Source: a virus
Virus record (IMG/VR): IMGVR_UViG_3300020123_000239
Location: 1 to 41,490 of that record
Direction: 5' to 3' (one strand)
DNA length: 41,490 nucleotides
Part shown: positions 1 through 41,490 of the stretch, in pieces
Layout of the letters: every line of letters starts with the position of its first letter
Position numbering within the stretch: position 1 is the first letter of the stretch
Notes under the pieces: generated by a model
Database searches by the model: none
Told to the model about the DNA's origin: nothing
The model's input: only the letters and a program-made list of their open reading frames with translations
Made by a program: the position numbers and the translations under genes

Positions 1-84
1 CTGCTTTTGGAATGGGCAATTTCCTTCGGCCGCCAAAACGGGGTCCAGCAGTGGGGCGATCACGCGGAGGCCACCAATGCCTGA
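1..84 (+). CDS. C-terminal end of a gene cut by the window edge (probably the replication protein of 40489)
   Basis: Frame 1 is open from the first base to a TGA at 82-84 and encodes 27 residues ending WGDHAEATNA. The next gene starts inside it (ATG at 77), the overlap style used throughout this genome, which supports translation. The gene at 40489 reaches the right edge in exactly this phase with no stop. If the molecule is circular the two parts make one protein of 361 residues. On its own the fragment has no recognisable domain. The joining is inference. Confidence 0.6.
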   Translation: MLLEWAISFGRQNGVQQWGDHAEATNA

Positions 85-244
85 ACCAACTTTGAACCTG
101 TACCAATACGCCATCGCCCGGGCTTACAAACAGTTGCTCGAAGCCGGAGAGGCGGAAAAGGCGATCGCGTTTGCGCGGCTGGTGCGGGAGAACGGGTTTT
201 TGTGGCGGATGACTGAGGGGAAACCGGAAGGAGGCCAGGCATGA
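77..244 (+). CDS. small early protein, 55 aa, unknown
   Basis: ATG at 77 overlaps the preceding stop by 8 nt, and the TGA at 242-244 overlaps the next ATG, so this is a tightly packed early operon member. The protein (MPEPTLNLYQYAIARAY...) is helical and charged, with an Ala/Glu-rich middle, and has no membrane segment or Cys motif. I do not recognise it. It is short, but the coupled overlaps on both sides argue for a real gene. Confidence 0.6.
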   Translation: MPEPTLNLYQYAIARAYKQLLEAGEAEKAIAFARLVRENGFLWRMTEGKPEGGQA

Positions 245-453
245 AGTACCGAGCCATTTTGAACGATCCGGGAAATTCGACGATCGAACGCCCGAAGCAG
301 ATTTACGGGCAGGCGAAACCAGCGATTGACGAGTGGGCGGCCACGGTTTTACAGGGCGCCGTTTCAGACGACGCAACCGTGGAGATTTACGAGACGGTCG
401 AGAAACGAATCGACACGATCGCCAAACCGAAGCCGGCGGAGGTTACGAAATGA
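241..453 (+). CDS. small early protein, 70 aa, unknown
   Basis: Begins MKYRAILNDPGN and ends in a Lys/Pro-rich tail. The start overlaps the previous stop and the stop overlaps the next ATG at 450, with a GAAGGAGG-type Shine-Dalgarno sequence just upstream. There is no signal peptide, membrane segment or known motif. It is probably an accessory early phage protein; the function cannot be inferred. Confidence 0.65.
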   Translation: MKYRAILNDPGNSTIERPKQIYGQAKPAIDEWAATVLQGAVSDDATVEIYETVEKRIDTIAKPKPAEVTK

Positions 454-899
454 CGCTCCAGGAAGCAGTGAAAGCCTTCGATCGAGTTCACCCGATCGAT
501 GACGACAAACTCACCATCGACGGCGAGCATGTGGGCATTCCCTACTGCTGTGATCTACCGGTGGTGCTCGATACCAGGAGTGGAATATGCCGGATTTTCT
601 GCGGGCAGTGCCGGCGGGAAATCGCGCGTGTCGTTCGCGTCCTGCCCCAGAAGTGCGATGAGTCGCCTTGCCTAGACTGGGCGGTGACGACCTGGGGATC
701 GAAAGGACCCTTCCGCGATCTCTATTCCGCCGACATCTTCGAGGCCCTTCGCCAGGCGGTGAAGCTGATTCGGGACTGGCACGGAATCAACATGCGAGAC
801 GATTCCGAGCGCCAGGCGTGGCAACTGTATGCCGCCCACGCCCCGGAGATGCGGCCGATTATGCGGATCTTGCGAGGTGAGAACCGGAGGCCTCTATGA
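450..899 (+). CDS. early protein with Cys pairs, 149 aa, possible zinc binding
   Basis: The start was taken at ATG 450, which overlaps the previous stop, not at the longer in-frame start at 333. Residues about 30-55 hold a CC pair, a single Cys and a C-x-x-C before a basic stretch, consistent with a small zinc-binding knuckle. The second half is helical and ends in an Arg-rich tail, which could bind nucleic acid. It overlaps the next gene by 4 nt. No family is recognised; the zinc role is inference. Confidence 0.65.
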   Translation: MTLQEAVKAFDRVHPIDDDKLTIDGEHVGIPYCCDLPVVLDTRSGICRIFCGQCRREIARVVRVLPQKCDESPCLDWAVTTWGSKGPFRDLYSADIFEALRQAVKLIRDWHGINMRDDSERQAWQLYAAHAPEMRPIMRILRGENRRPL

Positions 900-1123
900 C
901 CCGCAACGAAAACGAAATCCAGCGGGCGCACGACATCCTGGTCGCGGTTCTCCGAAAAGAGACGCCACCGATTCAGATCGATGCAATGGCGCTAAACGCA
1001 CTCCACGTTGCCGCGGACACTCTGTGCTGGGTGCTTCACCACGATTACAACCCGGCGTTTGCCGACAACCTGGCCTTGATCGAGCGCGCACTGGGCGGGC
1101 GCTTCGAGGAAAGGCCGAATTGA
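896..1123 (+). CDS. small early protein, 75 aa, unknown
   Basis: The ATG at 896 overlaps the previous TGA and follows a GGAGG box. The sequence MTRNENEIQRAHDILVAVL is an amphipathic helical start, followed by a Leu/Ala-rich body. This pattern is common in small phage proteins that modify host functions, but no family is recognised. Confidence 0.65.
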   Translation: MTRNENEIQRAHDILVAVLRKETPPIQIDAMALNALHVAADTLCWVLHHDYNPAFADNLALIERALGGRFEERPN

Positions 1124-1133
1124 AGGTGATGAT

Positions 1134-1346
1134 ATGCGCACCTTACCTGACCCTCCCCCGAAGCTCAGGCGCGGTCCTCACGCCAGGTGTGGCGATTGCG
1201 GCCGGTGTCCACGGTGTAAAGCCAATATTCGTTGTCGGCGCTCTTACTGGGGTGATCAATTTACCGATTTCGCAGGTGAACCCTCAGACGAAGAGTTAGA
1301 TTTCCGGGCGCTGCAAACCATGCCCTGGAGACAGGAGGCGCGATGA
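1134..1346 (+). CDS. Cys-rich small protein, 70 aa, zinc-ribbon-like
   Basis: Preceded by GAAGGTGAT as a Shine-Dalgarno sequence. Residues about 19-34 contain five Cys (CGDCGRCPRC and a further Cys) in a basic setting, typical of a small zinc knuckle. The stop overlaps the next ATG at 1343. Its role is unknown; single-strand DNA or RNA binding is possible but not shown. Confidence 0.65.
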   Translation: MRTLPDPPPKLRRGPHARCGDCGRCPRCKANIRCRRSYWGDQFTDFAGEPSDEELDFRALQTMPWRQEAR

Positions 1347-1564
1347 CTCCACTTTTCGTGCTCGATGAACTCATCGCGTGCGGCTGGGGAGAAACGCCCC
1401 AGTTCCTCATCCCGCCCGACTGGTTCGAGAGGCCGGGGCCTGCCTACGATACCGAACTGGCACGCAAAGCACGCGGCGATCGCGGGCCGGTGAGCCGGAA
1501 CTGGCGGGTCCGGCGCGTGCGCTACCTCGCGCGTAAGAGATCCGCGCGGAGGGCCTGTGCCTGA
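1343..1564 (+). CDS. small basic protein, 73 aa, unknown
   Basis: Starts at an ATG overlapping the previous TGA, behind a clear AGGAGG box. The N-terminal half is hydrophobic or neutral (MTPLFVLDELIACGWG). The C-terminal half is strongly Arg-rich (RNWRVRRVRYLARKRSARR), which suggests nucleic-acid contact. It overlaps the GTG start of the next gene by 8 nt. No family is recognised. Confidence 0.6.
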   Translation: MTPLFVLDELIACGWGETPQFLIPPDWFERPGPAYDTELARKARGDRGPVSRNWRVRRVRYLARKRSARRACA

Positions 1565-1769
1565 ACTCTTCCCGTCCGGCGAATTCACCGTCGTTTGTCT
1601 CGGCTGCGAACGGGAACGCGAAATCGAGTGGGTGAAGCCAGGCGAGACGAAGTACAAGCCGTGCGCGGGTTGCGGCGCGGTCGGGATCAAAGTGCTGGTC
1701 GAAGGCCAGGAAGCCTACCAGGAACACCACAAGAAAAAACCCTTCCGGCAGCTCTACCACCTGCGGTAA
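1557..1769 (+). CDS. zinc-ribbon protein, 70 aa
   Basis: Uses a GTG start at 1557 with a GGAGGG box upstream. Two Cys pairs (CLGC near residue 14 and CAGC near residue 37), about 20 residues apart, make a classic four-Cys zinc ribbon. A basic KKKPFRQ tail follows. Proteins of this kind in phages are usually small DNA-binding or transcription-modulating factors; the target is unknown. It is the last gene before a 44-nt gap. Confidence 0.65.
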   Translation: MPELFPSGEFTVVCLGCEREREIEWVKPGETKYKPCAGCGAVGIKVLVEGQEAYQEHHKKKPFRQLYHLR

Positions 1770-1813
1770 AAGGCGTCGGATTGGGGTTTCCGCGCGCGGG
1801 TAAAGTAGTGCCC

Positions 1814-2374
1814 ATGAGCACCCAACCCGATCCAGTCATTTCCAGTCCGTTGCCGGCGCCTTTTTCGACAGGTACGACTTTGGCGGACGCGCAACTCAAC
1901 CAACTGGAAAGCTCGAAGATCATGGTGGCCGCGCTAAACGGCAACCTAAAAACCCTGTACCTTACGGCGTTCAATAACTGGGCCGCGTCCGTGAATGCGG
2001 GTAGAATCCCGAACACGAACCCGCCGCAACCGCCTCCCGCTTACATCGTTTCGCAGCCTGACGCGAATGGCTTTCAGTGGCCGATCGTCGGAAAGCAGGC
2101 TGTTTGTGACGTCCCTCCCATTCCGGCGGACCACTTCACGCCGGCGCCGTCGCTGCCGAAAACGGTCCCCGGTATCGGGCACTGGTCGAGTGGAAACTGG
2201 TACTCGTGCCTGCATAACAACACCTGGGACGCGACCATGGGCAACCCTCCCGGACAGACGATGCCGATCACGATTGATCCTTCGCTCGGCGGACCCGCGG
2301 CCGATGGACAACCGCACATTTTCCAGTTCTACCCGGCTCCGGTCGGTGAGGGCTGGTGGTTGATGACGAGGTAA
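1814..2374 (+). CDS. 186-aa protein of unknown function
   Basis: The ATG at 1814 was chosen because the longer frame back to 1595 would overlap the zinc-ribbon gene throughout. The protein is Pro/Asn-rich with aromatic residues in the C-terminal half (GHWSSGNWYSCLHNNTW) and has no signal peptide or membrane span. Its lone setting before coiled-coil, exported and endolysin genes would fit a virion-associated or late accessory protein, but nothing identifies it. Confidence 0.65.
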   Translation: MSTQPDPVISSPLPAPFSTGTTLADAQLNQLESSKIMVAALNGNLKTLYLTAFNNWAASVNAGRIPNTNPPQPPPAYIVSQPDANGFQWPIVGKQAVCDVPPIPADHFTPAPSLPKTVPGIGHWSSGNWYSCLHNNTWDATMGNPPGQTMPITIDPSLGGPAADGQPHIFQFYPAPVGEGWWLMTR

Positions 2375-2381
2375 ATTCACT

Positions 2382-2789
2382 ATGCCGCAATTCATCAATC
2401 CGGCGTGGATCGCCGACCTGAAAACCAAGTTTCAGCGTGTCCTCGACGCGCAAGGCGCGATGGGCGACGCCTACTTCGCCGCGCAAGCGGCCGACAATAA
2501 CGTGACTACCGCGCAAACCCAGCTCGGCCAAGTGACCGTGCTCGTAGGCACGCTCCAGAATCCGGCGGACGGGGTGGCGATCGTCGCGGCGGCCGAGCAG
2601 CGATTAAGCCAGGCTCAAGCGAACGCGACGGCCGCACATTCGGCCGCAAACGCGCTTCGCGCCCCGCTCGTACAAGCCGAAATCGACCTGATCAACATGT
2701 TCGGGTCGGTGGCGGATGGAGCCCATAACCCAGTCGGCGCCGGCGGAGGCGAAATCGTGCAGGCTCCCATCCTGCCATCCAACGGGTGA
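2382..2789 (+). CDS. coiled-coil Ala/Gln-rich protein, 135 aa
   Basis: Starts 8 nt after the previous stop. Residues about 12-105 are Ala, Gln and Asn rich with regular hydrophobic spacing, which predicts a long alpha-helical coiled coil. The tail is Gly-rich. There is no enzymatic motif. It could be a structural or scaffolding-type small phage protein; the function is unknown. Confidence 0.65.
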   Translation: MPQFINPAWIADLKTKFQRVLDAQGAMGDAYFAAQAADNNVTTAQTQLGQVTVLVGTLQNPADGVAIVAAAEQRLSQAQANATAAHSAANALRAPLVQAEIDLINMFGSVADGAHNPVGAGGGEIVQAPILPSNG

Positions 2790-2790
2790 G

Positions 2791-2976
2791 GTGCTCACCG
2801 TAGTCCAGAAACGGGCCAGGCGCGCCGCTTACATGCGGAAATGGCGGCGGCAGCGAATCGGGAAAGTGATCTGCCCGGTTCGCATGCGCCTGGTGTCTGT
2901 TCCTTTCCCGCGCCGCTTCGTCACTTCGGCCCAGCTCCTCGATGACTATGCCGCGTTGTTCGGAGATCGGGCGTGA
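2791..2976 (+). CDS. small basic protein, 61 aa
   Basis: I placed the start at the GTG at 2791, two bases after the preceding stop; the in-frame ATG at 2716 would overlap the coiled-coil gene heavily. The N-terminal half is very basic (KRARRAAYMRKWRRQRIG), a pattern common in short phage proteins that may contact DNA. The end overlaps the next start. No family is recognised. Confidence 0.5.
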   Translation: MLTVVQKRARRAAYMRKWRRQRIGKVICPVRMRLVSVPFPRRFVTSAQLLDDYAALFGDRA

Positions 2977-3353
2977 TGCGCGCAAGTATCCTTGCACTCG
3001 CGGCCGTCGCGATCGCGGCCAACGCGCAAGCTCCCACGTTTCCACGGCTCTACACCTACTACATGGTTCCCCCGTCGAATACATGGGCGTGGCAGCCGGT
3101 CGAGGTCGATTCTCCGATTTCGCTCACGATCGATTCTGCCGGCCTGGCGCATCTCTCCAGCTCCCGGAAGTACCGAATCCCCGCCACGTTCAACGGCACA
3201 GCTTGGACGCTTCCGGATGCGCCGCGCGTGGGATCGCTCGAATGCTACCTGAACGGGGTAGCAGAGACGGGGTTTTCGCTCGCCGGCGCCGCGCTCACGT
3301 TTTCGTTTCCAACCTCTGCCTCAGACCAGGTGACTTGCTCCTATGACCGGTGA
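2976..3353 (+). CDS. exported protein with Sec signal peptide, about 125 aa
   Basis: The first residues (MRASILALAAVAIAANAQA) form a Sec signal peptide with a predicted cut after ANA. The mature part is rich in Ser, Thr and Pro with beta-type alternation and ends with a Cys pair region (LECYLNG and VTCSYD). A GTG at 2973 is an alternative start one codon earlier. It overlaps the endolysin gene by 11 nt, so both are probably made together. The role is unknown; it acts outside the cytoplasm if the signal is used. Confidence 0.65.
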   Translation: MRASILALAAVAIAANAQAPTFPRLYTYYMVPPSNTWAWQPVEVDSPISLTIDSAGLAHLSSSRKYRIPATFNGTAWTLPDAPRVGSLECYLNGVAETGFSLAGAALTFSFPTSASDQVTCSYDR

Positions 3354-3711
3354 CATGCTGTCGCAGCACTTCTCGAGGAAGGAATTCGAGTGCCCGCACT
3401 GCGGAAAGTGCGAAGTAGACCCTGATCTGATCGATTCTCTCGAGAAGCTCCGCGCCGTCCTGGGGAAGCCGATCATTGTGCACTCGGGCTATCGGTGTCC
3501 CGAGCACAACGCGGCCGTTGGAGGGGCGCATGGGTCAGAGCACATGGAAGGGAAGGCGGCAGATATCAGCGTCCAGGGGTTGGCGCTGTGGCAATTGAAA
3601 CTGGCGGCCGTCCAGGTGCCGCGATTCGCCGAGGGCGGAATCGGCAGCTATCCCCAGGACGGCCACCTGCATCTCGATGTACGCGCTAATCCGGCGCGCT
3701 GGTCAGGTTAG
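3343..3711 (+). CDS. endolysin, M15 family D-Ala-D-Ala/L,D carboxypeptidase-like
   Basis: A 122-residue single-domain peptidase of the M15A/M15_3 type. It shows HSGYRCPEHNAAVG near residues 47-60, the zinc-site motif S-E-H-M-E-G-K-A-A-D (His67, Asp74), and a C-terminal G-H-L-H-L-D (His108/His110). This arrangement is typical of zinc-dependent phage peptidoglycan endopeptidases. It has no export signal, so it would need a holin. It closes the rightward unit, far from the holin candidates at 36.6-37.4 kb, which is unusual for a P22-like phage. The family call is firm; the exact bond cleaved is not known. Confidence 0.88.
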   Translation: MTGDMLSQHFSRKEFECPHCGKCEVDPDLIDSLEKLRAVLGKPIIVHSGYRCPEHNAAVGGAHGSEHMEGKAADISVQGLALWQLKLAAVQVPRFAEGGIGSYPQDGHLHLDVRANPARWSG

Positions 3712-3971
3712 GCGGGCGGGGCGGGAGGCGGAGGAGGCGGAGGCGTGACGGTATTCGCGGCCACGGCTGCTGCCAACGGCGAGGCAGAGGTTTGAAGCTG
3801 CGTTACTAGCGCTTCCAGATCATCAGGCGACGCTCCATTCGCAATCGCCGTTTTCAACTGCGCGGCGATCCCGTTGATGAGTTGGAGAGCGGAATTTTCC
3901 GTATTGGTGTTTGCGGTAATCTGCGCTTGCAGGTCCGCGAAGGCTTGCGCGGTGGTCTTACTCGTCGCCAT
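3708..3971 (-). CDS. small helical protein, 87 aa, unknown
   Basis: The start at 3971 (MATSKTTAQAFADLQ) was preferred because AAGGGGG lies just upstream. A GTG at 4121 would extend it by 50 residues with a Trp-rich hydrophobic segment, but it lacks a ribosome site. The product is an amphipathic helix protein with Leu/Ala heptads, ending in a seven-Pro run (residues about 76-87). Its stop overlaps the convergent endolysin stop by 4 nt. Similar small virion or accessory proteins occur in many phages; the function is unknown. Confidence 0.6.
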   Translation of the reverse strand: MATSKTTAQAFADLQAQITANTNTENSALQLINGIAAQLKTAIANGASPDDLEALVTQLQTSASPLAAAVAANTVTPPPPPPPAPPA

Positions 3972-4162
3972 TAGGTCCCCCTTCAGTGCGTTGACTGCGG
4001 CTTCGATGCGATTCAGTTGAGGGCCAAGCGCTGCTTGTACAGCTTTTGCGAACGCCGCCTGAGTTCCGAACCACATCGCCCACCAGAATACCCACCCACC
4101 GAGAAGTGAATCCGACGCCACCGACCGAGGCTGTACATTTTCAAAAGGAGGGAGAAACCCCT
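3972..4162. other. intergenic region between divergent small genes
   Basis: This 191-nt stretch separates the leftward 87-aa gene from the rightward gene at 4163. It should carry promoters for both directions. I see a strong AAAGGAGGGAG Shine-Dalgarno sequence for the rightward gene and a TG-TACATT hexamer about 25 nt upstream of that gene that could be a -10 box, but no convincing -35. An in-frame extension of the leftward gene runs through it. Confidence 0.35.
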
Positions 4163-4534
4163 ATGCATACAGCGTTTTTAATGCTCGGTCAGTTCGTGAT
4201 CCCGACCGACAACATCCGGTGTATCGACCAGAATTACCCGCGCCCCGCGCAGGATGGTGGCGGGACAATCGTGCGCGTGTGGTTGAACTCGGCAACCCCG
4301 AACCTCGGCCAGTTCACCCCGCCTGGTCACAACCTACCAAACTACCTGGATTTCACCGGCGCGCAAGCCCAGCAAATCCGGCGATGGTGCGATAAGTCGG
4401 TGGCCGCCGGTCAGGTGACTGTGGTCTTGTCGGCAGTGGGCGAGACCGACCCCACGAAGTCGACGACGAAGGTGGGCCGGCCTGCGAAAAAGGCCACGAA
4501 GAGCACGGCCGAGGCCGCGACGGCAGCGAGCTGA
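4163..4534 (+). CDS. 123-aa protein with AT-hook-like basic tail, unknown
   Basis: The ATG at 4163 follows a very strong AAAGGAGGGAG. An upstream in-frame start at 4046 lacks such a site. Residues 1-95 look like a compact beta-containing domain. Residues 100-123 are Lys/Ala/Thr-rich and include KVGRPAKKA, which resembles an AT-hook GRP core, so DNA binding is possible. It is a single-gene rightward unit set between two leftward genes and is followed by a hairpin terminator, so it probably has its own promoter. Confidence 0.65.
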   Translation: MHTAFLMLGQFVIPTDNIRCIDQNYPRPAQDGGGTIVRVWLNSATPNLGQFTPPGHNLPNYLDFTGAQAQQIRRWCDKSVAAGQVTVVLSAVGETDPTKSTTKVGRPAKKATKSTAEAATAAS

Positions 4535-4554
4535 GTAGGCGACAAGGGGGCCAG

Positions 4555-4592
4555 ATTGCATTCCACCAGGTAAAAAACCTGGTTGCAATTTT
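4555..4592 (+). terminator. Rho-independent-type terminator after the 4163 gene
   Basis: ACCAGG and CCTGGT pair across an A-rich loop. An outer ATTGCA/TGCAAT pairing extends the stem with a 4-nt bulge on one side. A run of T follows at once. It lies 21 nt after the stop of the gene. Confidence 0.6.
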
Positions 4593-4639
4593 GTGGACGG
4601 TTGAAACCGCAGATGGCGATGGGAACTGGTCCCCTTCAA

Positions 4640-4676
4640 GAAACAGAAAAGGCCGCCCTACGGGAGACAGGCGGCC
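4640..4676 (-). terminator. Rho-independent terminator for the leftward operon
   Basis: The perfect 7-bp inverted repeat GGCCGCC (4651-4657) / GGCGGCC (4670-4676) is followed on the leftward strand by TTTTCTGTTTCTT. It lies 34 nt past the stop of the last leftward gene, at 4711, so it probably ends the long leftward transcript. Confidence 0.7.
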
Positions 4677-4710
4677 AATCCTGCGATTTTCGTTCGATGG
4701 TCAGTCACCA

Positions 4711-5064
4711 TCATACCGAGCTGGTTTTCCGGCGGCCAGTCGCGGTCAACCAGGCGCCGTAGGGGCCGAGGTGGTGATGCCCGGAACGCGGATCTCGCCA
4801 CAGGGTAGTGCGAACGGGGATCCAGCCGGCCGCCAGCAATTCTCGAATCATTTGCTCAGTGGTCGGAGATTCGGACAGCTCGCGCACTCGAGTCACCGGC
4901 CGGCCGCAAAACTCCCGACGCGACGTCGAGGCGTCGGACAATTTCCAATTCCACCATTGGTACCAGTCACGCCGCGAGAGGGAGTGTATCCACTCGTCCC
5001 AGGTCATTTCGAACGGGCCATCACCGGCGAGGGCCTGTTCTACCAACTCTTCGTGCGATCGCAT
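4711..5064 (-). CDS. 117-aa protein, Trp-rich, unknown
   Basis: Starts 4 nt after the preceding leftward gene and is followed by a good terminator, so it is the last gene of that run. It is rich in Trp, Arg and Glu (DWYQWWNWKL near residues 33-42) and has no Cys motif, signal or membrane span. I do not recognise a family. Its position fits an accessory early gene. Confidence 0.6.
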   Translation of the reverse strand: MRSHEELVEQALAGDGPFEMTWDEWIHSLSRRDWYQWWNWKLSDASTSRREFCGRPVTRVRELSESPTTEQMIRELLAAGWIPVRTTLWRDPRSGHHHLGPYGAWLTATGRRKTSSV

Positions 5065-5068
5065 GTGT

Positions 5069-5356
5069 TTAAAGCGAGAGGCCAGCGTTCAACTGCATAC
5101 AGCCGTTGGGACACCCGGGGTCCTCGTACTCGTAAACGGGCGAGAGATCGTCCGCCAGGCGGACGCGCTGCCAAAGGAATCGAGTATGCCCGCACTCCGG
5201 ACACGTGATCGGCGCCGGCGGATTGTGCAGGGCTGCACTTTGGGCCTTCTTCAGCTTTCGGCGCTCGCTCGCCTTCAGTGGACGCGTATGCAATTTACCG
5301 GAGCGAGGAGACAGGAGCACCTGGTCGGGCAGGTCGCTAAATTCTAAGTGCTTCAT
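5069..5356 (-). CDS. zinc-finger-like protein, 95 aa
   Basis: The ATG at 5356 overlaps the stop of the recombinase gene (ATGA), which fixes this start against the longer frame beginning at 5650. The C-terminal half has CPECGH and later CPNGC, four Cys ligands for a zinc ribbon, preceded by a basic segment (ASERRKLKKAQ). It is co-transcribed and probably translationally coupled with the recombinase, so it might act as a DNA-binding partner; that is inference. Confidence 0.7.
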   Translation of the reverse strand: MKHLEFSDLPDQVLLSPRSGKLHTRPLKASERRKLKKAQSAALHNPPAPITCPECGHTRFLWQRVRLADDLSPVYEYEDPGCPNGCMQLNAGLSL

Positions 5357-6063
5357 GCAGCTTTCAGAATATTCGCCACCGTCGACGCGTGCCAGTGCCC
5401 GCCGGCTTTTTTCGTCGGAGTGCCGGCTTTGTTCAGATGCAGCGCGATCGCCGAGAGGGTAACGCCGGCGTCTCGCATTTCCCGAACCTTCGCCATCACT
5501 TCCTGTTCCGCCGGCATCACCACCAGGTTGTCGCCCTGGCGCTCGAAGCCGTATGGCGTGTGGTTGTACACCTTCCCATGGGCTTTCTTGTGCTGCAAGA
5601 CGGCCGCGGTGCGCTCTGCGATCGCTTCCCGCTCCCACTGCGCTACACACACGATGATGTTGATCACCAGGCGGCCTGCCGCCGAGCCGGTGTCCATCCA
5701 GGTTTCCGTGGCGGAGACGAGTGAAACGCCGGCTCGGTCGAGTTCGGTGAGCAGCTCGCCCAGGTCGACGACGGAACGTGTGAGTCGATCGAGTTTCGCG
5801 ATGATGACGCGCTCCACCTGGTGGGCGCTGGCCAGTTCGAAAATGCGGGCGATTCCCGGCCGCTTGTGGATCGAGCCTTCCTTGGCGGATTCCCGGTCCA
5901 CCACGACGTCGACGAGCTGCACGCCCTGGAGTGCTGCCATCTGCCGGATTTTCTCTTCTTGTGCTTCAGGCGAGAGCGCCTGTTTGCCGGTGGATACGCG
6001 CACGTAACCGATGGCGCGGAGCGTTCCGGGTTTCGAGAGCAGCTCGCGGGGTCGACGGCTCAT
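5353..6063 (-). CDS. serine recombinase, resolvase/invertase type
   Basis: A 236-residue protein. Residues 17-150 are a resolvase/invertase catalytic domain. It has YVRVSTGKQ with nucleophile Ser24 and Arg22, the LDRLTRS motif with Arg93 and Arg96, and the WEREAIAERT helix-E region. Residues about 185-234 form a helix-turn-helix (VTLSAIALHLNKAGTPT). It is far shorter than large serine integrases, so it is more likely a resolvase or invertase than the main integrase, which is the tyrosine enzyme at 39191. The ATG at 6063 overlaps the previous stop, which decides the start. I see no obvious invertible segment beside it. Confidence 0.9.
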   Translation of the reverse strand: MSRRPRELLSKPGTLRAIGYVRVSTGKQALSPEAQEEKIRQMAALQGVQLVDVVVDRESAKEGSIHKRPGIARIFELASAHQVERVIIAKLDRLTRSVVDLGELLTELDRAGVSLVSATETWMDTGSAAGRLVINIIVCVAQWEREAIAERTAAVLQHKKAHGKVYNHTPYGFERQGDNLVVMPAEQEVMAKVREMRDAGVTLSAIALHLNKAGTPTKKAGGHWHASTVANILKAA

Positions 6064-6320
6064 AATTCGTTCAGGTACAAGCCCTTCCAGTCGCGCTGCG
6101 TCAGGCCGTTTATTCCGCAGGTCTGGCACGTGATCAGTTCACCCGGTTTAGGCTCGCGCGATTCTCGCCCACATCCACCGCAGTAGTATCTGGTCCACGC
6201 CCGAAGCGCTACAACTAACCCGTGTTCGCAGAAAAGCGCATGGCGGCCGCGGCCGAATACACAAGCCTCACAACACCGGCCTTTCTTCGGTTTGTAGGGG
6301 CGAGAAACGATTTCACTCAT
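6060..6320 (-). CDS. Cys-rich protein with two zinc knuckles, 86 aa
   Basis: Shows CCEAC plus a further Cys near residues 16-31, then C-G-G-C (47-50) and C-Q-T-C (65-68). The latter two make a four-Cys ribbon. It directly abuts the upstream gene (TAA then ATG) and overlaps the recombinase start, so translation is coupled. Probably nucleic-acid or protein binding; the exact role is unknown. Confidence 0.7.
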   Translation of the reverse strand: MSEIVSRPYKPKKGRCCEACVFGRGRHALFCEHGLVVALRAWTRYYCGGCGRESREPKPGELITCQTCGINGLTQRDWKGLYLNEL

Positions 6321-6815
6321 TTACGCGGCCTTCGGTTCGGCCATAGCCGTCACCAACTCGTACAATCCGTATCGATCGTCTTTGCCGAATCCAGACGGGG
6401 CCACGTGCCAGCGTTTGATGCGCGGCCACCAACCGGTGACGGCTTGCAGCGCTTCGAAGCAGGCCTCCGAGCAAAAGCGTTCGCTCTCGTTGTGCTGGTC
6501 GGTGTCGAGGGCGATTCCCTCGATTCCTTTGAAGTTGTACGGGCGCCCTTGGCTGCCCATACAGAACCACATGAGGGGACTCTCTAACTGAAGGCTGATG
6601 GTAACCGGGATCACTCGCCATAGTGAGCCGTCGGTGAGGTCGATGTTCGCGAAACCCGTGCCCACTGGTTCGCGCGACGAGTAACAGAGTGCGAACTGCT
6701 GGGGACCTCCAAGCCACAGCTCCACGTGCGAGTAAGGACCGTGCGTTACCGCCGCGATGCCTTTGGAAATGGGTCCGCCGGCTTTTGCCGCGATCTTAAA
6801 TGCGAGGTTCGTCAT
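6321..6815 (-). CDS. permuted papain-like hydrolase (YiiX/NlpC-P60 type)
   Basis: A 164-residue protein with the permuted NlpC/P60 pattern. An N-terminal helix is followed by THGPYSHVELWL, supplying His30, and the catalytic Cys comes late in ERFCSEACFEAL (Cys115). Family members cleave amide bonds in peptidoglycan or lipids and occur as accessory enzymes in several phages. There is no signal peptide. Its neighbours are an exported protein and zinc-finger genes. The fold call is good; the substrate is unknown. Confidence 0.72.
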   Translation of the reverse strand: MTNLAFKIAAKAGGPISKGIAAVTHGPYSHVELWLGGPQQFALCYSSREPVGTGFANIDLTDGSLWRVIPVTISLQLESPLMWFCMGSQGRPYNFKGIEGIALDTDQHNESERFCSEACFEALQAVTGWWPRIKRWHVAPSGFGKDDRYGLYELVTAMAEPKAA

Positions 6816-7510
6816 TGTCGTGCTTTCTCCAGGGGATCAACCCAGATATCGAAATTGGCGTAGAGCAGACCGTGTTCGTAAACCGTGGCTTGTTCAGGGT
6901 GAGGCCGAGTTTCGTTCACGGTGGGGCCGAGTTGTTCAGGGTGAGGCCGAGTTTCCGCGGGCTCCGGAGCGCCGATCGTGCCATTCACCACCCGGGCGTC
7001 CTTCATTTTCCCGGCGAAGCGGTGATCCGTGAAGCACTGCCCGGGCGCGAGGATCAGCGGATACTTGGTGCTGGTGAGTAGAGGCGTGATGGTGGGGATT
7101 TGGCCCTTGGCGATGGTGACGAGCTGGGGAGCTGCCGCGCTGCCCAAGGCGACGGCCGTAGAGACCAGCGGATTCACCCGGGCGAAGGCTGCCCCGATTG
7201 CTGCCGTTTCACCCAGGATTGAGCCGATTTTGGCGAGGGTGCCGGCGGTGGAGCGCTGCTGCGCGCTGGTCAGCACGAGCAGTGTGTCTTCCGCGTCAAT
7301 GAAGCGGATCGGCCCGGCCGCCATGTCGAGCCGCTCTGAGGTGATAGTGATCGATTGCGCGCCATCGTTACACGCTTCGATTTGCCAGCGGCCGAGATCT
7401 TTCGCGCGGGCCAGAGCCGCGGTGGGGACGGCCATAGGCTCCGGAGTAAACCGGATGTGCACCTGGGCGTGTGCAGCGATCGAGGCGAGGATGAGGAGCG
7501 CCAGCTTCAA
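6812..7510 (-). CDS. exported protein with signal peptide, 232 aa
   Basis: A TTG start at 7510 overlaps the previous TGA, and AGGAG lies 11 nt upstream. It gives MKLALLILASIAAHAQ, a textbook Sec signal peptide cut after AHA. The mature part has a beta-rich N-terminal half and a hydrophobic central region (residues about 105-150, ETAAIGAAFARVNPLVSTAV), possibly membrane-active. Near the C-terminus the short repeat E-T-R-P-H-P-E-Q occurs twice. It ends inside the start of the hydrolase gene. The function is unknown. Confidence 0.65.
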   Translation of the reverse strand: MKLALLILASIAAHAQVHIRFTPEPMAVPTAALARAKDLGRWQIEACNDGAQSITITSERLDMAAGPIRFIDAEDTLLVLTSAQQRSTAGTLAKIGSILGETAAIGAAFARVNPLVSTAVALGSAAAPQLVTIAKGQIPTITPLLTSTKYPLILAPGQCFTDHRFAGKMKDARVVNGTIGAPEPAETRPHPEQLGPTVNETRPHPEQATVYEHGLLYANFDIWVDPLEKARQ

Positions 7511-7722
7511 GCGGCTTTCGGCTCCTCTTCGGCCATGCCCATGTTGAGCGTCGCCAGGCCTGCACACCGCGAGATCATGGCCAGGCAGGCCATGCAGTCC
7601 ACTTTGTTGGCGCTGATCGGTTTGCCGCATCCCCGGCAGCCATGGGAGCCTTTGACCGGCGGTTTCTTGGTTCGGCCGTGCACTGCATCGAGTGCCATGC
7701 CTTGACGGAATCGAGCGCTCAT
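7507..7722 (-). CDS. zinc-ribbon-like protein, 71 aa
   Basis: The start at 7722 (MSARFRQGMALDAV) lies 2 nt after the stop of the upstream gene. C-R-G-C and C-M-A-C pairs about 14 residues apart (residues 30-48) form a four-Cys zinc site in a Lys-rich context. Its stop overlaps the TTG start of the exported protein. Probable nucleic-acid-binding early protein. Confidence 0.65.
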   Translation of the reverse strand: MSARFRQGMALDAVHGRTKKPPVKGSHGCRGCGKPISANKVDCMACLAMISRCAGLATLNMGMAEEEPKAA

Positions 7723-7724
7723 CG

Positions 7725-8045
7725 TTATGCCGCCTTGGGGAAGGGGCTGTTCGCGGTGCTCTGTGCCTCCGCCAGTGATGTCAGCAGGGTATCGATGTAG
7801 CACTTCAGCCGGTGATTTTGCAGTCTCAGCTCGCGAATTTCACCGTTCATCCTGTGCAGTTCATCGGCGGCGTTATGAATGTCCCCGGCCGCGATTTCGA
7901 GGCGTTGCGCGCATTCGTTGTAAACCGAGTCCATCTGCACGCGCATTTGGGCCAGTTCGGCGGCGCGACACTCCGTCTGCTCTTGGGCGTGCTTCAGCTC
8001 AGACTGCAACTTGCGATAGCTTACCTTCTTCGTCGGTTTCTTCAC
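7725..8045 (-). CDS. coiled-coil protein, 106 aa
   Basis: A GTG start at 8045 with AAAGGAAACGAA upstream was preferred to the longer frame to 8231, which would overlap the neighbouring gene. The body (residues 10-90) is Glu, Gln, Arg and Leu rich with regular heptads, predicting a long coiled coil. The N-terminus is Lys-rich. No domain is recognised. It probably oligomerises. Confidence 0.65.
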   Translation of the reverse strand: MKKPTKKVSYRKLQSELKHAQEQTECRAAELAQMRVQMDSVYNECAQRLEIAAGDIHNAADELHRMNGEIRELRLQNHRLKCYIDTLLTSLAEAQSTANSPFPKAA

Positions 8046-8056
8046 TTCGTTTCCTT

Positions 8057-8308
8057 TCAATCGATTAAGTCGGACATCCGGTAGGGTGTGGGCCTCGCGC
8101 CTTTGCGGGCGCTGTAGTTCAATATCTGGTCGACGAGTCCGGCCAGGCGTTCGGCCGCGGCGGTCAACTGGATCACGAACGGTGCGCGCGGGTCGGAACA
8201 CGGCGTCGTGGCCACCAGGCGCTCGGTGCACATGTAGATCAGGGTCAGCTCGTCGTTACACTGCTGAGCGGCTGCCGCCATGACCGATTCTTGGGCTACT
8301 CCCTGCAT
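8057..8308 (-). CDS. small helical protein, 83 aa
   Basis: Starts inside the end of the preceding gene (13-nt overlap), and the next gene begins 12 nt after its stop. It is Ala/Leu-rich and amphipathic without Cys motifs. The segment around residues 45-70 (VIQLTAAAERLAGLVDQIL) is a strong amphipathic helix. No family is recognised. Confidence 0.6.
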   Translation of the reverse strand: MQGVAQESVMAAAAQQCNDELTLIYMCTERLVATTPCSDPRAPFVIQLTAAAERLAGLVDQILNYSARKGARPTPYRMSDLID

Positions 8309-8652
8309 TCGTCTGGCTGCGAACTCCTGTGGCGCAGTTCCGTCAAAATTTGGCGCGGCGACTTCATCAGACGCTCTTGGGAAAAATAGATGAAAACCGC
8401 AAATGCGGCGGGCTGAGCGTGCTCCGCCCGGAACTCGTCAAGCGAATTAACAACGGTGCGCCGCATGGAAATCATAAACGTCCGCTCGTCAACGCGAAAC
8501 GTCAAACCGGCTGCTGGGCCATCAGCACGGGAAGCATGCTCGATCCGAATCTCGTCGAACGCGGGCCAGGGATTGTCGATTGGAAATTGGGCGGAAAGCT
8601 TCGCCATCTCTTCCAGAACCAGCGGCAAAATATCCATCAACGGCAGATACAA
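8296..8652 (-). CDS. 118-aa protein, unknown
   Basis: Begins at a TTG (8652) preceded by GAGGGGAG at 8-nt spacing; the next in-frame ATG is at 8637. The product is a mixed alpha/beta protein, Leu-rich at the N-terminus (DILPLVLEEMAKLSAQF) and basic at the C-terminus. It is the first gene after a 261-nt gap, so a promoter in that gap probably serves it. The function is unknown. Confidence 0.6.
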   Translation of the reverse strand: MYLPLMDILPLVLEEMAKLSAQFPIDNPWPAFDEIRIEHASRADGPAAGLTFRVDERTFMISMRRTVVNSLDEFRAEHAQPAAFAVFIYFSQERLMKSPRQILTELRHRSSQPDECRE

Positions 8653-8913
8653 AGTGTGTTCTCCCCTCGTTTGAGCGGTCGTTTTCCGGCGTTACCCCGC
8701 GTTTCGTGTGCGGTATTGGGTTGCGCGGCGCGGCCGGTCCGGAACGGCGACGATCGAGGGCCATACAAGCACCCCTGAATAGACAGGCACGTTCCTGCGT
8801 GTATATCGGCAACTTGGAAGGGACTCGTTTGAGGGAGGGGAAGGGATTAGGAGACCGCGAATGCGGGGGGGGGATGCGGGGGAAAACCGGTGGGGCCGGC
8901 ACCCCCCGCATGG
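8653..8913. other. non-coding gap with inverted repeat and possible leftward promoter
   Basis: I find no convincing gene here. A 9-bp inverted repeat (8874-8882 with 8903-8911) just past the stop of the 8914 gene may end or attenuate the upstream leftward transcript, although no T-run follows. At 8800-8815 the leftward strand reads TTGCCGATATACACGC. This resembles the GCCGATAA-type element of the late unit but lacks its right half; a CAAACGAG lies 13 nt upstream. Confidence 0.4.
8874..8911 (-). terminator. possible GC-rich stem-loop terminator or attenuator
   Basis: ATGCGGGGG and CCCCCGCAT are perfect complements 20 nt apart, with a smaller CCGG pairing inside. The stem begins 3 nt beyond the stop of the 8914 gene. 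It has no T-tract, so an intrinsic terminator is uncertain. Confidence 0.4.
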
Positions 8914-9234
8914 TTACCTGAGGAAAACTACGCCCACGAGGTTGACGAGCCGAACGACGCGCACATACTCCGTGACGTCATCGGCCCGCAGATCAGTCGT
9001 CGCTGCGGGTGGCAACTGCTGTTCGCGCGGTGCCTCCATCACCGGCTGGTTTGGGTTGCTGCACAGGTTTGCCGCCGGCTGCTGGCAGCTTGCTTGGCAC
9101 TCCGGCTCGTGGCTGTTGGCACATCTCGCCGCGCACCAGGCCGTTACCCCCTTGCAAAACCGCATGTTGCTGTCCGCCGTTTGCGCGTTGACGAGCCCCG
9201 AGAATAGCGCGATCCAGAGCAGCTTTTTGGACAT
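8914..9234 (-). CDS. exported Cys-rich protein, 106 aa, overlapping gene
   Basis: MSKKLLWIALFSGLVNAQ is a clear Sec signal peptide with cleavage after VNA. The mature protein has seven Cys within about 40 residues, which suggests disulphide bonding outside the cytoplasm, and a hydrophobic C-terminal segment (VRLVNLVGVVFL). It starts inside the gene 8993-9502 and runs with it out of phase for 242 nt. AGGGAGA about 10 nt upstream of the ATG supports the start. The function is unknown; an accessory lysis or envelope role is conceivable. Confidence 0.6.
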   Translation of the reverse strand: MSKKLLWIALFSGLVNAQTADSNMRFCKGVTAWCAARCANSHEPECQASCQQPAANLCSNPNQPVMEAPREQQLPPAATTDLRADDVTEYVRVVRLVNLVGVVFLR

Positions 9235-9502
9235 CGTTCAAATTCTCCCTCAATACCGCCAGCTTCGCCAGCAGCTTCTTTTCCTGGGCGGGCGCCATCA
9301 CACTCGCCTGCTGTTCCACGCTGAGACAGTTGAACCACTTCATGCAGGCGCTCCAGTCGGTATCGGCGCCGCCTCCGTTGTTCCCGGTCACGAAATTGCA
9401 CCAGGCCTCTGCGTTGTTACAGCACGGCGTATCCCACACGCCCTGACACTGCGCGAGTGCCGCGACGGCGGCCACCCAGAATACACAAATCAACTTCTTC
9501 AT
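8993..9502 (-). CDS. exported protein, 169 aa, overlapping gene
   Basis: MKKLICVFWVAAVAALAQ is a Sec signal peptide. It is followed by a Cys-rich region (six Cys at residues about 19-59) and a helical middle (residues 65-100). The last 80 residues, Pro/Gly/Gln-rich, are encoded by the same DNA as the signal peptide and Cys-rich part of the 8914 gene in another frame. The N-terminal 89 residues are unique and look authentic. Nested out-of-phase genes recall Rz/Rz1 spanins, but I do not see a lipobox or a coiled-coil Rz body, so I do not call it a spanin. Confidence 0.62.
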   Translation of the reverse strand: MKKLICVFWVAAVAALAQCQGVWDTPCCNNAEAWCNFVTGNNGGGADTDWSACMKWFNCLSVEQQASVMAPAQEKKLLAKLAVLRENLNDVQKAALDRAILGARQRANGGQQHAVLQGGNGLVRGEMCQQPRAGVPSKLPAAGGKPVQQPKPAGDGGTARTAVATRSDD

Positions 9503-9520
9503 TCGAGGTACAACCTTTCT

Positions 9521-9532
9521 GCCTTATAAGGC
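9521..9532. promoter_or_regulatory. 12-bp perfect palindrome
   Basis: GCCTTATAAGGC sits in the 50-nt gap between the small membrane protein gene and the exported protein gene. It may be an operator or a short RNA hairpin. No function is established. Confidence 0.3.
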
Positions 9533-9552
9533 CGGGGAAAAAATGGAGAAAC

Positions 9553-9660
9553 TCAGTAAGGGAGCAACCAGTCCGCGAGTTGAATCATCAGCATCACGAT
9601 CGCGGGCAGCATCAAGAGAAAGCCGACGAGCACGACGAAGAAGTACTTGCGGCGGCTCAT
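9553..9660 (-). CDS. small single-span membrane protein, 35 aa
   Basis: MSRRKYFFVVLVGFLLMLP and the following residues make one strong transmembrane helix after a positively charged N-terminus, so the N-terminus should face the cytoplasm. The ATG overlaps the preceding stop. Short, but the hydrophobicity pattern and coupling support it. It may be holin-like or regulatory; the function is unknown. Confidence 0.5.
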   Translation of the reverse strand: MSRRKYFFVVLVGFLLMLPAIVMLMIQLADWLLPY

Positions 9661-9827
9661 CGGCGCAACCCCCACAGCACGATCACGAGCAACAGAAAAA
9701 ACAGCACTCGCCATCCACGGGCGCGGCGGCGCCAGTAAACCATTTCGGTGTAGGAACAAAGAGACATCCGATCCTCCCGCTGCCGTCTGCGGTAGTTGGC
9801 CTGGACCCGCTGCCAGTCAGTTAGCAT
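9657..9827 (-). CDS. small single-span membrane protein, 56 aa
   Basis: The ATG at 9827 overlaps the previous stop by 11 nt; an internal in-frame ATG at 9767 would give 36 residues. The N-terminal 40 residues are polar and Arg-rich. The C-terminal 15 or so (VLFFLLLVIVLWGL) form a membrane anchor ending in Arg-Arg. It is followed by a second tiny membrane protein, so the pair may act together, for example in lysis or host envelope modification; that is inference. Confidence 0.5.
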   Translation of the reverse strand: MLTDWQRVQANYRRRQREDRMSLCSYTEMVYWRRRARGWRVLFFLLLVIVLWGLRR

Positions 9828-9996
9828 GGTGTCGAGACTCCCTCGCGATCTGCGCCATGGAATCGCGCCAGGCCTGCTCGACGTCGGCGGGCGATACCTT
9901 GGTGAGAATGTGCTGCCAGCGTTCCCAAATGCGCTTTGCCCAGGCTTCCGGCAGCTCCCAGGAAAGAACCAGTTCGCGAAATTCAGGGTAGGTCAT
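9817..9996 (-). CDS. small protein, 59 aa, unknown
   Basis: The ATG at 9996 overlaps the HNH gene stop (ATGA). The product (MTYPEFRELVLSWELPEAW...) is acidic to neutral, helical and Trp-rich with no Cys. No family is recognised. Overlaps on both sides show that it belongs to the leftward operon. Confidence 0.6.
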   Translation of the reverse strand: MTYPEFRELVLSWELPEAWAKRIWERWQHILTKVSPADVEQAWRDSMAQIARESRHHAN

Positions 9997-10355
9997 TTGA
10001 CCCTCCCGACACACTCGAACCAAAGGGAATTCAGCCGGCGGACAATCACCCGCATTTCGATCGCGTGCGCGCGCTCAAATGCGGGTCCACTGACTTTCCC
10101 GTTGTCATATTCCCGGTGACAGCCGAAGCAGAGCGGGACACAGGAATAGTCCGATGCCTTCATGGACATTCCGCCATCATCGCCCGTGTGTGCTGCCTGA
10201 ATTCCGACGCTTTCGCCGCACGCCGCACAGGGGAGGGTGCGGACCCAAGCCCGGTATTTCCAGTTGCGGGCGGGGCCCCGGCGCGCCTTGCGTGGCGATC
10301 GCAGAGGCCTCCGGCCGGTGACCTGGAAAACGATCCAGCGTTCGAGGGGGCTCAT
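9993..10355 (-). CDS. HNH-type nuclease domain protein
   Basis: A 120-residue protein with the Cys4 HNH core. C-A-A-C (43-46), then His56 in QAAHTGDDGG, then C-V-P-L-C-F-G-C-H (72-80) followed by REYD. This resembles the small phage recombination or repair nuclease-like proteins with a DUF968-type domain. The N-terminus is basic. It overlaps its neighbours by 4 nt each side, next to the 219-residue protein gene, so a role in DNA recombination or processing is likely. Confidence 0.75.
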   Translation of the reverse strand: MSPLERWIVFQVTGRRPLRSPRKARRGPARNWKYRAWVRTLPCAACGESVGIQAAHTGDDGGMSMKASDYSCVPLCFGCHREYDNGKVSGPAFERAHAIEMRVIVRRLNSLWFECVGRVK

Positions 10356-11011
10356 TTCGGCCCCCGCTGCTCGATGATCAGGGTGTTCGCCATGGTGCGG
10401 AGGTCCTCGGAGGTCCAGAGCGGCATCTGAAAGCCGATTTCCTTCGCGTAGAGGTTGGCTGCATGGGCGGCCGCTACGACCGTCTTGAGCGCGTTCTCCA
10501 GCTTGGTTTGTGGGCGCCCATCGGTGACGGTGACGTGGGGATTGTGGCCGTTCGATGATGCCGGGGGAGCTGCCGGGGGTTTGTGGCCGTTGCCGTTCGC
10601 GTGGCCGTTCGAGGCTGCGTCCGCGGCCTTGGGAACCGCCAGTACGCCGTGGCCGCTTGCCGTGTTCATCGCGAGCGAGTGGCGGAGATCGCGCTCGAGC
10701 GCGGATTCATGCGCGGCGGTGTCGGGCGTCGGGGTAGCGGGATTCTGCCGCCAGACTTTCCACACGTTGGACATGCCCTTACCGGCGGGGCGCTGCTTCA
10801 CGATCCAGAAGGGCTCGCCTGGTTGCGGCTCCAGGCTGTTAATTTTCGCGCCCACCTGGAGGTCGAGGAACATCACCCGCCCATCGACGAGCGAGTACAT
10901 CATCTGCTCGCCGTAAATGCCCGAGACCATCTTTCCCTCGGGATATTTCAGGGCGACTTCGACGGGAACGTTCGAGAGGAACTGCACGGTATCGCGTTTC
11001 TGTTTTTCCAT
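10352..11011 (-). CDS. 219-aa protein, probable early DNA-metabolism protein
   Basis: The N-terminal half (residues 1-90) is beta-rich (VQFLSNVPVEVALKYPEG, GRVMFLDLQVG) and might be an OB-like fold. Residues 95-155 are a flexible Ala/Pro/Gly/Asn/His linker. Residues 160-219 are helical (KLENALKTVVAAAHAANLYA). A very good AGGAGGTGAAG site precedes the ATG. Its position beside an HNH nuclease near the head of the leftward operon fits a single-strand-binding or recombination accessory protein, but no family is recognised. Confidence 0.65.
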   Translation of the reverse strand: MEKQKRDTVQFLSNVPVEVALKYPEGKMVSGIYGEQMMYSLVDGRVMFLDLQVGAKINSLEPQPGEPFWIVKQRPAGKGMSNVWKVWRQNPATPTPDTAAHESALERDLRHSLAMNTASGHGVLAVPKAADAASNGHANGNGHKPPAAPPASSNGHNPHVTVTDGRPQTKLENALKTVVAAAHAANLYAKEIGFQMPLWTSEDLRTMANTLIIEQRGPK

Positions 11012-11013
11012 GG

Positions 11014-11163
11014 CTACTTCACCTCCTGAATTTGCTGGTAGATCCGAAGCGCGGTTTCCACCCGCGCCTCAGTGCGATCGATGGCGAGCTGGCGAACGGC
11101 CATCGAGAGGACGATGTTCAGAGACAAGGAACCAACGAAGATCAGGGCGACTAGAACGGGCAT
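11014..11163 (-). CDS. small membrane protein, 49 aa
   Basis: The start at 11163 follows a perfect AGGAGG. Residues 1-22 (MPVLVALIFVGSLSLNIVL) form a membrane helix or uncleaved signal, followed by a charged amphipathic helix (ARVETALRIYQQIQEV). This layout is typical of small inner-membrane phage proteins. The longer frame back to 11394 would overlap the next gene. Confidence 0.6.
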   Translation of the reverse strand: MPVLVALIFVGSLSLNIVLSMAVRQLAIDRTEARVETALRIYQQIQEVK

Positions 11164-11420
11164 ACTTCCTCCTGTTCGAAAAGGGCCATCTGGCCGTGGT
11201 TGAAATTCGCGTGCTCTTCGTCGGCGCGCCAGGAGTTCACCCGGATCCATTGGTGCGCCTGGCAGTCGGTCGCATCCGCCTGGTCCCCGGAGCAAACGCA
11301 GGTGCATTCCGGCTCGGGGTAATCGTTGTACGTCTGGTGGCGATACAGCGCTTCTTCGCGAGCTGCGATGCGATCGCCTTCCACGTCTACACACGTCGAG
11401 CGTTCGAGTTGAGATAGCAT
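11151..11420 (-). CDS. first gene of the leftward unit, 89-aa Cys-containing protein
   Basis: The ATG at 11420 (MLSQLERSTCVDVEG) follows AAAAGGACGG. C-T-C-V-C and two other Cys with several His suggest metal binding, and the C-terminus is acidic. It lies about 80 nt downstream of the leftward promoter at 11506-11534, so it is the first product of that transcript. The first early protein of a phage unit is often a regulator or anti-host factor; no family is recognised here. Confidence 0.62.
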   Translation of the reverse strand: MLSQLERSTCVDVEGDRIAAREEALYRHQTYNDYPEPECTCVCSGDQADATDCQAHQWIRVNSWRADEEHANFNHGQMALFEQEEVCPF

Positions 11421-11470
11421 TTCCGTCCGTCCTTTTCTCTTTGGTTTTGTTGGGAGCTTGGCGCGCTTAT

Positions 11471-11481
11471 CGCGAATCGCG
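11471..11481. promoter_or_regulatory. operator-like palindrome
   Basis: CGCGA-A-TCGCG is a perfect 5+1+5 inverted repeat lying 25 nt downstream of the leftward -10 box, inside the leftward leader. It could bind a repressor. No repressor gene was identified in the window. Confidence 0.35.
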
Positions 11482-11505
11482 TGCCTCACTGCTCTCTACA
11501 AAAAT

Positions 11506-11534
11506 ATACTAGCATTCCTTGCGTTGACGGTCAA
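11506..11534 (-). promoter_or_regulatory. leftward early promoter, sigma-70 type
   Basis: The leftward strand has TTGACC (11534-11529), a 17-nt spacer and TAGTAT (11511-11506), with TGC just before the -10 giving an extended -10. It points at the 11420 gene. Its -35 shares the palindrome TTGACSGTCAA with the rightward promoter. Confidence 0.75.
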
Positions 11535-11551
11535 GAAAAATATGCTAGGAT
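11524..11551 (+). promoter_or_regulatory. rightward promoter, sigma-70 type
   Basis: TTGACG (11524-11529), a 16-nt spacer and TAGGAT (11546-11551), with an extended TGC element. The predicted start near 11558 leaves only about 5 nt before the ATG at 11563, so the zinc-ribbon gene would have an almost leaderless mRNA. RNA polymerase could probably not occupy both divergent promoters at once, which makes this a candidate switch. Confidence 0.7.
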
Positions 11552-11562
11552 TGCAGAGAAAG

Positions 11563-11757
11563 ATGCCGTTCTCTTTGGATGATGTTCGAAAATGCCTGCG
11601 TTGCGGCTATGAGTGGTTGAAGCGCACCCCCGGTGAGCCCGTGCGTTGCCCGAATTGCATCACGCCATATTGGAACGTCGAGCCAGGGACGAACCCACGA
11701 GGCAGGCCACGGAAAAAGGGGAAGAAGTCAGTTACCAAAAAAGGCAATATCCAATGA
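11563..11757 (+). CDS. zinc-ribbon protein, 64 aa, possible regulator
   Basis: I chose the ATG at 11563, just downstream of the promoter; longer starts at 11458 and 11542 would lie upstream of the predicted transcription start. C-L-R-C and C-P-N-C spaced by 18 residues form a zinc ribbon of the rubredoxin-knuckle kind. The tail RGRPRKKGKK is an AT-hook-like basic stretch. Such proteins bind DNA or modulate transcription. Being first behind the divergent promoter, it is a candidate regulator of the switch; that is inference. Confidence 0.65.
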   Translation: MPFSLDDVRKCLRCGYEWLKRTPGEPVRCPNCITPYWNVEPGTNPRGRPRKKGKKSVTKKGNIQ

Positions 11758-11781
11758 CAGGGTGATCGGGATTGTTCCGGC

Positions 11782-12300
11782 ATGCGATGCTCGATGGCTA
11801 TGAAACTCACAGCTCTCGCATCGTTGGTTTTGGCCACCTTCGCCTGGGCGGCCGATCCGCCACCGGTCCCCAAGTCAGTGGCGGAAGCCCGGAGCGTTTT
11901 CGTCTTTGACCAGACCGGCAATACGGCTATCTATGACAACGTTTATGACAAGTTGCGGAAGTGGGGCCGCTGGACCATGGCAGAGGACCCAAGCAAAGCG
12001 GACCTGGTAGCCGTCATAGCAGCGCAGAACATCTTCGTGGGGAGCACCACCACGGTGACCGCTTCGGGAAACGGCAGCGCAACCCAAATTGGCAACACTA
12101 CCATGTATGGTGGCCAGGCCCAGGCGCAAGCCTCGACCATGCCGAACCTGGTTAGCATGCCACGTTACCTCGGCCTGATCGACCCGAAAACCGGGAGGGT
12201 GCTCCTTTCCGTTTCGTGCGAGCAGCGGCTTACGAATAGCTATACCGCGAAGGTGCTGGTTGATCGGCTTCGAAAGCGATTCCCTAAATCAGAGCGTTGA
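11782..12300 (+). CDS. exported protein with signal peptide, about 170 aa
   Basis: A Sec signal (MKLTALASLVLATFAWAAD) starts at ATG 11800; in-frame ATGs at 11782 and 11794 are also possible. The mature part has the pattern of the small periplasmic proteins with PSKADLVAVIAA and later GRVLLSVSCEQ, ending in a basic segment. A central Thr/Ser/Gly-rich stretch (TTTVTASGNGSATQIG) looks like a flexible loop. Placed in the rightward cassette with the methylase, it could be a lysogenic-conversion protein. The function is unknown. Confidence 0.62.
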   Translation: MRCSMAMKLTALASLVLATFAWAADPPPVPKSVAEARSVFVFDQTGNTAIYDNVYDKLRKWGRWTMAEDPSKADLVAVIAAQNIFVGSTTTVTASGNGSATQIGNTTMYGGQAQAQASTMPNLVSMPRYLGLIDPKTGRVLLSVSCEQRLTNSYTAKVLVDRLRKRFPKSER

Positions 12301-12315
12301 AACGAGCCGCGCGAA

Positions 12316-13206
12316 GTGCCTGGCTTGACATCCTCGCCGAATTTGGCGATGCTGCCTGAAGGCATGACCTACCCAGGCGGAAAAAACGGCGCTGGAATCT
12401 ACCAGCGGATTATTAACCTGATGCCGCCGCACGACGTGTACATCGAACCCTTCCTTGGCGGTGCGGCGATCATGCGGCTGAAGCTTCCTGCCCGGCTGAA
12501 TATCGGCGTCGACTTGGATCCGAACGCGCCGGGCCTGGCGATGCAACCAGGTCACCACGCTCCGAGACTGGCGATCGGCGCCGGCGGAAACGGCGGTGGA
12601 GTACTCGGATCCGATATCGCCGGACCTGGCGCGCCGGTACCGCCGATGGCGGATCCGCTCACCAAGAAAGGCGAGGCGCGATCGCGAAACGTGAAAACCG
12701 GCGAGGCCAGCAGCTTTCAGTTCCTTCGTGGGGACGGCATCGACTTCTTACGCAGCTACTCATACACGGGCCGGGAGCTGGTGTACTGCGATCCGCCATA
12801 CCTGATGAGCACGCGCACGGGGCGGCAGCTTTACCGGTTCGAAATGACAGACCTCGAGCATCGCCGTTTGTTGCGAGTGATCCGGGAACTACCTTGCCGC
12901 GTCATGATCTCCGGCTATTCGTCGGTACTCTATGCGCGCGAGCTGGCCGGATGGAATGCGACGAGCTTCGCGGCAATGACGCGAGGGGGCACGGAGCGGG
13001 CGGAATGGCTCTGGTACAACTTCCCACGTCCACTAGAGCTGCACGACTATCGCTATCTTGGGGAGGGCTTCCGGGAGAGAGAACGGATCAAGCGGAAAAA
13101 GGCGCGGTGGACGGCGAAGCTGGCTTCCATGCCCGTGCTCGAACGCCAGGCACTCCTCGCGGCGATCGCAAGCACCGCCGGAACTGCTGATGGTCGATCG
13201 AGGTAA
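12316..13206 (+). CDS. DNA adenine N6-methyltransferase, D12 class
   Basis: Class-defining motifs in order are YPGGK (residues 19-23), YIEPFLGGAAI (motif I, AdoMet binding, about 42-52) and VYCDPPYL (motif IV, catalytic DPPY, 159-162). It would methylate adenine in a short DNA site, protecting phage DNA or marking it for control. The start is uncertain: GTG 12316 opens the frame, while ATG 12364 (MTYPGGKNGAG) is the usual N-terminus of such enzymes. Residues about 71-127 are a Gly/Pro-rich insertion between motifs I and IV that looks low in complexity. The cassette runs against the surrounding leftward genes, as cargo genes often do. Confidence 0.88.
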   Translation: MPGLTSSPNLAMLPEGMTYPGGKNGAGIYQRIINLMPPHDVYIEPFLGGAAIMRLKLPARLNIGVDLDPNAPGLAMQPGHHAPRLAIGAGGNGGGVLGSDIAGPGAPVPPMADPLTKKGEARSRNVKTGEASSFQFLRGDGIDFLRSYSYTGRELVYCDPPYLMSTRTGRQLYRFEMTDLEHRRLLRVIRELPCRVMISGYSSVLYARELAGWNATSFAAMTRGGTERAEWLWYNFPRPLELHDYRYLGEGFRERERIKRKKARWTAKLASMPVLERQALLAAIASTAGTADGRSR

Positions 13207-13273
13207 ATCCCGGCAAATCCCAACTGATCAGCCCCACCAGGTCCTCGTAAACTTCACTCGAATCCGGAATCAC
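13088..13273 (-). CDS. possible short gene, 61 aa, overlapping the methylase end
   Basis: A GTG at 13273 overlaps the stop of the 58-aa gene (GTGA) and opens MIPDSSEVYEDLVGLISWDL, which reads like real protein for about 25 residues. It then runs antisense into the last 119 nt of the methylase gene and becomes Arg/Pro-rich. It may be the remnant of a gene cut when the rightward cassette arrived, or it may not be translated. Confidence 0.25.
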   Translation of the reverse strand: MIPDSSEVYEDLVGLISWDLPGFTSIDHQQFRRCLRSPRGVPGVRARAWKPASPSTAPFSA

Positions 13274-13446
13274 TTCGACACCTTCGCGGTGCGGTCAAAG
13301 TTTGCAAGCAAAAAACCACAGAAATTGTAAAACCACAGGTAGAAGCGAGAACCCATGGGGATTGGCTCCGGAAGCGCACGAGCAGCAGCAGATAAAACTA
13401 GCGCCGCCCCTCCGCCTACAGCCCACTGAATGAGATGGTCTTTCAT
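13270..13446 (-). CDS. small membrane protein, 58 aa
   Basis: The ATG at 13446 overlaps the stop of the ejection-protein gene. The sequence begins MKDHLIQWAVGGGAALVLSA with a hydrophobic helix at residues 8-24. After a Pro hinge (ALPEPIPMG) comes an aromatic segment FYLWFYNFCGFLLANF that also partitions into membranes. The two-segment layout recalls small phage proteins retained at the end of structural operons. It is the last clear gene of the late unit. Holin-like or virion-associated roles are both possible. Confidence 0.62.
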   Translation of the reverse strand: MKDHLIQWAVGGGAALVLSAAARALPEPIPMGSRFYLWFYNFCGFLLANFDRTAKVSK

Positions 13447-14924
13447 TGTGGATTGAGGGCCTTTCGGTACTCTTCCACGCGCGAGAGGGCATTCGCCACG
13501 TTTGGTATACCAAATTTCCCCGGGTTGAGCTGCTGGGCCTTGTTGATCGCGATCGCCAGGCGCGATTTGATCATGGGGTCGGAGAGGACGGCATTCAGTG
13601 CCGCCGCCGCCGCGCCTTTAATCGGATCGTGAGTCAGTAGGCCGGTGGCGGTGCCAATCCCCAGGCCTTCCGGCTTCACCATTCCCTTGAGCAGATTCCC
13701 CGTGAACCCTCCCGAGTTCTGGTATTTGTTGACGGCCGTTTCGAGAATGCCTTGGAGGTTGAGCAGCTTCGCCTGTTGCTCGTTGAGGCCTTTCAGCTCC
13801 GGAATCTGGTGTTCCAGTTCTTCCCGCAAACCGGTAGCGAGCGCTTTTTCCGCGGCCACCTGTGCGCGGAGCTGAGGGGGCACGGCGGTGTCGGAGCCAT
13901 AGGCCGCGGCGTTCGCCTCGTACGTGCCCACCTTCATCGCTTGGGCTTTATCGACGGGAATGTCCCGCGGGTTGCCGCGGATGAACGTCTTCTCGACCTT
14001 GCCGATATCGGCCAGATCCTGGGTCGGGTTGACCTGTGCACCGTAACGTAGCTTCAGCTCCTGAAGCGGAAGTAGGACGCCCTTTCGCGGGATCGTCGCG
14101 CCGGAGAAAGCCGCGTTATCCACCCGGCTATTCACCGCCTGTTGCAGATCGGCGAGGGATTGCTCAATCTTCGACTGGCCGCCCTTGCTCACCGGAATTC
14201 CGAGATCTTCGAGAGTGCGTACGGCGCCGGCGACTTCCGCGGCGGGAGTATTGACCGTGAACCCGCCTTTTAGCGCGCCACGCGTGAGCGAGGATGAGGC
14301 GGCATCGGCGAGTTTGCCGGCGGCCGTGGATGCTCCGGTAGCGTCCGCGATCTTGCCCGCTACTTTCAGCGGGTTCGTGATATCAGAAACCGCCATCGCC
14401 CCTTTCGTGACCGCGCCCGCGACATCGGCGACTTTGCCGAACTTCGCAGCATCGGCCGCCACTTGTGCGGTTTTTCCGATCATGCCGGCGCCATCGGCCA
14501 AACTGGCGATGTCGGCCGCCACGCCCACAGGATCGGTATAGAGCGCGTTCTTCAACCCTTCGAAACTGCCATACCGGTCTTTGTAGGTTTTCACCAGGGC
14601 GTCCACATACTGCTGGTGAGAGACTCCGTTCGGCGCCGGCGAGCCGGTTTTTTCGGCCATGCCTTCGAGCAGACCGGTTACCCCTTCGAGCGTTTCACCG
14701 GGATGCAGCATGGCATTTCCGATATCCCCGACGAAACGTAAAGCCGAGCTGCCGGCGTTGCGTAGAAATCCGCCGGCAGATTTGGAGTCGGCCGCCGGCG
14801 CGGAACTCCCGGCCGTCGACGGCGTGCCGCCGAACTGCTTCGAGAGCGCGTCATAGTCGACGCCTGAAACCGCGCCATGCTGCTTGGCCAGGGCGTCGTA
14901 GTCGATCGTGGGAGCTGCCGCCAT
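13443..14924 (-). CDS. internal virion / DNA ejection protein, 493 aa (gp16-like position)
   Basis: Large, Ala/Gly/Lys-rich, mostly helical, with no enzymatic motif. The N-terminus carries two copies of a short repeat (IDYDALAKQHG and VDYDALSKQFG, residues 8-32). The order of three large low-complexity proteins after the head-completion genes matches P22 gp7-gp20-gp16, which leave the capsid with the DNA and help it cross the envelope. Similarity is by position and composition rather than clear sequence motifs. The start overlaps the previous stop (TAATG). Confidence 0.7.
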   Translation of the reverse strand: MAAAPTIDYDALAKQHGAVSGVDYDALSKQFGGTPSTAGSSAPAADSKSAGGFLRNAGSSALRFVGDIGNAMLHPGETLEGVTGLLEGMAEKTGSPAPNGVSHQQYVDALVKTYKDRYGSFEGLKNALYTDPVGVAADIASLADGAGMIGKTAQVAADAAKFGKVADVAGAVTKGAMAVSDITNPLKVAGKIADATGASTAAGKLADAASSSLTRGALKGGFTVNTPAAEVAGAVRTLEDLGIPVSKGGQSKIEQSLADLQQAVNSRVDNAAFSGATIPRKGVLLPLQELKLRYGAQVNPTQDLADIGKVEKTFIRGNPRDIPVDKAQAMKVGTYEANAAAYGSDTAVPPQLRAQVAAEKALATGLREELEHQIPELKGLNEQQAKLLNLQGILETAVNKYQNSGGFTGNLLKGMVKPEGLGIGTATGLLTHDPIKGAAAAALNAVLSDPMIKSRLAIAINKAQQLNPGKFGIPNVANALSRVEEYRKALNPQ

Positions 14925-16522
14925 TACTGAATCCCCGCCGCGCGCTTGAAGTTATCCGCGTCCTGTTGGCTCTTGAACGTGTGCACCACTCCGCGCGGAT
15001 CTTTGACGGTGAAGCCGCCGCCCGCCGGCGCGACGAGCTTATCGAGCGTCTGCTTCGCCTCTGGACTGATGAGCGGCAAGGGGCGATCGCCCATCGTCTG
15101 TTTCCACTGAAACTCGCGGGACTGAATCTTTCCCTGTAAGAGCTTCGCGGTTACGGCCGCGTTCGCTTTGAGGGTTTGCGGCGGAAGGTTCGGATCGAAA
15201 TTTTCCTTCTCGGCGCCGCGCTCGCTGCCGGTCGCTTCGCCGTATGCCTTGCCCAGCTCCGGACCCACTTTGCCCACGATCGTTTTGAAAACGGCCGCCG
15301 GCGTTTTCCCGGTCTCCACTCCAATCCGATTTGCGATCGAGTTCAACATGCGGATATCGCCGTTGTTCAGCGCGTCGATAGCATCCGTCATCAAACCCAC
15401 ATGCGAGAGCGCGGTATTCGTGGCCGAGAGTTCGTTCGCCACCTTCCCGCTCGTGAAGTTCTTCACTTCGGCCGCTTGGGCTTGCCAGTTCTGCGCGTTG
15501 TAGTTCGGATTGATCGCCATCGCTTTGCGGAGGATGGCCGCGCCTGGCCCGCCCCTCGATGCGTTCGGGGGAGCCATCTGGTAGTTGGCCACCGCCACCG
15601 CAACCGGATCTTGCATCGCTACGGCTTTCGCCGCTTCCGGTTCGAGAGGCTTACCGTTTCCATCGAGCATCGCGCCATAGGTGGCATCGTATTGCTGCTG
15701 CTGCCGGCGGGCGTTCTGTTGTTCGACGGCTAGCCGGCCGGCGCCCAGAGAAATCTGTTGCTGTCCCTGCTTCGCTTCGCGGGCTTCCTTCTGTTTTTCG
15801 AAATCGAGCCGGGCTTGCTCATAGGGTTGAATCGGCGCCTGGCCCGCGGCTTCCATCTGTTTGAGCTTCGTGCCGGCTTCGATGCCGGGCAGCTCGGCCG
15901 CGGTCTTTTGCGCGGTCGTTTCGGCGGTGAGCTTGCGCGACGCGGCCGTCTGTTCCGCCGCGGCCGTTTCGCGAGATTTATACTCGAGGTCCTGTTGTTC
16001 TTTCGCCGTCACCGCGGCATTGCGGTGCAGGGTAATCCAGTCCTGTCCGGGATACACCTGGGGAATCTGATCGGGCGTGGCGTGGCCCTGTGCGATCATC
16101 TGGGCCCGAGCTGCCGGCCACTGGGCCGCGCGCGCGCTTTCATCGGGCAGGTTGAGCAGCGATTGTGCCGTCGAGCCGATCGCCGTCGCCGACTTCGCCG
16201 CGTTCTCCAGCTCCGTCTGGGTCAGCTTGGCGTGGGCTTCGCGCATCTGGAGCATTTGCTGATTCACCCCGATGATGGCCTTGGGCGATGCGCCCCGCTG
16301 CATCAGGAGCATTTGGAACTTGTCCATGTCGCCGCCCGAATCCATGTAGGCCTGGCGCATGGTCTGCTGGTCTTGAAAGTCGAGGTGTTTTTGCTGCAGC
16401 TCGAGCGCGCCCATTTGCTGGTTCTGCTGGGCGCCGATGAGTTGAGCGCGACGGAGGGCCGTTTCCTGTGCGTCCGGAACTTCCGGCGGTTTGATTTGTA
16501 AAGCGATGGCGGGGTCGATCAT
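14924..16522 (-). CDS. internal virion / DNA ejection protein, 532 aa (gp20-like position)
   Basis: Very rich in Ala, Gln and Glu with long predicted coiled coils. Residues about 30-110 and 165-300 contain heptads and Gln tracts (ARRQQQQYDATYG). This fits an ejected structural protein stored inside the capsid. The C-terminal part (FTVKDPRGVVHTFKSQQDAD) looks like a small folded domain. It sits between the two other ejection proteins with 1-7 nt spacing. No catalytic motif is seen. Confidence 0.7.
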   Translation of the reverse strand: MIDPAIALQIKPPEVPDAQETALRRAQLIGAQQNQQMGALELQQKHLDFQDQQTMRQAYMDSGGDMDKFQMLLMQRGASPKAIIGVNQQMLQMREAHAKLTQTELENAAKSATAIGSTAQSLLNLPDESARAAQWPAARAQMIAQGHATPDQIPQVYPGQDWITLHRNAAVTAKEQQDLEYKSRETAAAEQTAASRKLTAETTAQKTAAELPGIEAGTKLKQMEAAGQAPIQPYEQARLDFEKQKEAREAKQGQQQISLGAGRLAVEQQNARRQQQQYDATYGAMLDGNGKPLEPEAAKAVAMQDPVAVAVANYQMAPPNASRGGPGAAILRKAMAINPNYNAQNWQAQAAEVKNFTSGKVANELSATNTALSHVGLMTDAIDALNNGDIRMLNSIANRIGVETGKTPAAVFKTIVGKVGPELGKAYGEATGSERGAEKENFDPNLPPQTLKANAAVTAKLLQGKIQSREFQWKQTMGDRPLPLISPEAKQTLDKLVAPAGGGFTVKDPRGVVHTFKSQQDADNFKRAAGIQ

Positions 16523-16528
16523 GGTTCG

Positions 16529-17722
16529 TTATCCTCCGAAGCTGTTGGGGTCCGTGTTCGTTCCCACTGGTCCACTGCCGGGCGCATAGCTCCACCTGTT
16601 TCCGCCACCGAAGCCGAAAGGCATCGTGCCGAAACCGTAGCTCGGCATGCCGAATCCTCCGCCCATGCCAGGCGCCCCTAGCATGGAAGTCGATCGACCA
16701 ATCCCGGTTAACATGCCGTTCCAGGCGTTGGCCGCGCCGACGTCGCCCGCCGCGATCGCGTTGCCCGCCCCCATCTGCGCGTTGCCCACATACTGCGCGC
16801 CGTTCATGATGTTGCCCGACTGCATGCCCGCCCCCTGCATCCCGAGACCAGCGTTGTATTCGTTGCCCTGCATCCCGAGATTCGCGCCGAATTCCGCGGC
16901 GTTGGTTCCGAGGCCGGCATTGTACTGGGCTGCGTTCATCCCCAGGCCGGCGTTGTATTGTGCTGCGTTCATGCCGAGGCCGGCGTTATATTCGTTCGCC
17001 TGCAAGGCCTGCGAGCCGAGCTGCATCGCCGGATTCACGCCGAGCTGGGCCGCGCCGAGCTGCTGGGCGTATTGCTGCTGCTGCTGCTGCTGGAAGCGGT
17101 TGAAGGCGTTGCCGTATTCCTGGCTCGCCGCGTTCTGCGCGTAATTCGTGAGAGCGACTGCCGCCCCGCCGCCCATGGCCGCGCCGTGTGCCGCCGCGCC
17201 ACGCTCGAGGGCTTTCGATCCCTGGTCGATGCGGAACTGGTAACCGGGGTCGTAGGCTTCCATCTTCGAAGAGTCGAAGGTCTTGGTGAGTGCCCCGCCA
17301 GGCGCCAACATGCTTTGCAGGTTGCCCGCCGAGGACTGCCCCGTGGAAATGAAGGGATTGAGAACACCGGCCGAGTTGTAGAGGCCCTGGTAAACGTTCG
17401 ACTGTCCGGCGGTCGAGGCATCGTTCACGCCGGAGGCACCAGAACCGAAGGCGTTCGCTACACCCGCGGCGCCGTTGTATGCGGCGTTCGACACCGTGCC
17501 CTGGCCATAGTTGACCGCTCCGAGCACACCGTTCTGGCCGTTGTTCACGGCATTCCCGATGATGGGGTTCGCCGTCGAGACGGCGGTATTCATGGTGTTC
17601 TGGGCTTGGTTGGCTGCATTCACTTCGGCGTTGGCCGCGTTGTGGGCTGCCGAAGCCCCTTGAATGCCTCCGATGATAGAGGTAATGGCAGAAATCGGGT
17701 TGAGGAAGTCGAGGAATCCCAT
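16529..17722 (-). CDS. DNA ejection (injection) protein, 397 aa (gp7-like position)
   Basis: Opens with a short amphipathic or hydrophobic segment (MGFLDFLNPISAITSIIGGI) and an Ala/Asn-rich helix. The central part (residues about 120-220) has the pattern seen in phage DNA-transfer proteins: LAPGGALTK, DPGYQFRIDQG, KALERGAAAHG, then NAFNRF. A Gln tract follows (221-227, CTG/CAG repeats in the DNA). Then several copies of NAGLGMNAAQY-like repeats (about 242-290) and a Gly-rich tail. It has the conserved hairpin leader and a strong SD, indicating high late expression. Confidence 0.78.
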   Translation of the reverse strand: MGFLDFLNPISAITSIIGGIQGASAAHNAANAEVNAANQAQNTMNTAVSTANPIIGNAVNNGQNGVLGAVNYGQGTVSNAAYNGAAGVANAFGSGASGVNDASTAGQSNVYQGLYNSAGVLNPFISTGQSSAGNLQSMLAPGGALTKTFDSSKMEAYDPGYQFRIDQGSKALERGAAAHGAAMGGGAAVALTNYAQNAASQEYGNAFNRFQQQQQQQYAQQLGAAQLGVNPAMQLGSQALQANEYNAGLGMNAAQYNAGLGMNAAQYNAGLGTNAAEFGANLGMQGNEYNAGLGMQGAGMQSGNIMNGAQYVGNAQMGAGNAIAAGDVGAANAWNGMLTGIGRSTSMLGAPGMGGGFGMPSYGFGTMPFGFGGGNRWSYAPGSGPVGTNTDPNSFGG

Positions 17723-17733
17723 GTTATGCTCCT

Positions 17734-17747
17734 CCGCCTCACGGCGG
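17734..17747 (-). promoter_or_regulatory. 5' leader hairpin with GNRA loop abutting the SD
   Basis: The leftward RNA forms CCGCC-GUGA-GGCGG, directly followed by AGGAG (17729-17733) and the ATG at 17722. GUGA is a GNRA tetraloop. The same leader, with one base change, precedes the coat gene. It could stabilise the mRNA or set translation level. Confidence 0.6.
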
Positions 17748-17828
17748 TGGTTTGTCTTTCTCTAAACCCGCCGGGGCGGGTAACCGCCAAATGCGGGGGT
17801 GGGGTGGAGCGCCCGAGGTACGGGCGTT

Positions 17829-17846
17829 ACACCTGATCTATCGGCA
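17829..17846 (-). promoter_or_regulatory. late element copy E, candidate sigma-28-like promoter
   Basis: TGCCGATAGATCAGGTGT on the leftward strand, 1 nt after the stop of the 17848 gene and 107 nt before the first ejection-protein gene. It is identical to copy D. GCCGATAG resembles the FliA -10 box GCCGATAA. Two small GC hairpins lie between it and the gene. Confidence 0.55.
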
Positions 17847-17847
17847 C

Positions 17848-18729
17848 TCATCGCTTTTTGCTCTTCCCCGTGCCGAGGCACGTGCCGACAAAGCTATGGT
17901 TCTGCCGGATGGTCGGACAGACCGTTGAGGCCACGTTGGCGAACACCACCTCGAGGCAGCACTGGCTCTCCCAGATCTGGTTGAGTTCGTGGTCCGTGAC
18001 TTCGAGGTGAACGGCGCTCTCATAGATGTCGACGAGCGCATGGTCCGTTACCTCGAGGTGAACCGCGCTCTCGAGGATGTCCGGCGCCGCGTGGTCTGAC
18101 ACCTCGAGGTGAACCGCACTGATCCCGGTGTCGACCATTGCATGGTCGGAGACTTCCACCGCGCCCTGGGTGATGTGGATTCCCGCGGACGGAATCCCGC
18201 CCATCAGGTTCAGGCTTGCGGATTCGCTGGTTGCCGGAGCTTCGGTATCGCTCGCCGAATTCGGCGTGACGATGCGGGCAAACTCGAAGGTGGCCGGCGC
18301 CTCGGTATTGCTGATCGAAAAAACGAAAAGCGTGGCTACTTCGGAAGTGGCCGGCGCCTCGGTATTTGAGGCGCTGAGGTTGAGATTGAGTGTTGCTGTT
18401 TCGCTCGAGGCCGCGGCTTCGGTTTCGGATGCACTCAGCTCAAACTTGAACGATGCGGATTCGGAGGTTGCCGCGGCTTCCGTATTCGAACTGGAGAGAC
18501 TAACCGTCCCACTGATCGAGACAGAGGCCGATTCACTGGTGGCTGCAGCTTCCGTTTCAGAAGCCGAGAGCTTGAATTTAAATGTCGCGGCTTCGCTCGT
18601 CGCCGCGGCTTCAGTGTTGGAGGCTGCGAGGCTCTGAGTGAGAGGAAGGAGCGCTGCAACCGGTAGCGGCTTCGAGCGTCGCCGTCTCTTGGGATCGTCC
18701 CAAAATAACGGTCTGCGGCGCTCGATCAT
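17848..18729 (-). CDS. repeat protein, 293 aa, probable virion appendage
   Basis: After a basic N-terminus (WDDPKRRRRSKPLP) the protein consists of two repeat arrays. About seven copies of a 20-residue unit with core NTEAAATSESAS lie at residues 35-176. Four or five copies of a 17-residue unit with core SAVHLEVTDHALVDIYE lie at residues 189-261. A short Cys-containing tail ends in KSKKR. It lies among tail or appendage genes and just ahead of the ejection genes, so a surface fibre or decoration role is plausible. No known family is recognised. Confidence 0.7.
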   Translation of the reverse strand: MIERRRPLFWDDPKRRRRSKPLPVAALLPLTQSLAASNTEAAATSEAATFKFKLSASETEAAATSESASVSISGTVSLSSSNTEAAATSESASFKFELSASETEAAASSETATLNLNLSASNTEAPATSEVATLFVFSISNTEAPATFEFARIVTPNSASDTEAPATSESASLNLMGGIPSAGIHITQGAVEVSDHAMVDTGISAVHLEVSDHAAPDILESAVHLEVTDHALVDIYESAVHLEVTDHELNQIWESQCCLEVVFANVASTVCPTIRQNHSFVGTCLGTGKSKKR

Positions 18730-18735
18730 GGATGT

Positions 18736-19206
18736 TTACCCGCCTGACTCTTCGACCAGGCACACGCCGTTCAAATGCACCGTGCCTGAGACCGTGGATT
18801 TCAGCTCGAGCGTGAAGGACTCAGACGGCCCGATCACTGGAGGCCTCGGGAAGGTGTAATCGAGGCCGGAAAAGATGTGAACGCCCCACTCGCCGAGGAC
18901 GATCGCGGTGCCCGACGTCGACGCCTGCGTCGTGTTGTTGATTTTGGCCGTGAAGCTGGCCGCCGCGTCTCCCGGATCGAGCGCCGCGGGCGTTGCCGTC
19001 GAACCGCCCGAACCGTTCGTGACGGTCGCGGGCAGGTAGCGCGCGCGCAAGTTGAGCATCTGGGAATTGGGAAGCGTGGTGTCCGTGGCTCCGACGGAAA
19101 CCGACAGGATGCGGAGCGTCTTTCCCGTCGCGCCCAAGATCTGGAAAAGATCCTGGACGGCCGTAACGGAGATGTTTTCGAAAGTGACTACATAAGGGCG
19201 CGGCAT
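18736..19206 (-). CDS. virion structural protein, 156 aa, unknown
   Basis: Ser/Thr/Gly-rich and beta-strand patterned (ESFTLELKSTVSGTVHLNG), typical of phage decoration or fibre-associated proteins. It is spaced tightly after the 19207 gene (stop directly followed by ATG). No signal peptide or catalytic motif. Assigned to the tail/appendage group by context. Confidence 0.65.
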   Translation of the reverse strand: MPRPYVVTFENISVTAVQDLFQILGATGKTLRILSVSVGATDTTLPNSQMLNLRARYLPATVTNGSGGSTATPAALDPGDAAASFTAKINNTTQASTSGTAIVLGEWGVHIFSGLDYTFPRPPVIGPSESFTLELKSTVSGTVHLNGVCLVEESGG

Positions 19207-19896
19207 TTAAAACTGGTCCTCACTGGTAACAAAGTGGTTGATGGTTTTCGAAATGATGATCGTGCCACCCGCCGAGCTGGCGTCATTGAGCGCGAGGGCG
19301 ATGAGTGTTCCGGCGTTGTTCGTCGCGCCGGTCCAGGTGAAGCTGTACTGAGTCCCGAGCGGAATTCCGGTGCTGGCCGTGGTGTCTCCCAGGGCAAAGA
19401 CGACGCCGGGCCCGGCGAGCGACTGAGTTTCTCTCACATTCAGGTTGGCCGACGAAACGGTGTGGTTCGTGTGCTGGTCGCCATACATCACGATCACGAG
19501 CGAATCCGTCTGCGTCTCGATTCCCACCCCGGTCGAAATTGTGGTTCCTGTTCCGACGTTCGAGGGTGGCCCGGCACAAATGGAATAAGTGGTTGGAACC
19601 ACGTACTCGGCGATGATGAGACCCTCGCCCGTTCCGGAGCCATTGTTGATCGTGACCGTATTCGCCCCGCTCGCTCCCGAAATGGCGAACCAGATCTGCA
19701 ACACGGTCGAGCTGAACGTGTAGTGGCCCATGAGCCGCCAGGTGTTGCTCAGCGTGTCGGTGATCGACGTCGGGAAACTTCCGGCAAATTCACCGAACCC
19801 CACCACGAGCAGATTGCCCGAGGTGACATTCGAGGTGTAGGCCAGGCTCGCCGCGTTGTTCGTGCTCCGGGACTGGACGAAGCTGAAGGCGCTCAT
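19207..19896 (-). CDS. probable tail/appendage protein, 229 aa
   Basis: Begins MSAFSFVQSRSTNNAA and is a Ser/Thr/Ala-rich beta protein with an immunoglobulin-like alternation (LLVVGFGEFAG, SLVIVMYGDQH, TLIALALND). This pattern is widespread in phage-encoded surface proteins and host adhesion modules. It lies within a run of short-spaced structural genes. The exact role is unknown. Confidence 0.65.
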   Translation of the reverse strand: MSAFSFVQSRSTNNAASLAYTSNVTSGNLLVVGFGEFAGSFPTSITDTLSNTWRLMGHYTFSSTVLQIWFAISGASGANTVTINNGSGTGEGLIIAEYVVPTTYSICAGPPSNVGTGTTISTGVGIETQTDSLVIVMYGDQHTNHTVSSANLNVRETQSLAGPGVVFALGDTTASTGIPLGTQYSFTWTGATNNAGTLIALALNDASSAGGTIIISKTINHFVTSEDQF

Positions 19897-19901
19897 GTGG
19901 G

Positions 19902-20297
19902 TTAGTTGGCGACGTCGTTACGGCCCATCGTGACCGCGACTTGCAAGGTCCAGGTTTGCCCCGAGGCCTTCGCGACGCCTCCATTGAGCGACTGCACGAA
20001 CCGGATCCAAGCGGTACCGGGGGAGCCATCGCCGACTAGGAATTCATTCCACACGTAGTTCCCCTGCGAACTTCCCGCGGTGACTTGGAAAGTCGCAACC
20101 GAACCCGAAACGGTCGGATACGTCGCATCCATTCCGAGGTAGAGCTTGTTCGTCGAGGCCTGGAGATCGGTCTGGGTTTTCGCGGCGGCCGTCGTCGAGT
20201 CGCCGATTCCAATGTGGGCGTTGGCGTTATTGAGTGCCGTGTAGGTGCCTCCAACCATCGCATTGGTCAGAGGGCCGGTCGAGCCGTTAAGCAACAT
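19902..20297 (-). CDS. virion-associated protein, 131 aa
   Basis: An AAAGGA site precedes the ATG at 20297, which overlaps the end of the 53-aa gene by 11 nt. The sequence NANAHIGIGDSTTAAAKTQTDL and later EFLVGDGSPGTAWIRFV resembles the short phage structural proteins found next to tail-fibre genes. Predicted all-beta. The function is unknown. Confidence 0.68.
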   Translation of the reverse strand: MLLNGSTGPLTNAMVGGTYTALNNANAHIGIGDSTTAAAKTQTDLQASTNKLYLGMDATYPTVSGSVATFQVTAGSSQGNYVWNEFLVGDGSPGTAWIRFVQSLNGGVAKASGQTWTLQVAVTMGRNDVAN

Positions 20298-20448
20298 GGA
20301 AGGTTTCCTTTCGACCGTCCGCGTGCTCGACGATACGCTGCTGCGTGTCGGCGCGGAAGGTCTCGGTCTTGATGAGTTGGCCCGCTTCGTCTCGAATTTC
20401 GAGCCGGTATTCGCGGACCTGCAAAGAGGGTTGAATCGGTAAAGTCAT
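20287..20448 (-). CDS. small protein, 53 aa, in the tail gene run
   Basis: The ATG at 20448 overlaps the previous stop (ATGA), and its TAA lies inside the start of the next gene. The product (MTLPIQPSLQVREYRLEIRD) is beta-rich and charged, with QLIKTETFRADTQQRIVEH. It fills what would otherwise be a 147-nt gap in a tightly packed operon, with the same GC-rich third positions. No family is recognised. Confidence 0.62.
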   Translation of the reverse strand: MTLPIQPSLQVREYRLEIRDEAGQLIKTETFRADTQQRIVEHADGRKETFHVA

Positions 20449-21476
20449 TGCGTTCTCTGGATGCCGAGCTGGAGCGAGTTAATCTCGCCCACCGTCCAAT
20501 CGATGCCGGTGTCGAGAGAGGATCTCTGCGGATCGATGAGGTACAGATAGCTGAGGTTCGACGGGAAGAACTCGGGGGTCTGGTGTCCGGACCCTGCGCT
20601 CCACAGGCCCTTAATCGCTCCCGTTCCGGTGTCGGATTTCTTGGTGAGCCAGAGCGCCTGCGCGCCCTTGATCGTGCCCGTGAACCCTACGATGTCATCG
20701 AGGTTGTAGTAATCGATGAGCCCCGTCGTCGAAGCGGTGTTGACGGTGGTGTCGTCGTCTGGCGGGTGTTCCTTCACCATGTTGTAATTGGCCGCCATGG
20801 ACACGTTGGGCGTCCATGTCGTCGAAGCGCCCGCCGCGTTCGGGTAGAGCACCGCGATTTTGATATCGCCCAGGTACTCGGAGTCGGTCACATAGAGGTC
20901 GTCGATGATGGCATGGAAGCCGCCGCCAGGTCCGCCGGGTGAGATCTGCGCGAATTTCGCATGGCTGCCGAAGGTCGTCGAGCCACAGTTGAGCGAGAAG
21001 GTTTCGCTGAGCACCGGGTTTTCGTTGACGCGGAACTCATTGTTAAAGGTCAGATTGGGAGCCGAGAAGGAGACCTGCGATTTCATCTCGACGTAGTACC
21101 ACTCGTTGGTGTTGAAGAGCGGCGGAGAAATCGTGTCGCCGTCCGCCGCTCCGCCGGTGTAGGCGTAGTGGAAGCGGACGCGGCCGTCGCCGATGTGGTT
21201 CACCTGGGTGGTGATGCCGTTGACCTGGTTTGAGAACTGCCAGATCCAATTCGCAAAGGCCTGTGTGTTGTAGGCCATGCCGGCATACAGGGTGTCGCGC
21301 TCGGTGGTTGCACCGGAGATAATCCCGAGCGTCTTTTCCGGGCCGCCCCCGAAGATCTGCAAACCGTTGCCGGTGCGGCCGGGCACAATGCTGCCTACGC
21401 CTACCGTCCACTTGCGGAGGAATTGCGCGGTCGAGTAGTGGTCAAACGAATCGAGGAAGAGTAAGTCAGTGGCCAT
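20445..21476 (-). CDS. probable tail/receptor-binding protein with LamG-like fold, 343 aa
   Basis: The start at 21476 (MATDLLFLDSFDHYSTAQF) overlaps the previous stop by one base (TAATG). Residues 1-190 have the strand spacing of concanavalin/LamG-like domains (DSFDHY, WYYVEMKSQV, FHAIIDDLYV). The C-terminal part has features of fibre-associated proteins (TVNTASTTGLIDYYN). Position after the head-completion genes supports a tail or adhesion role, where P22 has its tail needle and tailspike. Fold assignment is moderate; function is inferred. Confidence 0.65.
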   Translation of the reverse strand: MATDLLFLDSFDHYSTAQFLRKWTVGVGSIVPGRTGNGLQIFGGGPEKTLGIISGATTERDTLYAGMAYNTQAFANWIWQFSNQVNGITTQVNHIGDGRVRFHYAYTGGAADGDTISPPLFNTNEWYYVEMKSQVSFSAPNLTFNNEFRVNENPVLSETFSLNCGSTTFGSHAKFAQISPGGPGGGFHAIIDDLYVTDSEYLGDIKIAVLYPNAAGASTTWTPNVSMAANYNMVKEHPPDDDTTVNTASTTGLIDYYNLDDIVGFTGTIKGAQALWLTKKSDTGTGAIKGLWSAGSGHQTPEFFPSNLSYLYLIDPQRSSLDTGIDWTVGEINSLQLGIQRTQ

Positions 21477-22015
21477 TAGATTGGGGCTCCGATCAGGTAC
21501 ACCGCCACCCACCAGTTGCCGCCGCCCTGCAAGATGTCGATCACCACGTCGTCGTTTTCCGCGATCTGTAAATTGGTGGTGAAGTCCGAGAACTCATGCA
21601 CGGTGCGCGATCCGGCGTTAGCGGGGACGATGGGCTTCAACGTGAAAATCGAAACGCCGTTCTTGCGGATGTCGATCTGGAACGGGTTCGTCGAGTCGGC
21701 CGACTTCACGCGGATGCGGCAGGTATTCGGTGCAAACGCCACCGGTGGAATCACCGGGTCCGACACATCGAGCGCGACGGTGGGGTCTTGGATATCCCAC
21801 CCGATGATGTTCTGGAAGGGGCCGTTATTGTTGTTAATGATGGTCGTGACATCCGAGAGTTTTTTCGCCAAGCGCTCGAAGAAAATGATCCAGGTGCGGG
21901 TGAGGTGTTTCGAAATCCCTCCGCCCGAATTCTGGTCCTCGATGAACATCGGGGTTTCGATCGGGACCGAAGGGATGGTGGTCTTGCCTGCACCGGCTTT
22001 CGTGCCCGCTGCCAT
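21476..22015 (-). CDS. virion structural protein, 179 aa
   Basis: The start at 22015 gives MAAGTKAGAGKTTIPSVPIE. The N-terminal part includes SKHLTRTWIIFFERLAKKL, an amphipathic helix, followed by a short Asn run. The C-terminal 110 residues are beta-rich (CRIRVKSADS, FQIDIRKNGVSIF). It is coupled (TAATG) with both neighbours. A needle-, plug- or adaptor-like role is possible by position. No clear family. Confidence 0.65.
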   Translation of the reverse strand: MAAGTKAGAGKTTIPSVPIETPMFIEDQNSGGGISKHLTRTWIIFFERLAKKLSDVTTIINNNNGPFQNIIGWDIQDPTVALDVSDPVIPPVAFAPNTCRIRVKSADSTNPFQIDIRKNGVSIFTLKPIVPANAGSRTVHEFSDFTTNLQIAENDDVVIDILQGGGNWWVAVYLIGAPI

Positions 22016-23901
22016 TACGCACCCCCTGCGAGCCAATCGAGATAAGCATTGATCAGCGAGATTTTGGTATTGCCGGTGACGGTCACGCGGAAAACGCGAT
22101 CGCGCCCCGAGCCGAGCCGGTTGAAGATCGCGCGCGCTTGCGGCCGGAAGTTCGGATTCGAACCGCTATCGAGCTGGGGAACTGTTACCGTCATCGCGTT
22201 CGAGAAGGTGTGCCCGTTGTCTTTCGACCAGTCGAGCTTTACAGTGAGCGCGGCGCCGCCGGTTTCGAGATCGAGCTGCAACCGGTGGAAGAACTGGCGC
22301 AATCCGGCTTCTGACAGATGCGGGAAGGTCCGAACGCAGTAAATCGTCTGGCCGTTGTCTTGGTAAGTCGCCGTCGAAAGCGGATAGATCGCGCCTGAGG
22401 AGTGATCCCCGACATAGTGCACCCCGGCCGCGTTCGCCCAGCTCACGAAAGCATGGCCGCGCGCGGGGTGTCGGTGGAAGGTGGTTCCATCGGTCGAATA
22501 GGTCCACTCGTGCCAGAGAGGTTTGCCGAACTGGGCCGATGCGGTGATGTCATAAACCCACGTCGCATCGGCCGCGTTAAAGCTGAGCACCCAGAATTCG
22601 TGGCCGTCGAGTTCCAACATGAAACTCTCGGCATCCTGCACGGTCGAATAGCCGGACCAGACTTGCTCCACCGCATGCGTCGAAACTCTCTGCGGTTGGT
22701 AGCCTTGCCCGCGATAGGCGACGATGCCGCCTTCGAGGTCGGTCCCCAGCCAGATCGGCCCTTGCCGGGTCGAGTTGGCCGCGCGGATCGACGCCAGGCC
22801 GATCGGAATGAACGCGCCGGGGTCGCGCTGCATGGGCGCGCCTTCGGCCGGTGGGTTGTCGAGCGATCGCCAGATTTCCGATGACGACTCACCCAGAATC
22901 CACAGGTCCTCGTGATCGGCCAGAATCGCGCCGATGTTATCCGGGTAACCTTCCTTGATTCCGAAGTCGAGCGGGTCCCAGGTCTTGCCGTCGAACACGG
23001 CCGAGAAGTCGATTTCCTTCGAATCGGGTTTGGCCACGATGAAATAGCTGTCGAGGAACGTGCCCGTTTGCGCGGTCACTCCGAGCCCCGCGACGCTCCA
23101 GGCCGAGCCCGCTTGAGCGCCCGCACTACCGGTGAGCGTGAGGTGGGTCTGATCCTGGACTGAGGCCACCGTGTAGGAAGCGCCGTTGATCACGATGGTT
23201 TGCCCCACCATGCCCTGGTTGAAGAGCGGGCCGCTGTCCCAGGTCACGGCGGTGCCCGTGACGTCGGCGGTTCCACCCACGGCAAAGACCGTATAAGCCA
23301 CGGCGGTTTGCGTGCCGGCGCTCGACGTGAGCACCAGGTGCTGATTGTCCGTGACGGAGGCGACGGTATAGCCAACCCCGTTGATGATGATTTGCTGGCC
23401 TGCCATCGCGGCCGTGAAATTGTCGCCTTCGTCCCAGGTAACGGCCGTGCCGCTCGTATCCACGACGCCATGCGCGGAAATGAAGAGAGGCTGCGCGACC
23501 GTGATTCCATCCGCCAGATAGAATTTGCCGGCCGAGACGATGCCCAACTGGTTGCCGTTCGGAATCATCTGGACGGGCGAATGCGCGGAGTCGTCGCCGA
23601 CGTCGCCCAAGAGGCTGGAAGTTCCACCCGAAAAGACTTCGTAGAGCTTGGAGCCCGCCACGGCGAAGAGCCGGCCGCCGGTGGTAAGTGGGGCCCCGCC
23701 GGCGAACAACCCCCGGATTGGCGAGGTGGGAAGCGTGATGAAGGGCGCGCCGATCCCGGGCCGTGCCCGGAGCATCCCGACAGACTTGGTTTCGCCGTCC
23801 GCTTCGATCGCTTCCGGGAAAAGGTTCTGCGATCGCTGGCAGGCAGCGTTCACGCTCGCCGCGAGGTAACTCCCGCCGATGAATCCCGGAAATCGCTTCA
23901 T
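22015..23901 (-). CDS. packaged DNA stabilisation protein, P22 gp10-like
   Basis: A 628-residue protein whose N-terminus (FPGFIGGSYLAASVNAACQR then QNLFPE) is characteristic of P22 gp10-family head-closure proteins, which sit below the gp4 ring and hold packaged DNA. The following beta repeats (RGLFAG, GRLFAVAGSKLYEV) are propeller-like, and the C-terminal half is WD/propeller-like in pattern. P22 gp10 is about 470 residues. The extra length is partly due to two adjacent copies of a roughly 60-residue domain at residues 148-208 and 213-271. It lies directly after the gp4-like genes, as in P22. Confidence 0.85.
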   Translation of the reverse strand: MKRFPGFIGGSYLAASVNAACQRSQNLFPEAIEADGETKSVGMLRARPGIGAPFITLPTSPIRGLFAGGAPLTTGGRLFAVAGSKLYEVFSGGTSSLLGDVGDDSAHSPVQMIPNGNQLGIVSAGKFYLADGITVAQPLFISAHGVVDTSGTAVTWDEGDNFTAAMAGQQIIINGVGYTVASVTDNQHLVLTSSAGTQTAVAYTVFAVGGTADVTGTAVTWDSGPLFNQGMVGQTIVINGASYTVASVQDQTHLTLTGSAGAQAGSAWSVAGLGVTAQTGTFLDSYFIVAKPDSKEIDFSAVFDGKTWDPLDFGIKEGYPDNIGAILADHEDLWILGESSSEIWRSLDNPPAEGAPMQRDPGAFIPIGLASIRAANSTRQGPIWLGTDLEGGIVAYRGQGYQPQRVSTHAVEQVWSGYSTVQDAESFMLELDGHEFWVLSFNAADATWVYDITASAQFGKPLWHEWTYSTDGTTFHRHPARGHAFVSWANAAGVHYVGDHSSGAIYPLSTATYQDNGQTIYCVRTFPHLSEAGLRQFFHRLQLDLETGGAALTVKLDWSKDNGHTFSNAMTVTVPQLDSGSNPNFRPQARAIFNRLGSGRDRVFRVTVTGNTKISLINAYLDWLAGGA

Positions 23902-23908
23902 AGCGGGC

Positions 23909-24652
23909 CTACTCCGTCAGTCCGGTGAAGCGGTTGTAGTTGCCGCCGAGCCCGTTGCCGCGCCGCGTCTTCAGTGCCGGGTCTCCGTGCAAGAGCAGCT
24001 TCGGTGAGTTCTTCGATTCGATGAGGGCCTTCGCCTGGCTGGCCAGCATCGTCAGTTCGGGCGTGGGGCGTTTCGCGAATTCAAGCGCCAGGCGGACGGC
24101 CAGGTTCAGGACGATCGCATCTTCGTACCCGGGCGGAAGGATGATGTTGTCGGTAAGGGCCGCGTAGGTCGAGAGCTGCTGCCAGGTGTAAAGCTCGATC
24201 GTGTAGGCGGCATCCGGAATCGGGTAAAAGTACAGCGTCGAAAGCGGGTCATTGCCGTCGTTATACAGCTCGGCCGGGAAGGTATAGACCTCCTGGAGCC
24301 GCTTCGCTGCCCACTGCTCATCCGTCATCAGGACGAGCGGCCGCCGGATGACAGGCGACTGCGAAAACTGTAAATTCGCGCTCACGATCTGGGTGGGACG
24401 CGGCGCGTTGAAGTCGGCCGTGAGGATGTGGGCCGGGTCGATCCCGATGGTGTAGCTCTGCTTCTGGTTCGTGAGCGTGTAGGTGTCGAAGCGAACCGTG
24501 AAGGCGTTCAGTCGATCCGCGCACCAGGCGTCGAGCATCCGGCGAAGCTCTTCGAAGGAGTCCGTCAATTCATCGGTGTTCGGGATCTGCCCCTGTGCCA
24601 GCACGTTCGATTTACGGAGCGCGGCACGGATGGCATTCTGAACCGTGATCAC
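23909..24652 (-). CDS. head-tail connector / tail accessory factor, gp4-like, copy 4
   Basis: A 247-residue member of a set of four tandem paralogues. Common features are an N-terminal helix (VQNAIRAALRKSNVLAQGQ), a helix with LRRMLDAWCADRL, the strand pair KQSYTIGIDP, a central LSTLYFYPIPDAAYTIELYTW and the hallmark LPPGYEDAIVLNLAVRLALEF near residue 170. P22 gp4 forms a 12-mer under the portal and plugs the head exit. A GTG start overlaps the previous stop. This copy has the longest C-terminal tail. Confidence 0.82.
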   Translation of the reverse strand: MITVQNAIRAALRKSNVLAQGQIPNTDELTDSFEELRRMLDAWCADRLNAFTVRFDTYTLTNQKQSYTIGIDPAHILTADFNAPRPTQIVSANLQFSQSPVIRRPLVLMTDEQWAAKRLQEVYTFPAELYNDGNDPLSTLYFYPIPDAAYTIELYTWQQLSTYAALTDNIILPPGYEDAIVLNLAVRLALEFAKRPTPELTMLASQAKALIESKNSPKLLLHGDPALKTRRGNGLGGNYNRFTGLTE

Positions 24653-25341
24653 GCAGCCACCTTCACGGGCGCGACGGGCGGAGGCGGAGGCGGATAGAGC
24701 AGCTTGTTTTTGTTCTGGAGGGTTGCCTTGGCCAGCTCGGCATTCGCCATCAGTTCTTTGGTCACGGGCTTGTTAAAGGCCGGGGCGAGGATCAGAGCGA
24801 GCGCGCAAATGATCGCCCATTCGTAGCCGTCGGGCAAGTTGAACGTGTCGGAGAGCGCCGTCACATTCGGGATCGGGAGCCAGGTGAAAAGCTCAAGCGA
24901 AGAGTTCGAAGCCGCGGGAATCGGGTAAAGATAGAGCGTCGAGTTCGGGTAGGCGTAATCGTCGTAGAGCACCTTGGGCAGGGCGCTCGTGTCGGACTGC
25001 ATCCCGAGTGCGTTCCATTCGTCGGCCGTCGCGAGCTTGAGCGCGCCGCGGATCGCTACCGCGTCGCCAATGACGATGGCGGCAGCCTCGATGCGCACCG
25101 GGCGAGCGGCGGTGAACGTCGCGCCCGAGGGTCCGATGGTGTAGCTCTGGGTGCCCGCGGTCAGTGAGAACGTGGACTTTGCAATCTCGTAAATGTAGAG
25201 GCCATCGTTCTCCCAGCTCGACAGCATCGCCTGGAGAAAGGGCAGTGAGGCTGCGGATTCGGAAGCGCCCGACGTCCGGCCAGGCCCGAGCCGGCCGATT
25301 TGAATCAGCGCGCGATCGATGATGTTCTGAACGGTGCTCAT
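24649..25341 (-). CDS. head-tail connector / tail accessory factor, gp4-like, copy 3
   Basis: A 230-residue paralogue with STVQNIIDRALIQIGRLG at the N-terminus, TQSYTIGPSGATF, STLYLYPIPAASNSSLELFTW and LPDGYEWAIICALALILAPAF. The TIG and PxGY signatures match the other copies, while overall identity looks low, so the duplication is old. Overlaps both neighbours by 4 nt. It ends in a short Pro-rich tail (LYPPPPPP). Role as for copy 4, by family and position. Confidence 0.8.
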   Translation of the reverse strand: MSTVQNIIDRALIQIGRLGPGRTSGASESAASLPFLQAMLSSWENDGLYIYEIAKSTFSLTAGTQSYTIGPSGATFTAARPVRIEAAAIVIGDAVAIRGALKLATADEWNALGMQSDTSALPKVLYDDYAYPNSTLYLYPIPAASNSSLELFTWLPIPNVTALSDTFNLPDGYEWAIICALALILAPAFNKPVTKELMANAELAKATLQNKNKLLYPPPPPPVAPVKVAA

Positions 25342-26024
25342 GAGGCCTTCTTGAGGTCAGCGCCAGGCGCCGCGGGATGCTGTGGCAGGGGATCACCCGG
25401 CATGGTGTTATCGCCGAAGATCGCCTTGTTCGTCGAGATGATTACGCCCTTCGACTGGAGCGCGAGCGCCATCATGCCTTGCGCCAGGTCGAGCCGCCCG
25501 AACTGAGTCGCGAGATCGACGGCCAGGTTCATGGTCAGTCCGCGCGCGTAGCCTGGCGGCAGGTCGATCGAGGTCGAGAGCGTGGCAAAGACCGAGAGCG
25601 GCGCGAACGTGATCAGAGTCAGTGAGGCCGTGGCCGCGGGCCACACGTAAACGTTGCTCGTCGGATAGGCGTAGTCGCAGTACATCTTGGTCGCGTAGGT
25701 GCCTGATCGCGACTCGTCGATGATTTGCGCCCACTGCTCGGCCGAACAAACTTCAACGGGGGAACTGATGTTGCCGGAGCTGCAATAGGCCGCTTTGATT
25801 TTGAGCGGCCGGGCCGTGGTAAAAGGTCCGGCTCCCCCGGTGGCCACGGTGACTTTTTGCTCGACGGGTACAATGATCTGCTCGACTGACCAGGAGTCGA
25901 TGAGCTTATTCAGGACGATCAGGCCGTCGTTACTTTCGTCCGTTGAGGGCGATTCGCCCGAGGCCAGAATCCCGAGTTCTTTCATGGCGTCGGTGATGAG
26001 CTGCTGCCCGGTGTAGGAACTCAC
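25338..26024 (-). CDS. head-tail connector / tail accessory factor, gp4-like, copy 2
   Basis: A 228-residue paralogue: YTGQQLITDAMKELGILASG, then VLNKLIDSWSVEQ, SNVYVWPAATASLTLITFAPL and LPPGYARGLTMNLAVDLATQF. It lacks the SYTIG strand motif seen in the other three, having FTTARPLKIKAA directly, so it is the most divergent. A GTG start overlaps the previous stop. Part of a co-translated set of four. Confidence 0.8.
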   Translation of the reverse strand: MSSYTGQQLITDAMKELGILASGESPSTDESNDGLIVLNKLIDSWSVEQIIVPVEQKVTVATGGAGPFTTARPLKIKAAYCSSGNISSPVEVCSAEQWAQIIDESRSGTYATKMYCDYAYPTSNVYVWPAATASLTLITFAPLSVFATLSTSIDLPPGYARGLTMNLAVDLATQFGRLDLAQGMMALALQSKGVIISTNKAIFGDNTMPGDPLPQHPAAPGADLKKAS

Positions 26025-26731
26025 TGGTTCGCCTGGCCTTTCTCGATGTCAGTCATGGTGAGCGGCTGCTGCGCACTCACTCCGATCGGGGCCAACGGCT
26101 GGCCGAGCGATACGCCGTTGATCGCGGCGAGCGCCTGCTTGGCCTCGTGGGCTTTCGCTACCACCGCCTGGTCCAGATGGGAGCCAGCGAATTCGGGGGC
26201 CATGTTCACGGCAAGGTTGAAGCTGAAGGCGTCCTCGTAGCCCGGCGGGAAACTCACGGTATCCGAGATCGCGGAGAAAGCCGCGAGGGGCTTCACGCTC
26301 CACAGGTCGAGCGATCCGGAGGCCGGGGCGGGCCACAGAAAAATGGTTGCGAGCGGAAATTGATAATCACATGCGAGCCAGTCGGCAAAAGCGCCGGTCA
26401 CTCCGCGATCGATGATGGTCGCGAATTTCTCGGCACTCACGATCTGGCAGGGCATGGAAACGGAGCCGGTGACCACGGCCGCCGCGCGGATTTTCTCCGG
26501 CCGCGACGTGTTGAAAGTTCCGGTCGATCCGATCGTGTAAGAGGCCGCACCGGTAAGTGAGAACGTCTCTTTCTTGATCTGGTAAATCGTCAGGCCTTCG
26601 ATCGAGAAGGCCGAGAGCAACTGGTTGGCAAGATTCAGGCAGTTGGTGTATTCACCGGTTGCCAGACTTCTGCCCGCCTGGAGAATGCCGATTCTCCGCG
26701 CGGCTTGCTCGATGTAATCCTGGACGATCAT
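26021..26731 (-). CDS. head-tail connector / tail accessory factor, gp4-like, copy 1
   Basis: A 236-residue paralogue, first transcribed of the four. Features are IVQDYIEQAARRIGILQAG, ANQLLSAFSIEGLTIYQI, AASYTIGSTGTFNTSRP, ATIFLWPAPASGSLDLWSV and FPPGYEDAFSFNLAVNMAPEF. It abuts the stop of the 58-aa gene. As the P22 order is coat then gp4, this copy is the positional equivalent of gene 4; the other three are extra. Confidence 0.82.
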   Translation of the reverse strand: MIVQDYIEQAARRIGILQAGRSLATGEYTNCLNLANQLLSAFSIEGLTIYQIKKETFSLTGAASYTIGSTGTFNTSRPEKIRAAAVVTGSVSMPCQIVSAEKFATIIDRGVTGAFADWLACDYQFPLATIFLWPAPASGSLDLWSVKPLAAFSAISDTVSFPPGYEDAFSFNLAVNMAPEFAGSHLDQAVVAKAHEAKQALAAINGVSLGQPLAPIGVSAQQPLTMTDIEKGQANQ

Positions 26732-26908
26732 TTATTTCGTGGCCTTGCGGGCTTTCGCGATCGCCGGGTCGGGTTTGACGCCGGGCGCGGTCTCGATGCC
26801 GAATGCGGCCGGGGAGTCTTCCCAGCCCTTGCCGAGTTCCTTCTCCTCTTCGGGAGAGTTGACGATCTTCGGCTCTTCGGTCGCGTGGTAACGGAACGAT
26901 GGGTACAT
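26732..26908 (-). CDS. small conserved-looking phage protein, 58 aa
   Basis: The start at 26908 has AAAGGA at good spacing. The sequence MYPSFRYHATEEPKIVNSPE, with a following EEEKELGKGW and DSPAAFG, matches a short protein I recall near head-tail genes of many phages; it has no assigned role. Charged and probably soluble. It lies between a terminator hairpin and the first gp4-like gene, whose ATG abuts its stop. Confidence 0.7.
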   Translation of the reverse strand: MYPSFRYHATEEPKIVNSPEEEKELGKGWEDSPAAFGIETAPGVKPDPAIAKARKATK

Positions 26909-26920
26909 GCAAGTCCTTTC

Positions 26921-26957
26921 GGAAAAGTGGGGCGGCATCGTATCGAGAGGCCGCCCC
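26921..26957 (-). terminator. stem-loop terminator after the 26972 gene
   Basis: GGGGCGGC (26929-26936 complement) and GCCGCCCC (26950-26957) form an 8-bp stem. The leftward RNA continues ACUUUUCC. It overlaps the leader of the 58-aa gene, so it may attenuate rather than fully end transcription. Confidence 0.55.
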
Positions 26958-26971
26958 GTTCGCTCAGTGGA

Positions 26972-27727
26972 TTAATAGCTGGGGTAGAACTTGGCCGTCT
27001 TCGCGTCGAACGTCCAGCACTGAACCTTGCTCACCACGCCCGTGGTAGCGAGCGCGATGTTGTTCGTAGCCGTCGTGGTGTAGGCCGCATCCGGGATGAT
27101 GCAGAATCCGCCACTCACCTGGCCAACCGGAATGCTCCAGGAGGTAATGGCGTTCGTGCCGGTTACGTGGAACAGTGGGCCGCTCGGGAGTGTGGCGCCG
27201 GCGACGGATGCAACGGCCGTAGTCGGCTGAGCGGGGGCGTCGGTGTTCTGGAACCCGGGAACCCAGCTCAGGGTGACGGTCGAGCAGAGCCACTGCCGGC
27301 CATTCTGCACGTTGACATACGGGGTGACGAAGGTGGCCGAAGCGGTGCAGGCGCCGTCCGGGTCGGTCGAGTAAAACCAGTTGGGTTCACCGATCAGAAC
27401 CATGGAGCCGGAAACGTGGGCCACTGCTTTGCTGCCCGAGAGACCGTTGCGAGTCACGGTGATGTTGGTGCCCGAGATGGAAACGACGCGCATCGCTTCG
27501 CCGCGAGCATCGCCCGGGTCCTGGACAAAGAGCATGGAGCCAGGCTCGCCGGTGGCGGTGTTGGGGGCATTGATGCCGGTGGCCGAAGAGACCGGGATTA
27601 CCGAGTCGGTCGCGGCGATCGCGGCCGAGGTGGAAGTCTGGGTCAGGGTGTGTTGCTGCGCAAACGCCGGGGTGAAAGTGACGAGGGCCAGGAGACTGGC
27701 CAGGAAGAGTTTGAAAGTCTTGATCAT
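26972..27727 (-). CDS. exported protein with signal peptide, 251 aa, in the head operon
   Basis: MIKTFKLFLASLLALVTFTP then AFAQQ is a clear Sec signal peptide, with GAAGGAAA upstream of ATG 27727. The mature part is Thr/Ser/Ala-rich and beta-patterned, with an Ig-like start (LTQTSTSAAIAATDSVIPVS). It ends KVQCWTFDAKTAKFYPSY; the 33061 protein has a similar VVCWKSDGKTLGY motif near its C-terminus. Hairpins lie on both sides of the gene. A secreted protein between coat and connector genes is unexpected; it may act on the host surface or be a cargo gene. Confidence 0.7.
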   Translation of the reverse strand: MIKTFKLFLASLLALVTFTPAFAQQHTLTQTSTSAAIAATDSVIPVSSATGINAPNTATGEPGSMLFVQDPGDARGEAMRVVSISGTNITVTRNGLSGSKAVAHVSGSMVLIGEPNWFYSTDPDGACTASATFVTPYVNVQNGRQWLCSTVTLSWVPGFQNTDAPAQPTTAVASVAGATLPSGPLFHVTGTNAITSWSIPVGQVSGGFCIIPDAAYTTTATNNIALATTGVVSKVQCWTFDAKTAKFYPSY

Positions 27728-27749
27728 CGAAGTTGTTTCCTTCAATCGA

Positions 27750-27780
27750 AAAATTGGTGGGCCGCCCCGAAAGACGGCCC
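27750..27780 (-). terminator. stem-loop terminator after the coat gene
   Basis: GGGCCG (27759-27764) pairs with CGGCCC (27775-27780). On the leftward strand the stem is followed by ACCAATTTTTCG. It lies 8 nt past the coat stop and upstream of the exported protein gene; partial termination would lower expression of the downstream genes relative to coat. Confidence 0.6.
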
Positions 27781-27787
27781 GATTCAG

Positions 27788-29032
27788 TTAGCCTTCGATC
27801 GCGCAGGCCATTTCGCCGTAGAGCTTCCCGAAGTCGTACAGCACGTCGGCGCGGTTCACTTCCTTGCGGTAAACCGGATCGAATGCGCGGATCATGGAAA
27901 TCGCGAGGCCGGTCTCTTCGTCGCGCTCGCGGGTGACCAGGGCGCCCATGCCGGGCTCGGGGTCATTCAGCGGGACGCTGACGAAGGCGAAAGCGTTCTT
28001 GTGCAGCAAGAGGGCTTGGGGCGAAGTCGTGGACGCGGGTCCATCGACCGTGATCGCGGCGCCGTCGACGGGAGCCGAGTCAACGTTCTGATACTGGCCG
28101 GTCGGGGTGATTGCGGGTGCGATCGAGACGCTGCCGTTGCCCGATCCATCGGAGCTGAAATCGGCGAGGACAACGAAGCTCTGCAAGCGGCCAGTCGACT
28201 GGCGGGTCTGCGGATGCACGCTGAACACGTTGGCGATAGTGAAGCGATCGCCGGCCTTCAGGCGGGAAGCCGCCGCGCCGGTCCAGCCGCGCGTGGTCAG
28301 GCTCATCGTGCCGTTGTTGCCGCCATCGGCGGTCTGGGCTGCCGTCGACGCATCCACGAGCGGAGTGCCACCGTACGGGCCGGTCTTGCGGCTGTAGATG
28401 GTCTGGTCGCGGAAGACGTTATAGCCGAAGCTGTCCACCATCCGGCCCTGTTCCCATTGCTTCGAGATCGCGCCGGTCGGATTGAACAGCGTTTTCACGC
28501 CGTGCACGAAGGAGCTGGAAATCTTGCGGTTGACGATCAGGTTCAGCTCTTCGCCTTCGGGCAATCCCTGTTCGACCAGGATGTCGCCGGCGGTGAGGAA
28601 CGGCAGATCGTCGGTGGGGGTGGTTCCCGGCGTTCCCGCCTGGTTCCAGGTGTTGAGTGCGATGAACTGCGCGGCTTCGGCGTTGATCTTCGAAGCGAGC
28701 GCGATCGCGAGCGGCTTCGCATACAGTTCGCGAGCTTCGCGGATCGAGAGGGTTTTCTCCACCGAGTCCCACTCGTAGGCGACCTGGGCAACCTGGCCGA
28801 CTTTGATCGGGGTCACCTGGTCGGTGAGGGACTGGGGATCATATTTCAGACCCTTCGAAACGGTGAAGCGGTAGGGCTTGCGAACTTCTACGCTCGCGCC
28901 CACCTTGAAACTCTTCTTCCCGAATTCGGGAGAGAGCGCGGGGGACATGTTGCGGCAAACGTTGAGGGCGTTGCCGAGGTCCATCAGGACCAATTTGGCG
29001 AACACCTGCGGGGTTAAAACAGCATTCGGCAT
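27788..29032 (-). CDS. major capsid (coat) protein, P22 gp5-like
   Basis: A 414-residue protein close to the 430 residues of P22 gp5. Features include MPNAVLTPQVFAKLVLMDL at the N-terminus, GKKSFKVGASVEVRKPYRF, IREARELYAKPLAIALASKI, a long central insertion domain and the C-terminal DPVYRKEVNRADVLYDFGK. It forms the icosahedral shell with an HK97-type fold. It follows the scaffold gene as in P22. A strong AGGAG and the GNRA-loop hairpin precede the ATG, consistent with very high late expression. Confidence 0.9.
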   Translation of the reverse strand: MPNAVLTPQVFAKLVLMDLGNALNVCRNMSPALSPEFGKKSFKVGASVEVRKPYRFTVSKGLKYDPQSLTDQVTPIKVGQVAQVAYEWDSVEKTLSIREARELYAKPLAIALASKINAEAAQFIALNTWNQAGTPGTTPTDDLPFLTAGDILVEQGLPEGEELNLIVNRKISSSFVHGVKTLFNPTGAISKQWEQGRMVDSFGYNVFRDQTIYSRKTGPYGGTPLVDASTAAQTADGGNNGTMSLTTRGWTGAAASRLKAGDRFTIANVFSVHPQTRQSTGRLQSFVVLADFSSDGSGNGSVSIAPAITPTGQYQNVDSAPVDGAAITVDGPASTTSPQALLLHKNAFAFVSVPLNDPEPGMGALVTRERDEETGLAISMIRAFDPVYRKEVNRADVLYDFGKLYGEMACAIEG

Positions 29033-29043
29033 TGAATTCTCCT

Positions 29044-29057
29044 CCGCCTCGCGGCGG
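29044..29057 (-). promoter_or_regulatory. 5' leader hairpin with GNRA loop abutting the coat SD
   Basis: The leftward RNA reads CCGCC-GCGA-GGCGG, directly followed by AGGAG (29039-29043) and 6 nt later the ATG. GCGA is a GNRA tetraloop. The hairpin and flanks match those at 17734-17747 except for one loop base. Confidence 0.65.
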
Positions 29058-29112
29058 TGGTTTCCCGGTCTATCTCCCGACAGTCCGGGGCCTGGTCAGC
29101 CTTTCGGGCCGA

Positions 29113-30090
29113 TTACAGGTACTTTTTGATCTCCCGCTTGAAGGTCCGCATGTCCGTCTTATCGAGATCGATTTCGGTGGCAGCGGAGCCACTTCCCCCC
29201 ACCGATTTCGGCGGTTTGGGAAGCGGCGGAGCGGGAGCAGGGGTTTCCGTTTTAGGAGCCGGGGGAGCCTGGAGTTTCGCGACGAACGCGCCCAGCTCGA
29301 AAGCCAGGCGATGGGCCGGCAGCTTGGAGAGACGCTCCAGCTCGGGCCGGTTCTTCGCGAGCGCGTAGGCCAGTTCGGCCTTTGAGATGTCGCCTTCGGA
29401 CTCAATGACGGCGCGGTGCATTTCGGCTGGCAGCCTTTGCGCCAGGTCCTTTACCGTATCCATCACGTCGTCATAATCGGCGTGTTTCGCGCGCGCGGTT
29501 TCGACGCTCGAATTCCAGCTCTGTGCGAGGGCCTGGTTTCGTTCCTGCGTGAAGCGCGCGGCCTCTTCGTTTGCGCGTTTCTTCTCACGCTGGTCGATCG
29601 TGTAGTTCGTCAGGTCCTGCTGATACTTGTCCCAGTCGGTGTAGTTCTTCGGATCGGGTGGCTGATCGGCCGGCTTCGCTGGCTCGGTTGCAGGTTGCGC
29701 CGTTGGTTGGGCAGGTGGCGGGGCCTGTAATTGCTGCAATCGTGCTTCGACGGCTTCGAGTCGCCTTTCGGCTTCCCGTTGCCTCCGGACGGCTTTGTCG
29801 ATCCGCTTTTGGACTCCGGGAGGGACGGGCGTTTTATCGTCGTCTTCCTCCGTCGGAGTAGTTCCTTCCGCGGGCTCCTGTGGCTTACCCGGTTCCGAGG
29901 CCGGGGGCTTGGTTTCACCCTCCGGGGTTGCCGGGGGCGCGGGTGTTTCTGTCGTTTCGGCGGGTTTGGGCTCCGCCGCCGGCGACACCGGCATGTCTCC
30001 TTCGAAATCGGTCTCCGCCCATTTGCGGAGGTCCGCCATCGTGGGCTCGATAACGACTGAAGGAGTCGGGGGCACTACGACTGTAGCCAT
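29113..30090 (-). CDS. scaffolding protein, 325 aa
   Basis: The N-terminal 100 residues are a disordered Pro/Glu/Thr-rich region (ETTETPAPPATPEGETKPP). A long coiled coil follows (KRIDKAVRRQREAERRLEAV, about residues 110-135), then more helices, ending in a basic DMRTFKREIKKYL. P22 gp8 (303 residues) likewise ends in a basic helix-turn-helix that binds coat. Position between portal and coat is diagnostic. It would guide coat assembly and leave the procapsid. Confidence 0.82.
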   Translation of the reverse strand: MATVVVPPTPSVVIEPTMADLRKWAETDFEGDMPVSPAAEPKPAETTETPAPPATPEGETKPPASEPGKPQEPAEGTTPTEEDDDKTPVPPGVQKRIDKAVRRQREAERRLEAVEARLQQLQAPPPAQPTAQPATEPAKPADQPPDPKNYTDWDKYQQDLTNYTIDQREKKRANEEAARFTQERNQALAQSWNSSVETARAKHADYDDVMDTVKDLAQRLPAEMHRAVIESEGDISKAELAYALAKNRPELERLSKLPAHRLAFELGAFVAKLQAPPAPKTETPAPAPPLPKPPKSVGGSGSAATEIDLDKTDMRTFKREIKKYL

Positions 30091-30166
30091 GCTGTTTGGT
30101 TGAGTTTCCTCGCGCGGCGATTCTGGTTTAATTCACCCAAGGCCCGCCACGAAGGCCTGAAAATGA

Positions 30167-32368
30167 TTACGCTGCCTGCGGTTCCTGTTCAGAACCGGTG
30201 TCCGTAGTATTCATCGGCAAACTGGCGATCTGTTGTTCGTGCTGCTGCTGGATTGCCGACTGCTGGGCCTCATGGGCCTGTTGCTGCTGCTGCAAACTCT
30301 GTTCGTGTTGCTGGTCTGCCTGTTGCGTCACCGCTTCGTGCAGGCGTCCGTACTTGGCATCGAGGGCCGCGATTTCCGCGCGCAGCAGCTCGACACCCTG
30401 TTGCTGGTTCAGTTCGGCGAAAGCGATCGAGCGCTTCGTCTCTTCCTGCATCGCAACGATTCTTTCCCTCGAGGCGGATTCCACGGCCTTGGTTTCGATC
30501 TCCTGGGAGAGCGCGTGGACCTGAGCAACAAGCGCCTCGTGCTGCTGGGCCATGAACTGCATTTGCGCCTGCACCTGGGGTGGGAGCGGCTGCTGCTGGC
30601 CTTTCTGTTCCTGGAGCGCCGGCGGAAGGACTTTGCGGTAGCGTTCGGCGATGCGTTCTGAGCCGGGGGCGTCGAGCGAATCGAACAGAATATCGCCCGC
30701 GATCTGCATGAAGTTCTTGTCGGCGTTCGCGATCTGGCTGTAAACGTCGAAGGCTTCCTCACGCTGGCTGGTGTAGGACTTGCCCGTGGAGACGGCGACG
30801 CCGTATTCGCCCTGGTCGAGCTGGTGATGCACGACCTTGCCGCTTTCCGGGTCCTGGTAGGGTGTCGGCGTGTTCACCCGTACGGTGCTCGTCTTGCCGT
30901 CTTCACTCCGGACCGGGACGTTCTTTTCGCCGCGATCGATGATCGGGATCAGTTCGAGGAGAATCCGGCCGAGACACTTACGGCTGCGAGCTTCATTGTC
31001 GTGGAAATGGAAGTTGGCGTTGTCGGCTTCTTTTTGCCGGCGCTCGATCGCGATGCCGGCGGTTTCGTTCGACTTCGCGCCCAAGCTGGCATCGAAGATT
31101 CCCATCGCCGCTTTGATCGCGTCGACGCACTGGTTATAGCCGATGACTAACGCGCGGATCGGAGGTTCGGAGGTGACCCGTTGCGGCGCCGGCACGAGCT
31201 GCTGGGTGCCGTTCACCGTGACCACGACGGGGCGGTATTGCACCACGGCTTGCGGGAGGTTGTTGATGTTCTCCCATTCGTCCTCGTGGTTGGCGATCTG
31301 CCCTTCGGCCGCGATGTAGGGCGTCTTCGGCATCTGCCCCACCTGTTCGGCCATGTTGGACACGTATAGGTTGAGCAAGCGTTGAGGGTCTTTGGCGAAG
31401 CGGATCAGTGAGAGCGTCCGCCGCTTGCCGTCGACGATCATTTCGCGTCCCCACAAGGGAACGATCGGAATGTAGCTACCGAGCCACTCGGTCTCGTCCA
31501 GAATTTCTACGCCGTCGATGATGTACTGGCAGACGGTGACGCAATCTTCTTCGCGGGTTTCGAGGATCGCTTCGTCGGGAAAGTCTTTGGGCAGCTCGTC
31601 GCGGTAGGCGATGCCTTCGACGTTCATGCCGCGGGAGAGTTCGTGACGGATGCGGCAGAGAGTGCGCGTCTCGTGTTCGCGGATCCAGTATTCCGCGATC
31701 TGCACACCGCCGCCGTCTTTCCCTACCCCGATCCAGTCCGGAGCCGGGTTTTCCTGGTCGGTGTAAAACGAATTGCGGCAGAGTTCCGTCTTGTTGCCGA
31801 AGCGCCGTCGATGCTCGTCGGCTGAAATTGTGGTGAGGACGAACCACCAGTCCGAATCAGAGCGGTCATACTCGCGCGCGTTCGGATCGCACAGAACCGA
31901 GAATTGATTCTCGATACGCTCGATGCGCAGCTCCTGGTCGAAGCTGCCTTTCTTGTAGCGGGTCGAAACGCGATAGAAGCCGCGGCCTGAGGTTACCTGT
32001 TGTTCGCGTGACGTGTCGTAGGCGATGTCTGCGTCGGACTCGTACTCGATGTGCCGGATTCGGCCCTGCAACATCTCGGCGGTTTCTTTGGTTCCCCCGT
32101 CGAGCGGGGTAAGCCGGATGGCGGGCTTCGACTGGCGGCCGTCGTTGACGACTTGCGCGGTGAAAGTCTGGAGCCGGTTTTCAGTGAGGACGGGCCGCTC
32201 GGCCGCGATGCGCTGGTCTTTGGCTTCCTTGTTCCACTGATCACCCGCCGCAAACGCTACATCTTCGACGGCCTCTTCGCGGTCCTCGCGATCGACGGCC
32301 ATCGCATACGCGAAGCGCTCCCGCGCCAGGCGCATGAATTCGGTTACGTCTTTGACTTTGCTCGGCAC
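30167..32368 (-). CDS. portal protein, P22 gp1-like
   Basis: A 733-residue protein, almost the length of P22 gp1 (725). The GTG start at 32368 follows the stop of the 72-aa gene by 1 nt. Portal-typical segments are the N-terminal FAAGDQWNKEAKDQRIAAER, then RPVLTENRLQTFTAQVVND, PAIRLTPLDGGTKETAE, the central IPIVPLWGREMIVDGKRR and the later SNETAGIAIERRQKEAD. The C-terminal 130 residues are Gln-rich coiled coil (HEQSLQQQQQAHEAQQ), like the barrel of P22 portal. It forms the dodecameric DNA entry ring. Confidence 0.9.
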   Translation of the reverse strand: MPSKVKDVTEFMRLARERFAYAMAVDREDREEAVEDVAFAAGDQWNKEAKDQRIAAERPVLTENRLQTFTAQVVNDGRQSKPAIRLTPLDGGTKETAEMLQGRIRHIEYESDADIAYDTSREQQVTSGRGFYRVSTRYKKGSFDQELRIERIENQFSVLCDPNAREYDRSDSDWWFVLTTISADEHRRRFGNKTELCRNSFYTDQENPAPDWIGVGKDGGGVQIAEYWIREHETRTLCRIRHELSRGMNVEGIAYRDELPKDFPDEAILETREEDCVTVCQYIIDGVEILDETEWLGSYIPIVPLWGREMIVDGKRRTLSLIRFAKDPQRLLNLYVSNMAEQVGQMPKTPYIAAEGQIANHEDEWENINNLPQAVVQYRPVVVTVNGTQQLVPAPQRVTSEPPIRALVIGYNQCVDAIKAAMGIFDASLGAKSNETAGIAIERRQKEADNANFHFHDNEARSRKCLGRILLELIPIIDRGEKNVPVRSEDGKTSTVRVNTPTPYQDPESGKVVHHQLDQGEYGVAVSTGKSYTSQREEAFDVYSQIANADKNFMQIAGDILFDSLDAPGSERIAERYRKVLPPALQEQKGQQQPLPPQVQAQMQFMAQQHEALVAQVHALSQEIETKAVESASRERIVAMQEETKRSIAFAELNQQQGVELLRAEIAALDAKYGRLHEAVTQQADQQHEQSLQQQQQAHEAQQSAIQQQHEQQIASLPMNTTDTGSEQEPQAA

Positions 32369-32369
32369 C

Positions 32370-32588
32370 TTAGTTGAGGTTCTGGCCGCCCGCGCTCGTG
32401 GTCTGGTTCGTTTGCACCGTCCACATCGGGTAAGTGTTCGGCCAATACGGGTACGGCCCGTTGTAGGGAACATGTCCGCAGTGGGGGCAACGTCCGCAGT
32501 GAGGGCAGGACTGCCCGAGGAATTGCATGTAGGAGGCGGTTTGGCTGTTGCCGAGGTTGTTCAGTTGCGAGTTCTGGATGTCGTTCAT
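32370..32588 (-). CDS. small protein with CPHCGRCPHCG motif, 72 aa
   Basis: The ATG at 32588 gives MNDIQNSQLNNLGNSQTASY. Residues 28-38 carry CPHCGRCPHCG, a compact metal-binding motif. The rest is Asn/Tyr/Pro-rich. No clear SD sequence precedes it. It ends just before the portal start. The role is unknown. Confidence 0.55.
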   Translation of the reverse strand: MNDIQNSQLNNLGNSQTASYMQFLGQSCPHCGRCPHCGHVPYNGPYPYWPNTYPMWTVQTNQTTSAGGQNLN

Positions 32589-32726
32589 AGCGTCGCGTTC
32601 ATGAGGGGATGCCCGCGCCGGGCAAAGGAGGAAGAAAACCCGGCGCGGGGCCGTTTCGCGCGGAGGGTACGCGCTCATGAGTCGAAACGGCTACCCGGTC
32701 TGAGGAGAATTCAGCCGGGTCCGACA
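32589..32726 (-). other. leader with two tandem hairpins upstream of the 72-aa/portal genes
   Basis: A perfect 11-bp inverted repeat, CCCGCGCCGGG (32612-32622) with CCCGGCGCGGG (32639-32649), adjoins a 9-bp repeat, GCCGTTTCG (32650-32658) with CGAAACGGC (32683-32691). No T-run follows either. A 42-codon frame from GTG 32727 to TGA 32599, starting inside late element D, passes through both hairpins. It is Pro-rich and I do not call it a gene. Confidence 0.5.
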
Positions 32727-32741
32727 CCTGATCTATCGGCA
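32724..32741 (-). promoter_or_regulatory. late element copy D
   Basis: TGCCGATAGATCAGGTGT on the leftward strand. Its first bases form the last codons of the 56-aa gene (TGC CGA TAG), so the element overlaps a stop codon. Identical to copy E. It lies ahead of the portal-scaffold-coat block. Confidence 0.55.
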
Positions 32742-32903
32742 ATCGTCACGAAAGGCCTTGTCGAGCTTTTCGAGGTAGGTGCGGTCGTCGGAGTCGAAGT
32801 GGTGCCGGATGGTCGGGTTGCCGGTGCTCTCGCCCTGGCGCTCGGCCAGGAAGAGGTGGAGGCGCATTTCGAGATCTCGCCGCCATTTTGTGAAGGCGTT
32901 CAT
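32733..32903 (-). CDS. small charged protein, 56 aa
   Basis: The ATG at 32903 overlaps the previous stop (ATGA). MNAFTKWRRDLEMRLHLFLA, then a polar stretch and YLEKLDKAFRDDCR, indicate a helical charged protein. Its stop codon lies within late element D. No family is recognised. Confidence 0.6.
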   Translation of the reverse strand: MNAFTKWRRDLEMRLHLFLAERQGESTGNPTIRHHFDSDDRTYLEKLDKAFRDDCR

Positions 32904-33037
32904 TTGGCGGGCTTGCGGGCTTTCCCGGCTTTGCGCAGCGCGATCGCTACCGCCTGTTTCTGCGGGCGGAAGGCGTTGATCTCGGTTTTGATGTTTTCGG
33001 AAATGACTTTGGGCGAGCTGCCTGGCTTGAGCGGCAT
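32900..33037 (-). CDS. small basic protein, 45 aa, frequent phage type
   Basis: MPLKPGSSPKVISENIKTEI followed by KQAVAIALRKAGKARK matches a short basic protein I recall from many phage and environmental viral genomes, usually near the portal or terminase; its role is unassigned. Its ATG lies directly after late element C, with no SD, so it may be translated from a near-leaderless mRNA. Confidence 0.72.
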   Translation of the reverse strand: MPLKPGSSPKVISENIKTEINAFRPQKQAVAIALRKAGKARKPAK

Positions 33038-33055
33038 ACACCGGATTTATCGGCA
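33038..33055 (-). promoter_or_regulatory. late element copy C
   Basis: TGCCGATAAATCCGGTGT on the leftward strand, 5 nt after the stop of the 33061 gene and ending one base before the ATG of the 45-aa gene. GCCGATAA is an exact match to the sigma-28 -10 consensus. Confidence 0.6.
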
Positions 33056-33060
33056 GCCTG

Positions 33061-34206
33061 TCAGTGGCAGGTGCCTGAGGTGATTTCCGAGACCGTGGCG
33101 TAACCGAGCGTCTTGCCGTCTGACTTCCAACAAACGACGGTATTGGGGCTGCCCGTCATCTGTACCAGGAAATTTCCGTTCGTGCCCATGACGCCGTTGG
33201 GGAAGCCATCGAAGAAGTACGCGCCATTGTTCGTCCCGCCAAGGGGAAATCTCAACCCATAGTCGAACGGTTGGATGGCACAGGAGCCGAGAGCGCGGCC
33301 TGCATCCTCGTGGTAAAAGCAGGGCGTCGCCGTGGTGATGTTGCCCCATGTCGATGAGGTGGGGACTGTCAGAGCGGAATCCGGCTTGTTGTAGGTGTAG
33401 GTGGACCCGCTGTATCCCACCGGCAAAAAGTCAGCCAGATAGTATTGAGAGCCGCCCGCCTTCGTAACCCACACGTTCGTGCCGGCGTACAGCGGGTCGG
33501 TGGATTGGTTGAGATTCCCGATGAGAATCTGCCCGTCCACGGTGTTGTCGGTGACTGTGACTGATACGAGACCCACCGGGTAAGTGTCGCCACCATTCGT
33601 TGCCCAGGTAATCGCGACATGGTGCACGCCGTTCGTCACGGAGCCGGCACCCGCTCCGGCAAGAGCAGCGGTCGGAGTTTGAATCGTATCTTCCCCGAGG
33701 CCTGCAACCCACCAGATTCCGTGCCGTGTCGGAATCACCCACTTGTCGCCGAGGGTGTGTCCTGTCGACGCATTCCAATGCACCACGAGACCATCCGCCA
33801 CAGCCGCGTCCGTCGTGGTCACATTGACCGGTGAGGAGAAAGCGCCACTGTTGCGAGCCCAGGCGTAGGTATCGGGCGTGCCTGTGCCGACGATCTTGAT
33901 AATGATCGTCTCTGGACCAGAACCCGTGTAGCAAGGCTGCTCGTTCGCGAGAGTGCCCATGAGCAAATCGTTCAATCCGGAGCCTACAAACTCGCCGCCA
34001 TGATCGAGAGTCGTCATCGTGGAGAGGGCGAATGCCGGAGTGGCAAAGGCCGCGGAAAACGGTAAGCAGGGAGGCTGAGTGCTCCCGACCTGGATGCCTT
34101 GAAAAGGGGTGAGCCCGTTTCTGACAGTCGTTCCCTTGGGCGGCCCCTGCGTGATCTGAGCGAACGCGGCCGAGCCGAGAAACAGGAATAACGCGAGCCG
34201 TCTCAT
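33061..34206 (-). CDS. exported protein with signal peptide, 381 aa, between terminase and portal
   Basis: MRRLALFLFLGSAAFAQ is a Sec signal peptide; the ATG at 34206 overlaps the previous TAA. The mature protein is Thr/Gly/Asn-rich and beta-patterned throughout. It has repeated short strands (SVTVTDNTVDGQILIGNLNQ), a segment YYLADFLPVGYSGSTYTYN, and the C-terminal VVCWKSDGKTLGY with a late Cys. It resembles an exported adhesion or surface protein and not a cytoplasmic phage enzyme. It is bracketed by late elements B and C, which suggests a separately expressed cargo unit. The function is unknown. Confidence 0.72.
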   Translation of the reverse strand: MRRLALFLFLGSAAFAQITQGPPKGTTVRNGLTPFQGIQVGSTQPPCLPFSAAFATPAFALSTMTTLDHGGEFVGSGLNDLLMGTLANEQPCYTGSGPETIIIKIVGTGTPDTYAWARNSGAFSSPVNVTTTDAAVADGLVVHWNASTGHTLGDKWVIPTRHGIWWVAGLGEDTIQTPTAALAGAGAGSVTNGVHHVAITWATNGGDTYPVGLVSVTVTDNTVDGQILIGNLNQSTDPLYAGTNVWVTKAGGSQYYLADFLPVGYSGSTYTYNKPDSALTVPTSSTWGNITTATPCFYHEDAGRALGSCAIQPFDYGLRFPLGGTNNGAYFFDGFPNGVMGTNGNFLVQMTGSPNTVVCWKSDGKTLGYATVSEITSGTCH

Positions 34207-34316
34207 TAACAGTGCCTCGCGAGAAGAATCGCGATCGAAATTCCGATCCACGGTAAGTGCTGGTCTGCGAGCTTGCGCAGCCAATGCCGCCGATCGGCGG
34301 AGTAGTGAGTCATCAT
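34206..34316 (-). CDS. small membrane protein, 36 aa
   Basis: The start at 34316 overlaps the stop of the 34313 gene, and its TAA overlaps the ATG of the exported protein. MMTHYSADRRHWLRKLADQH is polar and basic, and the last 14 residues (WIGISIAILLARHC) are hydrophobic. This is an N-in, C-terminal-anchor layout. It is short, but coupling on both sides supports translation. Confidence 0.5.
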   Translation of the reverse strand: MMTHYSADRRHWLRKLADQHLPWIGISIAILLARHC

Positions 34317-34618
34317 AAAATCAGTCCGGTTACCTTCCCGTGCAACCCTGTGGCGCTGGCGAACCAGGTGAATCCGCCGGCGAACGGGTCTCCGTTCCTC
34401 GACTCCACGCTGAACCAGTCACCAGGCGCGAGCGGCTCGCCCGGCACAAGCTGAATGGGGGTAGGGATAGAACGATCTTGTACGGTTACCGTGATCGTCG
34501 AGTTCGAGGGGTTCGTGATGCGAACGCTCCTAATCCACAGGTCCGTCAAGTGCTCGTCGGTAGGAACGGTGGGCACGATCTTGTTCAAGACGAAATTGGT
34601 GTTGCCTGGCGTCTTCAC
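34313..34618 (-). CDS. 101-aa protein, first gene after the large terminase
   Basis: A GTG start at 34618 is embedded in the end of late element B. MKTPGNTNFVLNKIVPTVPT, then TDLWIRSVRITNPSNSTITV and a C-terminal half with FSVESRNGDPFAGGFTWFA, suggest a small all-beta protein of the kind found as decoration or host-interaction domain. It is co-transcribed with a 36-aa membrane protein and an exported protein. The function is unknown. Confidence 0.65.
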   Translation of the reverse strand: MKTPGNTNFVLNKIVPTVPTDEHLTDLWIRSVRITNPSNSTITVTVQDRSIPTPIQLVPGEPLAPGDWFSVESRNGDPFAGGFTWFASATGLHGKVTGLIL

Positions 34619-34634
34619 ACTGGATTCATCGGCA
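34617..34634 (-). promoter_or_regulatory. late element copy B
   Basis: TGCCGATGAATCCAGTGT on the leftward strand, 2 nt after the terminase stop. Its last two bases overlap the GTG start of the 34618 gene, the same geometry as copy A at 37961. Confidence 0.58.
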
Positions 34635-34636
34635 CA

Positions 34637-36139
34637 TCACGCCATCCAACTATGCGGGTTACGTCGGCCCGCGGGCCTTCGTGGTGGCGGAGGAGGGGCG
34701 ATCGGCGCTACGGGCTGGGCGAACGTAAGCGCCAGGCCGTCCGCATCGTCAGGCGAATCGAGGCCGCGTTTCTGCATCGACTCTTTGGCTTCGAGCACCA
34801 ATCGGTCATTGCGATCGTGATGAAATTCGGGGCCCGCCAGGTCAGTTTCTAGCCGGGTATCCCTTTTGTCGATCGACCCTCCCGGCAGCCAGTCCCGCAT
34901 CTTCATCCACATGTAGGCCCGCATGTTGGCGCAGCGGTTATCTGGAGCCGCAGCGCCGAAGCTGACTTCGAACACCTTGTCGTAGCCGAGCTGCCGGCAG
35001 CGATCGACTACCGGGCCGCCGAATCCCGAATCGACGAACGCGGCAGCCGGCTTCACGCCGGCATACGTGGTGGACATCACCTCCGTGAGCTTGGCCGCGA
35101 TCCGCATCGAGTCGCGCGAGTCTTGCCCGCTAATCCGGACGGGCGGAATCGAGGCTGCGTCTCTTCCCCGGCGGAAGCGGAATACCGTGTTCGCCAGGCC
35201 GCCGCGGGCGACGTCGACGCCTACAATGAGCGGATCGTCGGGCATGTAGGCCGGTTCGCGATTCTGCGCGGCGAAGATGCGATCGCTATCGATGTACTGG
35301 AGGTCGGAGGCACGAGGAGCTACACCGCGAACACGCACGCGGAAGAAGTCGGAGTCCTCGCCGTAATCGTGCAGCCACTCGTCGATCAGGGCTTTGTTGG
35401 TGAACTTCGAAGTTCGGGAGTCGACGACGCGCGTATTCCAACGGCCGCGCTCGCTGCCGAAAACGATACGGTGAAACTTTCCGCTGTTCCGCGTCGGGTT
35501 GCCCCACGCGAAAATCATCGGCTCACCGTCAGTCAGTCCGCCTTCGGCTACTTCCCAGATGGCGTCAGGAATGGCGCTCGCTTCGTCGAACAGATACCAG
35601 CTCGTCGAGTCGGCCGCGTGTTGTCCGGCGAAGGCCTCGCTATTCTCTTCGCGGCACGTTTGCGCACTGACGAACCACGATTCCGGCCGCTCGACCGATC
35701 GAATCCACTCGCTACCGATTTCGAACCACTGAGCCGTGATGCAGAGCTTCGTCCATCGCTGGATGGCTGCCCATGTTTTGGTTTTGAGCTGGGTGAACTT
35801 GTTGGCGGTGATGGTGCCTTGTGAGTTCGGCCTGGTCGAGAGAATCCAGTCCGTGAGCCAGGCGGACATGGTGGACTTGCCGATGCCGTGGCCGCTCGAT
35901 GCAGCTTCGCGGATCGGCTCTACCGCGTTCAGCCCGTCGAAATTGCGGCGCCGGACTTCCTCACCCAGGTGCGCGAGGAACTCGGTTTGCCATTCGTCGG
36001 GCCCGGTGTGCTTCTCAAGCGCCGTGCCTTTCTCGCCCCACGGGTACGCCGCGAGCACGAAGCCCAGGGGGTCCGAGTAGAACTGGGCGATGAAATCGAC
36101 AAGCTCGTCTTCACTGTGGAGGGGCAGGCTTGGGGTCAC
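34637..36139 (-). CDS. terminase large subunit
   Basis: A 500-residue packaging motor. The ATPase domain shows Walker A SSGHGIGKST (81-90), Walker B WYLFDEAS with Asp185-Glu186 and the coupling-type GNPT (213-216). The nuclease domain begins with LIVGVDVARGG (Asp309), a first metal-binding Asp of the RNase-H-like fold, and later has AAAFVDSGFGGPVVDRC. The GTG start overlaps the small-subunit gene by 29 nt. It cuts and translocates phage DNA into the procapsid through the portal. Confidence 0.92.
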   Translation of the reverse strand: MTPSLPLHSEDELVDFIAQFYSDPLGFVLAAYPWGEKGTALEKHTGPDEWQTEFLAHLGEEVRRRNFDGLNAVEPIREAASSGHGIGKSTMSAWLTDWILSTRPNSQGTITANKFTQLKTKTWAAIQRWTKLCITAQWFEIGSEWIRSVERPESWFVSAQTCREENSEAFAGQHAADSTSWYLFDEASAIPDAIWEVAEGGLTDGEPMIFAWGNPTRNSGKFHRIVFGSERGRWNTRVVDSRTSKFTNKALIDEWLHDYGEDSDFFRVRVRGVAPRASDLQYIDSDRIFAAQNREPAYMPDDPLIVGVDVARGGLANTVFRFRRGRDAASIPPVRISGQDSRDSMRIAAKLTEVMSTTYAGVKPAAAFVDSGFGGPVVDRCRQLGYDKVFEVSFGAAAPDNRCANMRAYMWMKMRDWLPGGSIDKRDTRLETDLAGPEFHHDRNDRLVLEAKESMQKRGLDSPDDADGLALTFAQPVAPIAPPPPPRRPAGRRNPHSWMA

Positions 36140-36620
36140 GGTTTTTCAGGCGCTCTCGCGCGGCTGCCATGCGTACGGCGATGTTGCCCGAGTGCTCGAC
36201 CTTCACCTTGCGGCCGTACTTCTCGGGCAGCCTGGCTTCGATGAGTTTCCAGAGGAGATCGTTCGCATACTCGCGGACACAGAGCGGGTCTTTGGCCAGC
36301 AGCGCTTTGCCCTGTTCGTCGCGCATGATCTCGCCGGCCTCGTTGCGGATCGGCTCATAGGTGAACATGCCCTGGAACACGACGGGCTTCAACGTGCCCC
36401 GCGTCGCGCGTTCGATGGCTTCGTCGACGAGCAAACCGGAAAGTTCGCGATCGGCCGCTTCAAACCGCGCGCGGTAATCCGTATCGGTGTCAAGCCATTC
36501 GTAATGCTGCCGGCGGGCGACGTCGGCCGCTTCACAGGCTTTGTTCACGCGGCCGGTTTCCCGGAATGCGGCGAGCACGGCATCTTGCCGCGCGCGCTTC
36601 ATGGTCTCCTGGTGGGTCAT
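36111..36620 (-). CDS. terminase small subunit
   Basis: 169 residues. The N-terminal part has a DNA-binding HTH pattern: KRARQDAVLAAFRETGRVNK, then ACEAADVARRQHYEWLDTD, a typical small-terminase repeat in which a helix-turn-helix is followed by W and a DxxFxxxF-like end (ARFEAADREL). The C-terminal part is basic. Directly upstream of the large subunit. It recognises the packaging site. The start at 36620 overlaps the previous stop, against a longer start at 36671. Confidence 0.85.
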   Translation of the reverse strand: MTHQETMKRARQDAVLAAFRETGRVNKACEAADVARRQHYEWLDTDTDYRARFEAADRELSGLLVDEAIERATRGTLKPVVFQGMFTYEPIRNEAGEIMRDEQGKALLAKDPLCVREYANDLLWKLIEARLPEKYGRKVKVEHSGNIAVRMAAARERLKNRDPKPAPPQ

Positions 36621-36922
36621 GAGAGGTCCCAAAGCAGCATCGAGGCGAGCGCCATTCCGAACGCGATCCACTTCCGCACGGTCATCGGCTCATGCAGAAT
36701 CGCAGCTCCCACGAACGCGCAGAGCACCAGCGCCATCACAGACCACAGGAGTCCGATATCCATCCAGCCACTGCGCCGATAAGCGAGCCATACCGGAATC
36801 GCGGAGCTTCCATACAGCCACACGCCGGCGAAAAGCCGCACATCGGGGCCGGCGCTCGTCTTCAGGAGGTAATCGCCGGAAAGGGCAAAGGTCACTCCCC
36901 AAGCGATGAGGAGAAGAGTCAC
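36617..36922 (-). CDS. integral membrane protein, 101 aa, three to four spans (holin candidate)
   Basis: A GTG start at 36922 overlaps the previous stop. It has three to four hydrophobic helices (VTLLLIAWGVTFALSG, FAGVWLYGSSAIPVWLA, LLWSVMALVLCAFVGAAI, IAFGMALASMLLW). The pattern is reminiscent of half a DMT/EamA small transporter. Because it lies in the group between the regulators and terminase where lysis genes often sit, a holin role is possible; a transporter-type function cannot be excluded. Confidence 0.6.
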   Translation of the reverse strand: MTLLLIAWGVTFALSGDYLLKTSAGPDVRLFAGVWLYGSSAIPVWLAYRRSGWMDIGLLWSVMALVLCAFVGAAILHEPMTVRKWIAFGMALASMLLWDLS

Positions 36923-37116
36923 TGCAAACCCTCCCACGCCTTCTTCACGCGCTCCCACTGCTTCAAATCGATCACGCCGGCGCGCAGTTCTTCCACATAG
37001 TGGTTGTAGCGTTCCGCGAAGGCGTTCAGCTTCAGCTCGTCAACCGGTGATGCCGGCGAAGTCGCGCGCGCGGCTGCGATGGCCAGAAAGCCAGAAAGAC
37101 AGAAAGCGCGAATCAT
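36919..37116 (-). CDS. small protein with N-terminal signal or anchor, 65 aa
   Basis: The ATG at 37116 overlaps the previous stop. MIRAFCLSGFLAIAAARATS is a signal peptide or membrane anchor, followed by a helical acidic domain (LKLNAFAERYNHYVEELRAG). No lipobox is visible. It may be a spanin-like or other lysis accessory protein by position; unproven. Confidence 0.55.
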   Translation of the reverse strand: MIRAFCLSGFLAIAAARATSPASPVDELKLNAFAERYNHYVEELRAGVIDLKQWERVKKAWEGLQ

Positions 37117-37364
37117 TTTTTGGCGTCGAGAATGGTTTTGAGCAACAGGAACAACCACCCGCCACATGCGAGCAACGCTGCAAGTAGCATGCTCATGAGC
37201 GTGTAGAGGATCTTGTCGAGCTTGTCTTCGAGCCTGGTGTAGGCCGCGGCATGAGAGGCTACCGTCTCTTTCACGTCTTCAATCGCGCGCTCTTGCACGG
37301 CGATCGCCGGGGCGTTCGGGCAGCAGTCGCTTTTCAGGGGGAAGGGGATGATTTTGGCGGCCAT
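37113..37364 (-). CDS. membrane protein with coiled coil, 83 aa (holin/Rz-like candidate)
   Basis: The N-terminus MAAKIIPFPLKSDCCPNAPA is soluble. Residues 30-52 form a coiled coil (DVKETVASHAAAYTRLEDKL), and one membrane helix follows (ILYTLMSMLLAALLACGGWL). Many phages carry this type among lysis genes, as pinholin-like or lysis regulator proteins. A GTG at 37373 is an alternative start. It precedes two other membrane genes, together a probable lysis cassette without an endolysin. Confidence 0.58.
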   Translation of the reverse strand: MAAKIIPFPLKSDCCPNAPAIAVQERAIEDVKETVASHAAAYTRLEDKLDKILYTLMSMLLAALLACGGWLFLLLKTILDAKK

Positions 37365-37378
37365 GGGTGTCACGCTTT

Positions 37379-37771
37379 TCAGTTATTGGTCTTAATGGGG
37401 AGTAGGAACGTGGTGACCTTGCGCGTTCCGGTGTGCTCTTCGTTGAGCAGCACGGCTTTTTCCGTCTCCGTGATGAGGCCCGATTTCACACAGGCGTCGA
37501 AGTGCTTCAAGGGGAAGCTGCAGCTCGCCAGGAACTCGCGCTGCCCGAGCGTCCGGAACAAACGCGGCATGCTGGTGATGGTGCGCTCGTTCGCGTTCTG
37601 CGATACCGAAGCACCGTAAACCTGCCCGTTGACGACTTGCTCGCCCGCCGGGGCCATCTCGCCGATTTTCGCCTCGAGGAACTTTACTCGATCGACGTCG
37701 GGCTTGATCGCCGCGAGCGTCGGAGCGAGTTTCACCTTCAGGGCTCCCAGCTCGTCGATTAGCTCTTGCAT
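37379..37771 (-). CDS. 130-aa protein, unknown
   Basis: Starts inside the end of the HTH gene (13-nt overlap). The N-terminus is helical (MQELIDELGALKVKLAPTLA), then IKPDVDRVKFLEAKIGEM. The C-terminal half is alpha/beta with RLFRTLGQREFLASCSFPLK and a turn at TGTRKVTTFLL. No catalytic motif. Located between the regulators and the lysis-type genes of the late unit. Confidence 0.65.
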   Translation of the reverse strand: MQELIDELGALKVKLAPTLAAIKPDVDRVKFLEAKIGEMAPAGEQVVNGQVYGASVSQNANERTITSMPRLFRTLGQREFLASCSFPLKHFDACVKSGLITETEKAVLLNEEHTGTRKVTTFLLPIKTNN

Positions 37772-37962
37772 GGAAGCTCCTGGAGCATCTGGCGAAATGC
37801 CGCGATCTCGATGGCTTTGTGGACGCCGAGTTTCTTGAAAAGGGACTTCCGATAGCCGCGCACGGTGTGAAAGCTCAGTGCGAGCTGCGAAGCGATTTGC
37901 TTGTCGGTTTTGGAGTCGGCGATGAGGAGGGCAACCTCCCTCTCGCGCGGGGTCAATCTCAC
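37759..37962 (-). CDS. LuxR/GerE-type HTH regulator, 67 aa
   Basis: The whole protein is a GerE-like HTH: LTPREREVALLIADSKTDKQ, then IASQLALSFHTVRGYRKSLF and KKLGVHKAIEIAAF. This is the DNA-binding domain of LuxR-type regulators without any receiver or ligand domain, like GerE itself. The GTG start overlaps late element A. Placed between the sigma factor and the late genes, it is likely to modulate late transcription together with the sigma factor. Confidence 0.85.
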   Translation of the reverse strand: MRLTPREREVALLIADSKTDKQIASQLALSFHTVRGYRKSLFKKLGVHKAIEIAAFRQMLQELPCKS

Positions 37963-37978
37963 ACGGGATTTATCGGCA
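37961..37978 (-). promoter_or_regulatory. late element copy A
   Basis: TGCCGATAAATCCCGTGT on the leftward strand, 6 nt after the sigma-factor stop. It contains an exact GCCGATAA. Its end overlaps the GTG start of the HTH gene by 2 nt. Confidence 0.6.
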
Positions 37979-37984
37979 AGCCGA

Positions 37985-38590
37985 CTATGCGACGCGCTTC
38001 TGTTCGACCAGGCGTGCGCGTGCGAGCCCGATATCGATCACGTTGCGCGCTTCTCCTGTCGAGATTCCCAGACGTCCGGCGACGTCGCGCAAGGGCCGCT
38101 CTTCCATGAACCGCATTTGGAGGGCTTCGGCTTCGTGCGGCGGTAAGTGGTCTAAGATCGAGACCACACGGCAGCGGGTTTCCACCGCCTCCGCGGCCTC
38201 GGAAGCACGGTGATCCGGGATTTCGATCCGCTCCCCATTGCCTGTTTTCCCGTAAAAATGTGGCGAACGCTCCGGATGGGCATAGGTCCGGAACTCGAAT
38301 GCATCCTCCACCGACGGGTTGGAATTTTCCCGGAGATGCCGGCGCCGGACCAGCTCGAGCATTTCGCCGCGGATCCGCCTCGAGGCGAAGGTCCGGAAGC
38401 TGGCGCCTGAACCGGGCCGGTACCGGCGGGCTGCCTGCACCAGGCCGATGTGGCCCGCGCCCTGGAAATCCTCCATGGAAACCTGGGGATGGGTGCGCCT
38501 GACGATGCGCGCGATCAATTCTACGAGGTCCGTGTTTTCTTCAACTTGCCTGTGGAACGACGATGCCGGGACGGACTCCCGGCGGGGCAT
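37985..38590 (-). CDS. sigma-70 family factor, FliA/SigB-like (group 3)
   Basis: 201 residues from ATG 38590; a longer frame to 38686 seems untranslated. Region 2 (17-86) includes DLVELIARIVRR, MEDFQGAGHIGLVQAARRYR, GSGASFRTFASRRIRGEML and ELVRRR. The RIRGxMLxE(L) signature of region 2.4 is shared with FliA and SigB-type sigmas, which recognise GCCGATAA-like -10 boxes. Region 4 (134-194) includes LDHLPPHEAEALQMRFMEE, then RDVAGRLGISTGEARNVIDI. Region 3 is reduced. As first gene of the leftward late unit it is well placed to direct host RNA polymerase to the late elements. Confidence 0.85.
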   Translation of the reverse strand: MPRRESVPASSFHRQVEENTDLVELIARIVRRTHPQVSMEDFQGAGHIGLVQAARRYRPGSGASFRTFASRRIRGEMLELVRRRHLRENSNPSVEDAFEFRTYAHPERSPHFYGKTGNGERIEIPDHRASEAAEAVETRCRVVSILDHLPPHEAEALQMRFMEERPLRDVAGRLGISTGEARNVIDIGLARARLVEQKRVA

Positions 38591-38659
38591 GACGATGACG
38601 CGACCCAAGTGGCCTCTCAGAAAAACTGTATTGAACTGCTGGTGAACACTGGTACTTAC

Positions 38660-38690
38660 GGTACTGTTTTTCACACAGGAAAACAATACC
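38660..38690. promoter_or_regulatory. operator-like inverted repeat upstream of the sigma gene
   Basis: GGTACTGTTTTT and GAAAACAATACC are nearly perfect complements (11 of 12) separated by a few bases, in an AT-rich segment 70 nt upstream of the sigma-gene start. A further half-site GGTAC lies just before it. This layout suits repressor control of the late sigma gene. Confidence 0.45.
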
Positions 38691-38707
38691 CGCCCTTTGA
38701 GGTGGCC

Positions 38708-38732
38708 GTTTTTCCTATTCCAATAGAAAACC
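38708..38732. promoter_or_regulatory. second AT-rich inverted repeat
   Basis: TTTTCCTATT-CC-AATAGAAAA is an inverted repeat with one bulged base, 120-140 nt upstream of the sigma gene and of different sequence from the repeat at 38660. It may be a promoter/operator part. Confidence 0.4.
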
Positions 38733-39088
38733 GCGTTCGCTTTTCATTCGATTGTCACTTGGGGGCCATAGAGGTACCCTGACTACCATCGGTCGAGGCC
38801 GAAACGAGCGTTTGATTTGGGTTTTGGAAGGGTTTGAAGGGACCGGCCGTTCTGGTTGACCGGCCCCCGTTGCAATAGCGGACTCACTGAAAAGAAAGCG
38901 GGTAACCGCGAGGAAACCGCCTTCATGCGAAGGGTACCACAGGGACGGAACCATCGGAATCGGATTTCAACAGGCGGGAGGCGCGCCTGGTGAACCGGTC
39001 GATCCGCGGTTTTCTCACTCCGGCATTCAAATTCGGTACTTTTTCCGTTTTTCTATCGCTGGGATCGGTGTATCATTCGATCGATGGA

Positions 39089-39163
39089 GGGCCGGCCCTT
39101 CCAACGCTAGCCTATGGCGTTGGGTTTCGGGGGGCCGGTTCCTCCAACGCTCTACCCGAAACC
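39089..39163. repeat. repeat cluster next to the integrase, candidate attP/arm sites
   Basis: GGGCCGGNNCNTCCAACGCT occurs at 39089-39108 and 39132-39151. CCAACGC (39101-39107) pairs with GCGTTGG (39117-39123), and GGTTTCGGG (39123-39131) pairs with CCCGAAACC (39155-39163). Interlaced direct and inverted repeats beside a tyrosine integrase gene are typical of attachment-site arm and core DNA. The core cannot be defined without the host sequence. Confidence 0.45.
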
Positions 39164-39190
39164 GGAGCGGTGGTGAGCTGCCCCTCAACG

Positions 39191-40147
39191 TCACACCCCG
39201 AGCATCGAGACCGCACCCCGGAAACAGTCTTGCTTCCGGAAGTAGCGCCGGAGCACGTTCATGTCACGATGCCCGGTCTGGTGCGCGATCAACAAATCGC
39301 TGGCGCCACTTTCTCCGGCGGTCGTGACGAAGCCCGAGCGCAACGAGTGCCCCGAGTAGAATTGGGGGTCGAGTCCGATTCTCTGGGCGCACTGCTTCAC
39401 CACCAGGCCAATGCGTTCGGGGACGAGCGGCAACGCCTGCAAAGCTCCGGTAGACGCGAACCGCGTGAAGAGCGGCCCGGGGAAACCGCCGCGCCGCTCC
39501 ATCCAGTCAGCGAGCGCGCCCACTGGGCAAGTTTCGATCGCGCTGCCCTTGGGCAATCCGATCATGCGGCCTCTTCCCTCCTGATCGTTTTTCTCCCGGT
39601 TGATTCTCAGCAAGCATCCCGGCTCACAGAACTCCACGTCGTTCACGTGGAGAGCCGCGAGATTCGCCGAGCGCAGGGCGCTCACGAAACCGGTGAGGAT
39701 GATGGCGCGGTTGCGAATGGCGATTGGGGTTCCTTCGGCCGCAAGCGAGATCGCGATCGCGCGCACGTCGGCAAGTTGCAAGGGTCGCATGCGTCTCACT
39801 TGTTCGGTGCGCATTCGCTTCGCGCCGTGGATCAGTTGGCGCACGTCGCGAGTGACTGGAGACTTGAGCGAGAGCGCGCGATGCATGTAGGCGACGGCCG
39901 CGACGCGACGAGTAGCGGTCGAGGTTTTCTTGCCATCACTCAACATCGAGGTGGCGTAGAGCGAGACCGTTTCTTCCTCTGCCGGCAGCGCGCGCAGCTC
40001 CATGTCGAAGCACCATTTCTCGAAGTGCTTCCAGTCGTACTTGTAGCCTTGGCGCGTGTTGACGGCCAGGAGCGACTCAGTGAGTTTGGCCCGCTCGACA
40101 TGGAGTTGTTCGAGACGGGCAGCGATTTCTGGGGAGGTGTCGAACAT
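39191..40147 (-). CDS. int: tyrosine recombinase, phage integrase
   Basis: 318 residues. An N-terminal SAM-like core-binding domain (about 10-110, TRQGYKYDWKHFEKWCFDME) is followed by a catalytic domain with all expected residues: Arg159 (VSALRSANL), Lys186 (NREKND), His267 and Arg270 (GHSLRSGF), His293 (TGHRDM) and Tyr302 (VLRRYFRK). It has no lambda-type arm-binding N-terminal domain. It would insert the phage genome into the host chromosome. The long frame on the opposite strand is an artefact of GC-rich DNA. Confidence 0.93.
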   Translation of the reverse strand: MFDTSPEIAARLEQLHVERAKLTESLLAVNTRQGYKYDWKHFEKWCFDMELRALPAEEETVSLYATSMLSDGKKTSTATRRVAAVAYMHRALSLKSPVTRDVRQLIHGAKRMRTEQVRRMRPLQLADVRAIAISLAAEGTPIAIRNRAIILTGFVSALRSANLAALHVNDVEFCEPGCLLRINREKNDQEGRGRMIGLPKGSAIETCPVGALADWMERRGGFPGPLFTRFASTGALQALPLVPERIGLVVKQCAQRIGLDPQFYSGHSLRSGFVTTAGESGASDLLIAHQTGHRDMNVLRRYFRKQDCFRGAVSMLGV

Positions 40148-40488
40148 TCTCCGGATTGTGCCATCGATCGAGCAGAAACAATAGCTCTGCTTCGGTTATG
40201 GACAGCGGGAAAACGCGAGGGTTTCAGTACGCGTTGTAACGCGCGGACGAATCGGACACCAGGATTGTACCTCCCGGATGATGCCTTTCCCACAGAAAGG
40301 GGACCTCCACAAAGCCAGTTTTAGCTCGTGAGGCCGCAACACTAGTCGCCAAACTTTACTGCGGCTGTAACGAGTGCAATCCGCGCATGGGAGGCCTGGA
40401 TTCCATTCTCACATAAACCTCACCTTGCGTGGAAGCCCGTTTTTTCGCGGGTCTAACGATATTTCCAATTTTTGAAGGGTGAGGATTT
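40148..40488. other. 341-bp intergenic region between integrase and replication gene
   Basis: Divergent promoters for the integrase and the rightward early operon must lie here, but I cannot point to good -10/-35 pairs. It contains the palindrome CGCGTT-GT-AACGCG (40230-40243), which may be an operator, and a short CCCG-T6-CGCGGG hairpin near 40437. A strong AGGGTGAGG site precedes the ATG at 40489. No gene is seen. Confidence 0.45.
40230..40243. promoter_or_regulatory. operator-like palindrome
   Basis: CGCGTTGTAACGCG, a perfect 6+2+6 inverted repeat 83 nt upstream of the integrase start, in the divergent control region. Probably a regulator-binding site. Confidence 0.4.
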
Positions 40489-41490
40489 ATGGCTACAGCC
40501 ACAGTTAACCAAAACGGACAATCGACGAAAGCGAAGAAAGACCCCTACGTAACGACGCCCCCGGGCCAAAAGCACCAGTGCGACAACAGCCACCCGGAAT
40601 GCGTAGCCCTAGTGAAGCGGATGGGCAGCAAGCGAGGCTACAGCCCCATACCGCCAGACCAGCACCACTGGCAGAGCTTCGCCGGAGAGCCGCCGCTTTA
40701 CCGCATCTGGGCCTGGCTCTGCGATCACACGCTTGCCTGGGGTCACCGGTGCGAGTACGCGGTCGACAAAAACGGCAACGAGCTGCACCTGGAGCACATC
40801 GCGGCCGAACTCGACATGGACATCGCGAACGTGTACCGCTACTGGGACGAAGGCGCCAAGCGGGGAATCTGGAGGGGTGGAAAAAAGACCGAGGGGGAGC
40901 GCCGGCTTTTTCTATGCGGGAGCGTAGCCGAACCCGCGACGGAAGAAGCGAAGAAAAAAGTCTGCGCAGACAATTTCCCGCTTCACATCTGGAAGCAAAT
41001 AAAGGACTGGCCCCCCGAAGAGCGCGATCAGTTCAAGGCTGAGCTGGAACGGGTCGACGAGGAATACAAACAGGCTCTTTCAGCAGTAACAGCAGGGCTC
41101 AGACACATACGTGCTCAGAAAGAGGATAGCGTATGTGACCGTCGGGGTGTCAAGAATAATCGACAGGAGCACAAGAAAGACGGCGAGAGCGACGAAGAGG
41201 CGGCCGCCCGGCGGGCCCGGTTCGAGCCGATCCTCCCCGCCCTTGAACAGTATGTGCAGACAATTGCGACTCCGCACACAGTCGAAAACGAGACTTTGCA
41301 CAAAACCGAAAATGGCTCCGCACAAAGCCAAACCGACGACGCTACCTTATTGCCTGTATCCCCCATTAGCGGAGGCGAAGACAAAGCAGGCAGCTCGCTA
41401 CTGGATACAGGCGCGCGGGGCTCAGCAGCCAAACCTTTCCAACAAGGCAAGAAGTCCAAGTACCTACCCGCGGACGAATTGCCCGATTTC
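40489..41490 (+). CDS. putative replication initiator with winged-helix domain (cut by window end)
   Basis: Starts at ATG 40489 behind AGGGTGAGG and stays open to the window end (334 residues seen). Residues about 68-120 (YRIWAWLCDHTLAWGHRCEY, then HLEHIAAELDMDIANVYRYW) look like the winged-helix HTH of phage replication initiation proteins. The second half is charged and repetitive (QAEEA-type helices) with low-complexity linkers. In phase with the fragment at 1-84. First gene of the rightward unit, the usual place of a replication gene. The assignment is moderate. Confidence 0.65.
   Translation, partial: MATATVNQNGQSTKAKKDPYVTTPPGQKHQCDNSHPECVALVKRMGSKRGYSPIPPDQHHWQSFAGEPPLYRIWAWLCDHTLAWGHRCEYAVDKNGNELHLEHIAAELDMDIANVYRYWDEGAKRGIWRGGKKTEGERRLFLCGSVAEPATEEAKKKVCADNFPLHIWKQIKDWPPEERDQFKAELERVDEEYKQALSAVTAGLRHIRAQKEDSVCDRRGVKNNRQEHKKDGESDEEAAARRARFEPILPALEQYVQTIATPHTVENETLHKTENGSAQSQTDDATLLPVSPISGGEDKAGSSLLDTGARGSAAKPFQQGKKSKYLPADELPDF

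Follow-up and report, generated by a model that had tools for sequence, protein, structure and literature searches.

Array of four adaptor genes

The window, 41,490 bases long and covering an entire IMG/VR virus record, belongs to a short-tailed, soil-type phage and carries on its minus strand (26731-23909) four consecutive open reading frames, here called C1 to C4, that lie between the coat gene and a gene of the gp10/nozzle type. C1 (26021..26731) encodes 236 amino acids and has a tail with the motif QxPLxxxDIE, which is conserved in the lineage. C2 (25338..26024, 228 amino acids) begins with a GTG within the stop codon of C1 and has a P.QPLPQ-like tail end, and C3 (24649..25341, 230 amino acids) has a proline-rich tail and matches the Pfam family SU10_adaptor (E 5e-11). 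These three are armless adaptor paralogues. The last gene, C4 (23909..24652, 247 amino acids), encodes an arm-bearing adaptor of the canonical type that presumably docks to the portal; tail comparison places its C-terminal arm in the last ~26 residues (...DPALKTRRGNGLGGNYNRFTGLTE, 23909..23989, minus strand). At the three junctions the genes overlap by 4 nucleotides (GTGA, ATGA and GTGA, read from the sequence), and such 4-base overlaps are typical of translational coupling. An earlier note on this DNA had reported four consecutive genes of 228-247 residues with 4-nt overlaps, which the reading frames and junctions bear out. The Y-P-x-P hairpin and L-P-x-G-Y helix that it listed as shared are also present, but in a slightly looser form: across C1-C4 the hairpin motif reads (W/Y)P, and (F/L)P(P/D)GY opens the later helix.

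All four proteins match phrog_12985 (E 2e-32 to 2e-38); their matches to phrog_637, a connector family (head-tail adaptor Ad3) of the PHROGs collection, are weaker. Pairwise identities among them are 31-39% and BLASTP between the pairs gives E-values of 5e-26 to 2e-44; by these sequence comparisons C1-C4 are true paralogues and not the outcome of chance similarity. Measured against the near-identical contigs L002 and L003, dN/dS is 0.053 for C1, 0.013 for C2, 0.028 for C3 and ~0.06 for C4, and values in this range (0.01-0.07) indicate strong purifying selection on all four copies. The locus L007 holds orthologues of C1-C4 in the same order with 57, 60, 53 and 57% identity, whereas each copy is 28-38% identical to the proteins at the other three L007 positions. 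Because of these distinct same-order orthologues and the low dN/dS values, we regard C1-C4 as old and separately maintained genes rather than as a recent or decaying duplication.

On the C4 side the array borders on the gene of a gp10/nozzle-type head closure protein (22015..23901, minus strand; phrog_578, head closure Hc3, E 4e-75), the presumed partner of the lowest ring in the arrangement proposed below. On the C1 side lie, on the same strand, the genes of a P22-type coat protein (27788..29032; PF11651, E 3.5e-30) and a P22-type portal protein (30167..32473; PF16510, E 2e-145), the latter being the presumed docking site of C4. Inspection by eye of the gp10/nozzle-type protein revealed two similar tandem segments of ~55 residues at about residues 150-265 (...TAVTWDxGxxFxxxMxGQxIxINGxxYTVASVxDxxHLxLTxSAGxQ...), a domain duplication within the nozzle gene for which no long DNA repeat was found; the protein also has a weak match to Phage_attach in Pfam.

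Some other minus-strand genes of the window may be mentioned. A reading frame of 57-68 amino acids (26732-26938, MYPSFRYHATEEPKIVNSPEEEKELGKGWEDSPAAFG...) ends just before C1 and has no match in Pfam or PHROGs. Between the terminase and portal genes, an odd location, the product of 33061-34284 weakly matches phrog_8040, a family of head-closure proteins (E 2.5e-6). The region 17848-18729 contains repeated S-x-TEA(A/P)ATSE units and possibly encodes a low-complexity structural or fibre protein, without a family match. A phage-borne RNA polymerase sigma factor is encoded at 37985-38686 (Sigma70 regions 2 and 4, E 8e-11 and 3e-8), and a tyrosine integrase at 39191-40147 (PF00589, E 2e-10), in view of which the phage is probably temperate.

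Fold and family membership of the array proteins

The AlphaFold2 models of C1 (pLDDT 94) and C4 (pLDDT 89) begin with two helices, which are followed by a central beta domain, a pair of long C-terminal helices and a tail; in the arm of C4 the confidence goes down to about 57-68. With both models, Foldseek searches against the PDB returned adaptor and ring proteins at a probability of 1.00, among them those of GP4, cyanophage A4, KHP30, N4, DEV, SU10, crAss001 and P22/Sf6. The best matches have modest TM-scores of 0.30-0.59, probably due to hinged domains. The closest PDB match of the C1 model is the portal-tail complex of Ralstonia phage GP4 (8jov), of which two different chains were matched. 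This phage belongs to a different phage group and possesses two adaptors, reportedly stacked as two dodecamers, and its likeness to the window phage is one of structure.

Sequence profiles built from the alignment of arm copies (A3) and from that of armless copies (A2) match the P22 gp4 chains in the PDB with E-values of 1.1e-5 and 1.1e-4, respectively. Since PF11650 (P22_Tail-4) gave no match in the window, membership of the adaptor family was judged by profiles and folds, and the array occupies the adaptor location between coat and gp10. Taking the profiles together with the fold of the C1 and C4 models, we assign C1-C4 to the P22 gp4-type head-to-tail adaptors; an additional central beta domain sets them apart from P22 gp4 itself. 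In C1 and C4 this domain matches by position the fibre-dock domain of the T7 and SU10 adaptors, which the adaptors of P22 and Sf6 lack (PMC9509320). P22 gp4 (166 amino acids) and Sf6 gp7 (160 amino acids) resemble C1-C4 in the profile match, the helix-bundle core and the place between coat and gp10, but each is the product of one gene, has no central beta domain and shares the arm with C4 only. As the tails of C1-C3 carry no arm, we class these proteins within the adaptor family as paralogues without an arm, not as canonical gp4. The term gp4-type is thus right for the family, while the domain make-up is closer to that of the crAss001 ring proteins. These results uphold the initial description of the genes as gp4-type connector paralogues: profiles match P22 gp4 chains, models match adaptors, and structure prediction of C1 and C4 gave the adaptor fold in both and no unrelated folds. 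That description did not include the extra beta domain, the restriction of the arm to C4 or the stacked barrel that phiCrAss001 builds from four paralogues.

Copy number and C-terminal arm among relatives

Cultured relatives have one adaptor place each in all 34 matching records of a phage collection, and the annotated neighbourhoods of cultured P22-like phages that were inspected contain a single copy. Relatives in IMG/VR carry 1 to 4 copies, with 2-4 being common among the uncultivated ones. The earlier statement that P22-type phages normally carry one gp4 gene therefore agrees with the collection records and annotated neighbourhoods but not with the uncultivated relatives. Adaptor matches also occur in genomes of Bryobacterales (Acidobacteriota), in 9 of 257. 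One of these genomes (G129) harbors a four-copy array (L229) with C-terminal tails identical to those of L007, and a single-copy Bryobacterales locus (L231) is probably part of an integrated prophage because it lies within a contig of 446 kb. The order of copy types is shuffled between relatives: the four-copy arrays L183 and L186 open with the arm copy and continue with two copies of the C1 type and one of the C2 type, as judged from tail motifs (QQPLxxxDLEQG, QPMPQSP). In eight two-copy loci (L015, L024, L034, L037, L039, L054, L057 and L062) the armless and arm copies are ~2 kb or more apart.

Almost every single-copy adaptor has an aromatic and basic C-terminal arm, for example ..GRRG.FNxxTGE, and the end of C4 (..TRRGNGLGGNYNRFTGLTE) resembles these ends. 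The tails of C1, C2 and C3 are rich in P, Q and A and have no arm; armless copies in multi-copy loci likewise end shortly past the last helix with a P-, Q- and A-rich tail. For counting, a tail was scored as an arm if its last 15 residues contained one or more of F, W and Y and less than 34% P+Q+A, a composition classifier that was set after the first sample had been seen and was then left unchanged for later loci. Counts refer to non-redundant multi-copy loci that are complete, i.e. flanked by coat and gp10 on the expected sides and free of cut copies. Exactly one arm copy was present in 22 of 22 loci of the first sample and, with the rule fixed, in 9 of 9 loci of the second sample and in the Bryobacterales loci L230, L232 and L234. 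Over the three samples this amounts to 34 of 34, with no locus having zero or two arms. Among 53 tails of complete single-copy loci, 3 (L069, L095 and L123) escape the letter rule. Loci that score zero arms have one copy cut by a contig end, and nine candidate exceptions (L006, L009, L016, L025, L028, L041, L055, L110 and L180) were rejected as contigs cut inside or beside the array. The arm copy is the last gene in the window and in L007, the first in L005, L042, L109 and L181, and a middle one in L147, so that the one-arm rule is not an effect of gene order. The first form of the rule, according to which the last gene is the arm copy, proved wrong since L005 and L042 carry the arm copy first.

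In a tree of 181 adaptor copies, calculated with the tail columns left out and with the tails of L069, L095 and L123 recoded as arm, the 66 armless rows fall into a single group (SH-aLRT 90); 4 changes of arm state are needed among the 181 rows. C1-C3 are found in the armless group and C4 among the arm copies. Related loci are not independent, and most of the one-arm pattern traces to one old arm loss. Later duplications occurred inside the armless group (copies 1 and 2 of L027, of L030 and of L180). Additionally, L008 and L011 have an armless copy in the middle that their relative L012 lacks, the other two copies being 76-86% identical, from which it follows that a single ring gene can be gained or lost. 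Thus, as far as these gene sequences tell, armless copies come and go and the arm copy stays single.

More than one adjacent gp4/tubeA homologue is also found in phiGT1 and Bcep22-like phages, where it has been attributed to recombination between ancient lineages and not to duplication within a lineage (PMC10386132). C1-C4 fall within one family tree of arm and armless groups. The two divergent adaptors of phiGT1 both count as arm-bearing under the same letter rule, and because the rule does not separate them the one-arm rule applies to this lineage and to crAss001 only. Dual adaptors of the phiGT1/Bcep22 kind are already known, as are the multi-ring barrels of crassviruses. Tandem arrays of three or four gp4 copies in P22-type phages and the one-arm rule appear to be new, none having been found in the open-licence literature searched.

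Proposed rings between portal and nozzle

The closest parallel is phiCrAss001 (crAss001), in which R1-R4 (gp43, gp40, gp35 and gp34) are, like C1-C4, four paralogous adaptor-fold proteins with a beta domain encoded in one genome. Its tail barrel consists of five stacked dodecamers of these four paralogous ring proteins, R1 being the portal ring (PMC10172136). Two of the rings come from one gene, gp34, and gene number is thus a lower bound for ring number. Under the arm rule R1 (gp43) alone has an arm-like end, ..RVTEFRRGFKNLGDKEYIRVH, and R2-R4 have none; the R1 gene adjoins the muzzle gene. R1 and C4 are therefore alike in being the sole arm-bearing paralogue, encoded next to a muzzle or nozzle gene, the portal position of C4 being the putative part of the comparison. 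In contrast, crAss001 belongs to the Crassvirales and has a 103 kb genome with paralogues that are 15-31% identical and partly scattered genes, whereas the window phage has a P22-type portal, coat and gp10 and a 41 kb record, its four genes adjoin and overlap one another, and its relatives carry 1-4 copies. Membership of the window phage in the Crassvirales was ruled out by the portal (E 2e-145), the coat (E 3.5e-30) and the 41 kb length.

Arms or loops that reach into the portal are known from other adaptors. In DEV the C-terminal arm of the adaptor inserts between two portal protomers, and a comparison with P22 gp4 was made there (PMC10925440); in SU10 an embracing loop of the adaptor wedges between the portal clips (PMC9509320); and the Peru-2 adaptor contacts the portal through arm helices. 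Considering the sequences and the analogy with crAss001, we think it probable (roughly three chances in four) that C1-C4 form four 12-mer rings stacked from portal to nozzle, with C4 as the portal ring, C1-C3 as spacers and a tail longer than that of P22. Each protein would make one 12-mer ring, and the four rings together would replace the one-ring neck of P22 by a longer barrel between the portal and gp10. The arm of C4 would wedge between portal subunits, so that C4 is the portal-contacting ring, while C1-C3, which would have lost the arm after an old duplication, would bind ring to ring in a presumptive order, the lowest of them contacting gp10. If a ring measures ~4.6 nm as in crAss001 (about 23 nm for five), four rings would span some 18 nm. 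A dodecameric portal offers one layer of arm sites, and stacked rings thus predict one arm copy per genome; ring number would evolve by duplication and loss of armless copies, with the single arm copy kept.

The earlier note had left the choice between a mixed and a stacked ring, and the stacked option is the one favored by the crAss001 analogy. For a dual-adaptor phage the phiGT1 authors also left it open whether there are 'two rings or one ring of a heterodimer'; those phages differ from the window phage in having two copies only. A single 12-mer layer in which the four paralogues take turns, for example three of each with the symmetry turned 3-fold, would accord with that statement and with the fact that 12 is divisible by 1, 2, 3 and 4, the copy numbers seen. 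It fits poorly with three of four copies having no portal-docking arm, explains neither the single arm nor the free gain and loss of single armless copies among relatives, and departs from the one solved four-paralogue case, crAss001, where the rings are homomeric and stacked. We consider it quite improbable, and its special form, a hetero-oligomeric 12-mer connector (e.g. 3+3+3+3) with a 3-fold neck, docked to the portal by its C4 subunits alone, very improbable; we know of no phage with a 3-fold symmetric neck. In line with stacking, the C1 model finds its closest PDB match in the GP4 complex, and a T7 paper that cites the GP4 and crAss001 work states that podophages have 'one to three dodecameric adaptors'.

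Extra copies may have another use and serve to attach additional or different tail fibres, with the beta domain of each ring holding its own fibre type and tail length being a by-product. The fibre-dock-like position of the beta domain, a domain missing in P22 and Sf6, speaks for such a role, as does the binding of fibre hubs by R1 and R2 of crAss001 (PMC10172136), but single-copy relatives have a beta domain of the same size. As the main reason for the extra copies fibre docking is unlikely; it is compatible with stacking and may be an added benefit. That some copies turned into proteins acting on the cell wall, into subunits for adhesion or into helpers of assembly that the virion does not contain, partly proposed in the earlier note, draws on the deposition of P22 gp4 in the PDB as 'Peptidoglycan hydrolase gp4' and on the muralytic activity that this protein is said to have. 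Searches of C1-C4 against Pfam and PHROGs found no hydrolase or adhesion domain, the models of C1 and C4 point to an adaptor fold, and the armless copies remain within the adaptor family under strong constraint. The cell-wall and adhesion option thus finds no support, and we give this explanation hardly any credence.

Little is known of how tail length is set in short-tailed phages or of how a multi-ring barrel arose from a one-ring neck, and the stacked-ring arrangement, if correct, bears on both. Within the lineage there are natural relatives that carry 1, 2, 3 or 4 adaptor genes, some of them closely related and one ring gene apart, and the arm is a sequence mark that names the portal ring in advance. 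With these relatives and this mark, the question of two rings or one mixed ring becomes accessible to gene removal and imaging. By analogy to crAss001, multi-ring barrels would occur beyond the crassviruses, in P22-type phages, some of them within Bryobacterales genomes.
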